A DNA stretch of 64,000 bases from Polytrichum commune (Eukaryota; Streptophyta; Polytrichopsida; Polytrichales; Polytrichaceae). Of this stretch, positions 1 to 64,000 are shown one piece after another. The stretch covers positions 27,034,001 through 27,098,000 of the forward strand of contig OX485804.1 of NCBI GenBank assembly GCA_950295325.1, read 5' to 3'. Position 1 is the first letter of the stretch. The number at the start of each line of letters is the position of its first letter. The position numbers and the translations under genes were made by a program. The notes under the pieces are model-generated. The model made no database searches and had not been told where the DNA came from. It worked only from the letters and a program-made list of their open reading frames with translations.

Positions 1-571
1 CCAGGGCGCTAAGCTATCTCTAGCAGCTCTGCCGGTGATTAAACCTGGAGTTAATTCGAAGTCGTTCATATGAGTCCTGCAGAACCGCCTGCAAATGACG
101 CAACAACTCGGGAACAATAATTCCTCTAACTTATCCCACTTCTCCTTGGCCGAATCTGTCATCATGCATCTTCATCAGGCCAGTCCGGCACCAGTATTTC
201 CCATCTAATTCTTTCTCAATTGAAGATAATTTTTGAGTCTGTTCTTGTGCAAGCAATGCGCCTGCAATGCGCCTGCAATTACCGTCCCGCTCAGCAACTG
301 CCGACCAATCCTTCCCTCTCCCTCTTCCACCAGAAACTCTATGTGCACACAAACTCCCACATCCCTCAATTGAAGGAAGAATATATCATGCACAGAGAAT
401 AACTCAAGAGAATATCAATGTATGAAAGATGGAATAACTCTTCATGCATTGCTTGAAGGCGATCATGGTCAGATCTATATATCTGCGTGTCTCCGGAACA
501 TTTCACTGTCGATCAGTCTCTCTAACTACGAAACTGGAAAATGACAACCTCAACAGGTGAGAGACAGACTC
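1..571. other. No gene seen
   Basis: Short overlapping ORFs on both strands, none resembling a known protein. No splice-supported exon was found. The right edge abuts the TTA target duplication of the MITE at 575. Confidence 0.5.
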
Positions 572-574
572 TTA

Positions 575-994
575 GGGCCGGTCCCACATGGGGTCCCAAG
601 TCCCAAGTCCCACTCATGTTTAGCAAGTCCCAAGTTCCCACTCATGTTAGCAAGTCCCAACATGGAGGCAAAGTCCCAACTTTTGAGCCTCGAGAATCCA
701 TTCAAATATGATTGATTATCCTTAAAGTTTGATCTTCATTATTTCATGCAAAAACATTCACAGGACTTGTGTTGAGAGTTGGGTTCTAGCTTTTTGCTCA
801 ACTCAACTCTCAACACAAGTGTCAAGCCTCACCTCCAAAAAGTGTTGTCATGTAGTCATCCATGTCATACTTGGGACTTAGGACTTGGGATCCCATGTGA
901 AGTGGAAAGTCCCAACTTCCATCCTATCAATAGTTGATAGTGCATGAATTGACCTCCAATGACTTAAGACTTGGGACCCCGTGTGAACCGGCCC
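575..994. mobile_element. Harbinger-like MITE, TTA target duplication (family T1)
   Basis: A 420-bp element with terminal inverted repeats starting GGGCCGGT and continuing with a GGGGTCCCAAGTC block about 18 bases in. It is flanked by TTA at 572-574 and 995-997. An internal inverted repeat around 769-820 (GAGAGTTGGGT ... ACTCAACTCTC) is shared with the second copy at 19033. The 3-bp TTA duplication and GGGCC-type ends fit PIF/Harbinger non-autonomous elements. There is no coding capacity. Confidence 0.85.
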
Positions 995-1179
995 TTAATC
1001 TTGACCCTACGACTAGATGTACGGGGTGTTGCATGTTGAATGTCATCATTCATCCACCCTTCTACATCAATCACAACATACATTAAGGTGTAATCGGAAC
1101 CTATAACCCAAGTTCCAACCCAAAACCACCCTCATGACATTTTTCACATGTTCTGCACCAAACGCAAACACAATTGAAA

Positions 1180-1730
1180 GGGTTGTTAAATCATGTTTCA
1201 TTATTTAGAGGTGTGTAGTCTCATTATATGTCTCAAAAGCTCACTCTACATGAGCTTCATAAAATTGTGGCCCCCCCCTGTGACCAAAACTAATATCTTA
1301 CATTACACAAAGCTTTACATAGAAACATTTGAAGCTAAGATTCTATTTGGGCAAAGATAGATAATTGACTCTCTTATGGAGGAGTTGAAAGTTGGGCCAC
1401 ATTCGTAAGCTAATAATTTAATCTAAATAAGCCGAACCGGAAGAAGAAGCAAATAGAAAAGAAGCACGGCACCAATTAAGATCAAAGGAAGTAGCAAACC
1501 TATTACTAAATAAACACAAATAGGTGCAAATTCCATGAGTATTTCTTCGCGACGATTTCTAAAGTGAATACAATATACCCAAACTATTCTGACCCAGGAG
1601 AGTTTTCTAGGCCCCGACGTCGTTACAATAACGGTTGGGCCTAACGCATGGGTCCAAGCTCCCAAACTAATATTAAACCCAGACACTGTCCCATTGCAAG
1701 GCAATGTATCAATGACATGTGAACATGCTC
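1180..1730. repeat. Diverged copy of the repeat seen inside 12861-13443, interrupted
   Basis: Bases 1180-1395 match 12940-13155 (shared blocks: GTAGTCTCATTATATGTC, GACTCTCTTAT, GGAGTTGAAAG). Similarity resumes near 1680 (CTGTCCCATTGC, GACATGTGAACATGCTCT), matching 13230-13275. About 240-280 bp between the two blocks is absent from the other copy and contains the mitochondrial-like segment, so that segment appears to have inserted into this repeat. Confidence 0.55.
1423..1536 (-). pseudogene. nad3: Mitochondrial nad3 5'-end fragment (NUMT)
   Basis: Read on the minus strand from the ATG at 1536, the ORF starts MEFAPICVYLVIGLLLPLIL, which closely matches the start of plant mitochondrial NADH dehydrogenase subunit 3, a hydrophobic complex I subunit. 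After about 24 codons the frame slips: one frame reads LLLLPVRLI, while a shifted frame reads FLFASSSGSAY, the expected continuation. It then ends at a stop, and the remaining roughly 80 codons of nad3 are absent. It is therefore a truncated, frameshifted nuclear copy, not a gene. The identification is from remembered family sequence; the exact insert ends (about 1400-1640) are inferred from the interrupted repeat. Confidence 0.6.
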
Positions 1731-1870
1731 TCCAAACCTCCCCTCCTGGGTTTCTCGGTGCCACCTGATCAAACCCTAAAGCTCCACCATCCCAATTACC
1801 ACGACCGTTGATGTGCATGGCTCGGGTATTCTGGGTTTAGGGTTTCGGCATTTGCAGGCATTCCGTTGCC

Positions 1871-1904
1871 AGGATGGATGGATGGATGGATGGACGGACG
1901 GACG
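1871..1904. repeat. (GGAT)n/(GGAC)n microsatellite
   Basis: About eight tetranucleotide units, shifting from GGAT to GGAC. Confidence 0.9.
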
Positions 1905-1908
1905 CAGT

Positions 1909-2595
1909 GGGCGCACATTCATTCATTCATTCTTATACCACAGCTAGCTTCAGATGGACTTGGGTTTCGGAGAGCTTTATACACTTCCTGCACTGCCAAA
2001 AAGGATGAGAAACTAGAGTGTTGCATCAAGTTTGACAGTGATTTGAAGTTTGGGGTCTCAGGACGGGCGACAGGTGGCAGTAAGGGATTGGGCTATTGAT
2101 CTTTCTAGGAGTCAACGGCAGCAGTGCATGCTCGGGGGTGAGGCTTTGGCTGCCATGCATAATAATAACCCCATGAGTGAAGAGTCTCTTGCACGCCCTT
2201 TTAGGATGCTTTTTTTGGGCACTTACCTCACCTCCGTAACATCATTCAGCCAGTGTCCGAAAAGTTTTTGAAGGTATTGAGGTTAATTGCCTACCTCTTT
2301 AAAAGGGCATAGGCTATTTCCCTCATGGCATAGGTTGCATCCTACAATATCAATTTTTTGTAAGTTGAAAACCTTTTGAGTTTTTAAGTTACCCGCCAAC
2401 TGCCTTCAAAACTAATTTTTAGTAGGTTAAAATCCTTCATATCTTTTAATGTTGTAGGCTTTAAATTCAAAATTTGAGTACTAAGTGGTATCCTTGGCAG
2501 GAATTGAACATGGCTAAGCCCTTCGCCACGTTTGAAGGCCAAGGACTAACCAACTCTTTTTTAAAGAGTTGATTATAATGAAAGGTTGCTAAAAT
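1909..2595. other. No gene; AT-rich with TAGGCT/TAGGTT motifs
   Basis: No protein was recognised. Bases 2280-2510 repeat short TAGGC/TAGGT-bearing phrases that recur at 3120-3360, on the far side of the hAT fragment. They may be non-coding parts of the same decayed element. Confidence 0.4.
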
Positions 2596-2748
2596 TCAAA
2601 TGAGTTTAAGGGTGAAAGTCCTCACCATTTTCTGATTCAACCTCTGCTCTTCATGCAAGATATTTCTCAAGATTAGTAAACAAGAATCGAAACTTTCTTG
2701 AATCCTTCCACAAAGATATAGCTTCCTCCAAAATAAACTCAAATTTTT

Positions 2749-2931
2749 GGTTGGTCCTTCAATCGCCACCCGCATCACACTATCCAAGTGTGTTGTTGTC
2801 ATTCGATTCCTTTTCTTCTGCTTGATGTTATTCTGCACAGAGAAAGCTCTCTCACAAGTAGCAGTACTAACACATTGGCATCTTGCAATGTCGGCAAGCG
2901 TTAGTAGGTTAGGAAATTTCAACACAACGAG
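2749..2931 (-). pseudogene. hAT transposase C-terminal (hATC) fragment
   Basis: The minus-strand ORF 2596-3102 carries, at about residues 58-118, a stretch reading LADIARCQCVSTATCERAFS followed by N-x-IKQKKRNR and HLDSVMRVAIEGP. This is the pattern of the C-terminal dimerisation domain of hAT-superfamily transposases and of domesticated ZNF862-like proteins (ST-x-x-CER-x-FS ... RNR ... L-x-x-LMRI-x-x-EGP). Directly N-terminal of it, in place of the transposase core, is a pure Ser-Leu run encoded by the GA/CT microsatellite, so the catalytic region is missing. I read it as a truncated, dead element. A domesticated exon is possible, but no splice partners were found. Confidence 0.7.
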
Positions 2932-2935
2932 CGAG

Positions 2936-2938
<3 letters not shown>

Positions 2939-2988
<50 letters not shown>
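2939..2988. repeat. (GA)25 microsatellite
   Basis: An uninterrupted GA run abutting the hATC fragment. A shorter GA stretch follows at 2999-3010. Confidence 0.95.
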
Positions 2989-2991
<3 letters not shown>

Positions 2992-3555
2992 TTCACAGAG
3001 AGAGAGAGAGGAGCTGATGAGAGAGGAGTTGTGATGAATGGTATTTGTAAAGATTGGCGGGAAGGGAGTTAGGGCTATTATTGATATCCGTCTATGTGCC
3101 ACCCAAGAGCCCCGAGTATTAGCCTAAAGATATGTACTTAGGTCAACTAATTTCCCAATTTGAAGAAGGATGAATGGCTAAAATCCTCTCTTTTAAAAAC
3201 TTTGTAGGCAAAATTTCCTACATGTTTTTTATCACATAGGTTGATATCCTATGTTTTTAAATTGTCCATAGGCTCTTTGTCCTACACTTTCAAAATTTTA
3301 TAGGCTAAGTCACAAATTTTGTAGGCTGCATTTACACTAGCCTTAGGCTCTTGGCGGACTATGCATTCAGCTGAATCATGAGCAATGTTCAGTTGCCTTA
3401 ACTTCAGATTTGGTATGAAGCAGTGGGATTTCAACATTCGGAGTCTTTATTCTCGAATCCAGTGATGGGCCCATGACCATAGCTCATCATTAGCTGAGTA
3501 AGGTTATGTGGGATACTAATTCTTTTTCATGAGTCGGGGGCACCACATACATGTA

Positions 3556-3886
3556 TACTGAATATGATATTTAGTGTTTGATTATATTTAGTGTTGTTAC
3601 CACCCTATCTTGCTCAACACTAATTTTCAATTCTTTGATAATTAGTGTTAGACATAAATGCATCGCCACCTTCCCTACCACCACCTCCCTTCTCCTTTTA
3701 TCATTGTTATTTTTTTCTTTCATATCCTTACTAACACTAAATTCGTGCATGTAACTTCCACATATTACCATAGTTGATATTTAGTGTTTGAGTTTACATT
3801 TATTGTTACTTACTTTCACAGGGTTAGTGATATATAGTGTATGCGTTCGTATTTAGTGTATCAAACACTAAATATCACATTTAGTG
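3556..3886. mobile_element. TA-flanked MITE, family M1 (copy a)
   Basis: A 331-bp element with nearly palindromic ends (consensus CACTAAATATGATATTTAGTG), TA at 3554-3555 and TA at 3887-3888. It is closely similar along its length to 44637-44964 and, more decayed, to 42181-42508. Internal TTAGTGTT/AACACTAA motifs recur. Short minus-strand ORFs inside it are repeated in the copy and are not genes. Confidence 0.85.
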
Positions 3887-3888
3887 TA

Positions 3889-6309
3889 GTGAGCGATGAC
3901 TTGGATTGGTATGATAAGGTAGATGGGTCTTAAATGGTTATTTTTCTTTCCAATCAGCCCACTTCTCCTAGGATCTGAAACACACGATCAAGACAAGATG
4001 GTTGGCAAATCCGCATCAAGACCGTAGCCCACTATCCTCATAATTTTCTAAACATTCATGAATGTCTTATTCATCATCAAATTGAAGATTCTAATGCTCA
4101 TTAAGCAGTCGTGTAGGTCTCCCCCAATATTGTTGACATTGAGCCTCAAACGATTGTCATATTCAAAGCAAGTAGTCCAATATCTTTGGAACATGTGTTT
4201 GTTTGAAATCCGTTCTTGGAGCCATACCTAACCACATACCACTCAAATATAGGTGTCCGATTAAGCAAGTAAGCCAAGTTAGGCTTGTGTACCTTGAGCA
4301 TTGCAAGTGAAGCAATCGGGTGACCCATGAACTAGTACATCGGTCAGAATCATGCAATTGTAGCAAAAGCGGATGCCTTAAGCACACAACAAGGTATATG
4401 AGCTTAGAACAATACACCTTTTTTTCTAAAACAGTTATCAATGTACAATCCTCTAGATTTGGATTCTAAAATGAAGAGAAATGCTACATTATTGAGAGAT
4501 TCTGGACACTTTACAAACAATGTCCGTTTTGGGTTCACATACCTTACAAACACCTAGTTGCATTATGATCTCAACAATAGAGCTATCCGTTAATTCAAAG
4601 GAGCTCTTCTTTGGGAGTTGGTTGCTTTGCATGCAACACCTTCCATGTTCGACAAGTTTTCAGTGCATGCTTAGAGGTAGTGTGGAGGTTTGATCGAAGA
4701 ACATTCTATATTGGGTCATTGAGGGTCAAACTCATTTTGGGCATACCGAGAGGTGCAAAAATGAGTTCCGCCCTCAATAAACCAAATCAAGTCGCTTTTC
4801 ATTCAAAAGCAAAGTCTACCTCTGCGCATGCACCACAAGTGGAGAGAATTTAATGATATTGTAACCAACCACAAGAAATTCATATAGGACCAACTCCCAA
4901 AGTGAAGGCCCATTGAGGTGAAGGATTACTCTTGAATGTCCTATAACATTATTGCTTATTCAAGAGGCACTGGACAGAATGTGGATACATTTTGCATGTA
5001 TGTTGAATTTTATATTATGGTGAAAATGAATCATTCCATTGCATTCTTCATACTTCGTACTTCATCATGGCTGTGTGAGTATGCCAACTTTGAACATTAT
5101 TGGATTTGCTATTGGTGTAAGTTGATTGAAACCACCTCGCTGTAAATCACGTGAACTGTGGCCCACAGATGACACTAACCTAGGTGAATTTCGTGCACTT
5201 CTGGGGACAATTGTTCGTATAAAAAAGTAGTTTCCTCCCTTTTTAGCAACCAAGCAAGATTTTCCTTCGAAAAGGACGTTGTAAAAAATACACCCCAAGC
5301 CCAAGAAGAACAGAAAGTAGCGAGAAAGCATATCACTATAGAGTCACAAATTCAGAGATGAAACAACAACTTCAAAAATTGGTTGCAGATTTGCAGCTCG
5401 AAGAACATCTTAGATGCAGAGAACTTTCTGAACCTGTATCAACAACATATATATCCATATGATGGAGAGGATCGTACCAAAGACTCCAGGAGCTCAGTTT
5501 AGAGGCTAAAAGGAAGACAAGTTTGACACTGAGATAAGCACCTGCAAAGGGGAGAGACAGGTTCAACAAAGATCCTTATTTGAGTCCACCATTCTACCTT
5601 TGTGCCTGACGGAAGATTCAAAATATGGGAGGCAAACAAAGTAAATCTAGACGATATAAAGATTGAACAACACATATGAACAGGGAGAACCAGTTGCTAG
5701 TTACAGTTGAACTGGTTGAGTTTTGAGAAATAACCAGTCAAAGTTCAACACTTCAGAAAATTTTACCGACCATTTTAGAGGAATTTATAAAATATAGCCC
5801 AAATTAATAAGGAATAAACGAAAGATGTCAACATGTAACTGGTTGGACTTGGGAAACACTAGGATATTGACTGACTATGCCCAAAAAAGTCCCCGGACAC
5901 TGGAACAAAAGATTGAGGGAGCCTGTCCTAAAATGATTATATTACAGGTTATCCGTCAGGAAAACAACTCAGCATGAAGCTTCACTAAATACAGCAAAGC
6001 CGTGACTCAAAATACCAAGACCTCCTTCCAAATGCGAGGCCCTGAAGTACTTACAATATATGACATGGCCACATATCTAGGTGACTTTGTAACAGAAACC
6101 TAGAAAGCTAACAAATGTTCTACCAATGTGTACCTATGTTAACTCGAAAGGAAACTCTATGAGCACATATAATTGCAAACCTGAACTCATCACGGCTTTG
6201 GCACCTTGTTGACGCAACTACTGTTGACACTCATGACCTACCTTATGCTTGGGGTGACTACCCAATGCTTGGGGTGACTACCCAAAAAGTCGAAAACCAA
6301 GATTTCTTC
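3889..6309. other. Intergenic, dispersed repeats only
   Basis: No gene was recognised. About 4165-4320 is a copy of dispersed family R (GAACATGTGTTT ... CACACCTAACCACATACCACTCAAATA-type phrase, seen again near 13795, 20325 and 42535). Bases 5678-5900 are an inverted copy of the CCGGTT repeat (listed separately). A short direct duplication of TGCTTGGGGTGACTACCCAA lies at about 6246-6284, just downstream of the GH28 stop. Confidence 0.5.
5678..5900 (-). repeat. CCGGTT-bearing dispersed repeat, family P (copy 1)
   Basis: On the minus strand it reads GTGTCCGGGGACTTTTTTGG, then a CCTAGTGTTTCCCAAGTCCAACC-like block, TTACATGTTGACATC, a TTATTAATTTG block and two short AACCAGTT/AACTGGTT-type motifs near its end. 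The other copies start at about 15173, 16370, 19658 and 26326. This copy has only two to three of the short motifs and so shows the unexpanded state. Confidence 0.75.
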
Positions 6310-9300
6310 TCAGAAAAGATCTTCCTTTGTCAGCTCTGGGCATGGCTGCGGCAACACAAAGAAGTAAGATCCAGCTACTGATGAGCAGTTCCAATTTTTG
6401 TTTTCTGATTGGACATCGAGGGCTATGTTAACAAGGCGGATGTTCTGAAAAGGTGCTTCAGGCAGTCCGAGCAGGAGACCTGCTTGAGTGATGTTTGTTC
6501 CAAGAACGTTCTGGATCAGAATATTCTCAATCACGGGATAGTCTGTCCGGTTCCAATTGTCATCGGGATGCTCTCCATAGTTGCCCATAAAAGCGATTGC
6601 AGTCCTGACTGAGTGCATGACTACATTGTTTACTGTAACATTCCTTATGTAGCCTCCGCGGCCCACTGCGGTTTTGAATCGCACACCCCATCTGGCACTA
6701 GTAACAACCATGTCATCAACCTGCGCACACGACTCAATGTCTTTACAGGTAACCACAGCAATAATTTTGGAAGAATCCATCAAGAGTACATTTTGCACCA
6801 GCAACGTAAACCTTTAATTGTGACATTCATTGCATGCAACATCCCCAACTGATACACGAAAGGGAAACAGGATCCATATTTCAGAAGTTTTACAATTTCT
6901 ATAGCCCTAGAGGAATGATTTGCACAGCTTCAGAAAAGAGTTTTAATATACCAGAGTTCTCATCATATTATCCAAGTACAACTGTAATGCATAATATATA
7001 GAAGCAAAGAAAGCAGAATTTGACTAACCTTAACATTAGAAATACCACCAGACATTTCGCTCCCAAAAGAGATCCCCGCACTAGAGTGTGAGAATGCAAC
7101 TATACGCCGAATTCGAATATACTTGCTAGGCATTCCAAAAGATGTTCCAAACTCGTCCCAACCACTTTTGATAGAAATAGCATCATCGCCACAACTGATG
7201 TAGCAATCCTCAATACACACATGTTGGCTGGAGTCTGCACATTGGAGTGCACTAATTAACGATGATAAAGAATTGAAGTTGATCGTAAGCCTCCCCCTCA
7301 TCTCCTCCTACAGTAAGAAGTCCCACACATGCACATCTTACAGAAACCATGCTTAAAGTTCTGGTCAAACCTGATGCACAGACTCTTAAGAGATCTCTAT
7401 CTGAAATTCTATTTTGGGTGAGCCTACAGGTAAGCCTGCTTTTCTGGAACAATGTACAACCAATTTCAATATTTGTGAAACCAGTTGCACATGAATACAT
7501 GGATGTCGGCGAACTTCAGTACCCTAATGCAAATGCATGACAGGTATTAGAGAAATTACTTCAATAAGGTCCATGTGAACTATCCTTATAATAGATACCT
7601 GGGTCAATGCCATCTGTGTTTGGTGAATCCAATGGATTTAATATCGTCATATGCTTCACCACCACATTCCTGAGCAGATCAAGCGTTTAAGAGTGATTCT
7701 CAGATCAACATCACCTTGATAAGCTGAATTTGGAAAATTAGGAATTAACCCAATGCCATAAAGCATTTCCCTTACCCCAATTTGACCACTGCACTGGAGA
7801 AAGCAGAACAAAAAACTTACTCTGATAGGAACATCACCATACTAGAGAACATCACCACTTGCTATTTGGATACATATGAGACCCAGTAGAACCCCTATAT
7901 CCGGTAATAAAGAGGAAAAGATACATGAGCCATCTAGTTATATCACAGGAATGAGATTCACATAGAGATATTCGAGATTATAGGTTCAAAAACAGCTCCC
8001 TCAACCACTTGAGCCAAGAGTGAGGGAGGACCACACGGAGGATGAATATTTACTTGCAGTAGACGGGATGAATGGTCCAGAATGGCGAGTTCTGAAACGT
8101 AAGGTTTGATATCATGATGTCTTGCGAGTCAATGAGCTCTACCAAGTGGCCCCGGGTGTAATCAAGTGTTTTGTTGCGAAAAGCACTCCACCAAACTGCT
8201 CCTTGCCCATCAATAGTCCCATTGTCACCTGCCAAGTTGCCCCACACCAGCACCAAAGAGAACATGTAGGCCTCAGCTTCATCAACTTTTACATAGAAAT
8301 TTCTCAAAAGAAAGATTCCACAAACAAAAGGAGCGCATTGGTCTTCATTGCAGAAGTCTCACTACCAAGGTGATCGTCAACCGCATAAATGCCAGTTTAC
8401 AACTCCCATGCAAAATGATCCATGTGAAAGTGCACAAAATACCTGTAATAATTACATCTACGAGCCCTTCACCATTAATAAGGCTACTGTGCCTTGGCCC
8501 AGGCAGCTCACGACCTCGGCCATATGACGGCAACCCAGGAATAATTGGATAGTCATCCATATTCTGCAAGCATTGAGCAGAAATAATAAATACACATAGT
8601 CAGGACCCACACAGAAGAAGTAAATCTCAAGATCCAAGGGGAGTAGTTCTTGGCCAGAAAACAATGTGTAGAATTGCTTGTATTTCGCAACTTACCATGC
8701 TGTCTTTTTTTGGTACCACAGCAGAAAGTACAAATCTGCCTATACTCGAACAATCTCCTGAATCAAGCAACGATACAGATGATGTCCATTCATATAAGAG
8801 AACAATATGAGTAGATTCCAAAATTTGCAAGCCTACCTCAGATCCAAGGATTGTTGCCCCATTTTCCAAAAACAATGTGAGATGACTGATCAGATTAATG
8901 CTTCCAGTGAGCCATTGTCCAGCTGGTATGTACAGTTGCACACCACCTTTATCCGCATAAGTACGGAGATAGAACATAGCATTATCAAATGCATGTGTAT
9001 TCAAAGTCTTGCCATCCCCCACAGCACCAAATTCTGTGATTGATACACTATGTGGTCGCCCTTCCCAGTCATTCACATTGTGTGCGCAGCTATCTCTTGA
9101 CTGCCATCAAAAGTCAATGTACATTGCAGATAGAGGGGTGAATCAGGTCAAACATTTTGCAATGACAATTGTAGAGAAATGCAGAAAATAAATATCTTCA
9201 ACCACACAAAGTTTGAAATAATAGAGTAGAAAAGATGATAAAGTATGCAGTATTGAAGATGAGAAACCCACAAAATTAAGCTCTCACACAAGAAAAGGTT

Positions 9301-9404
9301 CTCTCTAAAGTTTTAACTGCGTAGGTATAGAGGTGGGGAGCTGTATGATGCAAGTTACTGACGACTGCCAATAGCACAGACACTATGTAAGGGAGCCGGT
9401 TCAT
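6310..9404 (-). CDS. GH28 polygalacturonase-like secreted protein, 7 exons
   Basis: Seven exons on the minus strand: 9404-9318, 9100-8837, 8563-8443, 8228-8054, 7669-7599, 7234-7029, 6720-6310, all with GT-AG introns, summing to 1335 nt (444 aa). Exon 1 encodes a signal peptide (MNRLPYIVSVLLAVVSN); an in-frame ATG at 9437 would add 11 residues but buries the signal, so 9404 is preferred. The right-handed beta-helix begins near ITEFGAVGDGKT (about 47-58). GH28 active-site segments: NTD 233-235, DD 256-257 in CGDDAISIKSG, RFK 322-324. The usual catalytic-site GHG is SAG (291-293) followed by GSEMSGG. This is the plant clade of probable polygalacturonases/pectin hydrolases that act in the cell wall. 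In that clade the His is, as I recall, commonly lost, so true hydrolase activity is uncertain. The first intron donor (GTTAAA) is weak, making exon 1 the least certain exon. Confidence 0.93.
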
Positions 9405-10680
9405 TACTTCTCGCTCCTTATAATAAACAGCTATCATATTCCCTGGCACCATTTACTCCTCTGCCCATTTCACACGCACACTTGCAAGTCGAATCTAGTT
9501 CAATTACCATTTGTAGCTCAATCCAATGTCAACAAAGGACACTCTCTTTGAGGCAAGCAACGAAGGCAATTCCTTGCAAACTACACCTCTCCAACGTACC
9601 CCACATGACAAACCAATATCAGACATCAATTTCGATTTTAGGCAAGTGGTGCAAGGATTGATATCTGAGCAACTGACGAATCGATTCCAACAATATGTCA
9701 TAGGTATACGAACGTAAAGTCGAATGTATGATGTAAGCTGAAAACAGAATCAACACGAATAACTCCAACAAGAATACAACAAAAACCCAAACTACGGTAA
9801 CATCAGCACAGATTCAACTCTAGATATGATGATGACATTCCAAAACAGAATTCCACACTTAGGGCCACGAAATGGAGTCGGCCTAAGCAAATGTGTGACA
9901 TGAGTTTTTGAACATACGCAAGAATGGATAGACGAGCTAACCAACTTATGCCATACCTTAACATGTCCAAAGATCTTCTGTAAGCCCGTACTAGCTGAGT
10001 CACCCCCAGTCTTCCCATCGGATTGAGCAGAGTTGTCAGCCAACGACTGGCCGAACATGCATGTGCGCCATGGTTTGTCAGAGCTCATGCAGCTCAGCAA
10101 GAGCAGCAAAACTCGTAAGCTTTGATAACCTGGCTTACTCGTCATCATCGGGCCAAGCAAGTCTCCCAAGTGATCGAACAAAGAATAAGGTCAAAGACTT
10201 TAAGGAATCATCCCCTTCCCTTCCCCTGTTTCCCTGTTTCCTGCGTTGCTGACTCACTCACTCCTGATGCGGATCAAATTCAGATACATAATAATGCCTG
10301 TGCAAGATTCTCTGCTCTAGTGTCGAGAAAATCTGATTTGCCTTCCCAGTGGCTCTCTCAACAGCAACTGAGCTGAACAGACAAAACAGAAGTGAGCTCG
10401 AGCTCTCTCTCTCTGTCTCTCTCTCTCTCTCTGTTCTCCTTCTCTGTTCTTGGTTCAGAGCTTTGTGTGCGTCTGCATATTTGCCATCACCATCACCATT
10501 CCTAGGTATTTGAGGAGCTCTCCGTCATCATGACCATTCGCAAGAACTTCCTGAGAAAGCGATGGCGAAACGCGTGACAAAATGTGACTTGCAAGGTCGT
10601 TGAATTCAAAATTCGGGAACCACTTTGAATTCCACCACACTTCAGATGGCTGTTGCAGCACCCGATCGCTGCCACCTTCT
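9405..10680. other. 5' flank of the GH28 gene; leader/promoter likely
   Basis: No coding exon is supported. Minus-strand open stretches (9504-9701, 9792-10181) resemble no family. A CT run at 10402-10431 reads as GA-rich on the gene strand, as is common in plant 5' leaders. A 5'-UTR intron is possible but cannot be placed. Confidence 0.4.
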
Positions 10681-10714
10681 TCCTGCTTCCGTCCGCATCT
10701 GCAAACTAACTTAA

Positions 10715-10992
10715 CTCCTCCTCCTCCCTCCCTCCCTCCCTCCCTTTCTCAGCCCGTTACAAAATCAATTTTAATTGTAAGCAAGCAAAGAAAACACTCT
10801 GTCCACAAGGGATGCTGGCAGCTTCAAATTTCAAAACCGCTTCTCCTCGCCTATCTTGATCATTCACCTTATAACTCACTCTACTCACTATCACACGTGC
10901 ACGATCCACCTCCACTCTCCCTATCCCTCTCAACCTCTCTCCCTTTATTCCTTCCTTCCTTCCTTCCTTCCTTCCTCTTTCTTTCTTTCTTC
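10715..10992. repeat. CT-rich tract with (CCTC)n and (TTCC)n runs
   Basis: (CTCC)n at 10722-10744 and (CTTC)n at 10950-10973, then CTTT repeats, inside a pyrimidine-rich region. The proline/serine-rich plus-strand ORF here simply reflects the composition. Confidence 0.85.
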
Positions 10993-11059
10993 CTACCCTG
11001 CCTTTCCTTGCCACCGTTACAAAATGGCTACGACACCTCTGCAATCAATAAGTTTACCA

Positions 11060-11615
11060 CCATAGTATCAAAACCTGCGAAATCTTTACCCTAACAACAG
11101 TGTCCTAATCCCCATCCCGAATTGCAAACTTCTCGAGCAAGGGATTCGTGCCAGCGTGCGCTCAATGGCACATCATCGACGCTCCCTGTCACCGACTTTG
11201 TCAATCTCCCAGCCTTCCAGCAAACAGGGGAGAGGAGGCCAGGGAGAGAGGAGAGAGGGAGGGGGGGAGAAACAAGGGGCTGCGCCCTACCTCTCCCGAA
11301 TCTTCACATTTTCAATAACATCTACCCCACATGAACATGTCTCCGACAGAACTGCGACATCTCCTGCGTCCCGAGCAGTGGAGGGAGGCTCGGGGTTACG
11401 GAATCTACGCGTCGCGTAGATTTGTGTTTGGGGACCTCCTGGGGACTGTGTAGTTTGGGCTTCATTATTGGAGGAAGGGAGAATGATGCCGCCAGGGATG
11501 AGAGCCAGATAATAAGTTAAGATATCCTACTGCCTGACCTCCGAGCTGGGGAGTGAAGTTATTACTACTGTGGAAACCAATTAACACTCCAAATTTGGAC
11601 TCCCTAATAAGCATA
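11060..11615. other. No gene seen
   Basis: GC-richer than the surroundings with a purine run (GGGAGAGAGGAGAGAGGGAG) near 11240. No protein was recognised in any frame. Confidence 0.4.
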
Positions 11616-11662
11616 AGGCCCCCTCGCCTAACGGAAGCCGTTTGCGGTGTAAGGGGGCCGGT
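11616..11662. repeat. Short inverted repeat, GGCCCCCT ... AGGGGGCC
   Basis: GGCCCCCTCGC and AAGGGGGCCGG face each other about 25 bp apart, with a small internal hairpin (AACGGAAGCCGTTT-like). The end sequence resembles the GGCCCCCTC terminus of the MITE at 40185, so it may be a collapsed terminal remnant. Confidence 0.4.
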
Positions 11663-11668
11663 TCTCCG

Positions 11669-11965
11669 CTACTCACAAATTTTAACCCAAGACAAGGCTA
11701 TTTGAGGCAGCGGTTGGTATGACAGAGAAGATGGGAAAAAAACAATAAATAAATAAGATGTCTTGAGTTGGAGTTCTCTGCAGGCCACGTTTCTTGTCCT
11801 TGGGTTTGAGGTTGCCAAGAAACTTGACCTCTGGAGAAGTTCTTGTTTTCCTTTGATGATAGCCGTGTCATTCTTTTTCATCCGTGGTTGAAGTTCTCCG
11901 TCAGAGAAGTCGTGCCCGTAGTGTAAATCGCGGGAGGTGAAGAACCCCATTTCGTAGCTGATCAT
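11669..11965 (-). CDS. Unrecognised open reading frame, doubtful
   Basis: A minus-strand ORF whose first ATG is at about 11965 (MISYEMGFFTSRDLHYGH...), hydrophilic for about 65 residues and then turning low-grade. A possible splice acceptor (ATTTCAG) lies just upstream at about 11986-11980, so this could be an internal exon, but no donor-linked partner was found. No family was recognised. It may equally be chance. Confidence 0.2.
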   Translation of the reverse strand: MISYEMGFFTSRDLHYGHDFSDGELQPRMKKNDTAIIKGKQELLQRSSFLATSNPRTRNVACRELQLKTSYLFIVFFPSSLSYQPLPQIALSWVKICE

Positions 11966-12031
11966 GTTGTTCCAGTCCACTGAAATTCTTGACTAGTGCA
12001 CTTCTTCACAAGTTCTCTAAAGCGGCCCTAA

Positions 12032-12290
12032 GGGCCGCTTCACACACGAGACTCAAGGCCCATGACCATTGCATTCTAAGATCTCTCATTGGTCGAAGCG
12101 GCCGAGACCGACCTAGTTCATGTCACACTAGAAGGTGGAGGCCCGATGGCCCAGAGGAATTACCATGGATGAACCGTCTACATGGATTCCTACATGGCCA
12201 ACCATAACTGTTATTTCAAAACTTTAGAGCAAAATCAAGGGTCCTCACAACTACATGGCCACAACCCTTGGCTTGTGTGTGAAGTGGCCC
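12032..12290. mobile_element. Harbinger-like MITE, TAA target duplication (family T2, short)
   Basis: A 259-bp element with ends GGGCCGCTTCACACACGAG and (other end, inverted) GGGCCACTTCACACACAAG, flanked by TAA at 12029-12031 and 12291-12293. It shares ends and internal CTACATGGATTCCTACATGG with the longer copies at 25815 and 58725, so it is an internal-deletion derivative. Confidence 0.85.
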
Positions 12291-12860
12291 TAAGTGCATA
12301 TATAAGGTATGTGGGTGTTATTCAGTTCATATTCCATGTCCGCCAACTTCTACCGAATCATTCGATTTGCACAACAAAACGTGTGTTGCATTAGGATGGC
12401 AAATCTACGATGAAGTATCAACATAAACCCAATTAAAATTTGGACCTCCCCTGATTTAGTCATGATTATCAAAAATGCATGTTTGTTAATTTCTTCACTA
12501 AATACATAGACCCTCCCAATTATGTTCAATGTCAAGTGCAGAGAAGTTAGATAGCATTTGAAAACGTAATCCAATCTCTTTTGAACATGTGTTTTTATGA
12601 TGTAACTTTGCTCTTTGATAAAGGTCCGATTTAAAAAAGTAGCCAAATAACACCCGCATGCCTTATGACCCGGGTCCCCATACATGGCTACCGGTCACGT
12701 CCGCCATGGCCCATAATATAATCGGGGGCATCGGATATAGTTAGCAATTGATCGTTATGCGGCCCTAAGTTCAGCATAATCGACTTATTTTTGTAGTATT
12801 CAAGTCTATCGTGTATCCTAATATAGTTGTTGAAAATTGCATAGGGCAACAATATTAGTA

Positions 12861-13443
12861 CACTAATTATCCCATTTAGTGTGTGTTACAATTCGGAGTC
12901 ATGCAGTGCAATAACGCCTTAGCACATGGTTTACACAAAAGGGATGTTAATTTGGGTAACATTATTTTAGAGGAGAGTAGTCTCATTATATGTCCCACAT
13001 GTTCACTCTATACGAACTTTGTAAATTGTAGATCATGTGATCAAAGCTGATATCTTATAATACACAAGTTTTTACGTAGAAGTAGTTGAAACTAATATCT
13101 ATGTCTGGTCAAAGATTACGAGGTATTGATAGTCGACTCTCTTATAGAGGAGTTGAAAGGTAGGTTACAATAGACCAAAGTTTTTTCCGGTCGGGGAGAG
13201 CTTTGTGTGGGTTCAACTCTTAGGCTAAATATATATGGCATTGTCCCATTGCGAACCCTATATTGGTGACATGTGAACATGCTCTTACTCAAAGGTTCGA
13301 TTTTTACTAACAAAAGTTCAGTAGGTTGTTCGGACATTATAGAACATATATAAATTTTCTTGGTAATATATTTCATTCTCATTAAACAATTATAGCACTG
13401 CATAATTATAAATAGTAACACACACTAATTGGGATAATATGTG
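12861..13443. mobile_element. TA-class element, family M4 (copy a)
   Basis: 583 bp with inverted ends CACTAATTATCCCATTTAGTG(TGTGTTAC) and, from the right, CACATATTATCCCAATTAGTG(TGTGTTAC). The left flank is TA, the right is CA (decayed). The terminal region, including the GGAGTCATGCAGTGC block, matches the ends of 37888-38436. The centre carries the sequence shared with 1180-1730. Confidence 0.75.
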
Positions 13444-13794
13444 CAATAGGAATGTGGTACCATCTTCTTAAGGTGTGTTTGAAATATAATTGTGGTGACT
13501 CATATTTGGTCTACTATTGTAGGTTGTTTGTATTGGAGGGCCTCAAACAAGAAGCTTATAGTAGACATGCCTAATTTGGTTTCTTATCTTAATCGGACAC
13601 ATGTATTTGAGTATTACGTGGTTTCGTGTGGCTCCTAGAACAGATACAAAACACACATGTGCTTAAAAGAACTACGTGCTCAAAACATGATAATCATTAT
13701 AGGTTCAGTTGGCAATCAACATGATTAGTGGGGGGAGGGGGTATATGACCATTTAATGAGCATGCAAACATCTATTTTTAGCATATATTGAGCA

Positions 13795-13925
13795 CAAAGT
13801 CGGATATATTTTGAACACTTGTCTTTTGGTGTCAATATTTGGAGTCACACCAAACCACATACCACTCAAATACATGTGTCTAATTAAGATATGTAATAGA
13901 ATTAGTCATGTCTAGCTTAGTCAAG
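13795..13925. repeat. Dispersed family R copy
   Basis: Shares the phrase CACACCAAACCACATACCAC ... GTGTCTAATTAAG with about 4200-4310, 20330-20450 and 42590-42650. Boundaries are approximate and nothing indicates the element class. Confidence 0.5.
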
Positions 13926-13994
13926 TTCGTTGCACTATTTGTCCTCTAGTATTGTAAACATTATGAGCAATATTTTTGTGTGTCCATAGTACTA

Positions 13995-14534
13995 CATCAT
14001 TTATGGTATTTAGTGTCACGTACACCATTTTGCAAAGGGCCTAAACTAGATGCCTAGAGATCTCACAATGTTACATATGCTATTTTGTCAATATGATATT
14101 ATTCATCAACATAAGTACTTAATTTAAAAGAAAAGAAAAAATTACATCATAACATTTAGCATAGCACATAGGGATACTTGAGATGGTACTTTTGCATTTT
14201 AGTATACAAAGATAAGAAATCATTGAGCATACTCATGGCAAGTGTTATGTGTTTACATTTTAGTATGCAAGAGGAAGATATTCCTCAGCATACTAATGCC
14301 AAGTGTCAATTGTGTACATCATATCAACTTGTAGACCATTGTGAAACATAAGCATACACTTCATAACACTGTTGAACATACTCATGCCAAGATATTAGTA
14401 AGCGCACTTGAACGCCAAGTGTCATGAGGTGACACTCATGATGAAGTTGTCAATCATTAGTATAACCTAACATAGACCTCAAAATAGAATAAGTGACACT
14501 ATTACACATGTGACACTAAATACCACAAATGGTG
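13995..14534. mobile_element. TA-flanked MITE, family M3 (copy a)
   Basis: 540 bp, TA at 13993-13994 and 14535-14536. Inverted ends are CA(T/C)CATTTATGGTATTTAG and, from the right, CACCATTTGTGGTATTTAG, both followed by TGTCACGT/TGTCACAT. Related copies: 37186-37660 and, internally inverted, 43807-44344. Non-coding. Confidence 0.85.
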
Positions 14535-14555
14535 TAAATCTTCAAACCATCTACA

Positions 14556-15041
14556 TTAATATATTATGTCATGCTTATGCAACTCATTCACATAGCGTGG
14601 TGTTGTTATGGTAGAGAACTTTGTGGTCCAACGTATTTTGTTGTAGATGAAAGTTTTATGTGGACGGTGAAAGAAATGCACTTTGAATTGCATGCCGAGA
14701 GAGATAAAAGAAACGAAATCATCACAACCACCAATAAGGACATTTAGGTCGTGGAAGGGGCCAAGATGAGCATGGGTACACTTGTGCTTGGGTGGAAATG
14801 TAATGCTAGTTTGTAGCATACATATTGTTATTTTTTGCTTATCTCTTACGACAAATTTAGCATTAGTGACCCGGAAATCAATTGAGGGAAACTCATCTAG
14901 GATAAATTTGCCATAACTTTTTGCATGCATAGGATGAACCCTAGGTGGAAATCTATACATAGTGCACCTACCACAAGGTGAGCAATAAACCCTGTTATAT
15001 ACCAAGGGGACTCTTGAACATGGTAAAACCAACAATCTCAT
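14556..15041 (-). pseudogene. Possible retroelement protein remnant
   Basis: An open minus-strand frame of about 160 codons with a CSPCGRC cysteine pair near residue 21, then IDFRVTNAKFVVRDKQ and, near residue 93, LGPFHDLNVLIGG ... KTFIY. The last block loosely resembles the hydrophobic D-x-V/I-IG region of Ty3/gypsy-type retropepsins. There is no adjacent gag, RT or integrase and no LTR pair. A similar pattern (C-x2-C, then IDFEAPKYVIIID) occurs in broken minus-strand frames at 46487-46790, suggesting a shared mobile origin. The identification is weak. Confidence 0.25.
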
Positions 15042-15172
15042 ATTCGCGTTTGTAAAAATACAAATGCTAGTTTTTCTTTTCTTTTCTTTTCTTGTGTGTC
15101 CAGTTTAGACCCATTTAGTTTAGTTCACATGGCTAATCAATCGTGTGTGCAGTGCTAAACAACGTTGTCAAT

Positions 15173-15385
15173 GTCCGGGGAGATTTTTAGACATAATTGG
15201 TCAAGATCCTAGTGTTTCCAAGTCCAACTGGTTACATGTTGTGATCTTTCGATTTCTCTTTATTAATTTGAGGTAGATTCACGAATTCTCTCTAAAATGG
15301 TCGGTCATTTTCGTGAAGCCCTTCAAACTCAACCGGCTATATTGCCAAGTAGCGGTTGGTTGTCCCCGTTCATTGAATGTTATGG
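15173..15385 (+). repeat. CCGGTT-bearing dispersed repeat, family P (copy 2)
   Basis: Begins GTCCGGGGAGATTTTTAGAC, then TCAAGATCCTAGTGTTTCCA, AAGTCCAACTGGTTACATGTT, a TTATTAATTTGAGG block, AACTCAACCGGCTA and AGCGGTTGG. Unexpanded. Confidence 0.75.
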
Positions 15386-16369
15386 AGCTCTTACTTTATG
15401 TAATTTAGTCCAACTTCGAGAACTAAAGTTCCAAACTTATGAGGGCAAGTTATTCTACTTTCATCACCTTGTACCCTCTGCATAAAGGCCCATTACGGGT
15501 GACCTAGTAAGCTTGAGTTATAAGGAGGCATCAAATCCCAACACACAAATCTTGAGCCAAGCCTCGGGGTCACACATCTTCCCGCTTTAAATGGGTAGAT
15601 GAACACTAGATAAGTAGAAGGTACATATTTGTGCTCATCAAACAACGGAGGGGTTGTTTGCACCATGGACCATGAAGTCGTCCCAAGGCCCTTTAAAATT
15701 TGTGATTGGTTGTTGAACTCATCCTGGGACCACTTCGGTTTACACCAAGGAAATAAATGTCAGAGTGACCATGGAGTTCGGGGTCCCCAAAAGACACATT
15801 TGAAGGCCTACATTATCTACTAACATGGTCCAACGGGTTTTGCAATGGGAGAGACAAAAGAGGTGCTCTTGTAGAAAAAGGCATGACCTATGGCAGAGAA
15901 ATGTTGTTATAATTAAAAATTTCATGAAATTGTTTCCGAGGAAGAGAAGACGAAGACAAGAGAATGGTCAAACTTGAATTTCTTTTCTTTTCTTTTCAAA
16001 ATTGCCCTTTTTGGACATATATTAAAAGAAAAATCAACACATTACTTTTTGGTGCATGGCCATTCCTCTTGGTCCACATTCGGTTTACACCTAGTGAAGA
16101 GCCCAAAGACTTTATATAAATATTATTTATTTATTAAAGAAATCGGACCATGAAAGTTGGATCATGAAGTCAAACCATGAAAAAATACCATCTTCCATGA
16201 GTCCAACTTCATGGTCCATGGTGTTAACCGGCCATGAGGAGTGCACACTAACCCCTAACAAATGCCTAAGAAGCCAAAATGCAAGTGTGCGCATTTTCCA
16301 AAATATATCTCTCTCAATAAGGCACAAAGCTTGGAACGGTAGCAAATTCGACACACCACCTCGACCAGT
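15386..16369. other. No gene; local inverted duplications
   Basis: No protein was recognised. Bases about 16144-16220 form a fold-back (GGACCATGAAAGTTGG opposite CCAACTTCATGGTCC), and related ACCATGAAGTC phrases occur at about 15666. Probably decayed MITE material. Confidence 0.4.
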
Positions 16370-16600
16370 GTCCGGGGAGATGTTTGGGCATAATTGGTCA
16401 AGATCCTAGTGTTTCCAAGTCCAACCAGTCACATGCTGACATCTCACAATTTTTCCTTCATTAAAATTGAGGTATATTCCCCTAAACCCCTAAAAATGAT
16501 CGGTAATTTTCCCAAGTCTTGAACTTCAACCAATTCTTTCTCAAGCTCGACCGGTTCCTCTGTAACTAGCGGTTGGTTCTCCCCATTCATTGCCTTGAAC
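16370..16600 (+). repeat. CCGGTT-bearing dispersed repeat, family P (copy 3)
   Basis: Same order of blocks as the copy at 15173: GTCCGGGGAGATGTTTGGGC, CCTAGTGTTTCCAAGTCC, AACCAGTCACATG, TTTCTCAAGCTCGACCGGTT, AGCGGTTGGTTCTCCCC. Two motifs only, no expansion. Confidence 0.75.
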
Positions 16601-16765
16601 AACTTAAGCAATTGCAATCATCTATTAATCAATCGATCAATAAGTAAATTGGTGGACCTTGAAGTGATTGGAGCCCCTATTTTTTTACTACAAGGATAGC
16701 ATGGCATTGTCATTTGAATCTTGTCCACCCTAGTAAACATGCAGTATTAAAATGAGACGAGCATT

Positions 16766-16821
16766 GAACACGAAATGGCCAAAACGACACCTTCATGTGT
16801 CGTCTTGGTCATTTCGTGTCA
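16766..16821. repeat. Short-loop hairpin, about 24-bp arms
   Basis: ACACGAAATGGCCAAAACGA and its near-complement across a loop of about six bases (CTTCAT), with two to three mismatches. It could be a collapsed MITE or a foldback. There is no evidence that it is a miRNA precursor. Confidence 0.6.
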
Positions 16822-17969
16822 GGTGGCCGTGTCGTGCATCTACCAATCCTGTAATTTTTGTCACTATAAGGTAGATTTTTGGCATCCAAATATATGATTG
16901 TAGTTGTTTTTGAATACCTAAATGTCACCTTGTAATGACAAAGAACCAGCGGCAACGACTTGCAATCTAGGTAGTGTTTAGTTACATGATCTATTGTTTG
17001 AGAATCTCGAGGTTATGGACACAAATGTTTTCCGTTTTTTCCACCAAGTATGGAATCTTGTACTTTTGACCCAATCACTTCCAAGCTTAACCCTTAAAGG
17101 ATGTAGGGGCTCAATGCACGATACGCATTTTCTATGAGCCTCGCCAAGTCTTTCAAATCATATTTTAGGTATTTAGGGTTTGAATCCTTGTTTAGTGAAT
17201 TGTCTTTATGGTAGGGATAAAACAAAAGTATTCTCGTATGTGGCATTAAGGATCAAAATACAAAGTGTGTGTATGTACCTGAGGACAATGACGTTGTGAT
17301 TCGAACGTTGATGTTCAATAACATTTAAGTGTTCACCCAATTCAAAAAGTGAACTTGAAGAATAAGTTAAATTAGATAGCGTTGCTTTTGACACAAATAG
17401 CTATAAATAATGTAGCTCAAACACACATTTTTCATGCATGGAAAGGCCTACTATGGCTTATCGGACGCGTAAGGGTGGAGTGGTTCGGATGTATCTTGGA
17501 TGTCCAGTTATTGTTTTGAAGGAAATTGTGTTTTAAGACAATTTGATGTACTTAGTCGATGACAATGATCATTATTTCAACCACATAGATGTACTTTAAA
17601 TTTAACAATTTGCAATTTTCTCTTAGTATGTTGACTTTCTCTTGATTTTGCTTTAACACATCTTTGATTAGAGTTGGACTCCCCCATGCATTTAGGGGCT
17701 AACTTAGGTTCCTTCCAATCTCCTAATGTAACTCAAACACAAATGGATGCTCCAAGTCTAAGAGAGAAGTGTCCGTTTGAACATATCATGTACACACATG
17801 GCATGCATGACATCAAGAGTTCTATATTTACTATTTCCAAGTGTTTCAAGCACCTTTGATGCACTATATCTACACTCTGTTCACATTTGTAAAGTAGCCC
17901 CCAAATGTACGATTGTGGTACATGGTGTTGGTTTTTGGTTATGTTCAATTTGGCCCTTGGGCATACCTA

Positions 17970-18365
17970 CCAATGTTGGACTGATATACATGTGAATGCA
18001 TGGGTATCATACTTTGATACTCTATTCAACATCAATAATGGTATTAAAGAACCACCTACATGCGGGTATCAAAATCGTAATATCACACAAGTACTGAATC
18101 ATATTTGCCAATGGGTATCTCAAGGTGAGAGAATATTTTGCAGTTCTTGAATATATTAGTTGGGTCAATACCCTTTCTACATCATATTCATACTAGGATA
18201 ATTTGTATCAAAATATGAAGGTCCATGCATGGTATAAAGATCTGAATGGTATCAAAAACACAAATACCCTCAAGTACCCAAACCCTATTGGTACCCAAAG
18301 ACGTGGAATTCTCTCATTGTAGATACCCGAATGGAATAAAGAAAAAGACAATACCAGTCCATCAC
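17970..18365 (+). repeat. Dispersed repeat pair member (partner 25305-25697)
   Basis: Same block order in both: TATACATGTGAATGCAT, GGGTATCAAAA/GCGTAAT, TTGGGTCAA, ATACTAGGA, TATGAAGGT, GATACCCGAA, AAAGAAAAAGA. Diverged by eye to roughly three-quarters identity. Non-coding, class unknown. Confidence 0.6.
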
Positions 18366-18528
18366 TGATACTTACATACCTTTATACACCACTTGCACGC
18401 ATGGAGCATGAGACATTTCAGAAAAGTAGCCTCATGTTGTGTGTGATTTGGTGACCCATTTGGTGGTTTTGGGCATGGGCATGGCCCACAAACCGAAGGG
18501 GACATACAATCTAACCTCCATAGTATGA

Positions 18529-18667
18529 TAGATAGATAGAAACTCCGGTCCCTTAGTCAGGGGCCGGCATGAATAGAGTGTCCGTTCGTAAGGCCAATGA
18601 CCCGATGTCCACTTAACTTCAGAGTTCTGATGGGATTTGGTGTAGTAGCCTTGGTATGACCGCATCA
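18529..18667 (-). mobile_element. 5S-rRNA-headed SINE-like element
   Basis: Read on the minus strand from 18667, the first ~57 bases follow the 5' half of 5S rRNA: GCGGTCATACCAAGGCTACT, then CCATCAGAACTCTGAAGTTA, which covers the box A/intermediate/box C internal promoter region. The sequence then diverges and ends in a (CTAT)3 tail at 18529-18541. It is flanked by a perfect 13-bp direct repeat CTCCATAGTATGA at 18516-18528 and 18668-18680, the kind of target duplication made by LINE-mediated insertion. Together these indicate a short SINE3-like element with a pol III promoter of 5S type. An alternative is a fragment of a Cassandra-type TRIM LTR, which also carries 5S sequence, but those give 5-bp duplications. 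I see no other copy in the window. Confidence 0.72.
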
Positions 18668-18699
18668 CTCCATAGTATGACACTCAATTATACGACACC

Positions 18700-19029
18700 C
18701 CGACTATGTGACGCATTTCCGTCGACCAAGCTTACTAGTGTTAACTGACCTTCATACTATGACTATGACACTCGTAATACGGTATTTTTAGACCCTATTT
18801 ATCATATAATAAAGGTAATTAATGTGGGTAAGTGGTGGGATCCATATATATATACACATATATTCAAAATTCATATGTAATTGGTACTTTGAAACATGCA
18901 GAGGAACCTTGGGGAACAAATTCTCTAACTTCTCTTACAATTAGGATTTTTGTGACTAGGATCATTATACTCTTGTAGGATAGGACATACATACACGAGA
19001 CAAGGGATGGACATAAGCCGCGTGTCATG
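18700..19029. other. No gene; AT-rich
   Basis: Contains an AT-rich run (TATATATATACACATATAT) near 18845. No protein or repeat family was recognised. Confidence 0.4.
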
Positions 19030-19032
19030 TTA

Positions 19033-19345
19033 GGGTTGGTTCACACAGGGCCCCAAGTTCTAAGTCCCACGTATGACATGAATGCCTACATGGCAATGCT
19101 TTTCGGAGGCGAGGCTTGGGGCCTGTGTCGAGAGTCGGGTCGAGCAGAAAGCTAGCTAGACCCGACTCTCACCACAAGTCCCGCGAACAATTTGCATAAA
19201 ATAATCAAGATCCAACTATGAATGATAATCAAGCACGTTTTAATGGGTTTCTTGAGGCTCAAAAGTGGGGTGGGGGCTTTGCCTCAATGTTGGGACTTGT
19301 TAACACGAGGGCACTTGGGACTTGGGCCCCCTTGTGAACCGGCCC
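19033..19345. mobile_element. Harbinger-like MITE (family T1, copy b)
   Basis: 313 bp. The left end is GGGTTGGTTCACACAGGGCC; the right end inverted is GGGCCGGTTCACAAGGGGGC. Flanks are TTA (19030-19032) and TTG (19346-19348). The internal inverted repeat around GAGTCGGGTCGAGC/AGACCCGACTC matches the one in the copy at 575. Confidence 0.8.
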
Positions 19346-19657
19346 TTGAAATCTCGAATTGTCGGTGAGTTTGTTATGAGGACACATAAGATAAGATGGA
19401 TAAAGTTGGAACAAAAGGCTGCTTCAAAGTGGCCTTCTCAGTTCATGCAATTGAAAGCTCACATGTCGCAAAGTGTGGTGGGTGCCTATCCTTTCCGATA
19501 TGCCAAAAACTCAATGTTAGTGCTCTAGGAAAACAACAAAAAGAAACAAAGGGGGAAAGAAAAATAATATAGAAAAGTATGCTTGGAAAATGATACTGCC
19601 GTTGCCTTGATGAACGAAAGGCAAGCCGGTCATAAATGGTGACTTCTCTTTGGGGGT

Positions 19658-19890
19658 GTCCATTGGGGAGATTTTCGGGCATAATCGGTCAATATCCTAG
19701 TGTTTCCAAGTCCAACCGGTTACATTGTTGACATCTTTTTGGTTTTCCTTGCTTAATTTGGGGTATATTCTCTATATTCTCCTAAAGAGATCGGAGGTTT
19801 TCTTCAAAAGTCTTGAACTTCGATCAATTGTTTTTTCAAATTCAGTTTATTCATTTGTAACTAGTAGTCGGTTCTTCCCGTCCATTTCTT
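19658..19890 (+). repeat. CCGGTT-bearing dispersed repeat, family P (copy 4)
   Basis: GTCCATTGGGGAGATTTTCG, CCTAGTGTTTCCAAGTCC, AACCGGTTACATTGTTGACA, then a degraded motif pair and a TCGGTTCTTCCCGTCCAT terminus. Confidence 0.7.
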
Positions 19891-20324
19891 TGTCGCACTG
19901 GAAGAGAACTTGTTCATTTTGATCATCTGTGCAACTTGTTCATTGTAATTCATGGTGAAAAACTATGTAAAACAAATGAATTTGGTTGTGCATGTGAAGT
20001 TGTCAATTGCCAGTGGCGACCAACAACTACATGTTGACAACCTCTAGAATGTATTTTCTCCCCATGACTTGCAATGTACAAATTGCAATGGATGATAGAA
20101 ATGGACAAGTTTTCTCTTCTAGTGTACGATACGAAACACGGAATTAGTGCAAGATGACTATCAAATCGAAATGCAATCATTTTCCTCGTGATTTTTTAGA
20201 GCTCCTACGAATACCTTCTTCATTGTTAAAAGCGAATTTTTTTCCTTACTGAAACGATCATAGAGTCTCTCTCTTCCCCAAGTATGTTGATTATGGACAC
20301 TAAAATGTTCAACAAATTATGATC

Positions 20325-20455
20325 ACATAATCCAATCTATTCCTAAGAGGTGACAATATTTTTAAACTTGTTCTTAGTTCCACACCTAACCACACACCGC
20401 TTCAATAAAGGTGTTTGGTTAAGGTGAGTGAATAACCGAATTAGGCCCGCTTACC
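20325..20455. repeat. Dispersed family R copy
   Basis: Contains CACACCTAACCACACACCGC, AATAAAGGTGTTTGGTTAAG and GAATTAGGCC, matching the order seen at about 4200-4310. Confidence 0.5.
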
Positions 20456-22234
20456 TTATGATAACTTAGAGAGCTTCGCTTCAATGGGCATACGAATTTT
20501 AGTACCTTATCGCCTCTTCTAAATTTCAAGATGCAATTTACTTAACCTTCTTGACTGCCCTCTTAACAACAACAACAAAAAGCTGTGTGACATTTGCAAT
20601 GTAAGACATCGTCATAATGGCCATATCATAATGTAAAACTTACAAATCCAAGCTAAACGTGCATTGCGGGATGACTTGTTACCAAATTCAAAGCAACTTG
20701 GACTGAAAGCCACTTCAAAATCGAAGTACATGTATACCTAACGCACACTTCCATGTTGAGGTAAAGTCGGCGAACCCCCCCCCCCCCCCCCAAATTCACA
20801 TGGAAGGGTGCCAAAGTTTTTACCGGGAGAACTAGAATTGGTGACTAATACATTTCTAGGCAAAGGTTGAATGTTGAGGAGGAGTTGGTAATCTTTCTAA
20901 TTTGGATTTGGAAATTCAATTTTGGGTTGAGCATAAAATAAGATTTACAATTCCATCTTATAATTTGCGGACATGAAATTGCCATACCTTACACTACATA
21001 TAGTTCTATTCTATCTTGATGTTATAAAAATGTTAGTATTCCCACATTCCTGATGTTTCATACTTTGGAGTTATTACGATATGTTAAAACCTTTAATTTA
21101 TCTGCTCTTACAATATTTCAAATGAAAAATGGGACGGCCACAACATTCCAACTCACACAATTGACAACACATCAAACATGCTCTCTCATATGTTGGCCCT
21201 CCTACTCCATTAACATGGAAGTGCTTGTGCAAAGAAAATGTAGTGAAATCCTGCCCGACGATTCACTGGTGAAATTTCATTAAAAAAAATTTGTGTCTGT
21301 ATGGCGCCAATATGGCACATGGAAGTCTTTCGTTAACTTCAAGAATATATGACGAAGCATGTTTAGTTCCTAATTGTTCAACAGTAGCAAAATTCAAACC
21401 CAACTTTGTGATGTAGAGGCCAAGAGACTTTGAGTCCTATAGGTTATATATTGATTCTTTGTGAGCCACGTTGCGGCACATTTGCAACTAGAATTCCAAT
21501 CTTAAGAAAAGAAAGCACCTATTCTGGTACTAGAGCTTAATCATGAAACACCCAGGGTTGTATTTATCTTGCACACAACGCTTTGAAGGTGGAGTTTTTT
21601 TGTTAACACAAGTTTACCTTGAGCATGTGTGTGGGAGCTTATAGAAGTTTGCTAGCTTAGGGTTGAGTGAACCTCTACAGTTCATCATGCCAAGAGCTTG
21701 AGTGGTTGAGAGTCATCTTCATTTACAAGTCTGTGTTGGAAGTGTGCTTCCAACTTTGATTGAGCCATGCTAAATGTCCCTAATAGGTATACACTCACTT
21801 AACTATAGCAAGAGGCACCAAATCAACAAACCATTCAAAAACAAAAGGCCCTATCGGAGTTGCAAGTCTAACAACGCATGATAGATGGACAAACAAATGG
21901 TTTCAATTATAATTTTACATTAATACACACCGTGGGAATGAGACGGCTACTTTTGACACAAAATGTGCTACCCAAGGGCCATTTTGATGAACTTAGTGTA
22001 ATAAAATTTCGACCTTGAAAAAATGATTATAAGTAAATAATTATGAAGAGACATTTCACATTGTGAAGAGACATGGTCAATATGGATGCTCCTTTGTTGC
22101 ATATTAGATAATTCCTCTCATGTGAATAAACTAAGGATATTCATTGCTACTCCCAAAATGTTCAAGTAAGTACCTATCTTACATATTGGTTTGTGCTTTC
22201 TTGGGAATTTTAGAGTCCAAGTGAATCCATTATC
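20456..22234. other. No gene; AT-rich intergenic
   Basis: A poly-C run of 18 at 20776-20793 is the only notable feature. Short ORFs (such as 21053-21283) show no family resemblance. Confidence 0.4.
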
Positions 22235-22879
22235 ATGACTTCACAAAGGATGGATCCATTGATAGAGGTAGAACTGCGAAAGGATTTCTTAGAGAAGGTA
22301 GATGACATGTCACACGAGAATTTAAAACGCATTGTGAAAGCTTGTGTGTGGAACCTCCAAGAAGCCACAGAACTGGTAAAATGTGAGGAAGAGACAAGTG
22401 GTGGACACATTGATGATGAGAATTTGCGGGATGTTATTCAAGGGTTACTCGCACAACTCCAACAATATAGAAGCGAGCACTTGGGCTACACGGATGCAAT
22501 GATTAAATTGCAAAAACAAAACCAAGAGTGTATTGAGAGGTTGCATGCCGCCTCAAACATGTGTTGGGAAATTGATGTTTTACACAAGAAAGGTGATTTT
22601 GATCATGACATTGTTTTGTATTATAAAACCCTCACCGAAAGTCTTATGAAGACAATTCATGAACTACAAGAAAGCCTCAAAGCAAGAACACTACAATGGC
22701 AAGTCACCTTAAACTTATACCTAAAGGAGAAGTACGAAGGTGGACACAACTTAACAGCCTTGGAAACCATTGCAAAGGACAAGTATATAGAGGTATATAG
22801 AGAAATGGAGACAAAGAGAGAACGGGGGCGGGAGTGGAAAGAGGAATATGATTTGAGTGGATTAAGATATTTCAATTGA
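22235..22879 (+). CDS. Hypothetical protein, 214 aa, helical/coiled-coil
   Basis: An intact ATG-to-stop frame of 645 bp, by far the longest in this AT-rich region. I do not recognise the family. The protein is hydrophilic and rich in Glu, Lys and Leu. Residues about 65-105 and 135-165 have heptad-like spacing (LRDVIQGLLAQLQQYRSEH; YKTLTESLMKTIHELQESL), suggesting coiled coils. No signal peptide, membrane segment or metal-binding motif is visible. The C-terminus is basic-acidic (EMETKRERGREWKEEYDLSG). A second in-frame Met at codon 6 is an alternative start. AATAAA at about 22889, just after the stop, could serve for polyadenylation. Candidates are a lineage-specific gene or a protein left by a mobile element; nothing around it decides. 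Confidence 0.5.
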   Translation: MTSQRMDPLIEVELRKDFLEKVDDMSHENLKRIVKACVWNLQEATELVKCEEETSGGHIDDENLRDVIQGLLAQLQQYRSEHLGYTDAMIKLQKQNQECIERLHAASNMCWEIDVLHKKGDFDHDIVLYYKTLTESLMKTIHELQESLKARTLQWQVTLNLYLKEKYEGGHNLTALETIAKDKYIEVYREMETKRERGREWKEEYDLSGLRYFN

Positions 22880-25304
22880 CACATCTTGAATAAACATTGC
22901 AACTCTTGACAAAAACACTTGCATATTGGGTTTCATGTCCTCAACTTGGCTTAGCAGTCATCGAAGTTGGGATGAAAATGAACTCAAATTCCAACATGAC
23001 TTCCATTATGAAGCACATGTATTCAAGAACACCCGTATTTCCAAGATTGTCTTGAAATATGAAAAGGATGTCAAGTAGGTTAACATAAAAGAAAAGATAA
23101 TCCACATTTCTTTCTACAATGACTTTGCATTGTATTGAGTCCGGATTTACAAGGAACCCACAACTAATTTACAACTTTTGTTGTCCATAGATAAAGTTTT
23201 GTTCCTCAACTATGTAACAAATGTTGGAGAGAGAGAGAGAGAGAGAGATTCTTTGCCTACAACCATTCTTGGGATGAGCAAATCTCTAAATCAATGGTTT
23301 TTGAACCCACACGAAAGGAAAACAATTATCATTATTATTGGTTTTTTCCTATCAGTATGATGACATGTTTTTCCTTCCATTTATAACCAAATATCTCACT
23401 ATCCAAAAATGATGTAATAAAAATCTCCTTTTGGAATCATTAGTTTTCATATTTGCTTGGTGAAGGCTTTCAATAAATGGCTTACTATAGCATAATAGGT
23501 GGACATAATGTTTTGAGTAGTTCATGAAGGGATGAGCATGCCAACATGCCTTAGGAAACCTCATCAACCAATAATAACAAGAAAATTTGGTTGCTCATGT
23601 GGCCTCTCTGACTTTATGATACCTCTGGAGCTTAAACTCATGTGTTCCAACTTAGGATGTCTATAATTTTTATGGCTATAGGTTCTAAGTTTTTGTTGTC
23701 AATCTCAGTTAGTGAGGTGCGTATACTAGTATGAATTATGACCTATGATGGTTTCTAACATATAGGTACATATCTAAGTCTACAATGTACATATAGTATA
23801 TGAAGGATAACCATTATAGGTCATCTATGAGTTTCATGTCAAAACTCATTGAAAAAAACCCTACAGTTTACATATGTAGCAAGCTCAACTTTCATGTGCC
23901 CTCATTTGGACCTACTAAATATGCTCATGTAACTATTATTTTGTTATCAAACCCCTAAATTATATTCAAAATGCCTAAATGCATTAGGTGAACTCACCTT
24001 CTAAGATCCAACGGTTTTCATCATGTAAACAAAAAAAAATCAAGTTGAAAGTTGAAAAAGACATAACAATTTACAACATCACCCATAAGTTTTTTTTGTT
24101 TTTGTTTTTTTAATTAATACTATTTTTTATTTTTTATTTTTTTAATCACAGTCATCTCATCTTACATTTCTCAAAAACACATTGGAGGTTTTAGTTGAGA
24201 TTAACATTGCGTTATTCTCTAAGTCTATGTCACAATATAGGTTTAATTTGTTGAAGAATATTATGGGAGAGAGAAACTTATCGTCCTATCTAGGCGGTTC
24301 AATGAAGGTCATATTATTTCATAAAACGAAAACATCCACATCATTTTATCTTACGAAATTCGAGTTTTTATTAAGATTTCTTTTGAAACAAACGTTTATT
24401 TTCAAGTCTATCAATGTTTTTTGGGAAATAAATCAAATTTTCAATTCCTAGATTTGAAATTGCTTAGACATGTTGGTAATAGTCACGTGTTCAACTCCAA
24501 GACTCATGGGTGAATGATAACCTCTTCCCCATGGCTTGTTATTTTCTCAATGTGTTGTATCAATAAAATTTGGTTCCAAACTTAAATATGGGTTTCGAAT
24601 CCGTGACTCATGTATGGAGGTCTTGAGACAATTCAATCAATTTGTATGAAAAGGACCCATGTGTGCACACAACTCTCATTTGGACCCACCTTCAACCCTA
24701 GATTATGAGTTTTGGGGGTTTACACACGAGTTTGTAGTTTTATTTGACGAGTGGTCCATTTGACTTCAACTATTGGCCCTCCAATTGTGATGTGATTTAT
24801 AGAGTGGAAATAGACATTTTTAGGGATTGTAGTGAAGAGTTTGTGTAAAAAGAGTAGGTCTTTGCATCCTACAAACCCTTACCCATACATTAGACTTTAA
24901 ATTCTCTCCCGGTGCCACACATTTGTCTTAACATTTCATTGTGTGTGTTTGTGTTAGAAATATTATGCCATGTTAATTAGAGTGGTCCTCGTGACTTGTC
25001 ATGCAACAACAAGTGTCATGTAACCAACTACATAATCATATCCCACTTTGTCATAAATATAATTTTTATTTTAGAATTATGAAGAATTAACCAAAATTGC
25101 CTGACGTCCTTTGCGAGCAGCCGAAACATTATATGACATCCTCTCTAGTTGTTGCTCATTGATTGCAAGACACTTAATGTGGGTTGATAATGAACAATGT
25201 GGGCCGCATTGATAAACCACATGTTTAATGTTGTCCAAGTGTTGTTACTAGAAACAAAACGGCATCAAAGAAAGTAAACTCCAACTATCCACAACCACTG
25301 TATG
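22880..25304. other. No gene; AT-rich with a (GA)11 run
   Basis: GA microsatellite at 23227-23248. Otherwise homopolymer A/T tracts (24085-24140) and no recognised protein or repeat boundary. Confidence 0.4.
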
Positions 25305-25697
25305 TGTAAACCAATGCTAATTTGGTATACATGTGAATGCATTATACCAATAATCCACATCAAGAATACTACCAATAAACTTACTTCTGGGTATCAAAAG
25401 CGTAATGCAGCCAATCAAATATTGGTATTTGGTGAGAATGCCAAAATGAGAAATTTTTTGTGTGCCCGAGTTATTATTTGGGTCAAGACCATCCTAAACC
25501 ATATTGATACTAGGACGATTTTACTTAAGTATGAAGGTTCTTGCATGGTATATAAACCCAAATGCTTAGTAATAAAAAAATAAGAAATAAAATGTCAGAT
25601 ACCATAAGTACCTATACCATATTTATATAAACAAAGGGAAAATTCTCCTTATTGATACCCGAAAGGTAAAGAAAAGAAAAGAAAAAGATGATTCCGG
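25305..25697 (+). repeat. Dispersed repeat pair member (partner 17970-18365)
   Basis: Same orientation and block order as 17970-18365. It lies 117 bp upstream of a T2 MITE, while the partner has a 5S-SINE downstream, so the later insertions are independent. Confidence 0.6.
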
Positions 25698-25814
25698 ACC
25701 AACAATGGTGTAAACGTTTCCTTAAGTGATAAGCTTACATGTGACCCACAAACTTGGATACAGAAGTAGCCCACAGCTTAAAGTATGCGTGCATGGCCAC
25801 TTGGATGTGGTTTA

Positions 25815-26313
25815 GGGCCACTTCACACACGAGACTGAGAGCCCGTGACCATTACACTTCAAGCGCTCTCATTGGTGGAAAAGGCAGAGCTGGTCCAAGT
25901 TCGCTTCACACTAGGCTTGAGGGACCAACGGAGCATGTGAATGCAAGATGGCTGTAAAATCTACATGGATTCCTACATGGCATCGAATGGATCATGTTCC
26001 ATGGTCACTTGGACTCTTTTCGAAAACCCCCTCTTGGAGGTAGGCCTGACACAAAACCGGGAAACCATGGCACTCCGAATGTTCACAACCGTTGATTTAT
26101 TCTATTGTATCATGTGTGAGGACCCGCATGAATATAAAGCCATTGAAATAGCATTTGGTCGAGGGCCTGGTCACACATGACTTCAAACTACACTTAAGGG
26201 TCCGTGACCACACTACATGATTTTGGAGGTGTGTTGGGACGGCCTTTAGACACTTTCTTTTGGGCTCTCACAATTTCATGGTCACAACTCTTGGCTTGTG
26301 TGCGAAGTGGCCC
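25815..26313 (+). mobile_element. Harbinger-like MITE, TTA target duplication (family T2, copy b)
   Basis: 499 bp with ends GGGCCACTTCACACACGAG and (right end inverted) GGGCCACTTCGCACACAAG, flanked by TTA at 25812-25814 and 26314-26316. The interior includes TGGATTCCTACATGG and CATGTGTGAGGACC. It is nearly collinear with the inverted 503-bp copy at 58725. Confidence 0.9.
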
Positions 26314-26325
26314 TTAGACTGCAAT

Positions 26326-27305
26326 GTGCGGGGAGATTTTTGAGCATAATTGGTTGAGATCCTGGTTTTTCCAAGTCCAACCGGTTACATGTTGTGATCT
26401 TTCGGTTTTTCTTTATTAATTTGAGGTATAGTGTATAGATTCCTCGACGATGATCGGCAACTTTCCTGAAGTCTTGAACTTCAACCAGTTGTCTCTCATA
26501 CTCTCAACCGGTTATGTCTCAAACTCTCAACCGGCTATGTCTCAAACTCTCAAACCGGTTACCTTTCAAACTCTCAACCAGTTACCTTTCAAACTCTCAA
26601 ACCGGTTATCTCTCAAACTCTCAAACCGGTTATCTCTCAAACTCTCAACCGGCTAAGTCTCAAACTCTCAAACCGGTTACCTTTCAAACTCTTAACCGGT
26701 TATCTCTCAAACTCAACCGGTTATCTCTTAAACTTAACCGGTTATCTCTTAAACTCTCAAACCAGTTATGTCTCAAACTCTCAACCGGCTATGTCGCAAA
26801 CTCTCAAACTGGTTACCTTTCAAACTCTTAACCGGTTATCTCTCAAACTCAACCGTTTATCTCTTAAACTTAACCGGTTATCTCTTAAACTCTCAAACCG
26901 GTTATGTCTCAAACTCTCAACCGGCTATGTCGCAAACTCTCAAACTGGTTACCTTTCAAACTCTTAACCGGTTATCTCTCAAACTCAACCGGTTATCTCT
27001 TAAACTCTCAAACTGGTTATGTCTCAAACTCTCAACCGGCTATGTCTCAAACTCTCAAACCGGTTACCTTTCAAACTCTTAACCGGTTATCTCTCAAAGT
27101 CTTAACCGGTTATCTCTCAAACTCAACCGGTTATGTCTCAAACGCTCAAACCGGTTATGTCTCAAACTCTCAAACCGGTTACCTTTCAAACTCTTAACCG
27201 GTCATCTCTCAACCTCTTCCGTTTATCTCGTACACTTAACTGGTTATCTCGTAAACTCACAACCAGTTCATGTGCAACTAGCGATCGGTTGTCCCCTGTT
27301 CACTG
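26326..27305 (+). repeat. CCGGTT-bearing dispersed repeat, family P (copy 5, expanded)
   Basis: Left part as in other copies (GGGGAGATTTTTGAGCATAA, TTCCAAGTCCAACCGGTTAC, TTTATTAATTTGAGG). The right part ends CAACTAGCGATCGGTTGTCC. Between them, where other copies hold two or three motifs, sits a minisatellite (next entry). Confidence 0.85.
26505..27262 (+). repeat. Minisatellite, ~34 units of 21-24 bp
   Basis: Unit consensus CTCTCAAACCGGTTATCTCTCAAA with variants (AACCGGCTATGTC, TTACCTTTC). Unit types recur in fixed order, giving a higher-order repeat: the same unit series starts 136 bp apart at 26768 and 26904, with a shortened third period after 27018. Because the unit is near 24 or 21 bp, long plus-strand frames stay open (26450-27197), but these are products of the repeat, not genes. 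Confidence 0.95.
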
Positions 27306-28214
27306 ATACACTAAAGCCACTTGCTACATTCCACATTGCCAAAGCTTCACTCCACTAGATCACATTGCTTGGTGAAATATATAAACTAAAGCTGCAGAGA
27401 AATTAGTACAATGCACTAGACCCTGTGATCGACACAGAACACAAGAGACAACTCTTTGGCTCTATGACAGTTCTCGTGTACTGGCTTAGGGATTCGTGGT
27501 GTCTACGTAACCTCATCCATTTCGGAGGTGATAAATGCAGTGAATTATGTTATAGCATGTAAATGACTAGTTTCTACATGATTAGGTCATCTTCAAATTC
27601 ATGGAAGATTACATGATTTGCATTGCGTACAGCTATTTGTGAAGTAGAGGAGGTGAAACCCATGAGTCCGGTCCCAGAACTTGAGGTTATGAGGATTATC
27701 ACAAAGTCACCCAATTTCTTCTTAATGCTTGAAATTACCATTCACCAAAGTGGTGTCAGACTATTGAAAATTGGCTTTCTAACTTGTCCTACGAGGATGG
27801 GTGGGGCCAAGGTAAACCTTGTATGGGTTGTTCCAGGATTTAGGGCGGTGAAGTCCATGTGCATACTTTGTTTTTAAATCTTGAAGTTCTCTCAAAGTTT
27901 GAGAGGTGGAAAAAGGAGGTCCCAAAAAGTTTCACCCAACTTTCAAAATAGGCTACAGTGTACGACAAGCTACTGAGCTTTTAATAGATTTTTTCTCAAA
28001 GAAGGATCAAACCCACGGTTTGTCCCTCTTTTGAAAGGCTCTATGGATAATAACTCTAGTGTGTGAGATAGAAATGATCGATTTCCAAGAGTACACTTTT
28101 TGTCTAATTAGTGTGGGTTTAGGGTTTTGGAGTTACGTTTTACTCTAACTTTTTTGCCAACATTATTGTTCTTCCAACTGAGTACATCATATTCTTTGAT
28201 GTGCATACTAACTA
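27306..28214. other. No gene recognised
   Basis: The open plus-strand frame at 27623-27877 lacks an ATG start and resembles nothing I know. Confidence 0.35.
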
Positions 28215-28557
28215 CACTAAAATTTGATATTTAGTGTCACCAATTCTAATTGGCTTGCTCAATACTAATTGTAAACCGCGGTATAGTGTCACCCAACATT
28301 ATTTGTCATTCCTTGTACATTTTTTGGGGGGGATTATAGATTTACAGTGTTGTGATTACTGTCACAAACCAAGTGATTTTTCGTCCAAATTTAAATCATC
28401 CATGACAATATTCCATCACAAGTTGCTGGCAAGAGAAGGTAGGGTTTTGGCCAATGGATGAACTCATCCATCATCCATGACAAGATTTGTTCACTTATTC
28501 ATAAGTGTCATCTGAAAAGTTTAACATACCATATGTCACTAAATATCATATTTAGTG
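28215..28557 (+). mobile_element. TA-flanked MITE, family M2 (copy a)
   Basis: 343 bp, TA at 28213-28214 and 28558-28559. Ends: CACTAAAATTTGATATTTAG and, inverted from the right, CACTAAATATGATATTTAGT. Interior blocks: CTTGCTCAATACTAATTG, ACCGCGGTATAGTGTC, TTATTTGTCATTCCTTG. Copies at 39442 (inverted), 45605 and 60331. Confidence 0.85.
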
Positions 28558-28667
28558 TACTTATGTTAATTGGGTAAAAAATGATACTGTCAGTAAAATG
28601 TACAGCAATGTGGAACTCCAAATGGTTACCCACACTAATTAGACAAAAACGGTGGTTACGGGCATCT

Positions 28668-30190
28668 GAAGCCACACGAAAACGTATAATCTTCCATGAC
28701 CTGCAAGATTACAAACACATTTCCAGGACACATTTTCAATTATGCAGTGTTAAGTGCTCCTAGGCTCCTAGAGCTGATTTTTCACCTCATTCTACGACAG
28801 TTGCTTTGCTTCCTGTTTAATTTAGTCTTGCTCCAACCAACACAGATCCTATGGAACACTCCGACACAAATACACGTGACGGGATCCTAATTGGGAGGAA
28901 GAAACAAGAAACCTTTGGACTGATATCTTAGCTTAATGTGATATAGAAGTGATCAATGTCAGAAATCAGAAGTATAAACGAGAACCTGAAGCCAGATGAT
29001 CAGCACAGTCTTCCGTGATGGAGACTCATCACAAATATATTTCCAGCATGCACTTTCGATTACAGAGTAACTGCTCCGAGGCTCATAGAGCTGATTTTTC
29101 ACCTCACTATTGGCTTTGCCTCCTTGTTTATTTGTTATATCTTCCTCCAACCAACCCAGATCCAAATCAGAACACTCCAACACAAACGCAGCTGCCCTGA
29201 ACCTTGGCAGGAAGAAACGAGAAACCTTTGGATTAATAAGCTTAGGGTGATATAGCAGTGATCAATGGCAGAGAGTAAATGTGAGGACCTGAAGCCAAGA
29301 TGATGAATCACAATGTCCAGTGGCGGAGACTCCTCACAAATATATTTCCAGCATACACTTTCAATTACACAGATAGCTGCTCTGAGACTCATAGAGCTGG
29401 ATTTTCACCTCACCTCACTGTTGGGTTTGCCTCCTTATCTCTTTTTATCTTGCTCCAACCAACCCGGATTCAAAACGGAACACTCCGTTGGAAACACAGC
29501 TGACCTGAACCTTGGGAGGAATAAACTATAAACCTTTGGACTGATAAGCTTAGTGTGATATAAAAGTCATCAATGTCAGGAGTAAATATGAGAAACCTGA
29601 AGCCAGATGATCAGCACATTCTTACATGATGGAGACACATCACAAGTATATTTCAGCGAACACTTTCAATTACACAGTGTAACTGCAACAAGACTCTTAG
29701 AGTTGTTTTTTCCACCTCACCTCACTGTTTGATTTGCTTCCATTCTCATTTTATCTTGCTCCAACCAACCCAGATTCAAAATGGGGCACTCCACCGCAAA
29801 CACAGCTGACCTGAACCCTTGGGAGGAACAAAACTTTGGACTGAGTATGCAAGAGAGAGTAAATATGAGAACCTGAAGCCAGATAACCAAGCATAATCTT
29901 GCATGATTGGGCTCCTACTTTTCCACCTTTCTCCAACCAACACGGATCTAATGGAACACTAGTACTTGGAAAGAATAAGAAGCTTCAAACTGATATATTT
30001 TGAGAAATAGAAGTAATGAATTTCACCTGAAGCAGCTTCAGATTATGAAGCAACATAATCTTACACGACCGAGATCTATTTCCAGCCTAGATTCTCAATT
30101 ACGTATGCAGTGTAACTACTCCTACTAAGGCTCCTCCTCGGGAGCTCAGAGAGCGATGATGCTTTGCTTCTAAGAGCAATCGGGTCCCAG
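28668..30190. repeat. Tandem array, ~305-bp unit, about 5.5 copies
   Basis: Units start at about 28668, 28988, 29291, 29599, 29875 and (partial) 30029, marked by CCTGAAGCCAGATGATCAGC and, within each, CATAGAGCTGATTTTTCACC and TCCAACCAACCCAGATCC. The second to fourth units are most alike; the outer ones are diverged or truncated. The array lies immediately 3' of the Kir gene. A minus-strand phrase VIES-x-CWKYIC-x-ESP is kept open in two or three units, but no conserved start, stop or splice pattern supports coding. Confidence 0.9.
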
Positions 30191-30704
30191 CACAAGGGTT
30201 ATCCCCGCACACTGCTCCTTAAACCAAGCTTACTTACACTTACTCATTTTCGTTTGTGCACACCTTCGACGAGCGATCATTCATAAATCAGGTCAAAAGA
30301 ATTGATTCCAATCGGCCGTTTCCCACCACCTTGGATTTATGTACAACGACGACAGATTCATGTACAACACTACATGCCTTTTCGTGGATGCGCACATCAA
30401 CTCCAATTAGACTCGAGGATCTTCGAGCCACTCCGAGAAATCCTTTCAAGGACACAGCATGATTGCCGTAGTTGCGCTGGAGTCGCAAAGATGGCGACAA
30501 CCGGAGACAACCGCAATCCAAAAATTACAATAGGCCAGCGACGGTTTTTCTAATAAGGTCAATACAACACAATCCGCAGCTTACATTGCTTTAAAGCGCG
30601 GCGTTCGCGTTCGGCCTTGTGCTTGCAAGCAAGGCTTGGGGTTTAGGGTTTCGAGAGCGCTGTGCATGCAAAGTCTGGTTGAATGATGTGTTGAAAGCAC
30701 AGCT

Positions 30705-32231
30705 TTAGTTCGGAGAGAGCGCCAATTCGAGTGCCTGTGAAGCGCAAGCGATGAGAGGACCCCGATTGGCATCTGCGGCCGACAGGGGTTGCTGTAGGGT
30801 TTGGTGCACGCGGCTAGCGAGCTCCACGAGCTGCTTCTTGAGGGCTTGCGAGCGAGCTTCAGCTGCCGCAAGCTTCTGTTCGTAGGCCTGGTCACTGCAC
30901 TCTGACGTCATGAACGAGAACGCATGGTCCCTGCCAATCTCCGGCATACTCTGGGAGCTTTTGGGACAGATATCCTCCTCCTCCTGCTCCTCAAGTAGCA
31001 CTGAGCTTTCTGAGGCTGTTCGAAGAAGACTGCGAGGTTTGATGTCGTAATGATGATGATGATGATGGAGGTTGTTATTGTTGCGGAGGTGCGTTGGGGT
31101 GAGAAAATCCCACATTCTGACCTCGCCTTCCTCATTTCCGACGTCCGATTTGGGCACGAAATTGTACCTGCCAGCGTGAGAGATCGGTGGCAATGTGGCT
31201 GACGAATCGGGACGGGTCAGGAGGCTGGTGGAGACCGGTAATAGCGAGTCGAATTTCGCAAAGTCAACGCACCGCCGTCCATTAGCGGACCGGAACACCA
31301 TGGTCTCGTGTCGGAAGTCTTTCCGCATGTCTTTGGGTAAGTAGGAGTGGCGGGCTTGGAGTTTACAAGAAGTGGAAGCGTCCACTCCTTCCAACAACAC
31401 CAGAATCTCCATGTCGGCGTCCTCGAGCTCCTCGATGCTCAGACCGAACAGGGGGCTTGTGCTTGTGATGGGATGCTTCACGGAGCAGGGGAGGCCAAGG
31501 AACACCTGATTCCCGCCAATTACAGGGAGTGAAGTGAAATGGAAGACAGTTTCGTCGTCTCTCCCTCCCAGCATGTTGTTGAACCCTATGAGGAGCCGCA
31601 CATTGGCCTCAATAATCTGGTGCTTCCGTATATTGGCTATGCGGAGGGAGATCACGGGAACCCCATCCTCATCGTGCATGGTGACATATCGGCTGAAGAT
31701 CACCGTCTGTGCCCTCCGTGCTGGCCTTGAGAATCTCACATAAAACACTCCCAGCAGCGAGTACATCACCAGGAGGCTGGCCAGCGATTGCACCACCACC
31801 ATGATGTTCGTGAGCGTGCAGCTCGGATCTGGGGTCAGGTCACCGCCGTACCCGATCGTCATCGAGGTTTGCACGCTGAACCAGAGTGCGTGCTTGTACT
31901 CCATCACCCCCGGAATGCAATTGTTGTTGTATGCGTCGTAGTAGTAGGGCACCGCGAACCCTCCGAACAGCAGGAGGTATGTTATGCATAGGATTCCTAT
32001 GAACCGCATGTTAGGCATGTTCACTAAGGTGTGGAATAAATCCCCCCAGTACAGAAACGTCTTCGGTAACCCCCGCGTCTCCACATTCAACCGCCCTTTC
32101 TCGTCCACCAGAGGTAGCTTTTGTAATCTGCGCTGCCGGACCAAGAACGGCGCTGTCATTGTTGCCATCCTTCCTAACCCCTCCCCCCCGCCTCCCCACG
32201 GCCCACTCGCAAACCTCCCTAATGCCTTCAT
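30705..32231 (-). CDS. Kir-type (inward-rectifier family) potassium channel, single exon
   Basis: An intronless frame of 508 codons from the ATG at 32231; an upstream in-frame TTG is not a credible start. The architecture is that of eukaryotic Kir channels: N-terminal cytosolic segment, slide-helix region near 58-72, TM1 about 76-97, pore helix and filter TIGYGGD with GYG at 127-129, TM2 about 140-165, then the immunoglobulin-like cytoplasmic domain (about 175-345). Hallmarks include FSRPARRAQTVIFS after TM2 (basic residues R166, R169, R172, R173 where animal channels bind PIP2), LRIANIRKHQIIEANVRL and HPITSTSPLFGLSIEELE. It should form a tetrameric K+ channel; which membrane is unknown. The tail after about 345 is unlike animal Kir: an Asn/His run (NNNNLHHHHHHYD), an acidic run and a terminal Ala/Leu/Lys coiled coil (about 450-490). 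I know of no flowering-plant member. Confidence 0.93.
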   Translation of the reverse strand: MKALGRFASGPWGGGGEGLGRMATMTAPFLVRQRRLQKLPLVDEKGRLNVETRGLPKTFLYWGDLFHTLVNMPNMRFIGILCITYLLLFGGFAVPYYYDAYNNNCIPGVMEYKHALWFSVQTSMTIGYGGDLTPDPSCTLTNIMVVVQSLASLLVMYSLLGVFYVRFSRPARRAQTVIFSRYVTMHDEDGVPVISLRIANIRKHQIIEANVRLLIGFNNMLGGRDDETVFHFTSLPVIGGNQVFLGLPCSVKHPITSTSPLFGLSIEELEDADMEILVLLEGVDASTSCKLQARHSYLPKDMRKDFRHETMVFRSANGRRCVDFAKFDSLLPVSTSLLTRPDSSATLPPISHAGRYNFVPKSDVGNEEGEVRMWDFLTPTHLRNNNNLHHHHHHYDIKPRSLLRTASESSVLLEEQEEEDICPKSSQSMPEIGRDHAFSFMTSECSDQAYEQKLAAAEARSQALKKQLVELASRVHQTLQQPLSAADANRGPLIACASQALELALSPN

Positions 32232-32248
32232 CACCAACCTTCAAACAG

Positions 32249-33170
32249 CCTTCAATCAATAAGCGCTGACCAACTAATTAATTCCTATCCAGAAAACAGC
32301 CTCCCCTATACATACGAGCTCGTGTGCATTCCCTTCCCATACATCTTTCTCCTATTAGTCACATGCAAAGCTGCCAAGGCCTGGAGCTCTTCGAATTCTC
32401 GAAACCCTACCTCTAACTACCTCTCTGTCTCCTCCCCTCTCCCAAGCTCGCCAGCTCCGCCTCACCAATCCTCAACTGCCTTCGATCAATAAGCGCTACT
32501 AATTAATTCCTCTCGATCAAAAAACAACCTCCCCCCTACATAAGACCTGGCACGCATTCCCTTCCCATACTCCTTGCTCCTATTCTTTGCATGCAAACAT
32601 GCATACTGTGAACTCTGTCCAAGCCTGGACCTCTTTGAATTCCCCAAACCCTACCTCTCTGTCTCGGTGTGTTTCTCTCCCTCCCCCTCCCCGAAGCTCC
32701 CAACCTCAGCCTCCCTCGGCCTTCGATCAATAAGCGCTACTAATTAATTCCTCTCGAACAAACATCTTCCCCATACGTAAAAGCTCGTAAGCAGTTCTTT
32801 CCCTTACATCTTTCTCCTACTCTTCACATGCAAAGCTGCATACTCTGCCAAGGCCTGGGGGCTCTTTGAATTCTCCAAAACTTTCCTCGTCCTACATCTC
32901 TGTCTGTCTGTCTGTCTCCCTCCCAAAGCTCCCAACCTCAGCCTCCCCAATCCTCCAACAGCCTTCCATCAAGCGTGACTAGTTAATTCCTCTCAATCAA
33001 AACCGACCTCCCCCCCCCCCCAATACATACAAACTCGTAGAATTCCCTTCCCAAACACCTTTCTCCTATTCCTCACACGCAAAGCTGCACGCTGTGAACT
33101 CCGCCAGAGCCTCGGGCTCTTTGAATCCCCCAAACCCTACCCGAAGGTCCCAACCTCAGCTTCCCTCCTC
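32249..33170. repeat. Tandem array, ~235-bp unit, 4 copies, upstream of Kir ATG
   Basis: Units start at 32251, 32481, 32722 and about 32964, marked by TTCGATCAATAAGCGCTACT, then AATTAATTCCTCTC, CATTCCCTTCCCATAC, CACATGCAAAGCTGC and AACCCTACCTCTC. The first unit begins about 20 bp 5' of the channel's ATG, so the array occupies the gene's leader and core promoter. The repeats are CT-rich on the plus strand. No TATA position can be fixed. Confidence 0.9.
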
Positions 33171-33697
33171 ACAGCCACAGCAGGGACACCTCCCACCCCT
33201 TGTGCTTGGCCTTCAGATAGAGCTTAAAGTAATCAGGCCCGAGAGACAAACAAAACCTCCTCCTCATTGCGGGCGACGCATCATCATATCGCAGCCGCGC
33301 TCGTCCCCTCGACAAACAAACCACAACCAACTTCACCAGCTAGCGCCCGCCCCGAATTCATTCATTCATCATCGATCGAACCGCTCCGCCCCGCCACGCC
33401 ACGCCACGCCCCCCGCCAAATGCACAACAATAGTCCTCAACAGGTGTGCCGCATCCCCTGTTTCACTTCACTGTTGATGGCTTCTGTCTGTTTGATTGAT
33501 TGTGAGCCAGCCAGCCGGCCTGCCGGCCGGCCGCACAAACAAACAACGGTCACAAAGACGCAAGCAAGCATCCGAATGCAAGGATTGTGTGCACGACTAC
33601 CAATGCTTGTTGGTCGTCGTCTTGTTCACTTGCCACAGTGACAAGTAAGTGAGTGAGTGGAGTGAGAAGATGAAGTTGACTGAGGTGGGTAACTTAC

Positions 33698-33847
33698 CTT
33701 GAAGTAATTGACAAGAAACTCGTCGTCGTTTGCTTGATATTCGTGAAAGCGTGACACTTGGCTTGCCATAGAGGTTGAAAGCATCATCATAACTTCTTGG
33801 GTCTCCCAATCCCATTCTCCCAAGCCTTGCACGCAGGATAAGTTCAT
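33698..33847 (-). CDS. Candidate first exon or upstream ORF, unknown protein
   Basis: From an ATG at 33847, 50 codons (MNLSCVQGLGEWDWETQEVM ... DEFLVNYFK) run into a textbook splice donor AAG|GTAAGT at 33698/33697, phase 0. The sequence looks protein-like but matches no family I know. Splicing to the nearest acceptor before the Kir ATG would not keep the channel's frame, so if transcribed with Kir it would be an upstream ORF in a leader exon. Otherwise it may be the start of a separate gene whose later exons I cannot find. Confidence 0.3.
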
Positions 33848-34087
33848 CCCCTTGTCTTGCTCTTAAATCGCTGCTCAAAGTCCAGTCCCTCTCCTGCTGC
33901 CAGGCAGCTCCTTCCTCATGCATAATTCACCGTCGATCGGAGCCCTGCCGCTGCTGCGCTGCTTGTGAGAAAATCATCGCAAAGGTCATGATCGTCACAA
34001 AACTGAGGTAAGTGCATCATTGAGGTTTTTTATTTGGGCAACCAAGGCATCCGACGGAGGCTCCCGAATCCCGCCGCTTTGGCAGGC

Positions 34088-36700
34088 GACTTTCCAAGGC
34101 TACTCTTGTCGTCGCCATGATCGCGGCCATCGTCCTCCTTCGCGGTTTTCTTTCTTCTCTACATTTCTTTCCCCCTTGTGGCAGACAGGACGCACGAGTA
34201 ACATATGTAGCCCGCCCTAAAGTGGTATGTGATCGCCCATGTTTTCTAGTGAGCATGTAAGCACATATTCAACTCTCAAATATACACACATTTATGTAAG
34301 AAAGCCAATTAAGGACATCTATGAGCACCACTCCAAGAAACTCATTAGAATATTCACTTTCATTTCAAACATAGCAAGACGAGCCCACATGTTCCTCGTT
34401 GGGATGTGTTCATGTGTTCATGTAAGTTTTCCCCTTGGATTGTTGAACCCCTACATATGTTGGAATGTTGGAAGTGTCTACTTTAAGCACACTTAAGCTA
34501 AAAAAAACCGAAAACGGTGAATGACCACGACTTTCTAAAGCTACTCTTGTCGTCTCCAAGATCACGGCCATCATCCTACTTTTCGGTTTCTTTTCTCCTC
34601 TATCTTTCTTTCCCCCTTATGGCGGACAAGACGCAAGAGTAACATATGTAGCCCTAAAGTAGTATGTGCTCTTCAATGTTTTCTAGTGAGCATATAATAC
34701 ATATTCACATCTTAAATATACACACATTTATATATACACATTTATATACACACATTTATGCAATTAAGGACATCTATGAGCACCACTCCAAGAAACTCAT
34801 TAGAATATTCACTTTCATTTCAAACATAGCAAGACGAGCCCACATGTTCCTCGTTGGGATGTGTTCATGTGTTCATGTAAGTTTTCTCCTTGGAATGTTG
34901 AACCCCTACATATGTTGGAATGTTGGAAGTGTCTACTTTAAGCACACTTAAGCTTAAAAAAACCAAAAACGGTGAATGACCATGACTTTCTAAAGCTACT
35001 CTTGTCGTCTCCAAGATCGCGGCCATCGTCCTACTTTTCGGTTTCTTTTCTCCTCTATCTTTCTTTCCCCCTTATGGCAGACAAGACGCAAGAGTAACAT
35101 ATGTAGCCCTAAAGTGGTATGTGCTCTTCAATGTTTTCTAGTGAGCATATAATTACATATTCACATCTGAAATATACACACATTTATGCAAGAAAGCCAA
35201 TTAAGGACATCTATGAGCACCACTTCAAGAAACTCATTAGAATATTCACTTTCATTTCAAACATAGCAAGACGAGCCCACATGTTCCTCGTTGGGATGTG
35301 ATGATGTGTTCATGTAAGTTTTATCCTTGGATTGTTGAACCCCTACATATGTTGGAATGTTGGAAGTGTCTACTTCACAGGGAGGTCACTCCATTGTAAT
35401 GTTGAACAACCACGTGCGAACACTTTACATATAAGAATTCCCACTTTTTACATAAAGCATCACCAAAATGGGTCAAACTTTTATCAAATGTTTTTCATGA
35501 GTAGATATACACGGTACCTATTACATAGTGAGAAATGGTAACTAAATTGGATGATTTGTTTTTTTATAAACCATACCGTCTCTCACTAGAATGACGTAGA
35601 ATTGAACTAAAAACATTACTACCAAAATGAAGACGACTAAAAATTTCAAAAAAAAACATACAAAAGATACTATCAATGGTTATTTATATGTAGGAAAAAT
35701 ATCATAACTTTGAAAATTATCTATGGCATGTAATATAAGGGTAGCAAACTTTGCTCACACGTGGTGTTCAACTTGACAATGGAGTGACCACCCCGTGGTC
35801 TACTTTAGGCAAACTTAAGCTAGAAAAACCGAAAACGGTGAATGACCACGACTTTCTAAAGCTACTCTTGTCGTCTCCATGATCGCGGCCGTCATCCTCC
35901 TTTTTGGTTTCTTTTCTTCTCTATATTTCTTTCCCCCTTGTGGCAGATAGGACGCATGAGTAACATATGTAGCCCTAAAGTGGTATGAGATCTTCAATGT
36001 TTTCTAGTGAGCATATAAGTACATATTCAAGTCCGAAATATACACACATTAATGAAAGAAAACCAATTAAGGACATCTATGAGCACCACTTCAAGAAACT
36101 CATTAGAATATTCACTTTCATTTCAAACATAGCAATACCAGCTCACATGTTCCTCGTTGGGATTTGCTGATGTGTTCATGTAAGTTTCTTCCTTGGATTG
36201 TCAAACCCCTACATATGTTGGAAATGTCCACTTTAGGCACACTTAAGCTACAAAAACCGAAAACGGTGAATGACCATGACTTTCTAAGGCTACTCTTGTC
36301 GTCTCCATGATCACAGCCATCATCCTGCTTTTCGGTTTCTTTCTTCTCTATCTTTCTTTCCCCTTTGCGGCAGACATGACGCACGAGTAACATATGTAGT
36401 CCAACAGTGGTATGTGATTTTCAATGTTTAAGTACATATTCAAGTCTGAAATATATACATATATGAAAGAAACCCAATTAAGAAAGTCTATAAGCACCAC
36501 TTCAAATACGAAACTCATTAGAATGTTCACTTTTGTTTCAAACATAGCAAGACCAACTCTCATGTTCCTCATTGGGATGTGCCGATGTGTTTCATGTCAA
36601 ATTTTCCTTGGATTGTCTAACCCCTACATGTGTTGGAATGTTGGAAGTATCCACATTACGCACACTTAAGCTACAAAAACCAAAACCAGTGAATGACCAC
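34088..36700. repeat. Tandem array, ~430-455-bp unit, 5 copies
   Basis: Unit starts at 34088, 34529, 34984, 35850 and 36278, each with GACTTTCTAAAGCTACTCTT, GTCGTCTCCATGATCGCGG, GGCAGACAGGACGCA, AACATATGTAGCCC, ATTAAGGACATCTATGAGCA and CCCCTACATATGTTGGAATG. Units 1-3 are most alike; units 4-5 are older. Unit 3 is split by a hAT-type MITE. Plus-strand frames of 60-95 codons recur per unit (KPIKDIYEHH...), but they vary in start and end and are not supported as genes. Confidence 0.92.
35376..35797. mobile_element. hAT-type MITE with 8-bp target duplication
   Basis: 422 bp inside unit 3 of the tandem array. The target duplication GTCTACTT is perfect at 35368-35375 and 35798-35805, and the other array units show this site once and empty. 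Ends: CACAGGGAGGTCACTCCATT and, inverted from the right, CACGGGGTGGTCACTCCATT, with further inverted similarity to about 40 bp. An 8-bp duplication and C-A-rich short ends are typical of hAT. No transposase is encoded. Confidence 0.93.
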
Positions 36701-37105
36701 TATGGGTGCATGTAGACTAGGGGTGGAATGATTCTTGTGTGGACCCAAAATGGCTAGTTGGAAAAGTGGTGGCCCAAAAAGGATGCCATGGTTGGCTAGA
36801 TATAGGTGTTGTTTCACACCACTTGTGATCACTTTAGGGTGCCATTGAGTTAATCATTTTGTTTGCATTCATATGCATAGTAGGATATTTTGATGCTCAA
36901 CTTAGGGAGACTCTACTATACAAGTAGGAGGTTTGACTTATTTGCCTCTTTAGGAAAAACGTAACTTATTATTTACATGGAATAAATTTATAAAACAACT
37001 TGCATTTCTCAATAGTTCCTCTACTCCATCTCTTTAAAATATTGCACAAGCCACTATTCTGGCCAAATTAGCTTATTTTCACCATGTTCTACATATCTAC
37101 CTTAC
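36697..37105 (+). repeat. Dispersed repeat S (copy 1)
   Basis: Matches 43150-43570 along its length: GATTCTTGTGTGG, AAAGTGGTGGCCCAAAAAGG, GGTGTTGTTTCACACCACTT, TCACTTTAGGGTGCCATT, CTCTACTATACAAGTAG. A partial inverted copy is at 40740-40895. Confidence 0.8.
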
Positions 37106-37185
37106 CTTAAACAAGGCGAATGTGGCTTTGCCACGAGAGGCTTTGTCCTTAAATGATAATTTTGAAGATTTTTTTTTAATTACTA

Positions 37186-37660
37186 CACCGTTTATGGTGT
37201 TTAATGTCACGTGCACTATTTGCGAAGGGCCTAAACTAGATGCCTAGTGGTCTCAAAGTGTCATGCCTACTAATTGGCAATATGATGCCTTTTATCAACA
37301 TAAGTAACTTCATTGAGTGAAAAAATATCTACAATATAACATTAAGAGTAGCACATTGGGATACTTTAGAGGATAGTCCTACGTTTTAGTATGCAAGAAG
37401 AAGATATTCTTGAGCATACTAATGGCTAGTGCCATTTGTGTACACTTTAGTCAACTTGTAGACCATTGTGTACCATAGGCATGCACCTCATAACACTATT
37501 GAACATGCTCATGCAAGATATTAGTAAGCACACTTGAACACTAAGTGTTTGTAGGTGACCCTTATGGTGAAGTTATTAATCATCAGTGTAAACTAGCATA
37601 CACCTCAATATAGGCTAAGTGACATCATTACGCATGTGACACTAGATAACATCAATGGTG
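37186..37660 (+). mobile_element. TA-class MITE, family M3 (copy b)
   Basis: 475 bp, left flank TA (37184-37185), right flank TT (decayed). Left end CACCGTTTATGGTGTTTAAT followed by GTCACGTG. Interior GAAGGGCCTAAACTAGATGC is shared with the copy at 13995. Confidence 0.8.
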
Positions 37661-37887
37661 TTGTTGTTTTTTCATATTGATTTGGAAATTTCATTGAGCT
37701 TCCACTTAGCTTCACCACACTTTATCCATTGAGTTATGACATGCATTACCTGGGCCCTATTAACACTCAAAGGCAGTCTTCACAACGCCTCCATACCATC
37801 ATATGGGACAAAAGCCAATAAACTTATGTACATAACGTACATAGAATCAAAGGACACCATGTGTTTTATCCAAAAACCAACCTTACT

Positions 37888-38436
37888 ACACCGATTAAAA
37901 TAGTTAGTGTGTGTTATTATTCGGAATCACGCAGTGCTATAGCTATTAATGAGAGTGTAATACACTCTAACCTCCCTAATATCATGATTGTGGCAACCAA
38001 AGTGCACATGATATTAAGGAGCTTTGTAGTGTGTGACTTATATGCATGATAATAGAGGATTGGTGTAGCACGTGACATTATAGAATAACACAAAGTCAAC
38101 ATTGCAATAATGATAATGATGAAAATGTGTGATTTAAATTCTTTGGTGGACTATTTGAATGTCAAACCCTTGATATATGGGAAGGAAATGTGACAAAAGG
38201 GAAGATGTTTAAACTGAGCACATATATTCCCTAGGGTTTTGGGATATAAGAAAGGGAGTAACATTACAAAGGGTGACATTACGGAGGCTAGGGTTTTACC
38301 AAGCAAAGTTAGTTATCTTCTACAATGTCTGAACAACCTATTGAAGTTACGTTAGTAAAAATTTGAACTCCTGAGTAACTCCTTGTTGCCCCGCGTGTCA
38401 CCGAATAGTAACACGCAGTGATCGGGATAATCGATG
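37888..38436 (+). mobile_element. TA-flanked element, family M4 (copy b)
   Basis: 549 bp, TA at 37886-37887 and 38437-38438. Left end CACCGATTAAAATAGTTAGT then GTGTGTTATTATTCGG; right end inverted CATCGATTATCCCGATCACT then GCGTGTTACTATTCGG. The interior from ACACTCTAACCTCCCTAATA to CATTACGGAGGCTAGGG recurs inverted at about 41290-41665 and, partly, at about 38785-39090. Confidence 0.82.
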
Positions 38437-38784
38437 TACTTATTCAACACATTCATATTATTTTATATTATTATTATTTAATAATTTTATTTATATATAG
38501 TCATACGTACTTTACAAATGACGCTTACTTTTGGGTGTAGGAGGTTTTTGTTCTTGTTTGTTTGTTTTGGGCACATATGATTTGTCCAACTAACCAAAGT
38601 AAGGATTGACTCTTCGAACATCTACTTTTGGGTGTTATATATATATATATATAGGTTATATTTGGCGTTGATGATTTGCATAGCAAGTTGAAGCAAAGGA
38701 ATCTCTTTTTTGGGGCACATGCAACATGTAAAGCATGTCAATCGCAAAAAGGACCCATACTATCATGACATGCATTACAAATTT

Positions 38785-39090
38785 CCTAATACCATGCATG
38801 TGCCAACCAAAGTGCACGTGATATTAAGGAGGTCTGCAATGTTAACGTGGATGCATAATCATAGAGAATTAGTGTAGCATGACATTATGGAGTAACACAA
38901 AGTCAACATTGCAGTGTTTACAATGACGACAACGTGACATGTTCGACTAAGTGATTTGGATTGTTTGACGGATGATTTGAATGTCGAAAACCATGATATG
39001 TGGGAGGGAAACGTGACAACAAGGAGGGAGATTTAAACGGAGTACATCAAGATAGGGTGACATTACGGAGGTTAGGGTATTATCATCCGG
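38785..39090 (+). repeat. Partial internal copy of M4
   Basis: Shares AACCAAAGTGCACGTGATAT, GGAGTAACACAAAGTCAACA and GGTGACATTACGGAGGTTAG with 37980-38310. No terminal repeats are recognised, so it is a truncated copy. Confidence 0.65.
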
Positions 39091-39441
39091 AATACGACCT
39101 ATCCAAGTGGAGAAAACAAAAGATGGTTTCATTATGGTAATCTATTAGCATGTTTCGAAACTTCGAGTTCCAATCATAGCATACGGATCCCTTGTAAAAG
39201 TGTTGCTATGTATAGCCTCCAATGGCAACACCAATGTAAGATATTTAACATTATATTATAACAATTTTTATTACTGTTAGTTAATGCCATGATCGCATCA
39301 TGCAAGCATCAACCACTTCAAAAGATCCCATGCCTATCTATATATATACGCTCTGAAAACTTGCCACACAAAATCGACATTTCGTCACCTTGATTGCATG
39401 CATATGGCGTTGGATTCATGTAAGGTTTTTCTAAGCGACGA

Positions 39442-39799
39442 CACTAAATATGGTATTTAGTGTCATATGGTATTGTATGTCAATATGGTAACTTTTCGAA
39501 TGACACTTCTTATGAATAAGTGAACCAATATTGTCATGGATGATGGATGAGTGCATCCATTGGCTGAAACCCTACCTTGTCTTGTCAGCAACTTGTGATG
39601 AAATATTGTCATGGATGAAAATCCACTTGGCAAGTGACGGTAATTGCAACACTGTAAATCTACAACCCCCCACAAAAGATTACAAGGAATGGCAAATAAT
39701 GTTGGCTTGACATTTAGTGTTGGGGACACTATACCGCGGTTTGCAATTTGTATTGAGCAAGAAGATTAGAATTGGTGACACTAAGTATCATATTTAGTG
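39442..39799 (-). mobile_element. TA-class MITE, family M2 (copy b, inverted)
   Basis: 358 bp with ends CACTAAATATGGTATTTAGT and, inverted from the right, CACTAAATATGATACTTAGT. Right flank TA, left flank GA. The interior is the reverse complement of 28215-28557. Confidence 0.82.
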
Positions 39800-39801
39800 T
39801 A

Positions 39802-40184
39802 ATTTTCTTCCCGGAATCTATTATAAACCTCATTGTAAGTTTATATACCCTTAAGCTTACTCCTCACCATACGATTCTCAAATCATACGAAAAAATGAGT
39901 GCAATAATGAGTATGTGTGTGGGCCTTGTTCTCATTGAGGTCATTACATTGGGAAAGCCTCATCAACAACAAACAAGCCACCAATGAGAGCAAGCACGGA
40001 GCAATGAGGGGTATATATAGAAGGTGGAAGGTGGGAGAGAATTGAGGTAGGAACCTATTGGGTCATGCACACATTCCTTCAACATCATGACCAGTCTGAA
40101 ATTGAATTAAAGAGTGCCTTGGACAATCAAGGTCATCACTGGATATCTGTTGTGTTAACTAACATACAACAATTACGAGATTTA
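39802..40184. other. No gene seen
   Basis: Short frames only; nothing recognised. Confidence 0.4.
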
Positions 40185-40699
40185 GGCCCCCTCCCCACTT
40201 GACATTAATTAGCTAAGCCTAAAAGTGGGTTCTTAAAAATGAGCGTTCACACCATCGACATTATCTAGTGCCGAGCCTAGTTGGCAAATGATGTGGCATG
40301 GCTTACAAGTGGAGGTTTTAAGCTAAAACTATCGACCTTCCCATCGGTACCTAGACATGAGGCAAGAATGTAGGACCTCTAAAAGTGTTGCCTCCTGCTC
40401 TTGTGATTGGTTGCTGTTAGTCTTAGCTATGAGGGCACGAGGGGCTCCATTAACAAAAACCGATGGTAAGTATTAAGGCATTTGGAGATGGGACAAAAAC
40501 TATCCAACGTTCATTGGTTGGTAGATAAAGCAATGAACATGTGTGAAAGCTGCTTAACTAAAACCTACTTGGAAATCTCCGGAGCAAGTTCTTGTAGGTG
40601 CATTGGGATAGCCGGACGTGTCCACTATAACCGAGGGAGCTTTACCCGGGTTTTAGGGAAGTCTTTGGGTATTTGCTAATGTCAAGTGGGGAGGGGGCA
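40185..40699. mobile_element. Harbinger-like MITE, TTA target duplication (family T3)
   Basis: 515 bp with ends GGCCCCCTCCCCACTTGACA and, inverted from the right, TGCCCCCTCCCCACTTGACA, flanked by TTA at 40182-40184 and 40700-40702. The first base of the terminal repeat mismatches. No coding region. Confidence 0.85.
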
Positions 40700-40739
40700 T
40701 TAGTGTCACTTACTGTTTGGAATATGAACACATAGAATA

Positions 40740-40895
40740 CGGTTGACTCAACGGCACCCTAAAACAATCCCAAGTGGTGTGAACACATGACCTATCCAGC
40801 CAGCCAACCACTGCATCCAGCTTATCAAAACATCCTTTTCAGGCCACCACTTTTTCAATCAGCCATTTTAAAATCCACACAAGAATCATTCTACT
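40740..40895 (-). repeat. Dispersed repeat S, partial inverted copy
   Basis: The reverse complement reads AGAATGATTCTTGTGTGGAT, AAAAAGTGGTGGCC, AAAAGGATG and TTTAGGGTGCCGTTGAG, matching 36715-36855. Confidence 0.7.
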
Positions 40896-41229
40896 CCCAA
40901 TCCAGTGCACCAGTAGCGGTCCTTCGCCATTTTCCGTTGTTCTATCTTAGAGTCCCTTCATCCACAACGGATGAGTTTAGTGGAACGCCACGAAACCCGA
41001 GCCCCGTACATCATTGCAAGCTCCGTACGTACAATAAGCTATACGACAGCAATAGAAGAGCCCGGAGTTCAAAAGAGGGATATAAGGAATATGCTCAAGC
41101 TTTTATGCCGCTATATAATGGCAATCCACATGCCTCATCACCACCCCATCACCCATGTAATATTCTTCTAAATCTGCAAATTGAACGAGAGAGATGCCGG
41201 ATGGATGAAGTTATGTCTTGTTTATGAGT

Positions 41230-41456
41230 GTACCTTTCATTCATCCAACATGAAAGCCCCAAAATGCACCCGACCCTCCGTAATGTCACTTCCCTCTCTT
41301 ACATCTCAAAACCCTAGGGAACGGTTGTGCTCAGTTTGAATCTCCCTCCTTGTTGTTCGAGTTTCTTTTCGTGTGTTATGTATTTTGACATGAAAATAAT
41401 CCACCGAAGAAGAATGCAAACTGCATGCTTGCACGCATCACGGTGTCATCGTTATT

Positions 41457-41498
<42 letters not shown>

Positions 41499-41810
41499 AT
41501 TGTTGTTATCGTTATTGCAATGTTGACTTTGCGTTATTCCATACTGTCACATGGTACATTAATTCTCTCATATCACGCATTCATGTTAACGTTGCACACC
41601 TCCTTAATATCACGTGCATTTTGGTTTCCAGATGCATGATATTAGGGAGGTTAGAGTGTATCATAGAGCCCAAAGGTTACTTATTTTTAGTTGAGTTGAC
41701 ACGGGATTAGCTTTAAAGACCCCCGATTAGTCTATTGGAGGTCATTTGAGATGAATTGGCCACAAACTTATAGGGGAGTCAAAGTTTTCATGTTGGATGA
41801 ATGAGAGGTA
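41230..41810. mobile_element. Inverted-repeat element with nested M4 fragment and (GTT)n
   Basis: Ends TACCTTTCATTCATCCAACA and, inverted from the right, TACCTCTCATTCATCCAACA, both continuing TGAAA. Inside are the inverted M4 interior (about 41290-41665) and a (GTT)n microsatellite at 41457-41509. Similar GGATGAATGAGAGGTA ends occur at about 57222-57402. Target duplication not established. Confidence 0.55.
41457..41509. repeat. (GTT)n microsatellite
   Basis: About 15 GTT units with two ATT interruptions. It accounts for the poly-Cys frame on the plus strand. Confidence 0.95.
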
Positions 41811-42180
41811 TGATATTCCCCTCTCTCCTAGAAAATGGTTGGGTCCAAACTGGGGAAATAAGAAAATTGGCCATCTTTGCACCTTCGAACAAGGTGTTGA
41901 GTCCACCTAAGGTAGGTGGTCCTATTGTGGGCACTTCCAACTCCACAAAAAGGTAGGTGGCTCTTAAATGGTCACTTTTCTCTACTTAGTGCACTTCTCA
42001 TATGAAACATGCGCTTAGTGCAAGCCTATGATTAGCAAATCCAAATCAAGGTTGTGGCCACTTTCCTCATAATTTTTAAAGCTCATATGAATTTCTTCGT
42101 TCGTTATCAAAGTGAAGATTCGCATGCTCATCAAATGGCCATATACTCCCCCCCCCCCCCTATTTACCGTATGTTGACTA

Positions 42181-42508
42181 CACTAAATAGGATATTTAGC
42201 GCTTGATTATCTTTAATGTTGTTACCACCCTACCCTACTCAACACTAATTCTCAACTTTTTGACGATTAGCTAGTGTTAGAAGATACTCTAGAAGGTATG
42301 TTGGAATTCTCCTTTTATCATTGTTAACTTCTTTTTCATATCCGTACTAACACTAAATTCAAACATGTAACTTCCACATATTACCATAGTTGATATTAAG
42401 TGTTTGAGTTTACATTTACTGTTACTTACTTTCAGAGGGTTATTGATATTTAGTGTATGCATTCTTATTTAAGGTATCAAACATTGAACATCCTTTTTGA
42501 ATGTAGTG
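42181..42508 (+). mobile_element. TA-class MITE, family M1 (copy c, decayed)
   Basis: Left TA at 42179-42180 and CACTAAATAGGATATTTAGC start; the interior follows M1 (GTTGTTACCACCCTA, ACATGTAACTTCCACATATT); the right end is eroded (CATCCTTTTTGAATGTAGTG). A poly-C run of about 13 lies just upstream. Confidence 0.75.
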
Positions 42509-42534
42509 AAATTAAGATGGTTATCATATTTTGA

Positions 42535-42660
42535 ACATGTAGTCCAATCTCTTTCAAACATATATCTTTTCAATACATGTTCTTGAAGCCACACCTAACT
42601 AGATACAACCCAAAATTAGGAATCACATTTGAAAAATAATTGAATTAGCCACTTCAACAA
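42535..42660. repeat. Dispersed family R copy
   Basis: CAAACATATATCTTTTC, GTTCTTGAAGCCACACCTAA and TGAATTAGCC follow the order seen near 4190-4290. Confidence 0.45.
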
Positions 42661-43149
42661 TTCAAGGGATATTTGGCATCTTAGCTCCAAGATTTTGTAA
42701 GGTCAACATTGGTGTCTCTCTTTTGCATTTGGGAATGTGCTAATGCAAATTTTACCGTCATTTTTAGGACCAAGTTAAGTGGTCTAAACGAAATGCATGA
42801 ACCAACTGGGTATGGAAGTATCTCGGAGTGTTCTATTGTTGGATAGAAATGGATGACATTCATTGTGAACGTTTTCCGTCTACACTGTTGTGTCTAAATA
42901 GTGTGGGTTATCGTTTAGAGTTACGTGTTGCTATAACTTAATGCCGACATGATTGGTTATAGTAACTACGATACATCATATTCTTCGGTGTGCTTATACT
43001 AGCGACTTATGTTATTTGGGCTGAAAATGATATTCTCAATACAATGTTTTAGTAACGTGTAACTCCAAATGGAAACCCACACTAATTAGATACAACAATG
43101 TAGATGGGATCAAATCCATGTGTCCAGTTGAAAAATGGAATGTTGTGAA

Positions 43150-43570
43150 CGACCACTACTAGTGTACTAGACATGGAGTAGTATGATTCTTGTGTGGGAC
43201 CCAAATGGTTAATTATAAAAGTGGTGGTCCAAAAAGGATGCAGTGATAGGCCGGATAGGTGTTGTTTCACACCACTTGTGATCACTTTAGGGTGCCATTA
43301 AATTGATTGTTTTGTGTGCATTCGTATGCAGAGTAGGATATTTTGATGCTCCAATTACAGAGACTCTACTATACAAGTAGAGGGTTTGACTTACTTAACT
43401 CTCTGGAAAAATTGTAACTAATCATCAACAAAGAATATAATTACAAAGCAACTTGCACTCCTCCTCGTTTCCTCTGCTCCATCTCCAAATAAATATTGCA
43501 CAAATTTCAAGCCACTCTTTAAGGCCAAATCAACTTATTTTCACCAAATTTTGTTTTTCTACCTTAGGGT
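43150..43570 (+). repeat. Dispersed repeat S (copy 2)
   Basis: Collinear with 36697-37105, including TTTCACACCACTTGTGATCA and TTTTGATGCTC. As with copy 1, an M3 MITE lies a few hundred bases downstream, so S+M3 may be one duplicated block (with M3 re-inverted). Confidence 0.8.
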
Positions 43571-43806
43571 AAAAAGGTTTTCTATCCTCACTAACATGGT
43601 TTTCTTACATTTTTTTTGTCAAGCCCCACTAGTGGCATATAGCTTTAAGCTCTAATTGTATATCTAAGTGGCAAATGTCATGTTTGAGGCTTGAATTTTG
43701 CGTTAACAAGCCTTTCACAATGACACGGATAGATAGAGGAGCGCGATGGCCACTTAAGTTTAATCTTAAGTCCAATAATATAATATAATATATTTGGATT
43801 ATACTA

Positions 43807-44344
43807 CACTGTTTATGGTATTTAGTGTCACATGCGTAATAGTGTCACTTACCCTATTTTGAGGCGTACGCTAGGTCACACTAATGATCAACAACTGCAC
43901 CATTAGTGTCACCTCATGGCACTCGGCATTCAAGTGCGCTTACTAATATCTTGGCATGAGCATGTTCAACAATGTTATGAGGTGCATGCATGTGTTCCAC
44001 AATGTTGTACAAGCTGACTAAAGTGTACACATATGACACTTGGCATTAGTACACTCAAGAATATCTTCCTCTTGCATACTAAAGTGTAAAGACATGACAC
44101 TTGTCATTAGTACGCTCAGAAAAATTCCCCCCTTGCATACTAAAATGAAAAACCATCATCTAAAGTACCCCAATGTGCTACTCATAAATGTCATAATGTA
44201 GATACGTTTCATTGAAAGAAGTTACTTGTGTTGATGAATGAAATCGTCTTGGCAATTAGCAGGCGTGACAGTTAGAGACCTTTAGGCATCTAGTTTGCGC
44301 CCTTCGCAAATAGTGTACGTGACACTAAACACCATAAAAGGGTG
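43807..44344 (-). mobile_element. TA-flanked MITE, family M3 (copy c, inverted)
   Basis: 538 bp, TA at 43805-43806 and 44345-44346. Ends CACTGTTTATGGTATTTAGT and, inverted from the right, CACCCTTTTATGGTGTTTAG. The interior runs opposite to 13995 and 37186. Confidence 0.85.
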
Positions 44345-44636
44345 TACCCTTTGGAGTAATGTGGCTTGGCATGTCGGGTTAGCATGTGTGGTTTTGCCCT
44401 TTCCTTCAATGGGCACAGTCTTTTGTATGTTTACGCCATTATAATGGAGCCCGCCCTTAGAGAATTGGGACGGACCATTTGTCCCCCGGGCGTCCCCCGG
44501 TTGGTGCAGGCTTGGCATTTGGAGTGCGAAGCCTCCACGACAATGTTGTTTTGGAGTAGCGTAGTGGCACTATAGAGTAGAAGTAGAAGGTTTTTATGTT
44601 GACATGTTTTCCCAAGGTTAATCTCAATTTTAACTA

Positions 44637-44964
44637 CACTAAATATGATATTTAGTGTTTGATTATATTTAGTGTTGTTACCACCCTATCCTGCTCAACA
44701 CTAATTTTCAATTCTTTGATAATTAGTGTTAGACATAAATGCATCGCCACCTTCCCTATCGCCACCTCCCTTTTTCTTTTATCATTGTTATTTTTTTTCA
44801 TATCCTTACTAACACTAAATTCGTGTATGTAACTTCCACATGTTACCATAGTTGATGTTTAGTGTTTGAGTTTACATTTATTGTTACTTACTTCCACATG
44901 GTTAGTGATATATAGTGCATGCGTTCGTATTTAGTGTATCAAACACTGAATATCATATTTAGTG
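44637..44964 (+). mobile_element. TA-flanked MITE, family M1 (copy b)
   Basis: 328 bp, TA at 44635-44636 and 44965-44966, with terminal palindromes CACTAAATATGATATTTAGT and (right, inverted) the same. It is the best preserved M1 copy and nearly identical by eye to 3556-3886. Confidence 0.9.
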
Positions 44965-44966
44965 TA

Positions 44967-45604
44967 TTGGGTTTCACGTTAGTCTCAACAAGTTCCAGTG
45001 AAACATTCTCACAACTAAGCAAATGGTTAAGTAAATCAATAAAATAGCCAATGTCGAGCACTCCGACGTGAATTTGAGTGTGTTTTGCCCTACCCTGCTC
45101 AAGAATCATGTTGGTGCAGGGTGGGGTTTACTGCCTACCTTGCGGTGGGTGGGTTCTTGGCTTTTCATTTACCTATCTAGTTTTGTTTTTATATGTCAAG
45201 TAGAGAGAAGATTTCACAGCAAGAATCGAACCGCCAACCACTTCATGCGGAAACGGGTACCTCTTCACTATCACCTGGTAGTTTAGGGTCATCTCGGATC
45301 TAGCAAATGACTACTTGAATGTAGGGCATTGTTGCCAGTATCGAATTCTCGGCCTTTTGACGATTAATTGTCAATATGTGCAATTAAGCAACCATATTCC
45401 TTTTATCACAACCCAAACCACTGCCCTTGTTACACCACTTGCTGGCATTATCCAATCCAGCTAATGGTAAAAATGGGTTTATTTATTTATAGATAGATGT
45501 GTGTGTGTGTGTGTGTTGGGGGGGGGGGTGATGGGTTTCAATTGTAATTTTTCACCCTCTTGAGGGAAAGGAGGATAAATAAATAAAATAAAAAATAAAA
45601 AGTA
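44967..45604. other. No gene; (GT)n then poly-G
   Basis: (GT)8-9 at about 45498-45516 followed by a G-run. Nothing coding was recognised. Confidence 0.4.
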
Positions 45605-45977
45605 CACTAAATATGATATTTAGTGTCACCAATCCTAATTGTCTTGCTCAATACTGATTGGAAATCACAATATAGTGTCACCAATGCTAAATATTAACCC
45701 CTAACATTATTTGTCATTCCTTGCAAAATTATAAGGGGATTATAGATTTACTGTATTGCAATTACTATCACTTTTCAAGTGGTTTTCCATCCAAATTTCA
45801 ATCATCCATGACAATACTTCATCACAAGTCGCTGACAAGAGAAGGTAGGGTTTGGCCAATGGATGAACTCATCCATCGTCCATGACAGTATGTGTAAACT
45901 CATTCATAAGAAGTGTCATCCAAAAAGTTACCAAAGTGACATTAAATACCATATGATACTAAACATCATATTTAGTG
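45605..45977 (+). mobile_element. TA-flanked MITE, family M2 (copy c)
   Basis: 373 bp, TA at 45603-45604 and 45978-45979. Ends CACTAAATATGATATTTAGT and (right, inverted) CACTAAATATGATGTTTAGT. Interior as in 28215-28557. Confidence 0.88.
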
Positions 45978-46486
45978 TATCTCACACCAAGCCCAAAGGG
46001 AGTCGATGCACCAAGTCAATTTCAACATGGTTAATTAGATGTTCATTCCAATTTTATGGCCAAGTCACTATGGTTATGTGAACACATTCGCCTTGATATC
46101 CAACATTGCAAGTTAGTGAAGTCACTTATTGATGGTGATGATGGAAAGAGGTTGCCTATTGTAAGGAATAGTATAAAATAAATAAAAGGAACATTAGTGT
46201 CTTTTTACACCGACGTGCGATGCCGTTCACCGGCTCTTATCCCATATTAGTGAGCATTGTGGTCCCATGTGGGATAAAATGGGAACATTCCAAATTAAAA
46301 AGAGAGGCATTTCATCATGCGTGTGATGGTGTTCTTTGGTGCCAAGGCTTGTGGAAGTTGTACTTGCAATGTGATAAATGAACATAGTTTAGTAGACAAA
46401 TATGGTAAAGGTACCTTATTTGGGCATTTAAAGCAAACACCCACACATTGTATGCATGTCAACATAAAATCAATTTTATGTCAATG

Positions 46487-46790
46487 TTATGAGGTGAGTA
46501 ATTCCTCAACATAGATAGGTAAGGTATCAATGACCACAAAAGACAATTTTTGTATCCACTCGTAACTTCCTATGAAAATTTGAAGATGAGAAGCATACAA
46601 ATCTATGATGATTACATACTTAGGTGCCTCAAAATCAATCACCCTCAGTATTCTACAATATGTAAGTGGTTTCACAAGCTTGTTGGCTTGTTGAACCTAT
46701 AAGTGAGTCATATGCTTTAAAACTCCCTTGTGTTGGCAATGGGTACATTTATAAGGAATGGAATATAGATGGTGACCTCAAGTTATATTA
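46487..46790 (-). pseudogene. Possible mobile-element protein remnant, stop-interrupted
   Basis: The minus strand reads YKCTHCQHKGVLKHMTHL, then a stop, then an open stretch with RVIDFEAPKYVIIIDLYASH. The C-x2-C start and the IDF-x5-K-[FY]-V core echo the frame at 14556-15041. Class unknown. Confidence 0.2.
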
Positions 46791-47057
46791 CATGTCTTGT
46801 ATATAACCATCTAAAACCCATTAAAAGTTAAAGTGACATTGTTCAAAGATGTTGTGTTGTATTATTCCAACATTGAAAGCCATAATATATGCATATTCAG
46901 GTGCATCAATTTTGAAACAAGCAAGTCATTTATATTCTTGATGGCTAAAGTAGAAGCGTTGATAATGGACCCTTTAAGCACTTGAGACCTTCAACATGTG
47001 CAAACAAAAATCTAAAAGTGCATAATATTCCATTTTCTATTGAAGATTCTTGATGAG

Positions 47058-47082
47058 TCTCTCTCTCTCTCTCTCTCTCTCT
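47058..47082. repeat. (CT)n microsatellite
   Basis: An uninterrupted run of about 12 units. Confidence 0.9.
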
Positions 47083-47479
47083 TTCTCCCCACCATTGTTA
47101 TAAAGTCAAGCAATGCCTAACATAAAGGAGTAAACATAAACAAGATTTTTATGTAAATGCGCATGAAATAAGATCTATATATACTTAAACCCAACAATGA
47201 ACCTAAAATCAATACTATGTATCACATCCTACATTTAGAAACTTCAAATGTATGATATTTTGACCAATGTAAGTTGATGAAAATGAACATACATAATCAC
47301 CATATGCTTTTGATTCCCCTAGTGCTAACGATAACCATCTCAAGTTGGTTACCCCCCCTATTTGAAGAAGCTTATTCGATAGTGACAAACTTGAATTGGC
47401 CATTTGCCCATTTGCCAATGCTCAAAATGATGGCCAAAAACAATTGTTTAGTGAACAAATTTGCATATGAAGTGGAGTA

Positions 47480-47985
47480 CAATAATCTCCCGCTTAAGTG
47501 CACACTTTGAACTAGAGCCATTGGTGTGCACTTAGTTGGTAGGTGCGTACTTTACTCATATCGCTTTCTAGACCCTCGTATTCGATGAATCGGAATGGAA
47601 AACAGATAAACATGAGGCAACCCGCTTGACCAATATCCAACCTATTGAGACATTGGTTGAATTTGAAAGTGCTACCGACGTCAAAGGCTTTGAAGCTCTA
47701 CATAGCATTGTCCTCGACATTGACGACCAATTGCTTTGCTCTGATGTTGAAACAAAAGTTGGACAAATGTATGATGAACTGCGACGATCGTTTGAGACAT
47801 TTCAACGAAAAGTTAACAAACTAACATTGATTGTCAAGCGAGAAAAATTGCATGTATTCGCCGCAAATGACTTTGCATGACATGTTCAAACAATAAAGTA
47901 TGAACCTTGATTTTTGTCAAAAAAAATTGCGCACTTAACCGGGATGCGTACTTAAACGGGTGTGTACTTAAGCGGGAGATTACTG
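47480..47985 (+). mobile_element. pogo/Tigger-like (Tc1/mariner) remnant, TA-flanked
   Basis: 506 bp. The right end read inward is CAGTAATCTCCCGCTTAAGT, the left end CAATAATCTCCCGCTTAAGT, both followed by ACACAC-type sequence; TA at 47478-47479 and 47986-47987. The CAGT...CCCGCTTAAG end is the pogo/Tigger style. An open frame at 47626-47880 without ATG (VLDIDDQLLCSDVETKVGQM, then a helical KVNKLTLIVKRE segment) sits where the C-terminal end of a transposase would be. I infer, but cannot show, that it is a transposase remnant. Confidence 0.75.
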
Positions 47986-47987
47986 TA

Positions 47988-49311
47988 TTACATGATTGTA
48001 AAGTATAATCAGTAGCTTGGACTCAGCCATCATCACACCACTGGTATGAGGGTTTTTTAAACTACAAATGTCTTAAACAAAACAAAAAACAAACAAACTG
48101 GTCTTTTCGACATGGCCCATTTGAAACATGGTAATTTAAGACCTATCAGAAACACCACATTCTATGTCAAGACAGTTGATATATTATTGATACTACGTAT
48201 TTTGAATAGGTTTGAAAGTTAGTGTGACAATCAGTAGATCATATTGCTTTTTAGGAACACTAATTGAAGGATCACACAGTATTTGAAAAAACTGTCACCA
48301 GTCACCTCTACTTGTATTCTACAACCCACATTCTTCTTCAGATTCTTCTCTGGGGACTTGTTCAGCATTGCTAGGATGCATAGATTGCAATCGTACAAAA
48401 AACTTGCACCCAAAGTATAATGTGTACACCTTGGCTCCATTTGAACCAAAACTTATACTGAAACAGAGTGTCATATTGCAATTGTACTAAAAAACTACAC
48501 TTCCACATATTACAAGTGTGTGAATCTGATGTCATTGTTCATTGTCCAATCCAACATGCAGACATGTCACAACCCACTCTTGCTAATTGCAGCACCACAT
48601 ACAACCGATTTGACAAAATTGTCATTGATGTTGGTGTGAACCTTACGGAGTTGAATTTAACTGGTACAAGTCAAGTTTGTCAACCCAAATTAATAAATTC
48701 AAGCATTTCAGAATTCAAAGCTTTCCGATGGATAGCAGATATGACCAGGCAGCAGATAAAACCAATTCGATAGGGACAGCCCAATTCACTGACAAATCAA
48801 TCAAAATAGGCATCCAAGTATTTCTGGGAGGTGCCAATCACAATCAACAATTGTAATTGACGGCAACTGTTAAACTCCCACACCATCCTAATTGATCAAG
48901 ATGTGGACGCTCTTCATGTCAACTAGAGAGTAACAAATCGACATGATGACCTCCTTAAAGAAGTTCGAAGTGAAACATGGTTACAGCCAAAGAGGATGGA
49001 TCAATATGAAAAACCGAAATTCGGCTCACAGAATCTTTCAATGTGAATGTAACAAGATCAACCCACATGAGGTTCAAAGATTTAAAAGAATTACTGACAA
49101 AATCTACCCTAATCCTGATGAAAAAAACTAACAGATACATTACCCCTTGGCGAGACTAGCCCCCATCTAGCCATACATAGCACCCTCAAAAGACTTTACA
49201 CTTAATTTCACATCAGAATCCAAAATGTAGGAGGATGTAGTACTAATGTTACAGAGTGGTGAAATAACAAATGCTCTAACTTTCATCACCCCACCTCTTG
49301 CTCTTTTATCT
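47988..49311. other. 3' flank of the ORP gene; no gene recognised
   Basis: AT-rich, with unrelated short frames at 48468-48773 and 48943-49131. No repeat boundary was seen. Confidence 0.4.
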
Positions 49312-52300
49312 TCATTCATTAACACCATTTTCTTCTACGGTATCCGGGCCAAAAATATCAGGACAATTCTCCCATCTCCCTTTATCCCGTGCTTCCCAGT
49401 AGCCCCCTGTATACTCAAAAGTGTCTTTGCCTTTCCCTTTCCGGAACCATCGTGGTTGCCACCCTGTCTCCTGAAGGGTCCGTGCCTGATACCACCCCGC
49501 AAAATCCAACATCAATCAGTGAATCACAAGCAAAACTTACCAACTTCTTGAAGAGCTTTGTACGAGACTCAAAAGTCATTATCCACAAGCATATCAGTTA
49601 TCCAATATATTCTGTAATGTCCACACTGAAGGTTAACAAGGGAGAGAATATATGCTCAAATAAACATATTGACACATATAATGATAACCATTCATAACAA
49701 ACTGTACCATGGAAACCACTAACACAAAGTAGGGGAAAAATATGCACAGAAGGGATACAACTACATAGTGTGAAAGACAACAAAATCCCTTACAACATAC
49801 ACCCTCGTCTAGACAAGTATAATCCTTTGACCAGAAAAGACAAAAAGAGATTTCTGCTCCACTCACCCGTCGCTGCTTCTGTTCAAGTCTTAACTTCTCT
49901 GAGTTAGCTGCATCAAATTCGCCACTCTCTAAGTGCCTTTGATCTGGTCTCAATCTTGAATCTGTAGGTGGCAACTTCTCCTGTACAGCAACAATCCCAG
50001 AATAAATAAAACTCAAGGCCTAGTTTATGTGGAAGGGGGTGTAAAAAACCTATTTATAACAGAAACCCATTGGGTTTAAACAAAACAGTTCTGAATTTTT
50101 TCATTCGGCGAGAAGTGGCAGGGTTTTGGAAAGGTAGAAACCTTGAGCCCAGGTGTTAACTCATTCAAAGTTATGGAAAATGCTGTTAGACCATAACGAG
50201 TCATCCTCTCTGGTGGATCAGCACGCCGCCACAACTGAACAGCCTCAGACATGGGGTCGTAGCTCTTGTGCTTCTCGGTAACATCTCCATTCACATAATA
50301 CATTGCTTCATCCCACTTTCCAAAAAGTGTCGCAATTTTCACTCCACTTTTATCATGCACAAAACCTTGAACCTGCTTGCATAAGATACATAATAAGAAT
50401 GCAATTTTCAGCTCATTTAACAATGTTCACGCACCGATAGAATATATTAGCAATATACTAGTTGTCAGTAACAACTCCCTTACCAAGTAACAAACTCCTA
50501 AAGACTCTGAAACCACTGGCATGTTATGTCATGGCATGCAAAGAACTAGAACAAAGCATACCACTTATTTCCTCCTGAGGACGGGGAAAGTACCTGATGA
50601 GGATTTCGATCGATTATTGACTGCTCTTTGAATTTAAGCTTGCAAGAAAGCTCCCTGTTGCCCTGAATGCGCATTGTACCATAATGGTCCACATACAGCT
50701 TGCCTAAGATCAAATTGTAGATTGAGGTTGTCACCTGCACATTTTGTCAACTCATAAGCCAGCCAGAACAAAAGCTCCTAAGCATAAAACACTTCACCAC
50801 ATCCCTTACAAAAGACATAGCTTACACTCCACCATAAACATAGCTTCTTTTTCCATATGATTTGCGCATTCCTTGTAGAACTACGCATAGATGCACCAAA
50901 TGCAAACAAGCAGCTGCAGAAAATAGGTACCTTTGTCCACTGAAACACCTCTCCATCATCAAACTTGAGAGTGAGGGTCCCAACGGGGTCCACTTGAATA
51001 GAGCGACCCCAGAACTTGCTTTTTAAGTTACTGTCCCCCCAGAACTTCCAACCCCTCCCCTCACAATGGCATGCTACAATCATGGGATGATGACTAACCT
51101 GCATAACAAGTACCACAATCATTACTGACCAGCTTGGCTCAATTCACATTTAGGACATGCACAATAATACGAAAGGTGCACTAAAAGTCAATTTGAACAT
51201 TGGAAGAATGCCTCATGCTCTTCATCTCCAACAAAAATCTTGATATTGAAATCTGCTCAATAATTTGCCCTTCAAATATGCAAACTGAGTTATATTGAGA
51301 AATTCCTTTTGGTACATGCCTTTTCAGAAAAGAATCTCAAACCCTTATCAGGGTAATCAGCCTCGTAGGTCTCTCCTAGCAGAGGATTGAAGGGTTTACA
51401 AGTGCGGCCTTCTGTAGATGAGTATCCTGACACTGCAAACGCTCCAACACAAAGAAGCCTCATAAGGCTATTTCCCTGCACAAGACATCTAAATATGAAT
51501 GCAGAACTAATTGGGAATAGAGGGGAAGAAATGTACTCCTCCCAATGAAAGCAGCCAAATCAAAAGGACTAAACACATTCCATACTCCTGAGACAACTAG
51601 ACACACAAAGGCACGCATTTCCAATACCATAATCCAAAATAGAGACCGCACACATATTTTTATTACATCACTTATAAACCCTAACCTACAACTAAGATAA
51701 CTTCAAAAATGATAAAATAATTTATACCAACTTATATCCACTGGTTCTAACTTAGGTGTCAGGCACTTGTCAACAAGAGTTACATGTTCACAAAGATTCC
51801 AAATGCACATAGAACTCACCCTTTTCCCATATTCTGCAGCTCTGTCCAGAAGATAAGAATATTCCACATCCTCAAAGCACCGCTGCAAAGATGATATGGG
51901 CTCATTGAAATACACGGGCAAGCAAACCTTTGTGAGGTCCTTACCAATGTTGTCCTTTATCATAGACCACAGACTGACACTCTTTTCCTTCTCTTTTGGA
52001 TCGGGCAAACATTTCCGGCGCTGCACCTTAGGGTAGTCAAACCCCACAGAATCCATGTGCACTTCACCCTCATGACTATGAGTTGGGGATTCTGAGGCAT
52101 GTCGTGCACTAGCTGAACTCTTCAGAGTTTCTTTTGCTTCAAAGAAAACCTCGTCCTCATCGTCAGTGTCCACATCCACACCACCCTTGTCATTGTCATC
52201 ATCTGACTCAGTATCACTTCCTCCTGGTGCACGAAGGACAAAACATGTATAAGACATTCATGAACGAAGTAACCCAACAACAAGAGAACAGAATCCTATC

Positions 52301-55300
52301 AACGAAAGACCACAAAGCATAGATGCAGCACAAAGCTTATCTCAGACACTTAACTTGCAACCAATCTAGTCCGCTCTGGAGTACCCTCCAAACAGAATAT
52401 GGTACAAAAGGCATAAATTTGAGCAAAGGCCAAGCTTCCTTTTGCAATCACAATCTGATCCATTGAAATACAAAAGCATATTACTCCAAAATAAATATCA
52501 TCAGGTTTAGTCCACACTTATAAGTGAATAATACTCAATCTGTACCAAGGCAGCAGTTCACCACAGCTTGCTTCCAATATTATATACTGATAAAAAAGAA
52601 CTGAATCAAACAAAAAGAAGGCCAGAAATAAGATTTAGAAAGAGATTATATACCATAGTACTTTTTGAGACCATGAATCCCACCTCCACCCGCTTGACTT
52701 TGCATTTCATCCACAACTGTTGTCTCCAACTCAACTTTCTCAGCCTGTGATGAAAAAATCCATATGAAATAAGAAAGGAGAACCTAGGTTGAGGGCACCC
52801 ACCATTAGACTGTTTGATGTCTCCAATCTTCCAAGTAAAGCATTCATTGAAGGTGTGCTTTGGAGGTGGTCATGAATAATATTGAGGGAATATATGAAGT
52901 GCATCAGATGAAATCCTCAGATCCATAATGGTCATAGCTCTCAAAATAAGTGATGGAAAAATCATCCAAATTTCTAAGCCACAGTCCAATATCTGAGCAA
53001 AATGTCCTTTTCCCAAGAGTCAATAATAAAAGTGCAAGCCTCGCTCACTTACAGGTTCAATTTTGCCACTGCCCCACTTACACCAATTGCAATAATTTAC
53101 ATCAGCAACAATCACTGCCAGTACCTCAAGCAAGCGTAATTTTTCAATCAAGGACATGCGACGATTGTCCATATCTTCCAATTGCTCCTTCACCTCCGTG
53201 AACTCTGCCAACATGATCTCCTCACATTCTTTCACCTGATCTTCTTTCAATCCAAACTCAGTAAGTTTTGCCCTCAGCTTATCTGTTGATATTTTAATCT
53301 CCTCTTTAGGAGGCACCAACCCAAGCAGCAATGAACATCGGGGAAACAAGTCTTTGGCAACTTGTAGAACATCCAACCAAGCAGCCCTGTCTGAACTTGA
53401 CTCTGCTCGAAGATGCAAAGTTTTTGTTCCACTGTATATATAGAACCTTCTCTCATCAGACTGACTGGTGCGGAGGGTCGACACCTGCACAGAGATTGAG
53501 AGTGGAGTCATTAGTTGATACTCAGGAATTCAATAGAAGCCAGCACTACCACTTCAATGATTCCTGTCTGGGCTCCACAACAATCTCAGACGAAATACCA
53601 TTAGTGGCCAAAGCAATTTTTCCACACATAAATAGACTGCATAGGCAGTAACGTAAATCCAGAAGACCTTGTCCGCAACCCAGTTTAAATCACAACCGAA
53701 GTCACACAAAATGAGGTTTCCTATACCAAATGGCTGCTACCCTGTGACAAATGAGAATAATCTACATGCCTAGAATCTGGTGAAACAACTATTTCAACAA
53801 TAAACATAAAATGCCTTCCAGTAGACTCTGGATTTAGCTTTACATAGCAATCAATCTGGAAAGACTTGTCGAAAGAAATACAAGGAGAGCACTATGAACC
53901 TCGGACAAATTGGCACTTAGAAACCCTACCCTAAGTCCTAAGTTCATCAACTACCATAAACTGCCTTGAGCCACGACTAGAGCTATTTGAATCCAGAAGA
54001 GCATTCAATACCAATCTATTTCTTCCCAACAAAATCAGGCCCAGAATCCAGTAGATGCTGTAGGAGCACCCACCTAAATTCACAATTCCAGGTTAAGGAG
54101 ATACAATGTACATACACCCAAAAATATATGTGAAACTACCAACGTCAGCAGAGGCGAATTGAAATATCAGTCCCTCGTATCTAATATGGCGTTAACCAGA
54201 TAGCTTTGCAAGACTTCCAGATTGATACAAAGGATCTCCAACCACCCTATAGTTCCCACTCCATTCGAGCTCGATCTTTAAATTCCACAAGCTCACAAAA
54301 GCAACCAAATTATGGTTTTATAATAACCACTAAAGCCCTCTATTCATGTGCATTCAGCAATACCTGGCCCCTTACTGAAGTCCCAAATATCGATGCACCC
54401 AACTTTGCAGACGACGTAGAAAAAGCACAATCGCCACCACACATAAAAATACTCTAAGAATTACAGAGATTGAGGATTCTCTTGCCAACAATCCAGCTCT
54501 GTCCAGATATAGAAAGGGACTTTAGCCCACCCCTTAAGCACCCTCTCTCGCGGCACAATTGCTGAAATTCATATCTCAAATTTCTCAGGCAAACTGAAAA
54601 AAAAGGTATAATCGCCACCACACATGGATAACCCAAAAATTTAGGATTCTCTTCCCAACAATCCAACGCTGTCCAGAAGCTACGGAGGATTTAGCCAATG
54701 CCTCAAGTACCCCCTCTCACAATAGAATCGCTCAACAACAGCTTTGAGATTCAAATTCCTCCCACAACGTGTGCCAAGAAATACCCATAGCCATTTGTAC
54801 TCTCCCTCTCTCTCTCTCGTGTGTGTGTGTGTGTAAGCTGTATATGTACCTTGAGTTGCACAGTACCAGAAGGTTTGCTCAAGGATTTGTCATCGCCATG
54901 GTGGATGTGATGCCCGTGATGGCGCTGCTTCTTCATCAACCTCTTGGTCTCCTCGCCAATCGTCCGAAACCCTTGAAACCGGCCATCATTGATGGTGACC
55001 TTCTCCGGCCCATGCACCTTGTAATAGGAGAGCACGCCGTCCGTGAGCGTGACCCAGCGGGGTCGCCACCCCTTGCCGAAATTCACCCACTTGTACAGAA
55101 TCCCCGCCACATTGTTGGTGGCCCCTTGGGGCGTGGCGTTCCCAGACTTGTCCACCACCTGGAACAGCTCCCCTGAGAAATTGGCCGCCATGCGCATGCC
55201 CCCCTGGATGCCCCCCTCCGGCGTCACCGTGAACACCTTCCCGGATGGAGACCGCGTCGAGTCCACCATCGCATCCATATTCATCCCTACCACATCACCT

Positions 55301-55620
55301 CCTCCCGCACCCTCCCTGTTCTTGTTCAAAATCTTCGTCGCCAGCGGTGGCAACGGCGCCCCTCCCCCTCCCCCCGTCATAGATCGGGCTGAGTTCGCTG
55401 CACTCCCCCCTCCTCCTCCATTACTCATCATCGCACCCGCAGCGTTCGTTGCACTGCTCGCCTTCCCGGATCGCACTGCCTCCTTCTCCCTCCCATTACT
55501 CCCCGCCCCCTCCATCTTACTACTAAACTCCCGCTGCTCCTCGTCCGCCACCGCGTCCCCCTCCACGGGATCGGGCGAGATACAACACAGCACCCGGCCG
55601 CTTCTTCTACTCTCATGCAT
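49312..55620 (-). CDS. Oxysterol-binding-protein-related protein (PH + ORD), 10 exons
   Basis: Exons (minus): 55620-54850, 53484-53125, 52744-52654, 52223-51820, 51475-51320, 51098-50931, 50734-50594, 50372-50142, 49980-49867, 49485-49312; 2610 nt, 869 aa, frame kept throughout. Plant ORP1/2-type lipid exchanger expected to move sterol or PI4P at ER contact sites. The start [16 protein letters not shown] resembles the MH...CCIS N-terminus of plant members. Gly/Ala-rich linker 60-110; PH domain about 172-306, split by the long first intron; coiled coil about 325-385; acidic stretch and FFAT-like VFFEAKE (433-439); ORD about 465-869 with [31 protein letters not shown] and the signature VSHHPM (595-600, His597-598 contact phosphoinositide in the family), and the C-terminal GGYWEAR. 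Intron 5 has a GC donor. Of ordinary length or slightly longer than relatives (about 800). Confidence 0.95.
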
Positions 55621-57221
55621 TCCCTCCCCTCCCCACCTTCACCTCCACCTACTCCACCTCCACCTCCACTCTCCACTCTTCCCCCCACCTCTCTCCCCTC
55701 TCCCTGCGTCACTCCCTCCCCGTACGCCGACGATATCGTTGATGCTGGCCTCCTCCTCCTCCGCCCTACGCATCCTCCTCATTCCGCATCCCTCCCTCGC
55801 GCCTCACACCCCCTCCTCTCCCCTCCTGCTCCTCCCGTCACCCCCGCCTCGCCTCGCCATCCCCGATCCAAACTCAAAACCCTAATCTGCCCCTCCTCCA
55901 AATGCCCCTCTCTCTCTCACTCACTCACACACACACACACTCTCCTCCTGCAAACGGGCGGCAGTGAGTGATGAAGGCGGTTGAGAATGAGGAATCCCCC
56001 CAGCGTGCTCAGGGAGGAGATTGAATTGAGAAAGAGTCAGGGCAAAGAGCGCCCGGCGCATCGATCAGGGGAGGGGTGTGCCTGCCTGCTTGCTTCCTGT
56101 AGTTTTTGTTGCCGCCGCCTCGCTCAGTCCTTTCGTGCGATCTGTGGTGGGGGCAGGCGGGCGAGCGAGCGAGGGAAGAGAGAAGAGAGCGGGACGACCT
56201 GCGCTTCCCCTCCCCTTCCCCTTCCCTTCCCTTCCCTGGCGTGGCGTGGCGTTGCGCTGCCTGCGTGGTTCCGGTGCTGTGTGGGCAACAAGAAGCTTCC
56301 ACCTCCTGCCAAGAACTTTCTATGTATTCATCTACCAATGTGTTGTGGTATATTGTAGGGGCGACTCTACTTCTTAGTACTACTATGCTACTTCCCTTTC
56401 TACTCTCCAATCCCATTGCTTGCTTGCTTGCTTGCTTGCTTGCTCGCTTCATGACGAGTCTGGCATGCACCGCGCGGTTTTTTACGGTTGGGTTTTTCAT
56501 AGTGTTTTTTTTTTAAATCGATCATCTAAGGTCGAGCAAAATATGGTTTTAGGCAGTTTTATTGCATATGAGTTGAGATTATAGGGCAGGGGGCCCACTT
56601 TCCGTCAATGATGGTGTCGATTGTCAAGTGTTGAGTGTTGGAATAAAACCATGGTCTTATTCACGGAAATTGGGTTTTTGGCATTAAAACCAGAAACCCA
56701 ATGTATCGGCCCGAAAAAATTGGGTTTTCCCCACCCTTGACTTCATGAAGGTAAGGATGGCAGGTCTTAAATGCATGGTTTTCTTAATCGGGCCCCTCCA
56801 TATGATTCAGTATGCGGTTCGGTGAGGATCAAAGCGCCCACGACGTCATATGGACCCGTGTTTAATTCAAAGAGATCGGGCTACGTGTCGATATGTTAAT
56901 GACTGCTCAGCATTCAATAGTGAACACACGTCGGGGAGGATCTATGTATCTGGTTGAGGGAGCATGCATCTTCGATAACCATAACTAAAATCATGGGAGG
57001 TGTGGTTTTTGCATTTGTAGATTGGTTGATGCAACAAGAACTTTGGTTGTGTGAACCTGATCACTAGAAGTTGGAGAACATGAAAAACAAACGAAATAGC
57101 ATCCACATGTTTTATTAGGTCTCCTCTTCTTCTTCTTTGATGAGTCATGCTTGTGTTGATGCACAGAATAGTAGGTAATAGGATGGGGTTTGACGGAGGG
57201 GGGGGGATCATCACATCAACT
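55621..57221. other. 5' flank of the ORP gene; CT/GA- and GC-rich, then AT-rich
   Basis: CACACA run at 55926-55941 and CTC-rich DNA to about 55920 make a GA/GT-rich leader on the gene strand. A (TTGC)n run lies at about 56419-56443. Long plus-strand frames (55043-55971, 55981-56516) are Pro/Ser-rich products of composition and lie opposite or beside ORP exon 1. From 56520 on nothing is recognised. Confidence 0.5.
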
Positions 57222-57402
57222 CTCTTCCATCCAACATAAATATTGGACCCCTATAGGTTTGTTGCCGATTCGTCTTAACTAACATCCAACAACGTAATGC
57301 AAGGTCTTCAAAGCTAATTCGAATATCAAATCAACTATAAATAAAAGTAACTTCCTTGTTGCATACTATTTTAGGGCTTTTGTGTTGGATGAATGAGAGG
57401 TA
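57222..57402. mobile_element. Short inverted-repeat element related to 41230-41810 ends
   Basis: Left CTCTTCCATCCAACATAAA..., right (inverted) CTCTCATTCATCCAACACAA. CCCCTATAGGTTTG near the left end matches CCCCTATAAGTTTG near the right end of 41230-41810. Target duplication not resolved. Confidence 0.4.
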
Positions 57403-57806
57403 CGCTTGTATACAAAGAATCCCTATTCCTTGGATTTGTCCTCTACCCCTAGGCAAATGGGCCGAAATTACTTTGACTACAAAGGTTTGGCTGGAGCTGC
57501 ATTGCAATCAACATAATTGTGGCATCAAAGAGTATGCTATAACCTTAAATCCTTGAAAGAAAAAGAAAAAGAAAAACATGCATGTAATATGGATGTTGCT
57601 TGCTTAGTTGATTCGACATCACATACCTTGTTCTGGTTCAATGGAAGTTATTTGAGAAAATTTTGTAGAGGGGCGTAAATTTGAGGGTGGGGGGGGGGGG
57701 GGTCCAACTTTTTATGTTGTATGGACGAGAGGTAGGGTCATGTGTGATAGTTCCCTCTCGCATACATCGAATGCTTGCCTAGGTCGTGAATGAATCCGGG
57801 GAATTA

Positions 57807-58371
57807 AGGTCGCTTCATATTATGGCCGTCCAAGTCGAGAGGCCATGGGATTGAGTGGTCAAACTTTGTTGATAGTCTAAAGAAATGGGCTGAAAACAAC
57901 CAATAAAACATAATAAGCGGAGCCTTCGGCCCAAGCATAGTGTGAAGCCTGCAAAGTCCAAACCCAATTTCCAAACCTTTGGCTATGAACTCCCACGGCC
58001 TCTCAACTTGGACAGTCATAATGTGAAGCCTCCAAAGGCCAAGCCTGAAGTCCAAACTTAAAGGAGCATCCCACTTTACTCCTTGCTTAAAAACAACCCC
58101 TCCAATCTAACAACCAAGATCTTGCCAACGATCGATTTTTTAATGAAAAAAACCGACAACCTCTTGACCATAGTTTGGGTTTCCATTCCCGTCCAACCCA
58201 AACTTCCTTCGAGAGTTTGACACCTTCGTCAAAAAGTTAGCATTTTAACACGGCCTTTCACTTTGGCCTTAGTGTGAAGGGTTGAGAGGCTGAACTCTTG
58301 GTTTCTTGCAATCTGATTGGTGGAAATCAATCGACGGCCTCTCGACCTTCAGCCATAGTGTGAAGCGCCCC
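57807..58371. mobile_element. Harbinger-like MITE, TTA target duplication (family T4, fold-back)
   Basis: 565 bp, TTA at 57804-57806 and 58372-58374. Ends AGGTCGCTTCATATTATGGC and (right, inverted) GGGGCGCTTCACACTATGGC, then TCGAGAGGCC. The same terminal block recurs inverted internally at about 57985-58035 (GGCCTCTCAACTTGGACAGT), so the left 230 bp can fold on itself. Confidence 0.8.
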
Positions 58372-58724
58372 TTAGTTGCGAGGTATTTTCCTAAGAGCAT
58401 CGAAGCAATATAAAGAAGAAGGGTTTGGTTTTTTAGATTTTGAACCAAATGGGGTGGTTTTCCATTGATGATTGAATAGAATACACCTCACATGCACCTC
58501 GTTTTGCAGCGTGGCTTGGGAAATGTGCGATGAGAAAAGAAGAAAACACACGCACAAAAACCTACACATACCGGATGCGAATTATATACTCATGCACTAT
58601 TGCCCTAGCCACACTAACTTACAAGTGCCAACCAGCTTGCCCTCCAATTGTGTTAGTGGGCCCAAGGTAAATTTCACATTTTATAATGAAAATCCCCATG
58701 TCACTCCAACTTCCATGGAAGTTA

Positions 58725-59227
58725 GGGTCACTTCACACACGAGCCAAGAGCCGTAACCTTGGAATTGTGAGAGCCCAAAAGAAAGTGTCCAAAGGTCATT
58801 CCAACACACCTCCAAACTCATCTAGTGTGGTCACAAACCCTCGAATATAGTGCGAAGCCATATGTGACCGGCCCTCAACCTAATGCTATTTCAATGAATT
58901 TCTATTCATGTGGGTCCTCACACGTGATAGAATAGAATAAATCAACAATTGTGAGCGTTCGGAGTGCCATGGTCTCCCAATGGTTTTGTGTTAGGCCTAC
59001 CTCCAAGAGGTGGTTTTTGAGAATAGTCCAAGTCACCATGAAACATGATCCATTCAATGCCATGTAAGAACCCATGTAGACTTTACATCCATCTTGCATT
59101 CACATACTCCATTGGTCCCTCAAGCGTAGTGTGAAGCTTGGAACTTGGACCGGCTCCGTCCTTTCACCAATGAGAGTGCTTGAAGTGTAATGGTCACGGG
59201 CTCTCAGTCTCGTGTGTGAAGTGGCCC
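58725..59227 (-). mobile_element. Harbinger-like MITE, TTA target duplication (family T2, copy c, inverted)
   Basis: 503 bp, TTA at 58722-58724 and 59228-59230. It is the reverse-orientation near-twin of 25815-26313: it shares TGGGCTCTCACAATT-, CATGTGTGAGGACC- and GGCACTCCGAA-type blocks in reverse complement. Ends GGGTCACTTCACACACGAGC and (right, inverted) GGGCCACTTCACACACGAGA. Confidence 0.9.
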
Positions 59228-59454
59228 TTAGTCTCTAATACTGCAAAGGGGATCTTACCACCCTCATGTCATTCCTTGAACAATGGGTGAAAACTTGAGG
59301 ATTCTAACAATCAAGGAACAAGAGCTAGTGGCTCCCCCGCAACACAATTGCAAGGTTCGGAAAGGACCATCACAACACCAAAATCAACCCCTCATACCTT
59401 CAATAAAATGGGCTTGAACCCCACGCGACCTTGAAAATTTTAGGAGGAAAGGTT

Positions 59455-59930
59455 TAACGATCTTGAAGTCAGTTTTCCCACAAAAACAATTATAGATTTT
59501 GAGGAAGCACCAAAATTATACATCAGTGTGGTTGAAACTTGTATTCATGTTTTGATGTTTGCCCTTCCTTCTACTTTACATGTATTGTAGGTCCTTGTTA
59601 ACCATCGCGTCGTATTGAATACATGGCTAAATGAATCCCATGGAATTAGATGACCCTTAAAGGTCCAAGATGATTAAGAAAAACTATTATGATACTACAA
59701 GATGATGAAGGGTTTAGGGACCTTGAAGGTCATCCCCCACAATTGGAATTATAAGATAACATCCATACAATTGAAGGTTGTAGTAATTGTATGATGTTTG
59801 CTCTTGCCTTTGCCTTTGTTTTTGTTTTTTTTTTATGACATAGGCCCATTGTTGTTGATTGTAGTGTTGTACCAAGTTAAGTGAATATGTGGAATTAGTT
59901 AACCCTAGAAGGTCCAAGGTTATTCATCCA
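59455..59930 (+). repeat. Diverged tandem duplication, ~250-bp unit
   Basis: Blocks such as CCTTGAAGGTCATCCCCCACA/CTTGAAGTCAGTTTTCCCACA, TGATGTTTGC(C/T)CTT, ATGTGGAATTAG/CATGGAATTAG and AAGGTCCAAG recur about 250 bp apart. Looser echoes occur near 60900 and 62225-62340. Heavily decayed. Confidence 0.5.
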
Positions 59931-60330
59931 AAAGCAGGGTACTATTAAGGTCATGCCGCACATAGGGGTGACCAAAATCCAAAAAACAATAGTATTGGGA
60001 TAGGTTAATTGGATCATAACACTACCTATCATTTCGTGTTATAGCTCATGTTTTTCACATTTGCATATGGGAAGCCAAGTAATAGGTGAAGGGCTACTAC
60101 TCGCTCCCACCTTGCTTTTTGTGTTCTCTCCTTATTCACCCCCTTCTTTCATGGGAGATTCTCACTTGTCTCTACTACTCTAATCTCTCATATCCCCTTT
60201 GTTTAGCTTATTATTTGACATTTAACCAAGAGTACAAGGTGCATGTCCGGTTAGCTAAAGGTGCATGAAAGGTCCTTTGAGAAATAGATGTGTACATTGT
60301 CACTTAAACAATGCTAACCCTAGAAAAATA

Positions 60331-60695
60331 CGATAGACATTGTACTTAGTGTCGTCAATCATAGTTGTCTTGCTCAATACTAACCATAAACCACCAATGT
60401 AATGTCACTAACACTATGTTTAAACCTAATAGTACATGCCATTCCTGTAAAAATGTTTGGGTTACAATGCTACGAATGTTATCACTTATTCAATGATTTT
60501 TCATCTAGATTCAATCATCCATGACAATGTTTCATTACAAAATTGTTAGGATGTACAAGTTACTAAACTATGTCTCAACAATCAACATGGATATCATCCA
60601 AATTTCAATCATCCATAACACTATTTGTAAAACTTGTTCATAAGAAATGTCATTAGAAAAGTTACTACGGTGACATAAAATGCCATGGGTAGTGT
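60331..60695 (+). mobile_element. TA-class MITE, family M2 (copy d, decayed)
   Basis: TTGTACTTAGTGTCGTCAAT, GTTGTCTTGCTCAATACTAA and CATCCATGACAATGTTTCAT follow M2; termini are eroded and no target duplication can be read. Confidence 0.6.
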
Positions 60696-63600
60696 ATATA
60701 CAATGGGTATGGGTATGGGTTGGTGATTATTATCTCCGGCGTGGCCCTAAACCCATGGAATTTGGTAAATAACCTCAAGGGTGTTTTTGAGACAAGCAAG
60801 ATGATACAAGATTTAGTGCTTAATTTTCTTCAATAATATCATTTATCCACAATAGAAATTATTACGAGTTATGAGTGAACCACTTATCAGACTACCCATA
60901 CAATCTGAAGTTGTATCCATTGTTTGATGTCCAAGGTAGATGAGGTTGATTCGGTTAGCTTCCTTCGTCTAACACCTATTTTTGGCTCATAATCGGCAAT
61001 ACATTCGCTCTAATTTGGTGAGTGAGCAGTGGATGGTGATATAGCCACCAACATGATGATATTTGGGTTAGTCACCTTCGCAAAAATCAAACTACACCCT
61101 TCATCAAGAGTGTTGTCCACCAATAAGTTACGACACATTTGATTTTTGTGGGTGAGGCATGCAAATTAGGAGGCGCCATGTGGTTGTCAGGTACCGACCA
61201 ACTTGTTTTGTGGGTATTTTATAACAAAAAACCATTTCGGTAGCAATTTTTCTTACCCATTAGTAGTTTAAAGACATCAAACTTGGTTTTTATTGTCAAA
61301 TAACCCATGCTGAATCTGCTCATGATGTTGTCCACTTACACAACATTGAACAATAAAAGAGTTCCCCCTCTAACACCATAGTGGGAAGGAGATAATCTTT
61401 GAGTTTAGAGCTTAGATCAACACCTTCCTCAACTTCGATTTCAACGATTTCAAAGTCTTTGGCTCTTAGTTGCAATTGCTAGCAGGCTCAAGCCTCTAAT
61501 GCTCAAATCCATTGGTTGGACGATTCCACAAAGTTGAAGGTGTCCACCTTAATACCATCGTTTTATTTCATTGTAAGTCCCTCCTTGTTGACTATTGTTT
61601 GCATCGGATGCCTAGTTGAGTGAACCCACTTGAATAATCCATCGACCTTGAATGGTTTCAAGTTTAAATGTCCCGAAGTCCCAACCTTGTTTTCAAAATG
61701 AATGGATCTTGCTTGACAAGGAAATTTTCAATCGAACCATTTTCCCATATTTGGTCATTGGAGTACCTACAAGGTCATCGAAAAGCTTATTGTACATTCC
61801 ATGCATCAATATCATGAACACCTCATGAAGTCCTAACATCTTAAGAGACATTTCGAGAACGCAATCATTCCAATAGATATCATATTAGGCTTTCTATTGA
61901 ATGTATAATTGTAGCCAATCGTGTACCGATTGCCATAAAGACAACGAAATTTGTGATTTTTTGTTAAAAAATTGTTGGTCTTCCATCCTAAATTCATTAT
62001 GGGAGGACCAAAGATATTTTTGTGGTGACGTGGATCCCAAAAAATTGCATGGATGTGATTCTTGGATGCATCCTCGCAACTTCTTAACTTTTCAAGTTCA
62101 ACCCTCTCAAAATATTCTTTCATAACCACATGTTAGAAGAAAAAAGGGTCACCCCTTGTGCCTCTTAGTGTTACATGTCAAAGGTGCATTTGGAAAAAAG
62201 TGAGATAATATGAGATGAAAGGCTCAATGACCTTCAAGGCCACGTCGTACACAAGAGAATTTGTTGGGTATGACCTAAATATACGTCCTTACAGTTGGAG
62301 GTTGCATTCACTTTTGTAATGTGAAGAAAATGATGTTTTCATGCATTTAAGTTATGAATTATTTTTAAGCAATGCACATTAAATTAGAACAATGCGTAGC
62401 TTCGACATACATTTAACATGACATGTGAACGCCTTAGGTATGAGGGCCTTATGTGGTCACTCTTCTTGATCATAAACTTGTATTTGAGTGGTTGGTATAT
62501 GTGAAGGTTCACAAGTGATAATGGACACAAAGAATACATGTATTACAACAAAATTGGACTGGATGCACTCAATACATTAACCCTTCTAGGCACCCATTAC
62601 ACATTCTACAATAATCTCTCTCTCTCTCTCTCTCTCTCTCAACTTTGTTTGTTCCATGCCTATAGAAGGACATGCCTAGTAACTTATTATAACCCCAAAG
62701 TAAAGTTACTTTAGGGTTAAGCTGGAGTTACCTAACAAATATCAGCCATACATTTGGGATACTTACATCAATGGCCATGAGTAGTCACATAAACATATAT
62801 TAAGAGAAAGAGGTAATGAGAGCCTCCTTTCACAGGTTAAACTGCATGAGGTAGTTTACCCTAAGTAACTCATGGGTTTAGTGAGATTTGTGCAAACTAA
62901 CTTTGGTGGAAGTTTGGTGGAAAGTGTTTGTGACTTACCTCTATTTCCAGCCGCACAAGTTTCAAATGGCCAAGGAACAAATAGAATACTCTATGGCGGT
63001 TTAGGTATTCAATGATGCAAAATGTATGGTTATGCTATAAGTATTTGTGTGACATAGATAACAATCGGTTTCTGTTGTTATTCACCTTGTGTACGTTACT
63101 AACCCTCTCTTTGGATTTGGTTGGTGGCATGGGCATAGGTGAGGCAAACCCTTCACAAATTTGACGACAAACTTAGGTTTTGTATTTCATCTTTGATTAA
63201 GAATAGTATGTGCATTATGTTGATGTATTCCGTAGATATGAGGAATGCATAACATACTTTGGCTTATGATAGAACTTTGAAGTATTGTTGAGTATGTCTT
63301 ATACCTTTTTGAACATGATTTGGTATACTATGGATATGAGGTACATTTTTCTACTTAAGTGATATAGAGGGTAAAATTTTAGGTAGTGCAAACTACTTAA
63401 ATGCGGTCACACCTCCTTAGATACATGCAATGAGGAAACACTAATTATGGTAAGAGGATAGTAATGCAAAAGTATGGTCATGATGCTTGATCCCACCCAC
63501 CCTCCCGGGTTTCAAAAGGTACATTGATATATAGAAGAATGGCTTGGCCTCTAAATCATAGGATGTTGTTTAAACGGACTAAGCTTGAAAGTAAGCATAG

Positions 63601-64000
63601 AATGGATCAAGAAAAACCCAGCTCTCTCTCAAAAAAATAAATTGGGGTATCATGTTTCCTAGCAATGTAAATATACTATGTCATATAGAGTACGTGACAC
63701 GTTTCTAAGTTCACACCAATGTCATTCATGGATTAGAGATTGCTTGAAGTTAGGTGGGCTCTAGGCTAGACATTACATTAGGGTATGTACATTGTTTCCG
63801 AGATACTAGGGACCCATCGGAGGATATATTTGGGGTCTTGTGAATGGTACAATGTTTAGTGATTCGCCCAAACTTTGTGGCTTAGGGATTTGAAGTTAAG
63901 GTTTGGTGTACAATCATACGAGGGATGTTTTTAAACCAAAAATCCGGGTAATATGTAATATGCTATGGTACTACCTTCTTTGTTTGGTTTTTGTGTGATG
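60696..64000. other. No gene recognised; AT-rich, one (CT)n run
   Basis: CT microsatellite at 62615-62640. A minus-strand frame at 61833-62129 (about 98 codons) and its continuation look loosely protein-like but are stop-broken and match nothing I know. No repeat boundary could be defined in the last 3 kb. Confidence 0.4.

Follow-up and report, generated by a model that had tools for sequence, protein, structure and literature searches.

Potassium channel physiology in plants, as framed for Arabidopsis, centers on Shaker and TPK channels, and the Arabidopsis channels called Kir-like are counted among the TPKs, with KCO3 described as a shortened TPK (PMC3694395). Inward rectifiers (Kir) are most familiar as animal channels, and proteins that resemble them have been reported from moss. 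One paper cites a 2004 report for Physcomitrella proteins that are induced by cold and osmotic stress and are similar to mammalian inward rectifiers (PMC1952061). MCamb1 and MCamb2 (Takezawa and Minami 2004) are presented as calmodulin-binding moss membrane proteins inducible by ABA, cold, and osmotic stress (PMC1952061, PMC4532166, PMC8655846), the last two sources being reviews that list them under the same citation as the first. Like the gene described below, the MCamb proteins are from moss, and they are cited as resembling mammalian inward rectifiers. An inventory of Physcomitrella, Selaginella, and flowering plants contains neither "Kir" nor "inward rectif" (0 occurrences of each; PMC3410407). 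The matches listed in the open literature, outside which most subscription journals lie, included no work on a true Kir from a plant.

The window, a 64,000-nucleotide stretch of Polytrichum commune DNA (C2:27034001-27098000 in a 407.8-Mb assembly of 64 contigs, C2 itself measuring 70.3 Mb), contains a gene that, at a probability of roughly 0.7, codes for a genuine K+ channel subunit of the Kir family and of eukaryotic type, present once in a green plant (Table 1). The original prediction had set a Kir in a land plant against flowering plants, which it took to lack true Kirs. A true Kir it is, but its novelty is limited, as Physcomitrella proteins similar to mammalian inward rectifiers had already been cited (PMC1952061). 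Plant genes of this kind are real and little studied; they were reported earlier by similarity and are apparently missing from one inventory or more.

Table 1. Features of the Kir locus in window coordinates, with residues counted from the ATG.
Feature	Position	Strand	Remarks
Kir channel gene	30705..32231	-	508 codons plus stop, coding frame without intron
Pfam IRK: slide helix, TM1, pore loop, TM2	31722..32108	-	residues 42-170
TM1	31944..32012	-	about residues 74-96; hydropathy
Cys105	31917..31919	-	22 residues before filter G; spacing as in 6/6 animal Kir
Selectivity filter TIGYGGD	31839..31859	-	residues 125-131; sequence, alignment
Cys138	31818..31820	-	11 residues after filter G; 10 in animals
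TM2	31740..31823	-	about residues 137-164; Met156 at the Kir2.1 Asp172 position
Tether R166-S180	31692..31736	-	insert A174-Q175-T176; basic R166, R169, R172, R173
Pfam IRK_C cytoplasmic domain	31218..31703	-	E208, E281 align with Kir2.1 E224, E299
C-terminal tail	30708..31211	-	residues 341-508; no Pfam match
Basic amphipathic helix in tail	30783..30860	-	residues 458-483; hydrophobic moment

The gene runs on the minus strand from an ATG at 32231 to a stop codon ending at 30705, in a single unbroken frame. Because one frame covers the whole Kir region, an intron is absent from that region, and because the frame opens, stop to stop, at 32240, upstream extension is impossible without splicing; the true start codon may instead be an in-frame ATG at residue 22 or 25. 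GC at third codon positions amounts to 0.72 for the core and 0.62 for the tail. The coordinates first proposed for the gene were exact, with the minus strand now added, and its description as intact and, within the coding frame, intronless is borne out, as are the two membrane segments (hydrophobic stretches at about residues 72-98 and 137-168), the Kir motifs, and the TIGYGGD filter, which conforms to the K+ channel pattern T-[IV]-G-[YF]-G.

Assignment to the Kir family follows from searches of domain profiles and of PDB sequences. In a Pfam search, both Kir domains scored far above their cut-offs, with 56.5 bits against 22.7 for IRK (E = 3.7e-15) and 84.7 bits against 22.5 for IRK_C (E = 7.6e-24). 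The sole match in an NCBIfam scan fell far under its cut-off. A phmmer search of PDB sequences placed Kir6.2 first at 9.7e-37, aligned over about 310 residues (32-342, in a numbering that begins two codons before the ATG), followed by Kir2.2, Kir6.1, Kir2.1, Kir3.2, and KirBac3.1 (best 4.5e-29). Homology across some 300 residues excludes a chance frame. A shortened two-pore channel of the TPK/KCO3 type that merely resembles a Kir would have a precedent in Arabidopsis KCO3, which arose by such truncation and likewise has two TM segments and one pore (PMC3694395), and the genome holds three close pairs of Ion_trans_2 domains that resemble TPKs. The Polytrichum protein differs from KCO3, however, by its true, full-length IRK_C domain, and its Ion_trans_2 score of 19.1 bits lies under the cut-off of 22.5. 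The IRK_C match refutes a TPK-derived pseudo-Kir, and this explanation retains next to no probability. The claim of a true Kir with a full cytoplasmic domain agrees with these results, and the accompanying view that "Kir-like" channels derive from TPKs agrees, for Arabidopsis KCO3, with the published account (PMC3694395).

Profile searches of the whole assembly returned a single locus above the cut-off for IRK and a single one for IRK_C, both being the Kir gene, and a protein search of the assembly with the Kir protein matched only itself. The lone other IRK match, on contig C5 (E = 0.35), lies below the cut-off in a frame without a filter and was rejected as a second copy. The gene is therefore apparently single-copy, in a profile search that scores the best candidates only, exon by exon, and that a diverged, intron-split copy could escape. 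Ion_trans_2 gave 13 matches in the assembly, and the three closely spaced pairs among them suggest ordinary TPK channels elsewhere in the genome. When one chosen frame at each of two TPK-like loci (L092 and L093) was rescanned with Pfam, no channel domain was found, so the reading of these loci as TPKs is drawn solely from the Ion_trans_2 pairs.

The best solved-structure matches being animal Kirs, a recent transfer from an animal, or contamination with animal DNA, has to be considered. Identity to four animal Kirs is merely 27%-29%, however, and the long turret of the animal channels is missing. The gene also sits inside a 70.3-Mb contig that bears, at C2:30015869 and about 3 Mb from the window, an open-frame light-harvesting gene (E = 2.4e-37), which places the Kir gene on a plant chromosome, as had been assumed. 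Contamination is largely refuted by the low identity and the plant contig context, and an animal source as a whole is very improbable.

Other contigs document the host. A search for the chlorophyll a/b-binding family returned 58 matches in the assembly. Contig C8 (146.6 kb) is very likely the plastid genome, in view of its open rpoA frame and of two PsaA/PsaB-family frames, both intact. Its PsaA matches PDB entry 8htu best (1723.9 bits), then 6l35 (1703.6), 9lut (1698.1), and 7wfd (1651.1); the first two are taken here to be from the moss Physcomitrium and the last from Arabidopsis. Together with the light-harvesting gene on C2, these matches mark the host as a green plant, probably a moss. 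Family matches fell on the large contigs C1, C2, and C4-C7; were C3 of the same kind, a set of seven chromosomes plus a plastid rpoA would fit Polytrichaceae. The open rpoA (119582-119917; L095) gives a hint at the moss lineage, the Physcomitrella plastid genome, unlike C8, presumably being without rpoA. Fragments resembling psaA/psaB but containing stops lie in large contigs at C4:47707642 and C5:337267 (L090, L091) and are likely plastid DNA insertions. In addition, a large tandem light-harvesting array occupies about 95 kb at C5:1751760-1846160, where fourteen chlorophyll-binding genes cluster, all scoring equally against the family.

For comparison with prokaryotic channels, at least 591 bacterial stretches were matched; 142 of them passed confirmation, from which the best 80 were kept. 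Exclusion of one (L039, 127 residues) left 79 bacterial rows; in five others (L011, L018, L027, L072, and L086) the reading is broken short of the match end and the readable part was used, and L030 has no readable filter motif, which leaves 78 rows for the cysteine count. The core alignment comprised the plant Kir, four animal Kirs, KirBac3.1, and the 79 bacterial rows. Kir3.2 and Kir7.1 were later added to give six animal rows, and for the careful trees 22 close relatives were removed, so that 57 bacterial rows and KirBac3.1 remained.

Two characters identify the channel as eukaryotic in type. The first is a three-residue tether insert, AQT, present in the plant protein and in all six animal Kirs (Kir6.2, Kir2.1, Kir2.2, Kir3.2, Kir4.1, and Kir7.1) and in none of the 79 bacterial rows from the best 80 of 142; KirBac3.1 has a gap at this position, as do 57 of 57 bacterial rows, from the same best 80 of 142, in the alignment with six animals. 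The second is a pair of cysteines flanking the filter, at -22 and +11 from a filter glycine in the plant and at -22 and +10 in 6/6 animals. In animal Kir channels these cysteines form a disulfide, and Cys138 of the plant protein is likely the disulfide partner of Cys105. The exact pair is found in 0/78 bacterial rows (from the best 80 of 142), among which 18 have a single cysteine at -18 to -26, two have one at +5 to +14, and one (L045) has a loosely spaced version of the pair. Animal Kirs further share with the plant protein both Kir domains, a mostly basic tether, and the acidic residues seen in Kir2.1. The eukaryotic type claimed in the original prediction is in line with the distribution of the insert and the cysteine pair.

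The trees point the same way. With the tether insert columns excluded and the cysteine columns included, the best unrooted trees join the plant to the animal Kirs and set them apart from the 58 bacterial rows with support of 97/99 (four animals) and 96/97 (six animals), the plant branch being very long (1.86 to 2.27) in a setting where long branches tend to meet. Descent from a cyanobacterium, either the plastid ancestor or a symbiont, would run against this grouping and would require that the insert and the cysteine pair, with its matching spacing, were gained independently, although neither occurs in the bacterial rows counted above. Yet an AU test with the plant forced to join 26 of the 29 cyanobacterial rows did not reject that placement (p = 0.25 and 0.298); forcing the 26 rows together costs 2.69 log units by itself (p = 0.389). 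In a tree without animals the plant falls nearest the cyanobacteria, a placement without support. KirBac and cyanobacterial Kirs resemble the plant protein in their two-TM Kir architecture, short turret, and 29%-33% identity (best six), and the plant, as bacteria do, lacks both the long animal turret and a 4-5-residue cytoplasmic insert; they differ from it in having neither the tether insert nor the exact cysteine pair (rows from the best 80 of 142). Twenty bacterial rows outscore Kir6.2 against the plant protein (top row 149.5 bits; Kir6.2 128.6 bits, rank 21 of 84), and the five best are cyanobacterial, in a comparison in which the bacterial rows, the best 80 of 142, were chosen by similarity to the plant Kir. 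Gln121 is also the commonest bacterial residue at its position (44/79 rows from the best 80 of 142), though 32 of the 79 carry the animal Glu. One scan of viral contigs found no relative, phages gave no match, and nine plasmid records matched (seven from Synechocystis, two from Caballeronia), each at less than 30% identity. On balance, a cyanobacterial origin is unlikely, and a eukaryotic origin is favored by these sequence comparisons but not proven.

If the gene was not transferred, the eukaryotic Kir characters would predate the animal-plant split. Some land plants may keep an ancient eukaryotic Kir that inventories of plant K+ channels have overlooked. It might be an evolutionary intermediate, since an animal-type tether and filter cysteines stand alongside a short, bacteria-like turret, and it might act as a calmodulin-tuned stress channel unlike the channels of flowering plants. 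This wider proposal is tentative, with chances somewhat below even.

The genuine, eukaryotic-type Kir remains the preferred reading, and a site-by-site alignment with Kir2.1 gives some indication of how such a channel might behave. E208 and E281 occupy the positions of E224 and E299, which presumably form the cytoplasmic polyamine ring of Kir2.1. The TM2 rectification site, where a strong, Kir2-like rectifier has an acidic residue (D172), is Met156 in the plant, so strong rectification is not expected. In the tether, K182, K185, K188, and R189 correspond to R166, R169, R172, and R173, and K187 to Ala171; lipid binding by this basic segment is plausible. Beyond the methionine, the plant protein departs from animal Kirs in having PNM in place of the slide-helix RWR (W81 being Asn74), Q121/D131 in place of the outer E138-R148 pair, and a 168-residue tail without a family. 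From these residues a lipid-dependent, weakly rectifying K+ channel would be predicted.

The altered sites can also be taken as signs that the protein has kept the Kir fold but lost conduction, or that it serves solely as a calmodulin- or lipid-binding scaffold: W81 and E138/R148, usually conserved, have become N and Q/D, and the long tail carries an amphipathic helix. The filter and the acidic ring (E208, E281), however, are unaltered, and loss of conduction is improbable. In a conducting Kir, four subunits would assemble one K+ pore, anionic lipids on the basic tether (R166, R169, R172, R173) would promote opening, and polyamines or Mg2+ at the acidic ring would give inward rectification, expected to be weak because the strong TM2 site is a methionine. 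A true Kir would give a plant group known for stress tolerance a route for K+ that has no voltage sensor and is controlled by lipids and polyamines.

The most speculative step of this scheme, modeled on the Physcomitrella MCamb reports, is that calmodulin at the tail helix might tune the channel in osmotic or cold stress. No Pfam family matches the 168-codon tail, whose frame is open; 38 of 20,000 shuffles of its letters were open as well. The helix at 458-483 is a candidate calmodulin-binding or coiled-coil segment. The 1.5 kb upstream of the gene contain no ABRE (shuffled mean 0.27), one DRE (1.37 in shuffles), and two ACGT cores (10.3 in shuffles), so the promoter lends no support to induction by ABA or cold.

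Several repeats surround the gene. Four imperfect units spaced 228-249 bases lie directly upstream of the start codon (32290..33167), where the promoter or 5' UTR would be, followed by diverged 428-455-base tandem repeats in two blocks (34087-36700). Downstream of the gene, a 306-base tandem repeat is present in about 3.6 copies (28711-29832), and a 23-base minisatellite (unit AACTCTCAACCGGTTATCTCTCA) shows a higher-order period of 136 bases (26477-27268). Rfam (gathering cut-off) and tRNA scans of the window returned 0 and 0 matches. Translated in six frames, 20.7-30.7 kb and 33-43 kb held no Pfam domain, and 9-13 kb held none either. A 221-residue stop-to-stop frame on the plus strand (22214-22879), likewise without a Pfam domain, appears helix-rich by eye. 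At 46001-55999 on the minus strand, the only strand covered by that Pfam search, PH and oxysterol-binding domains are spread across three frames, and this gene is an intron-split nuclear gene for a predicted ORP-like lipid-transfer protein.
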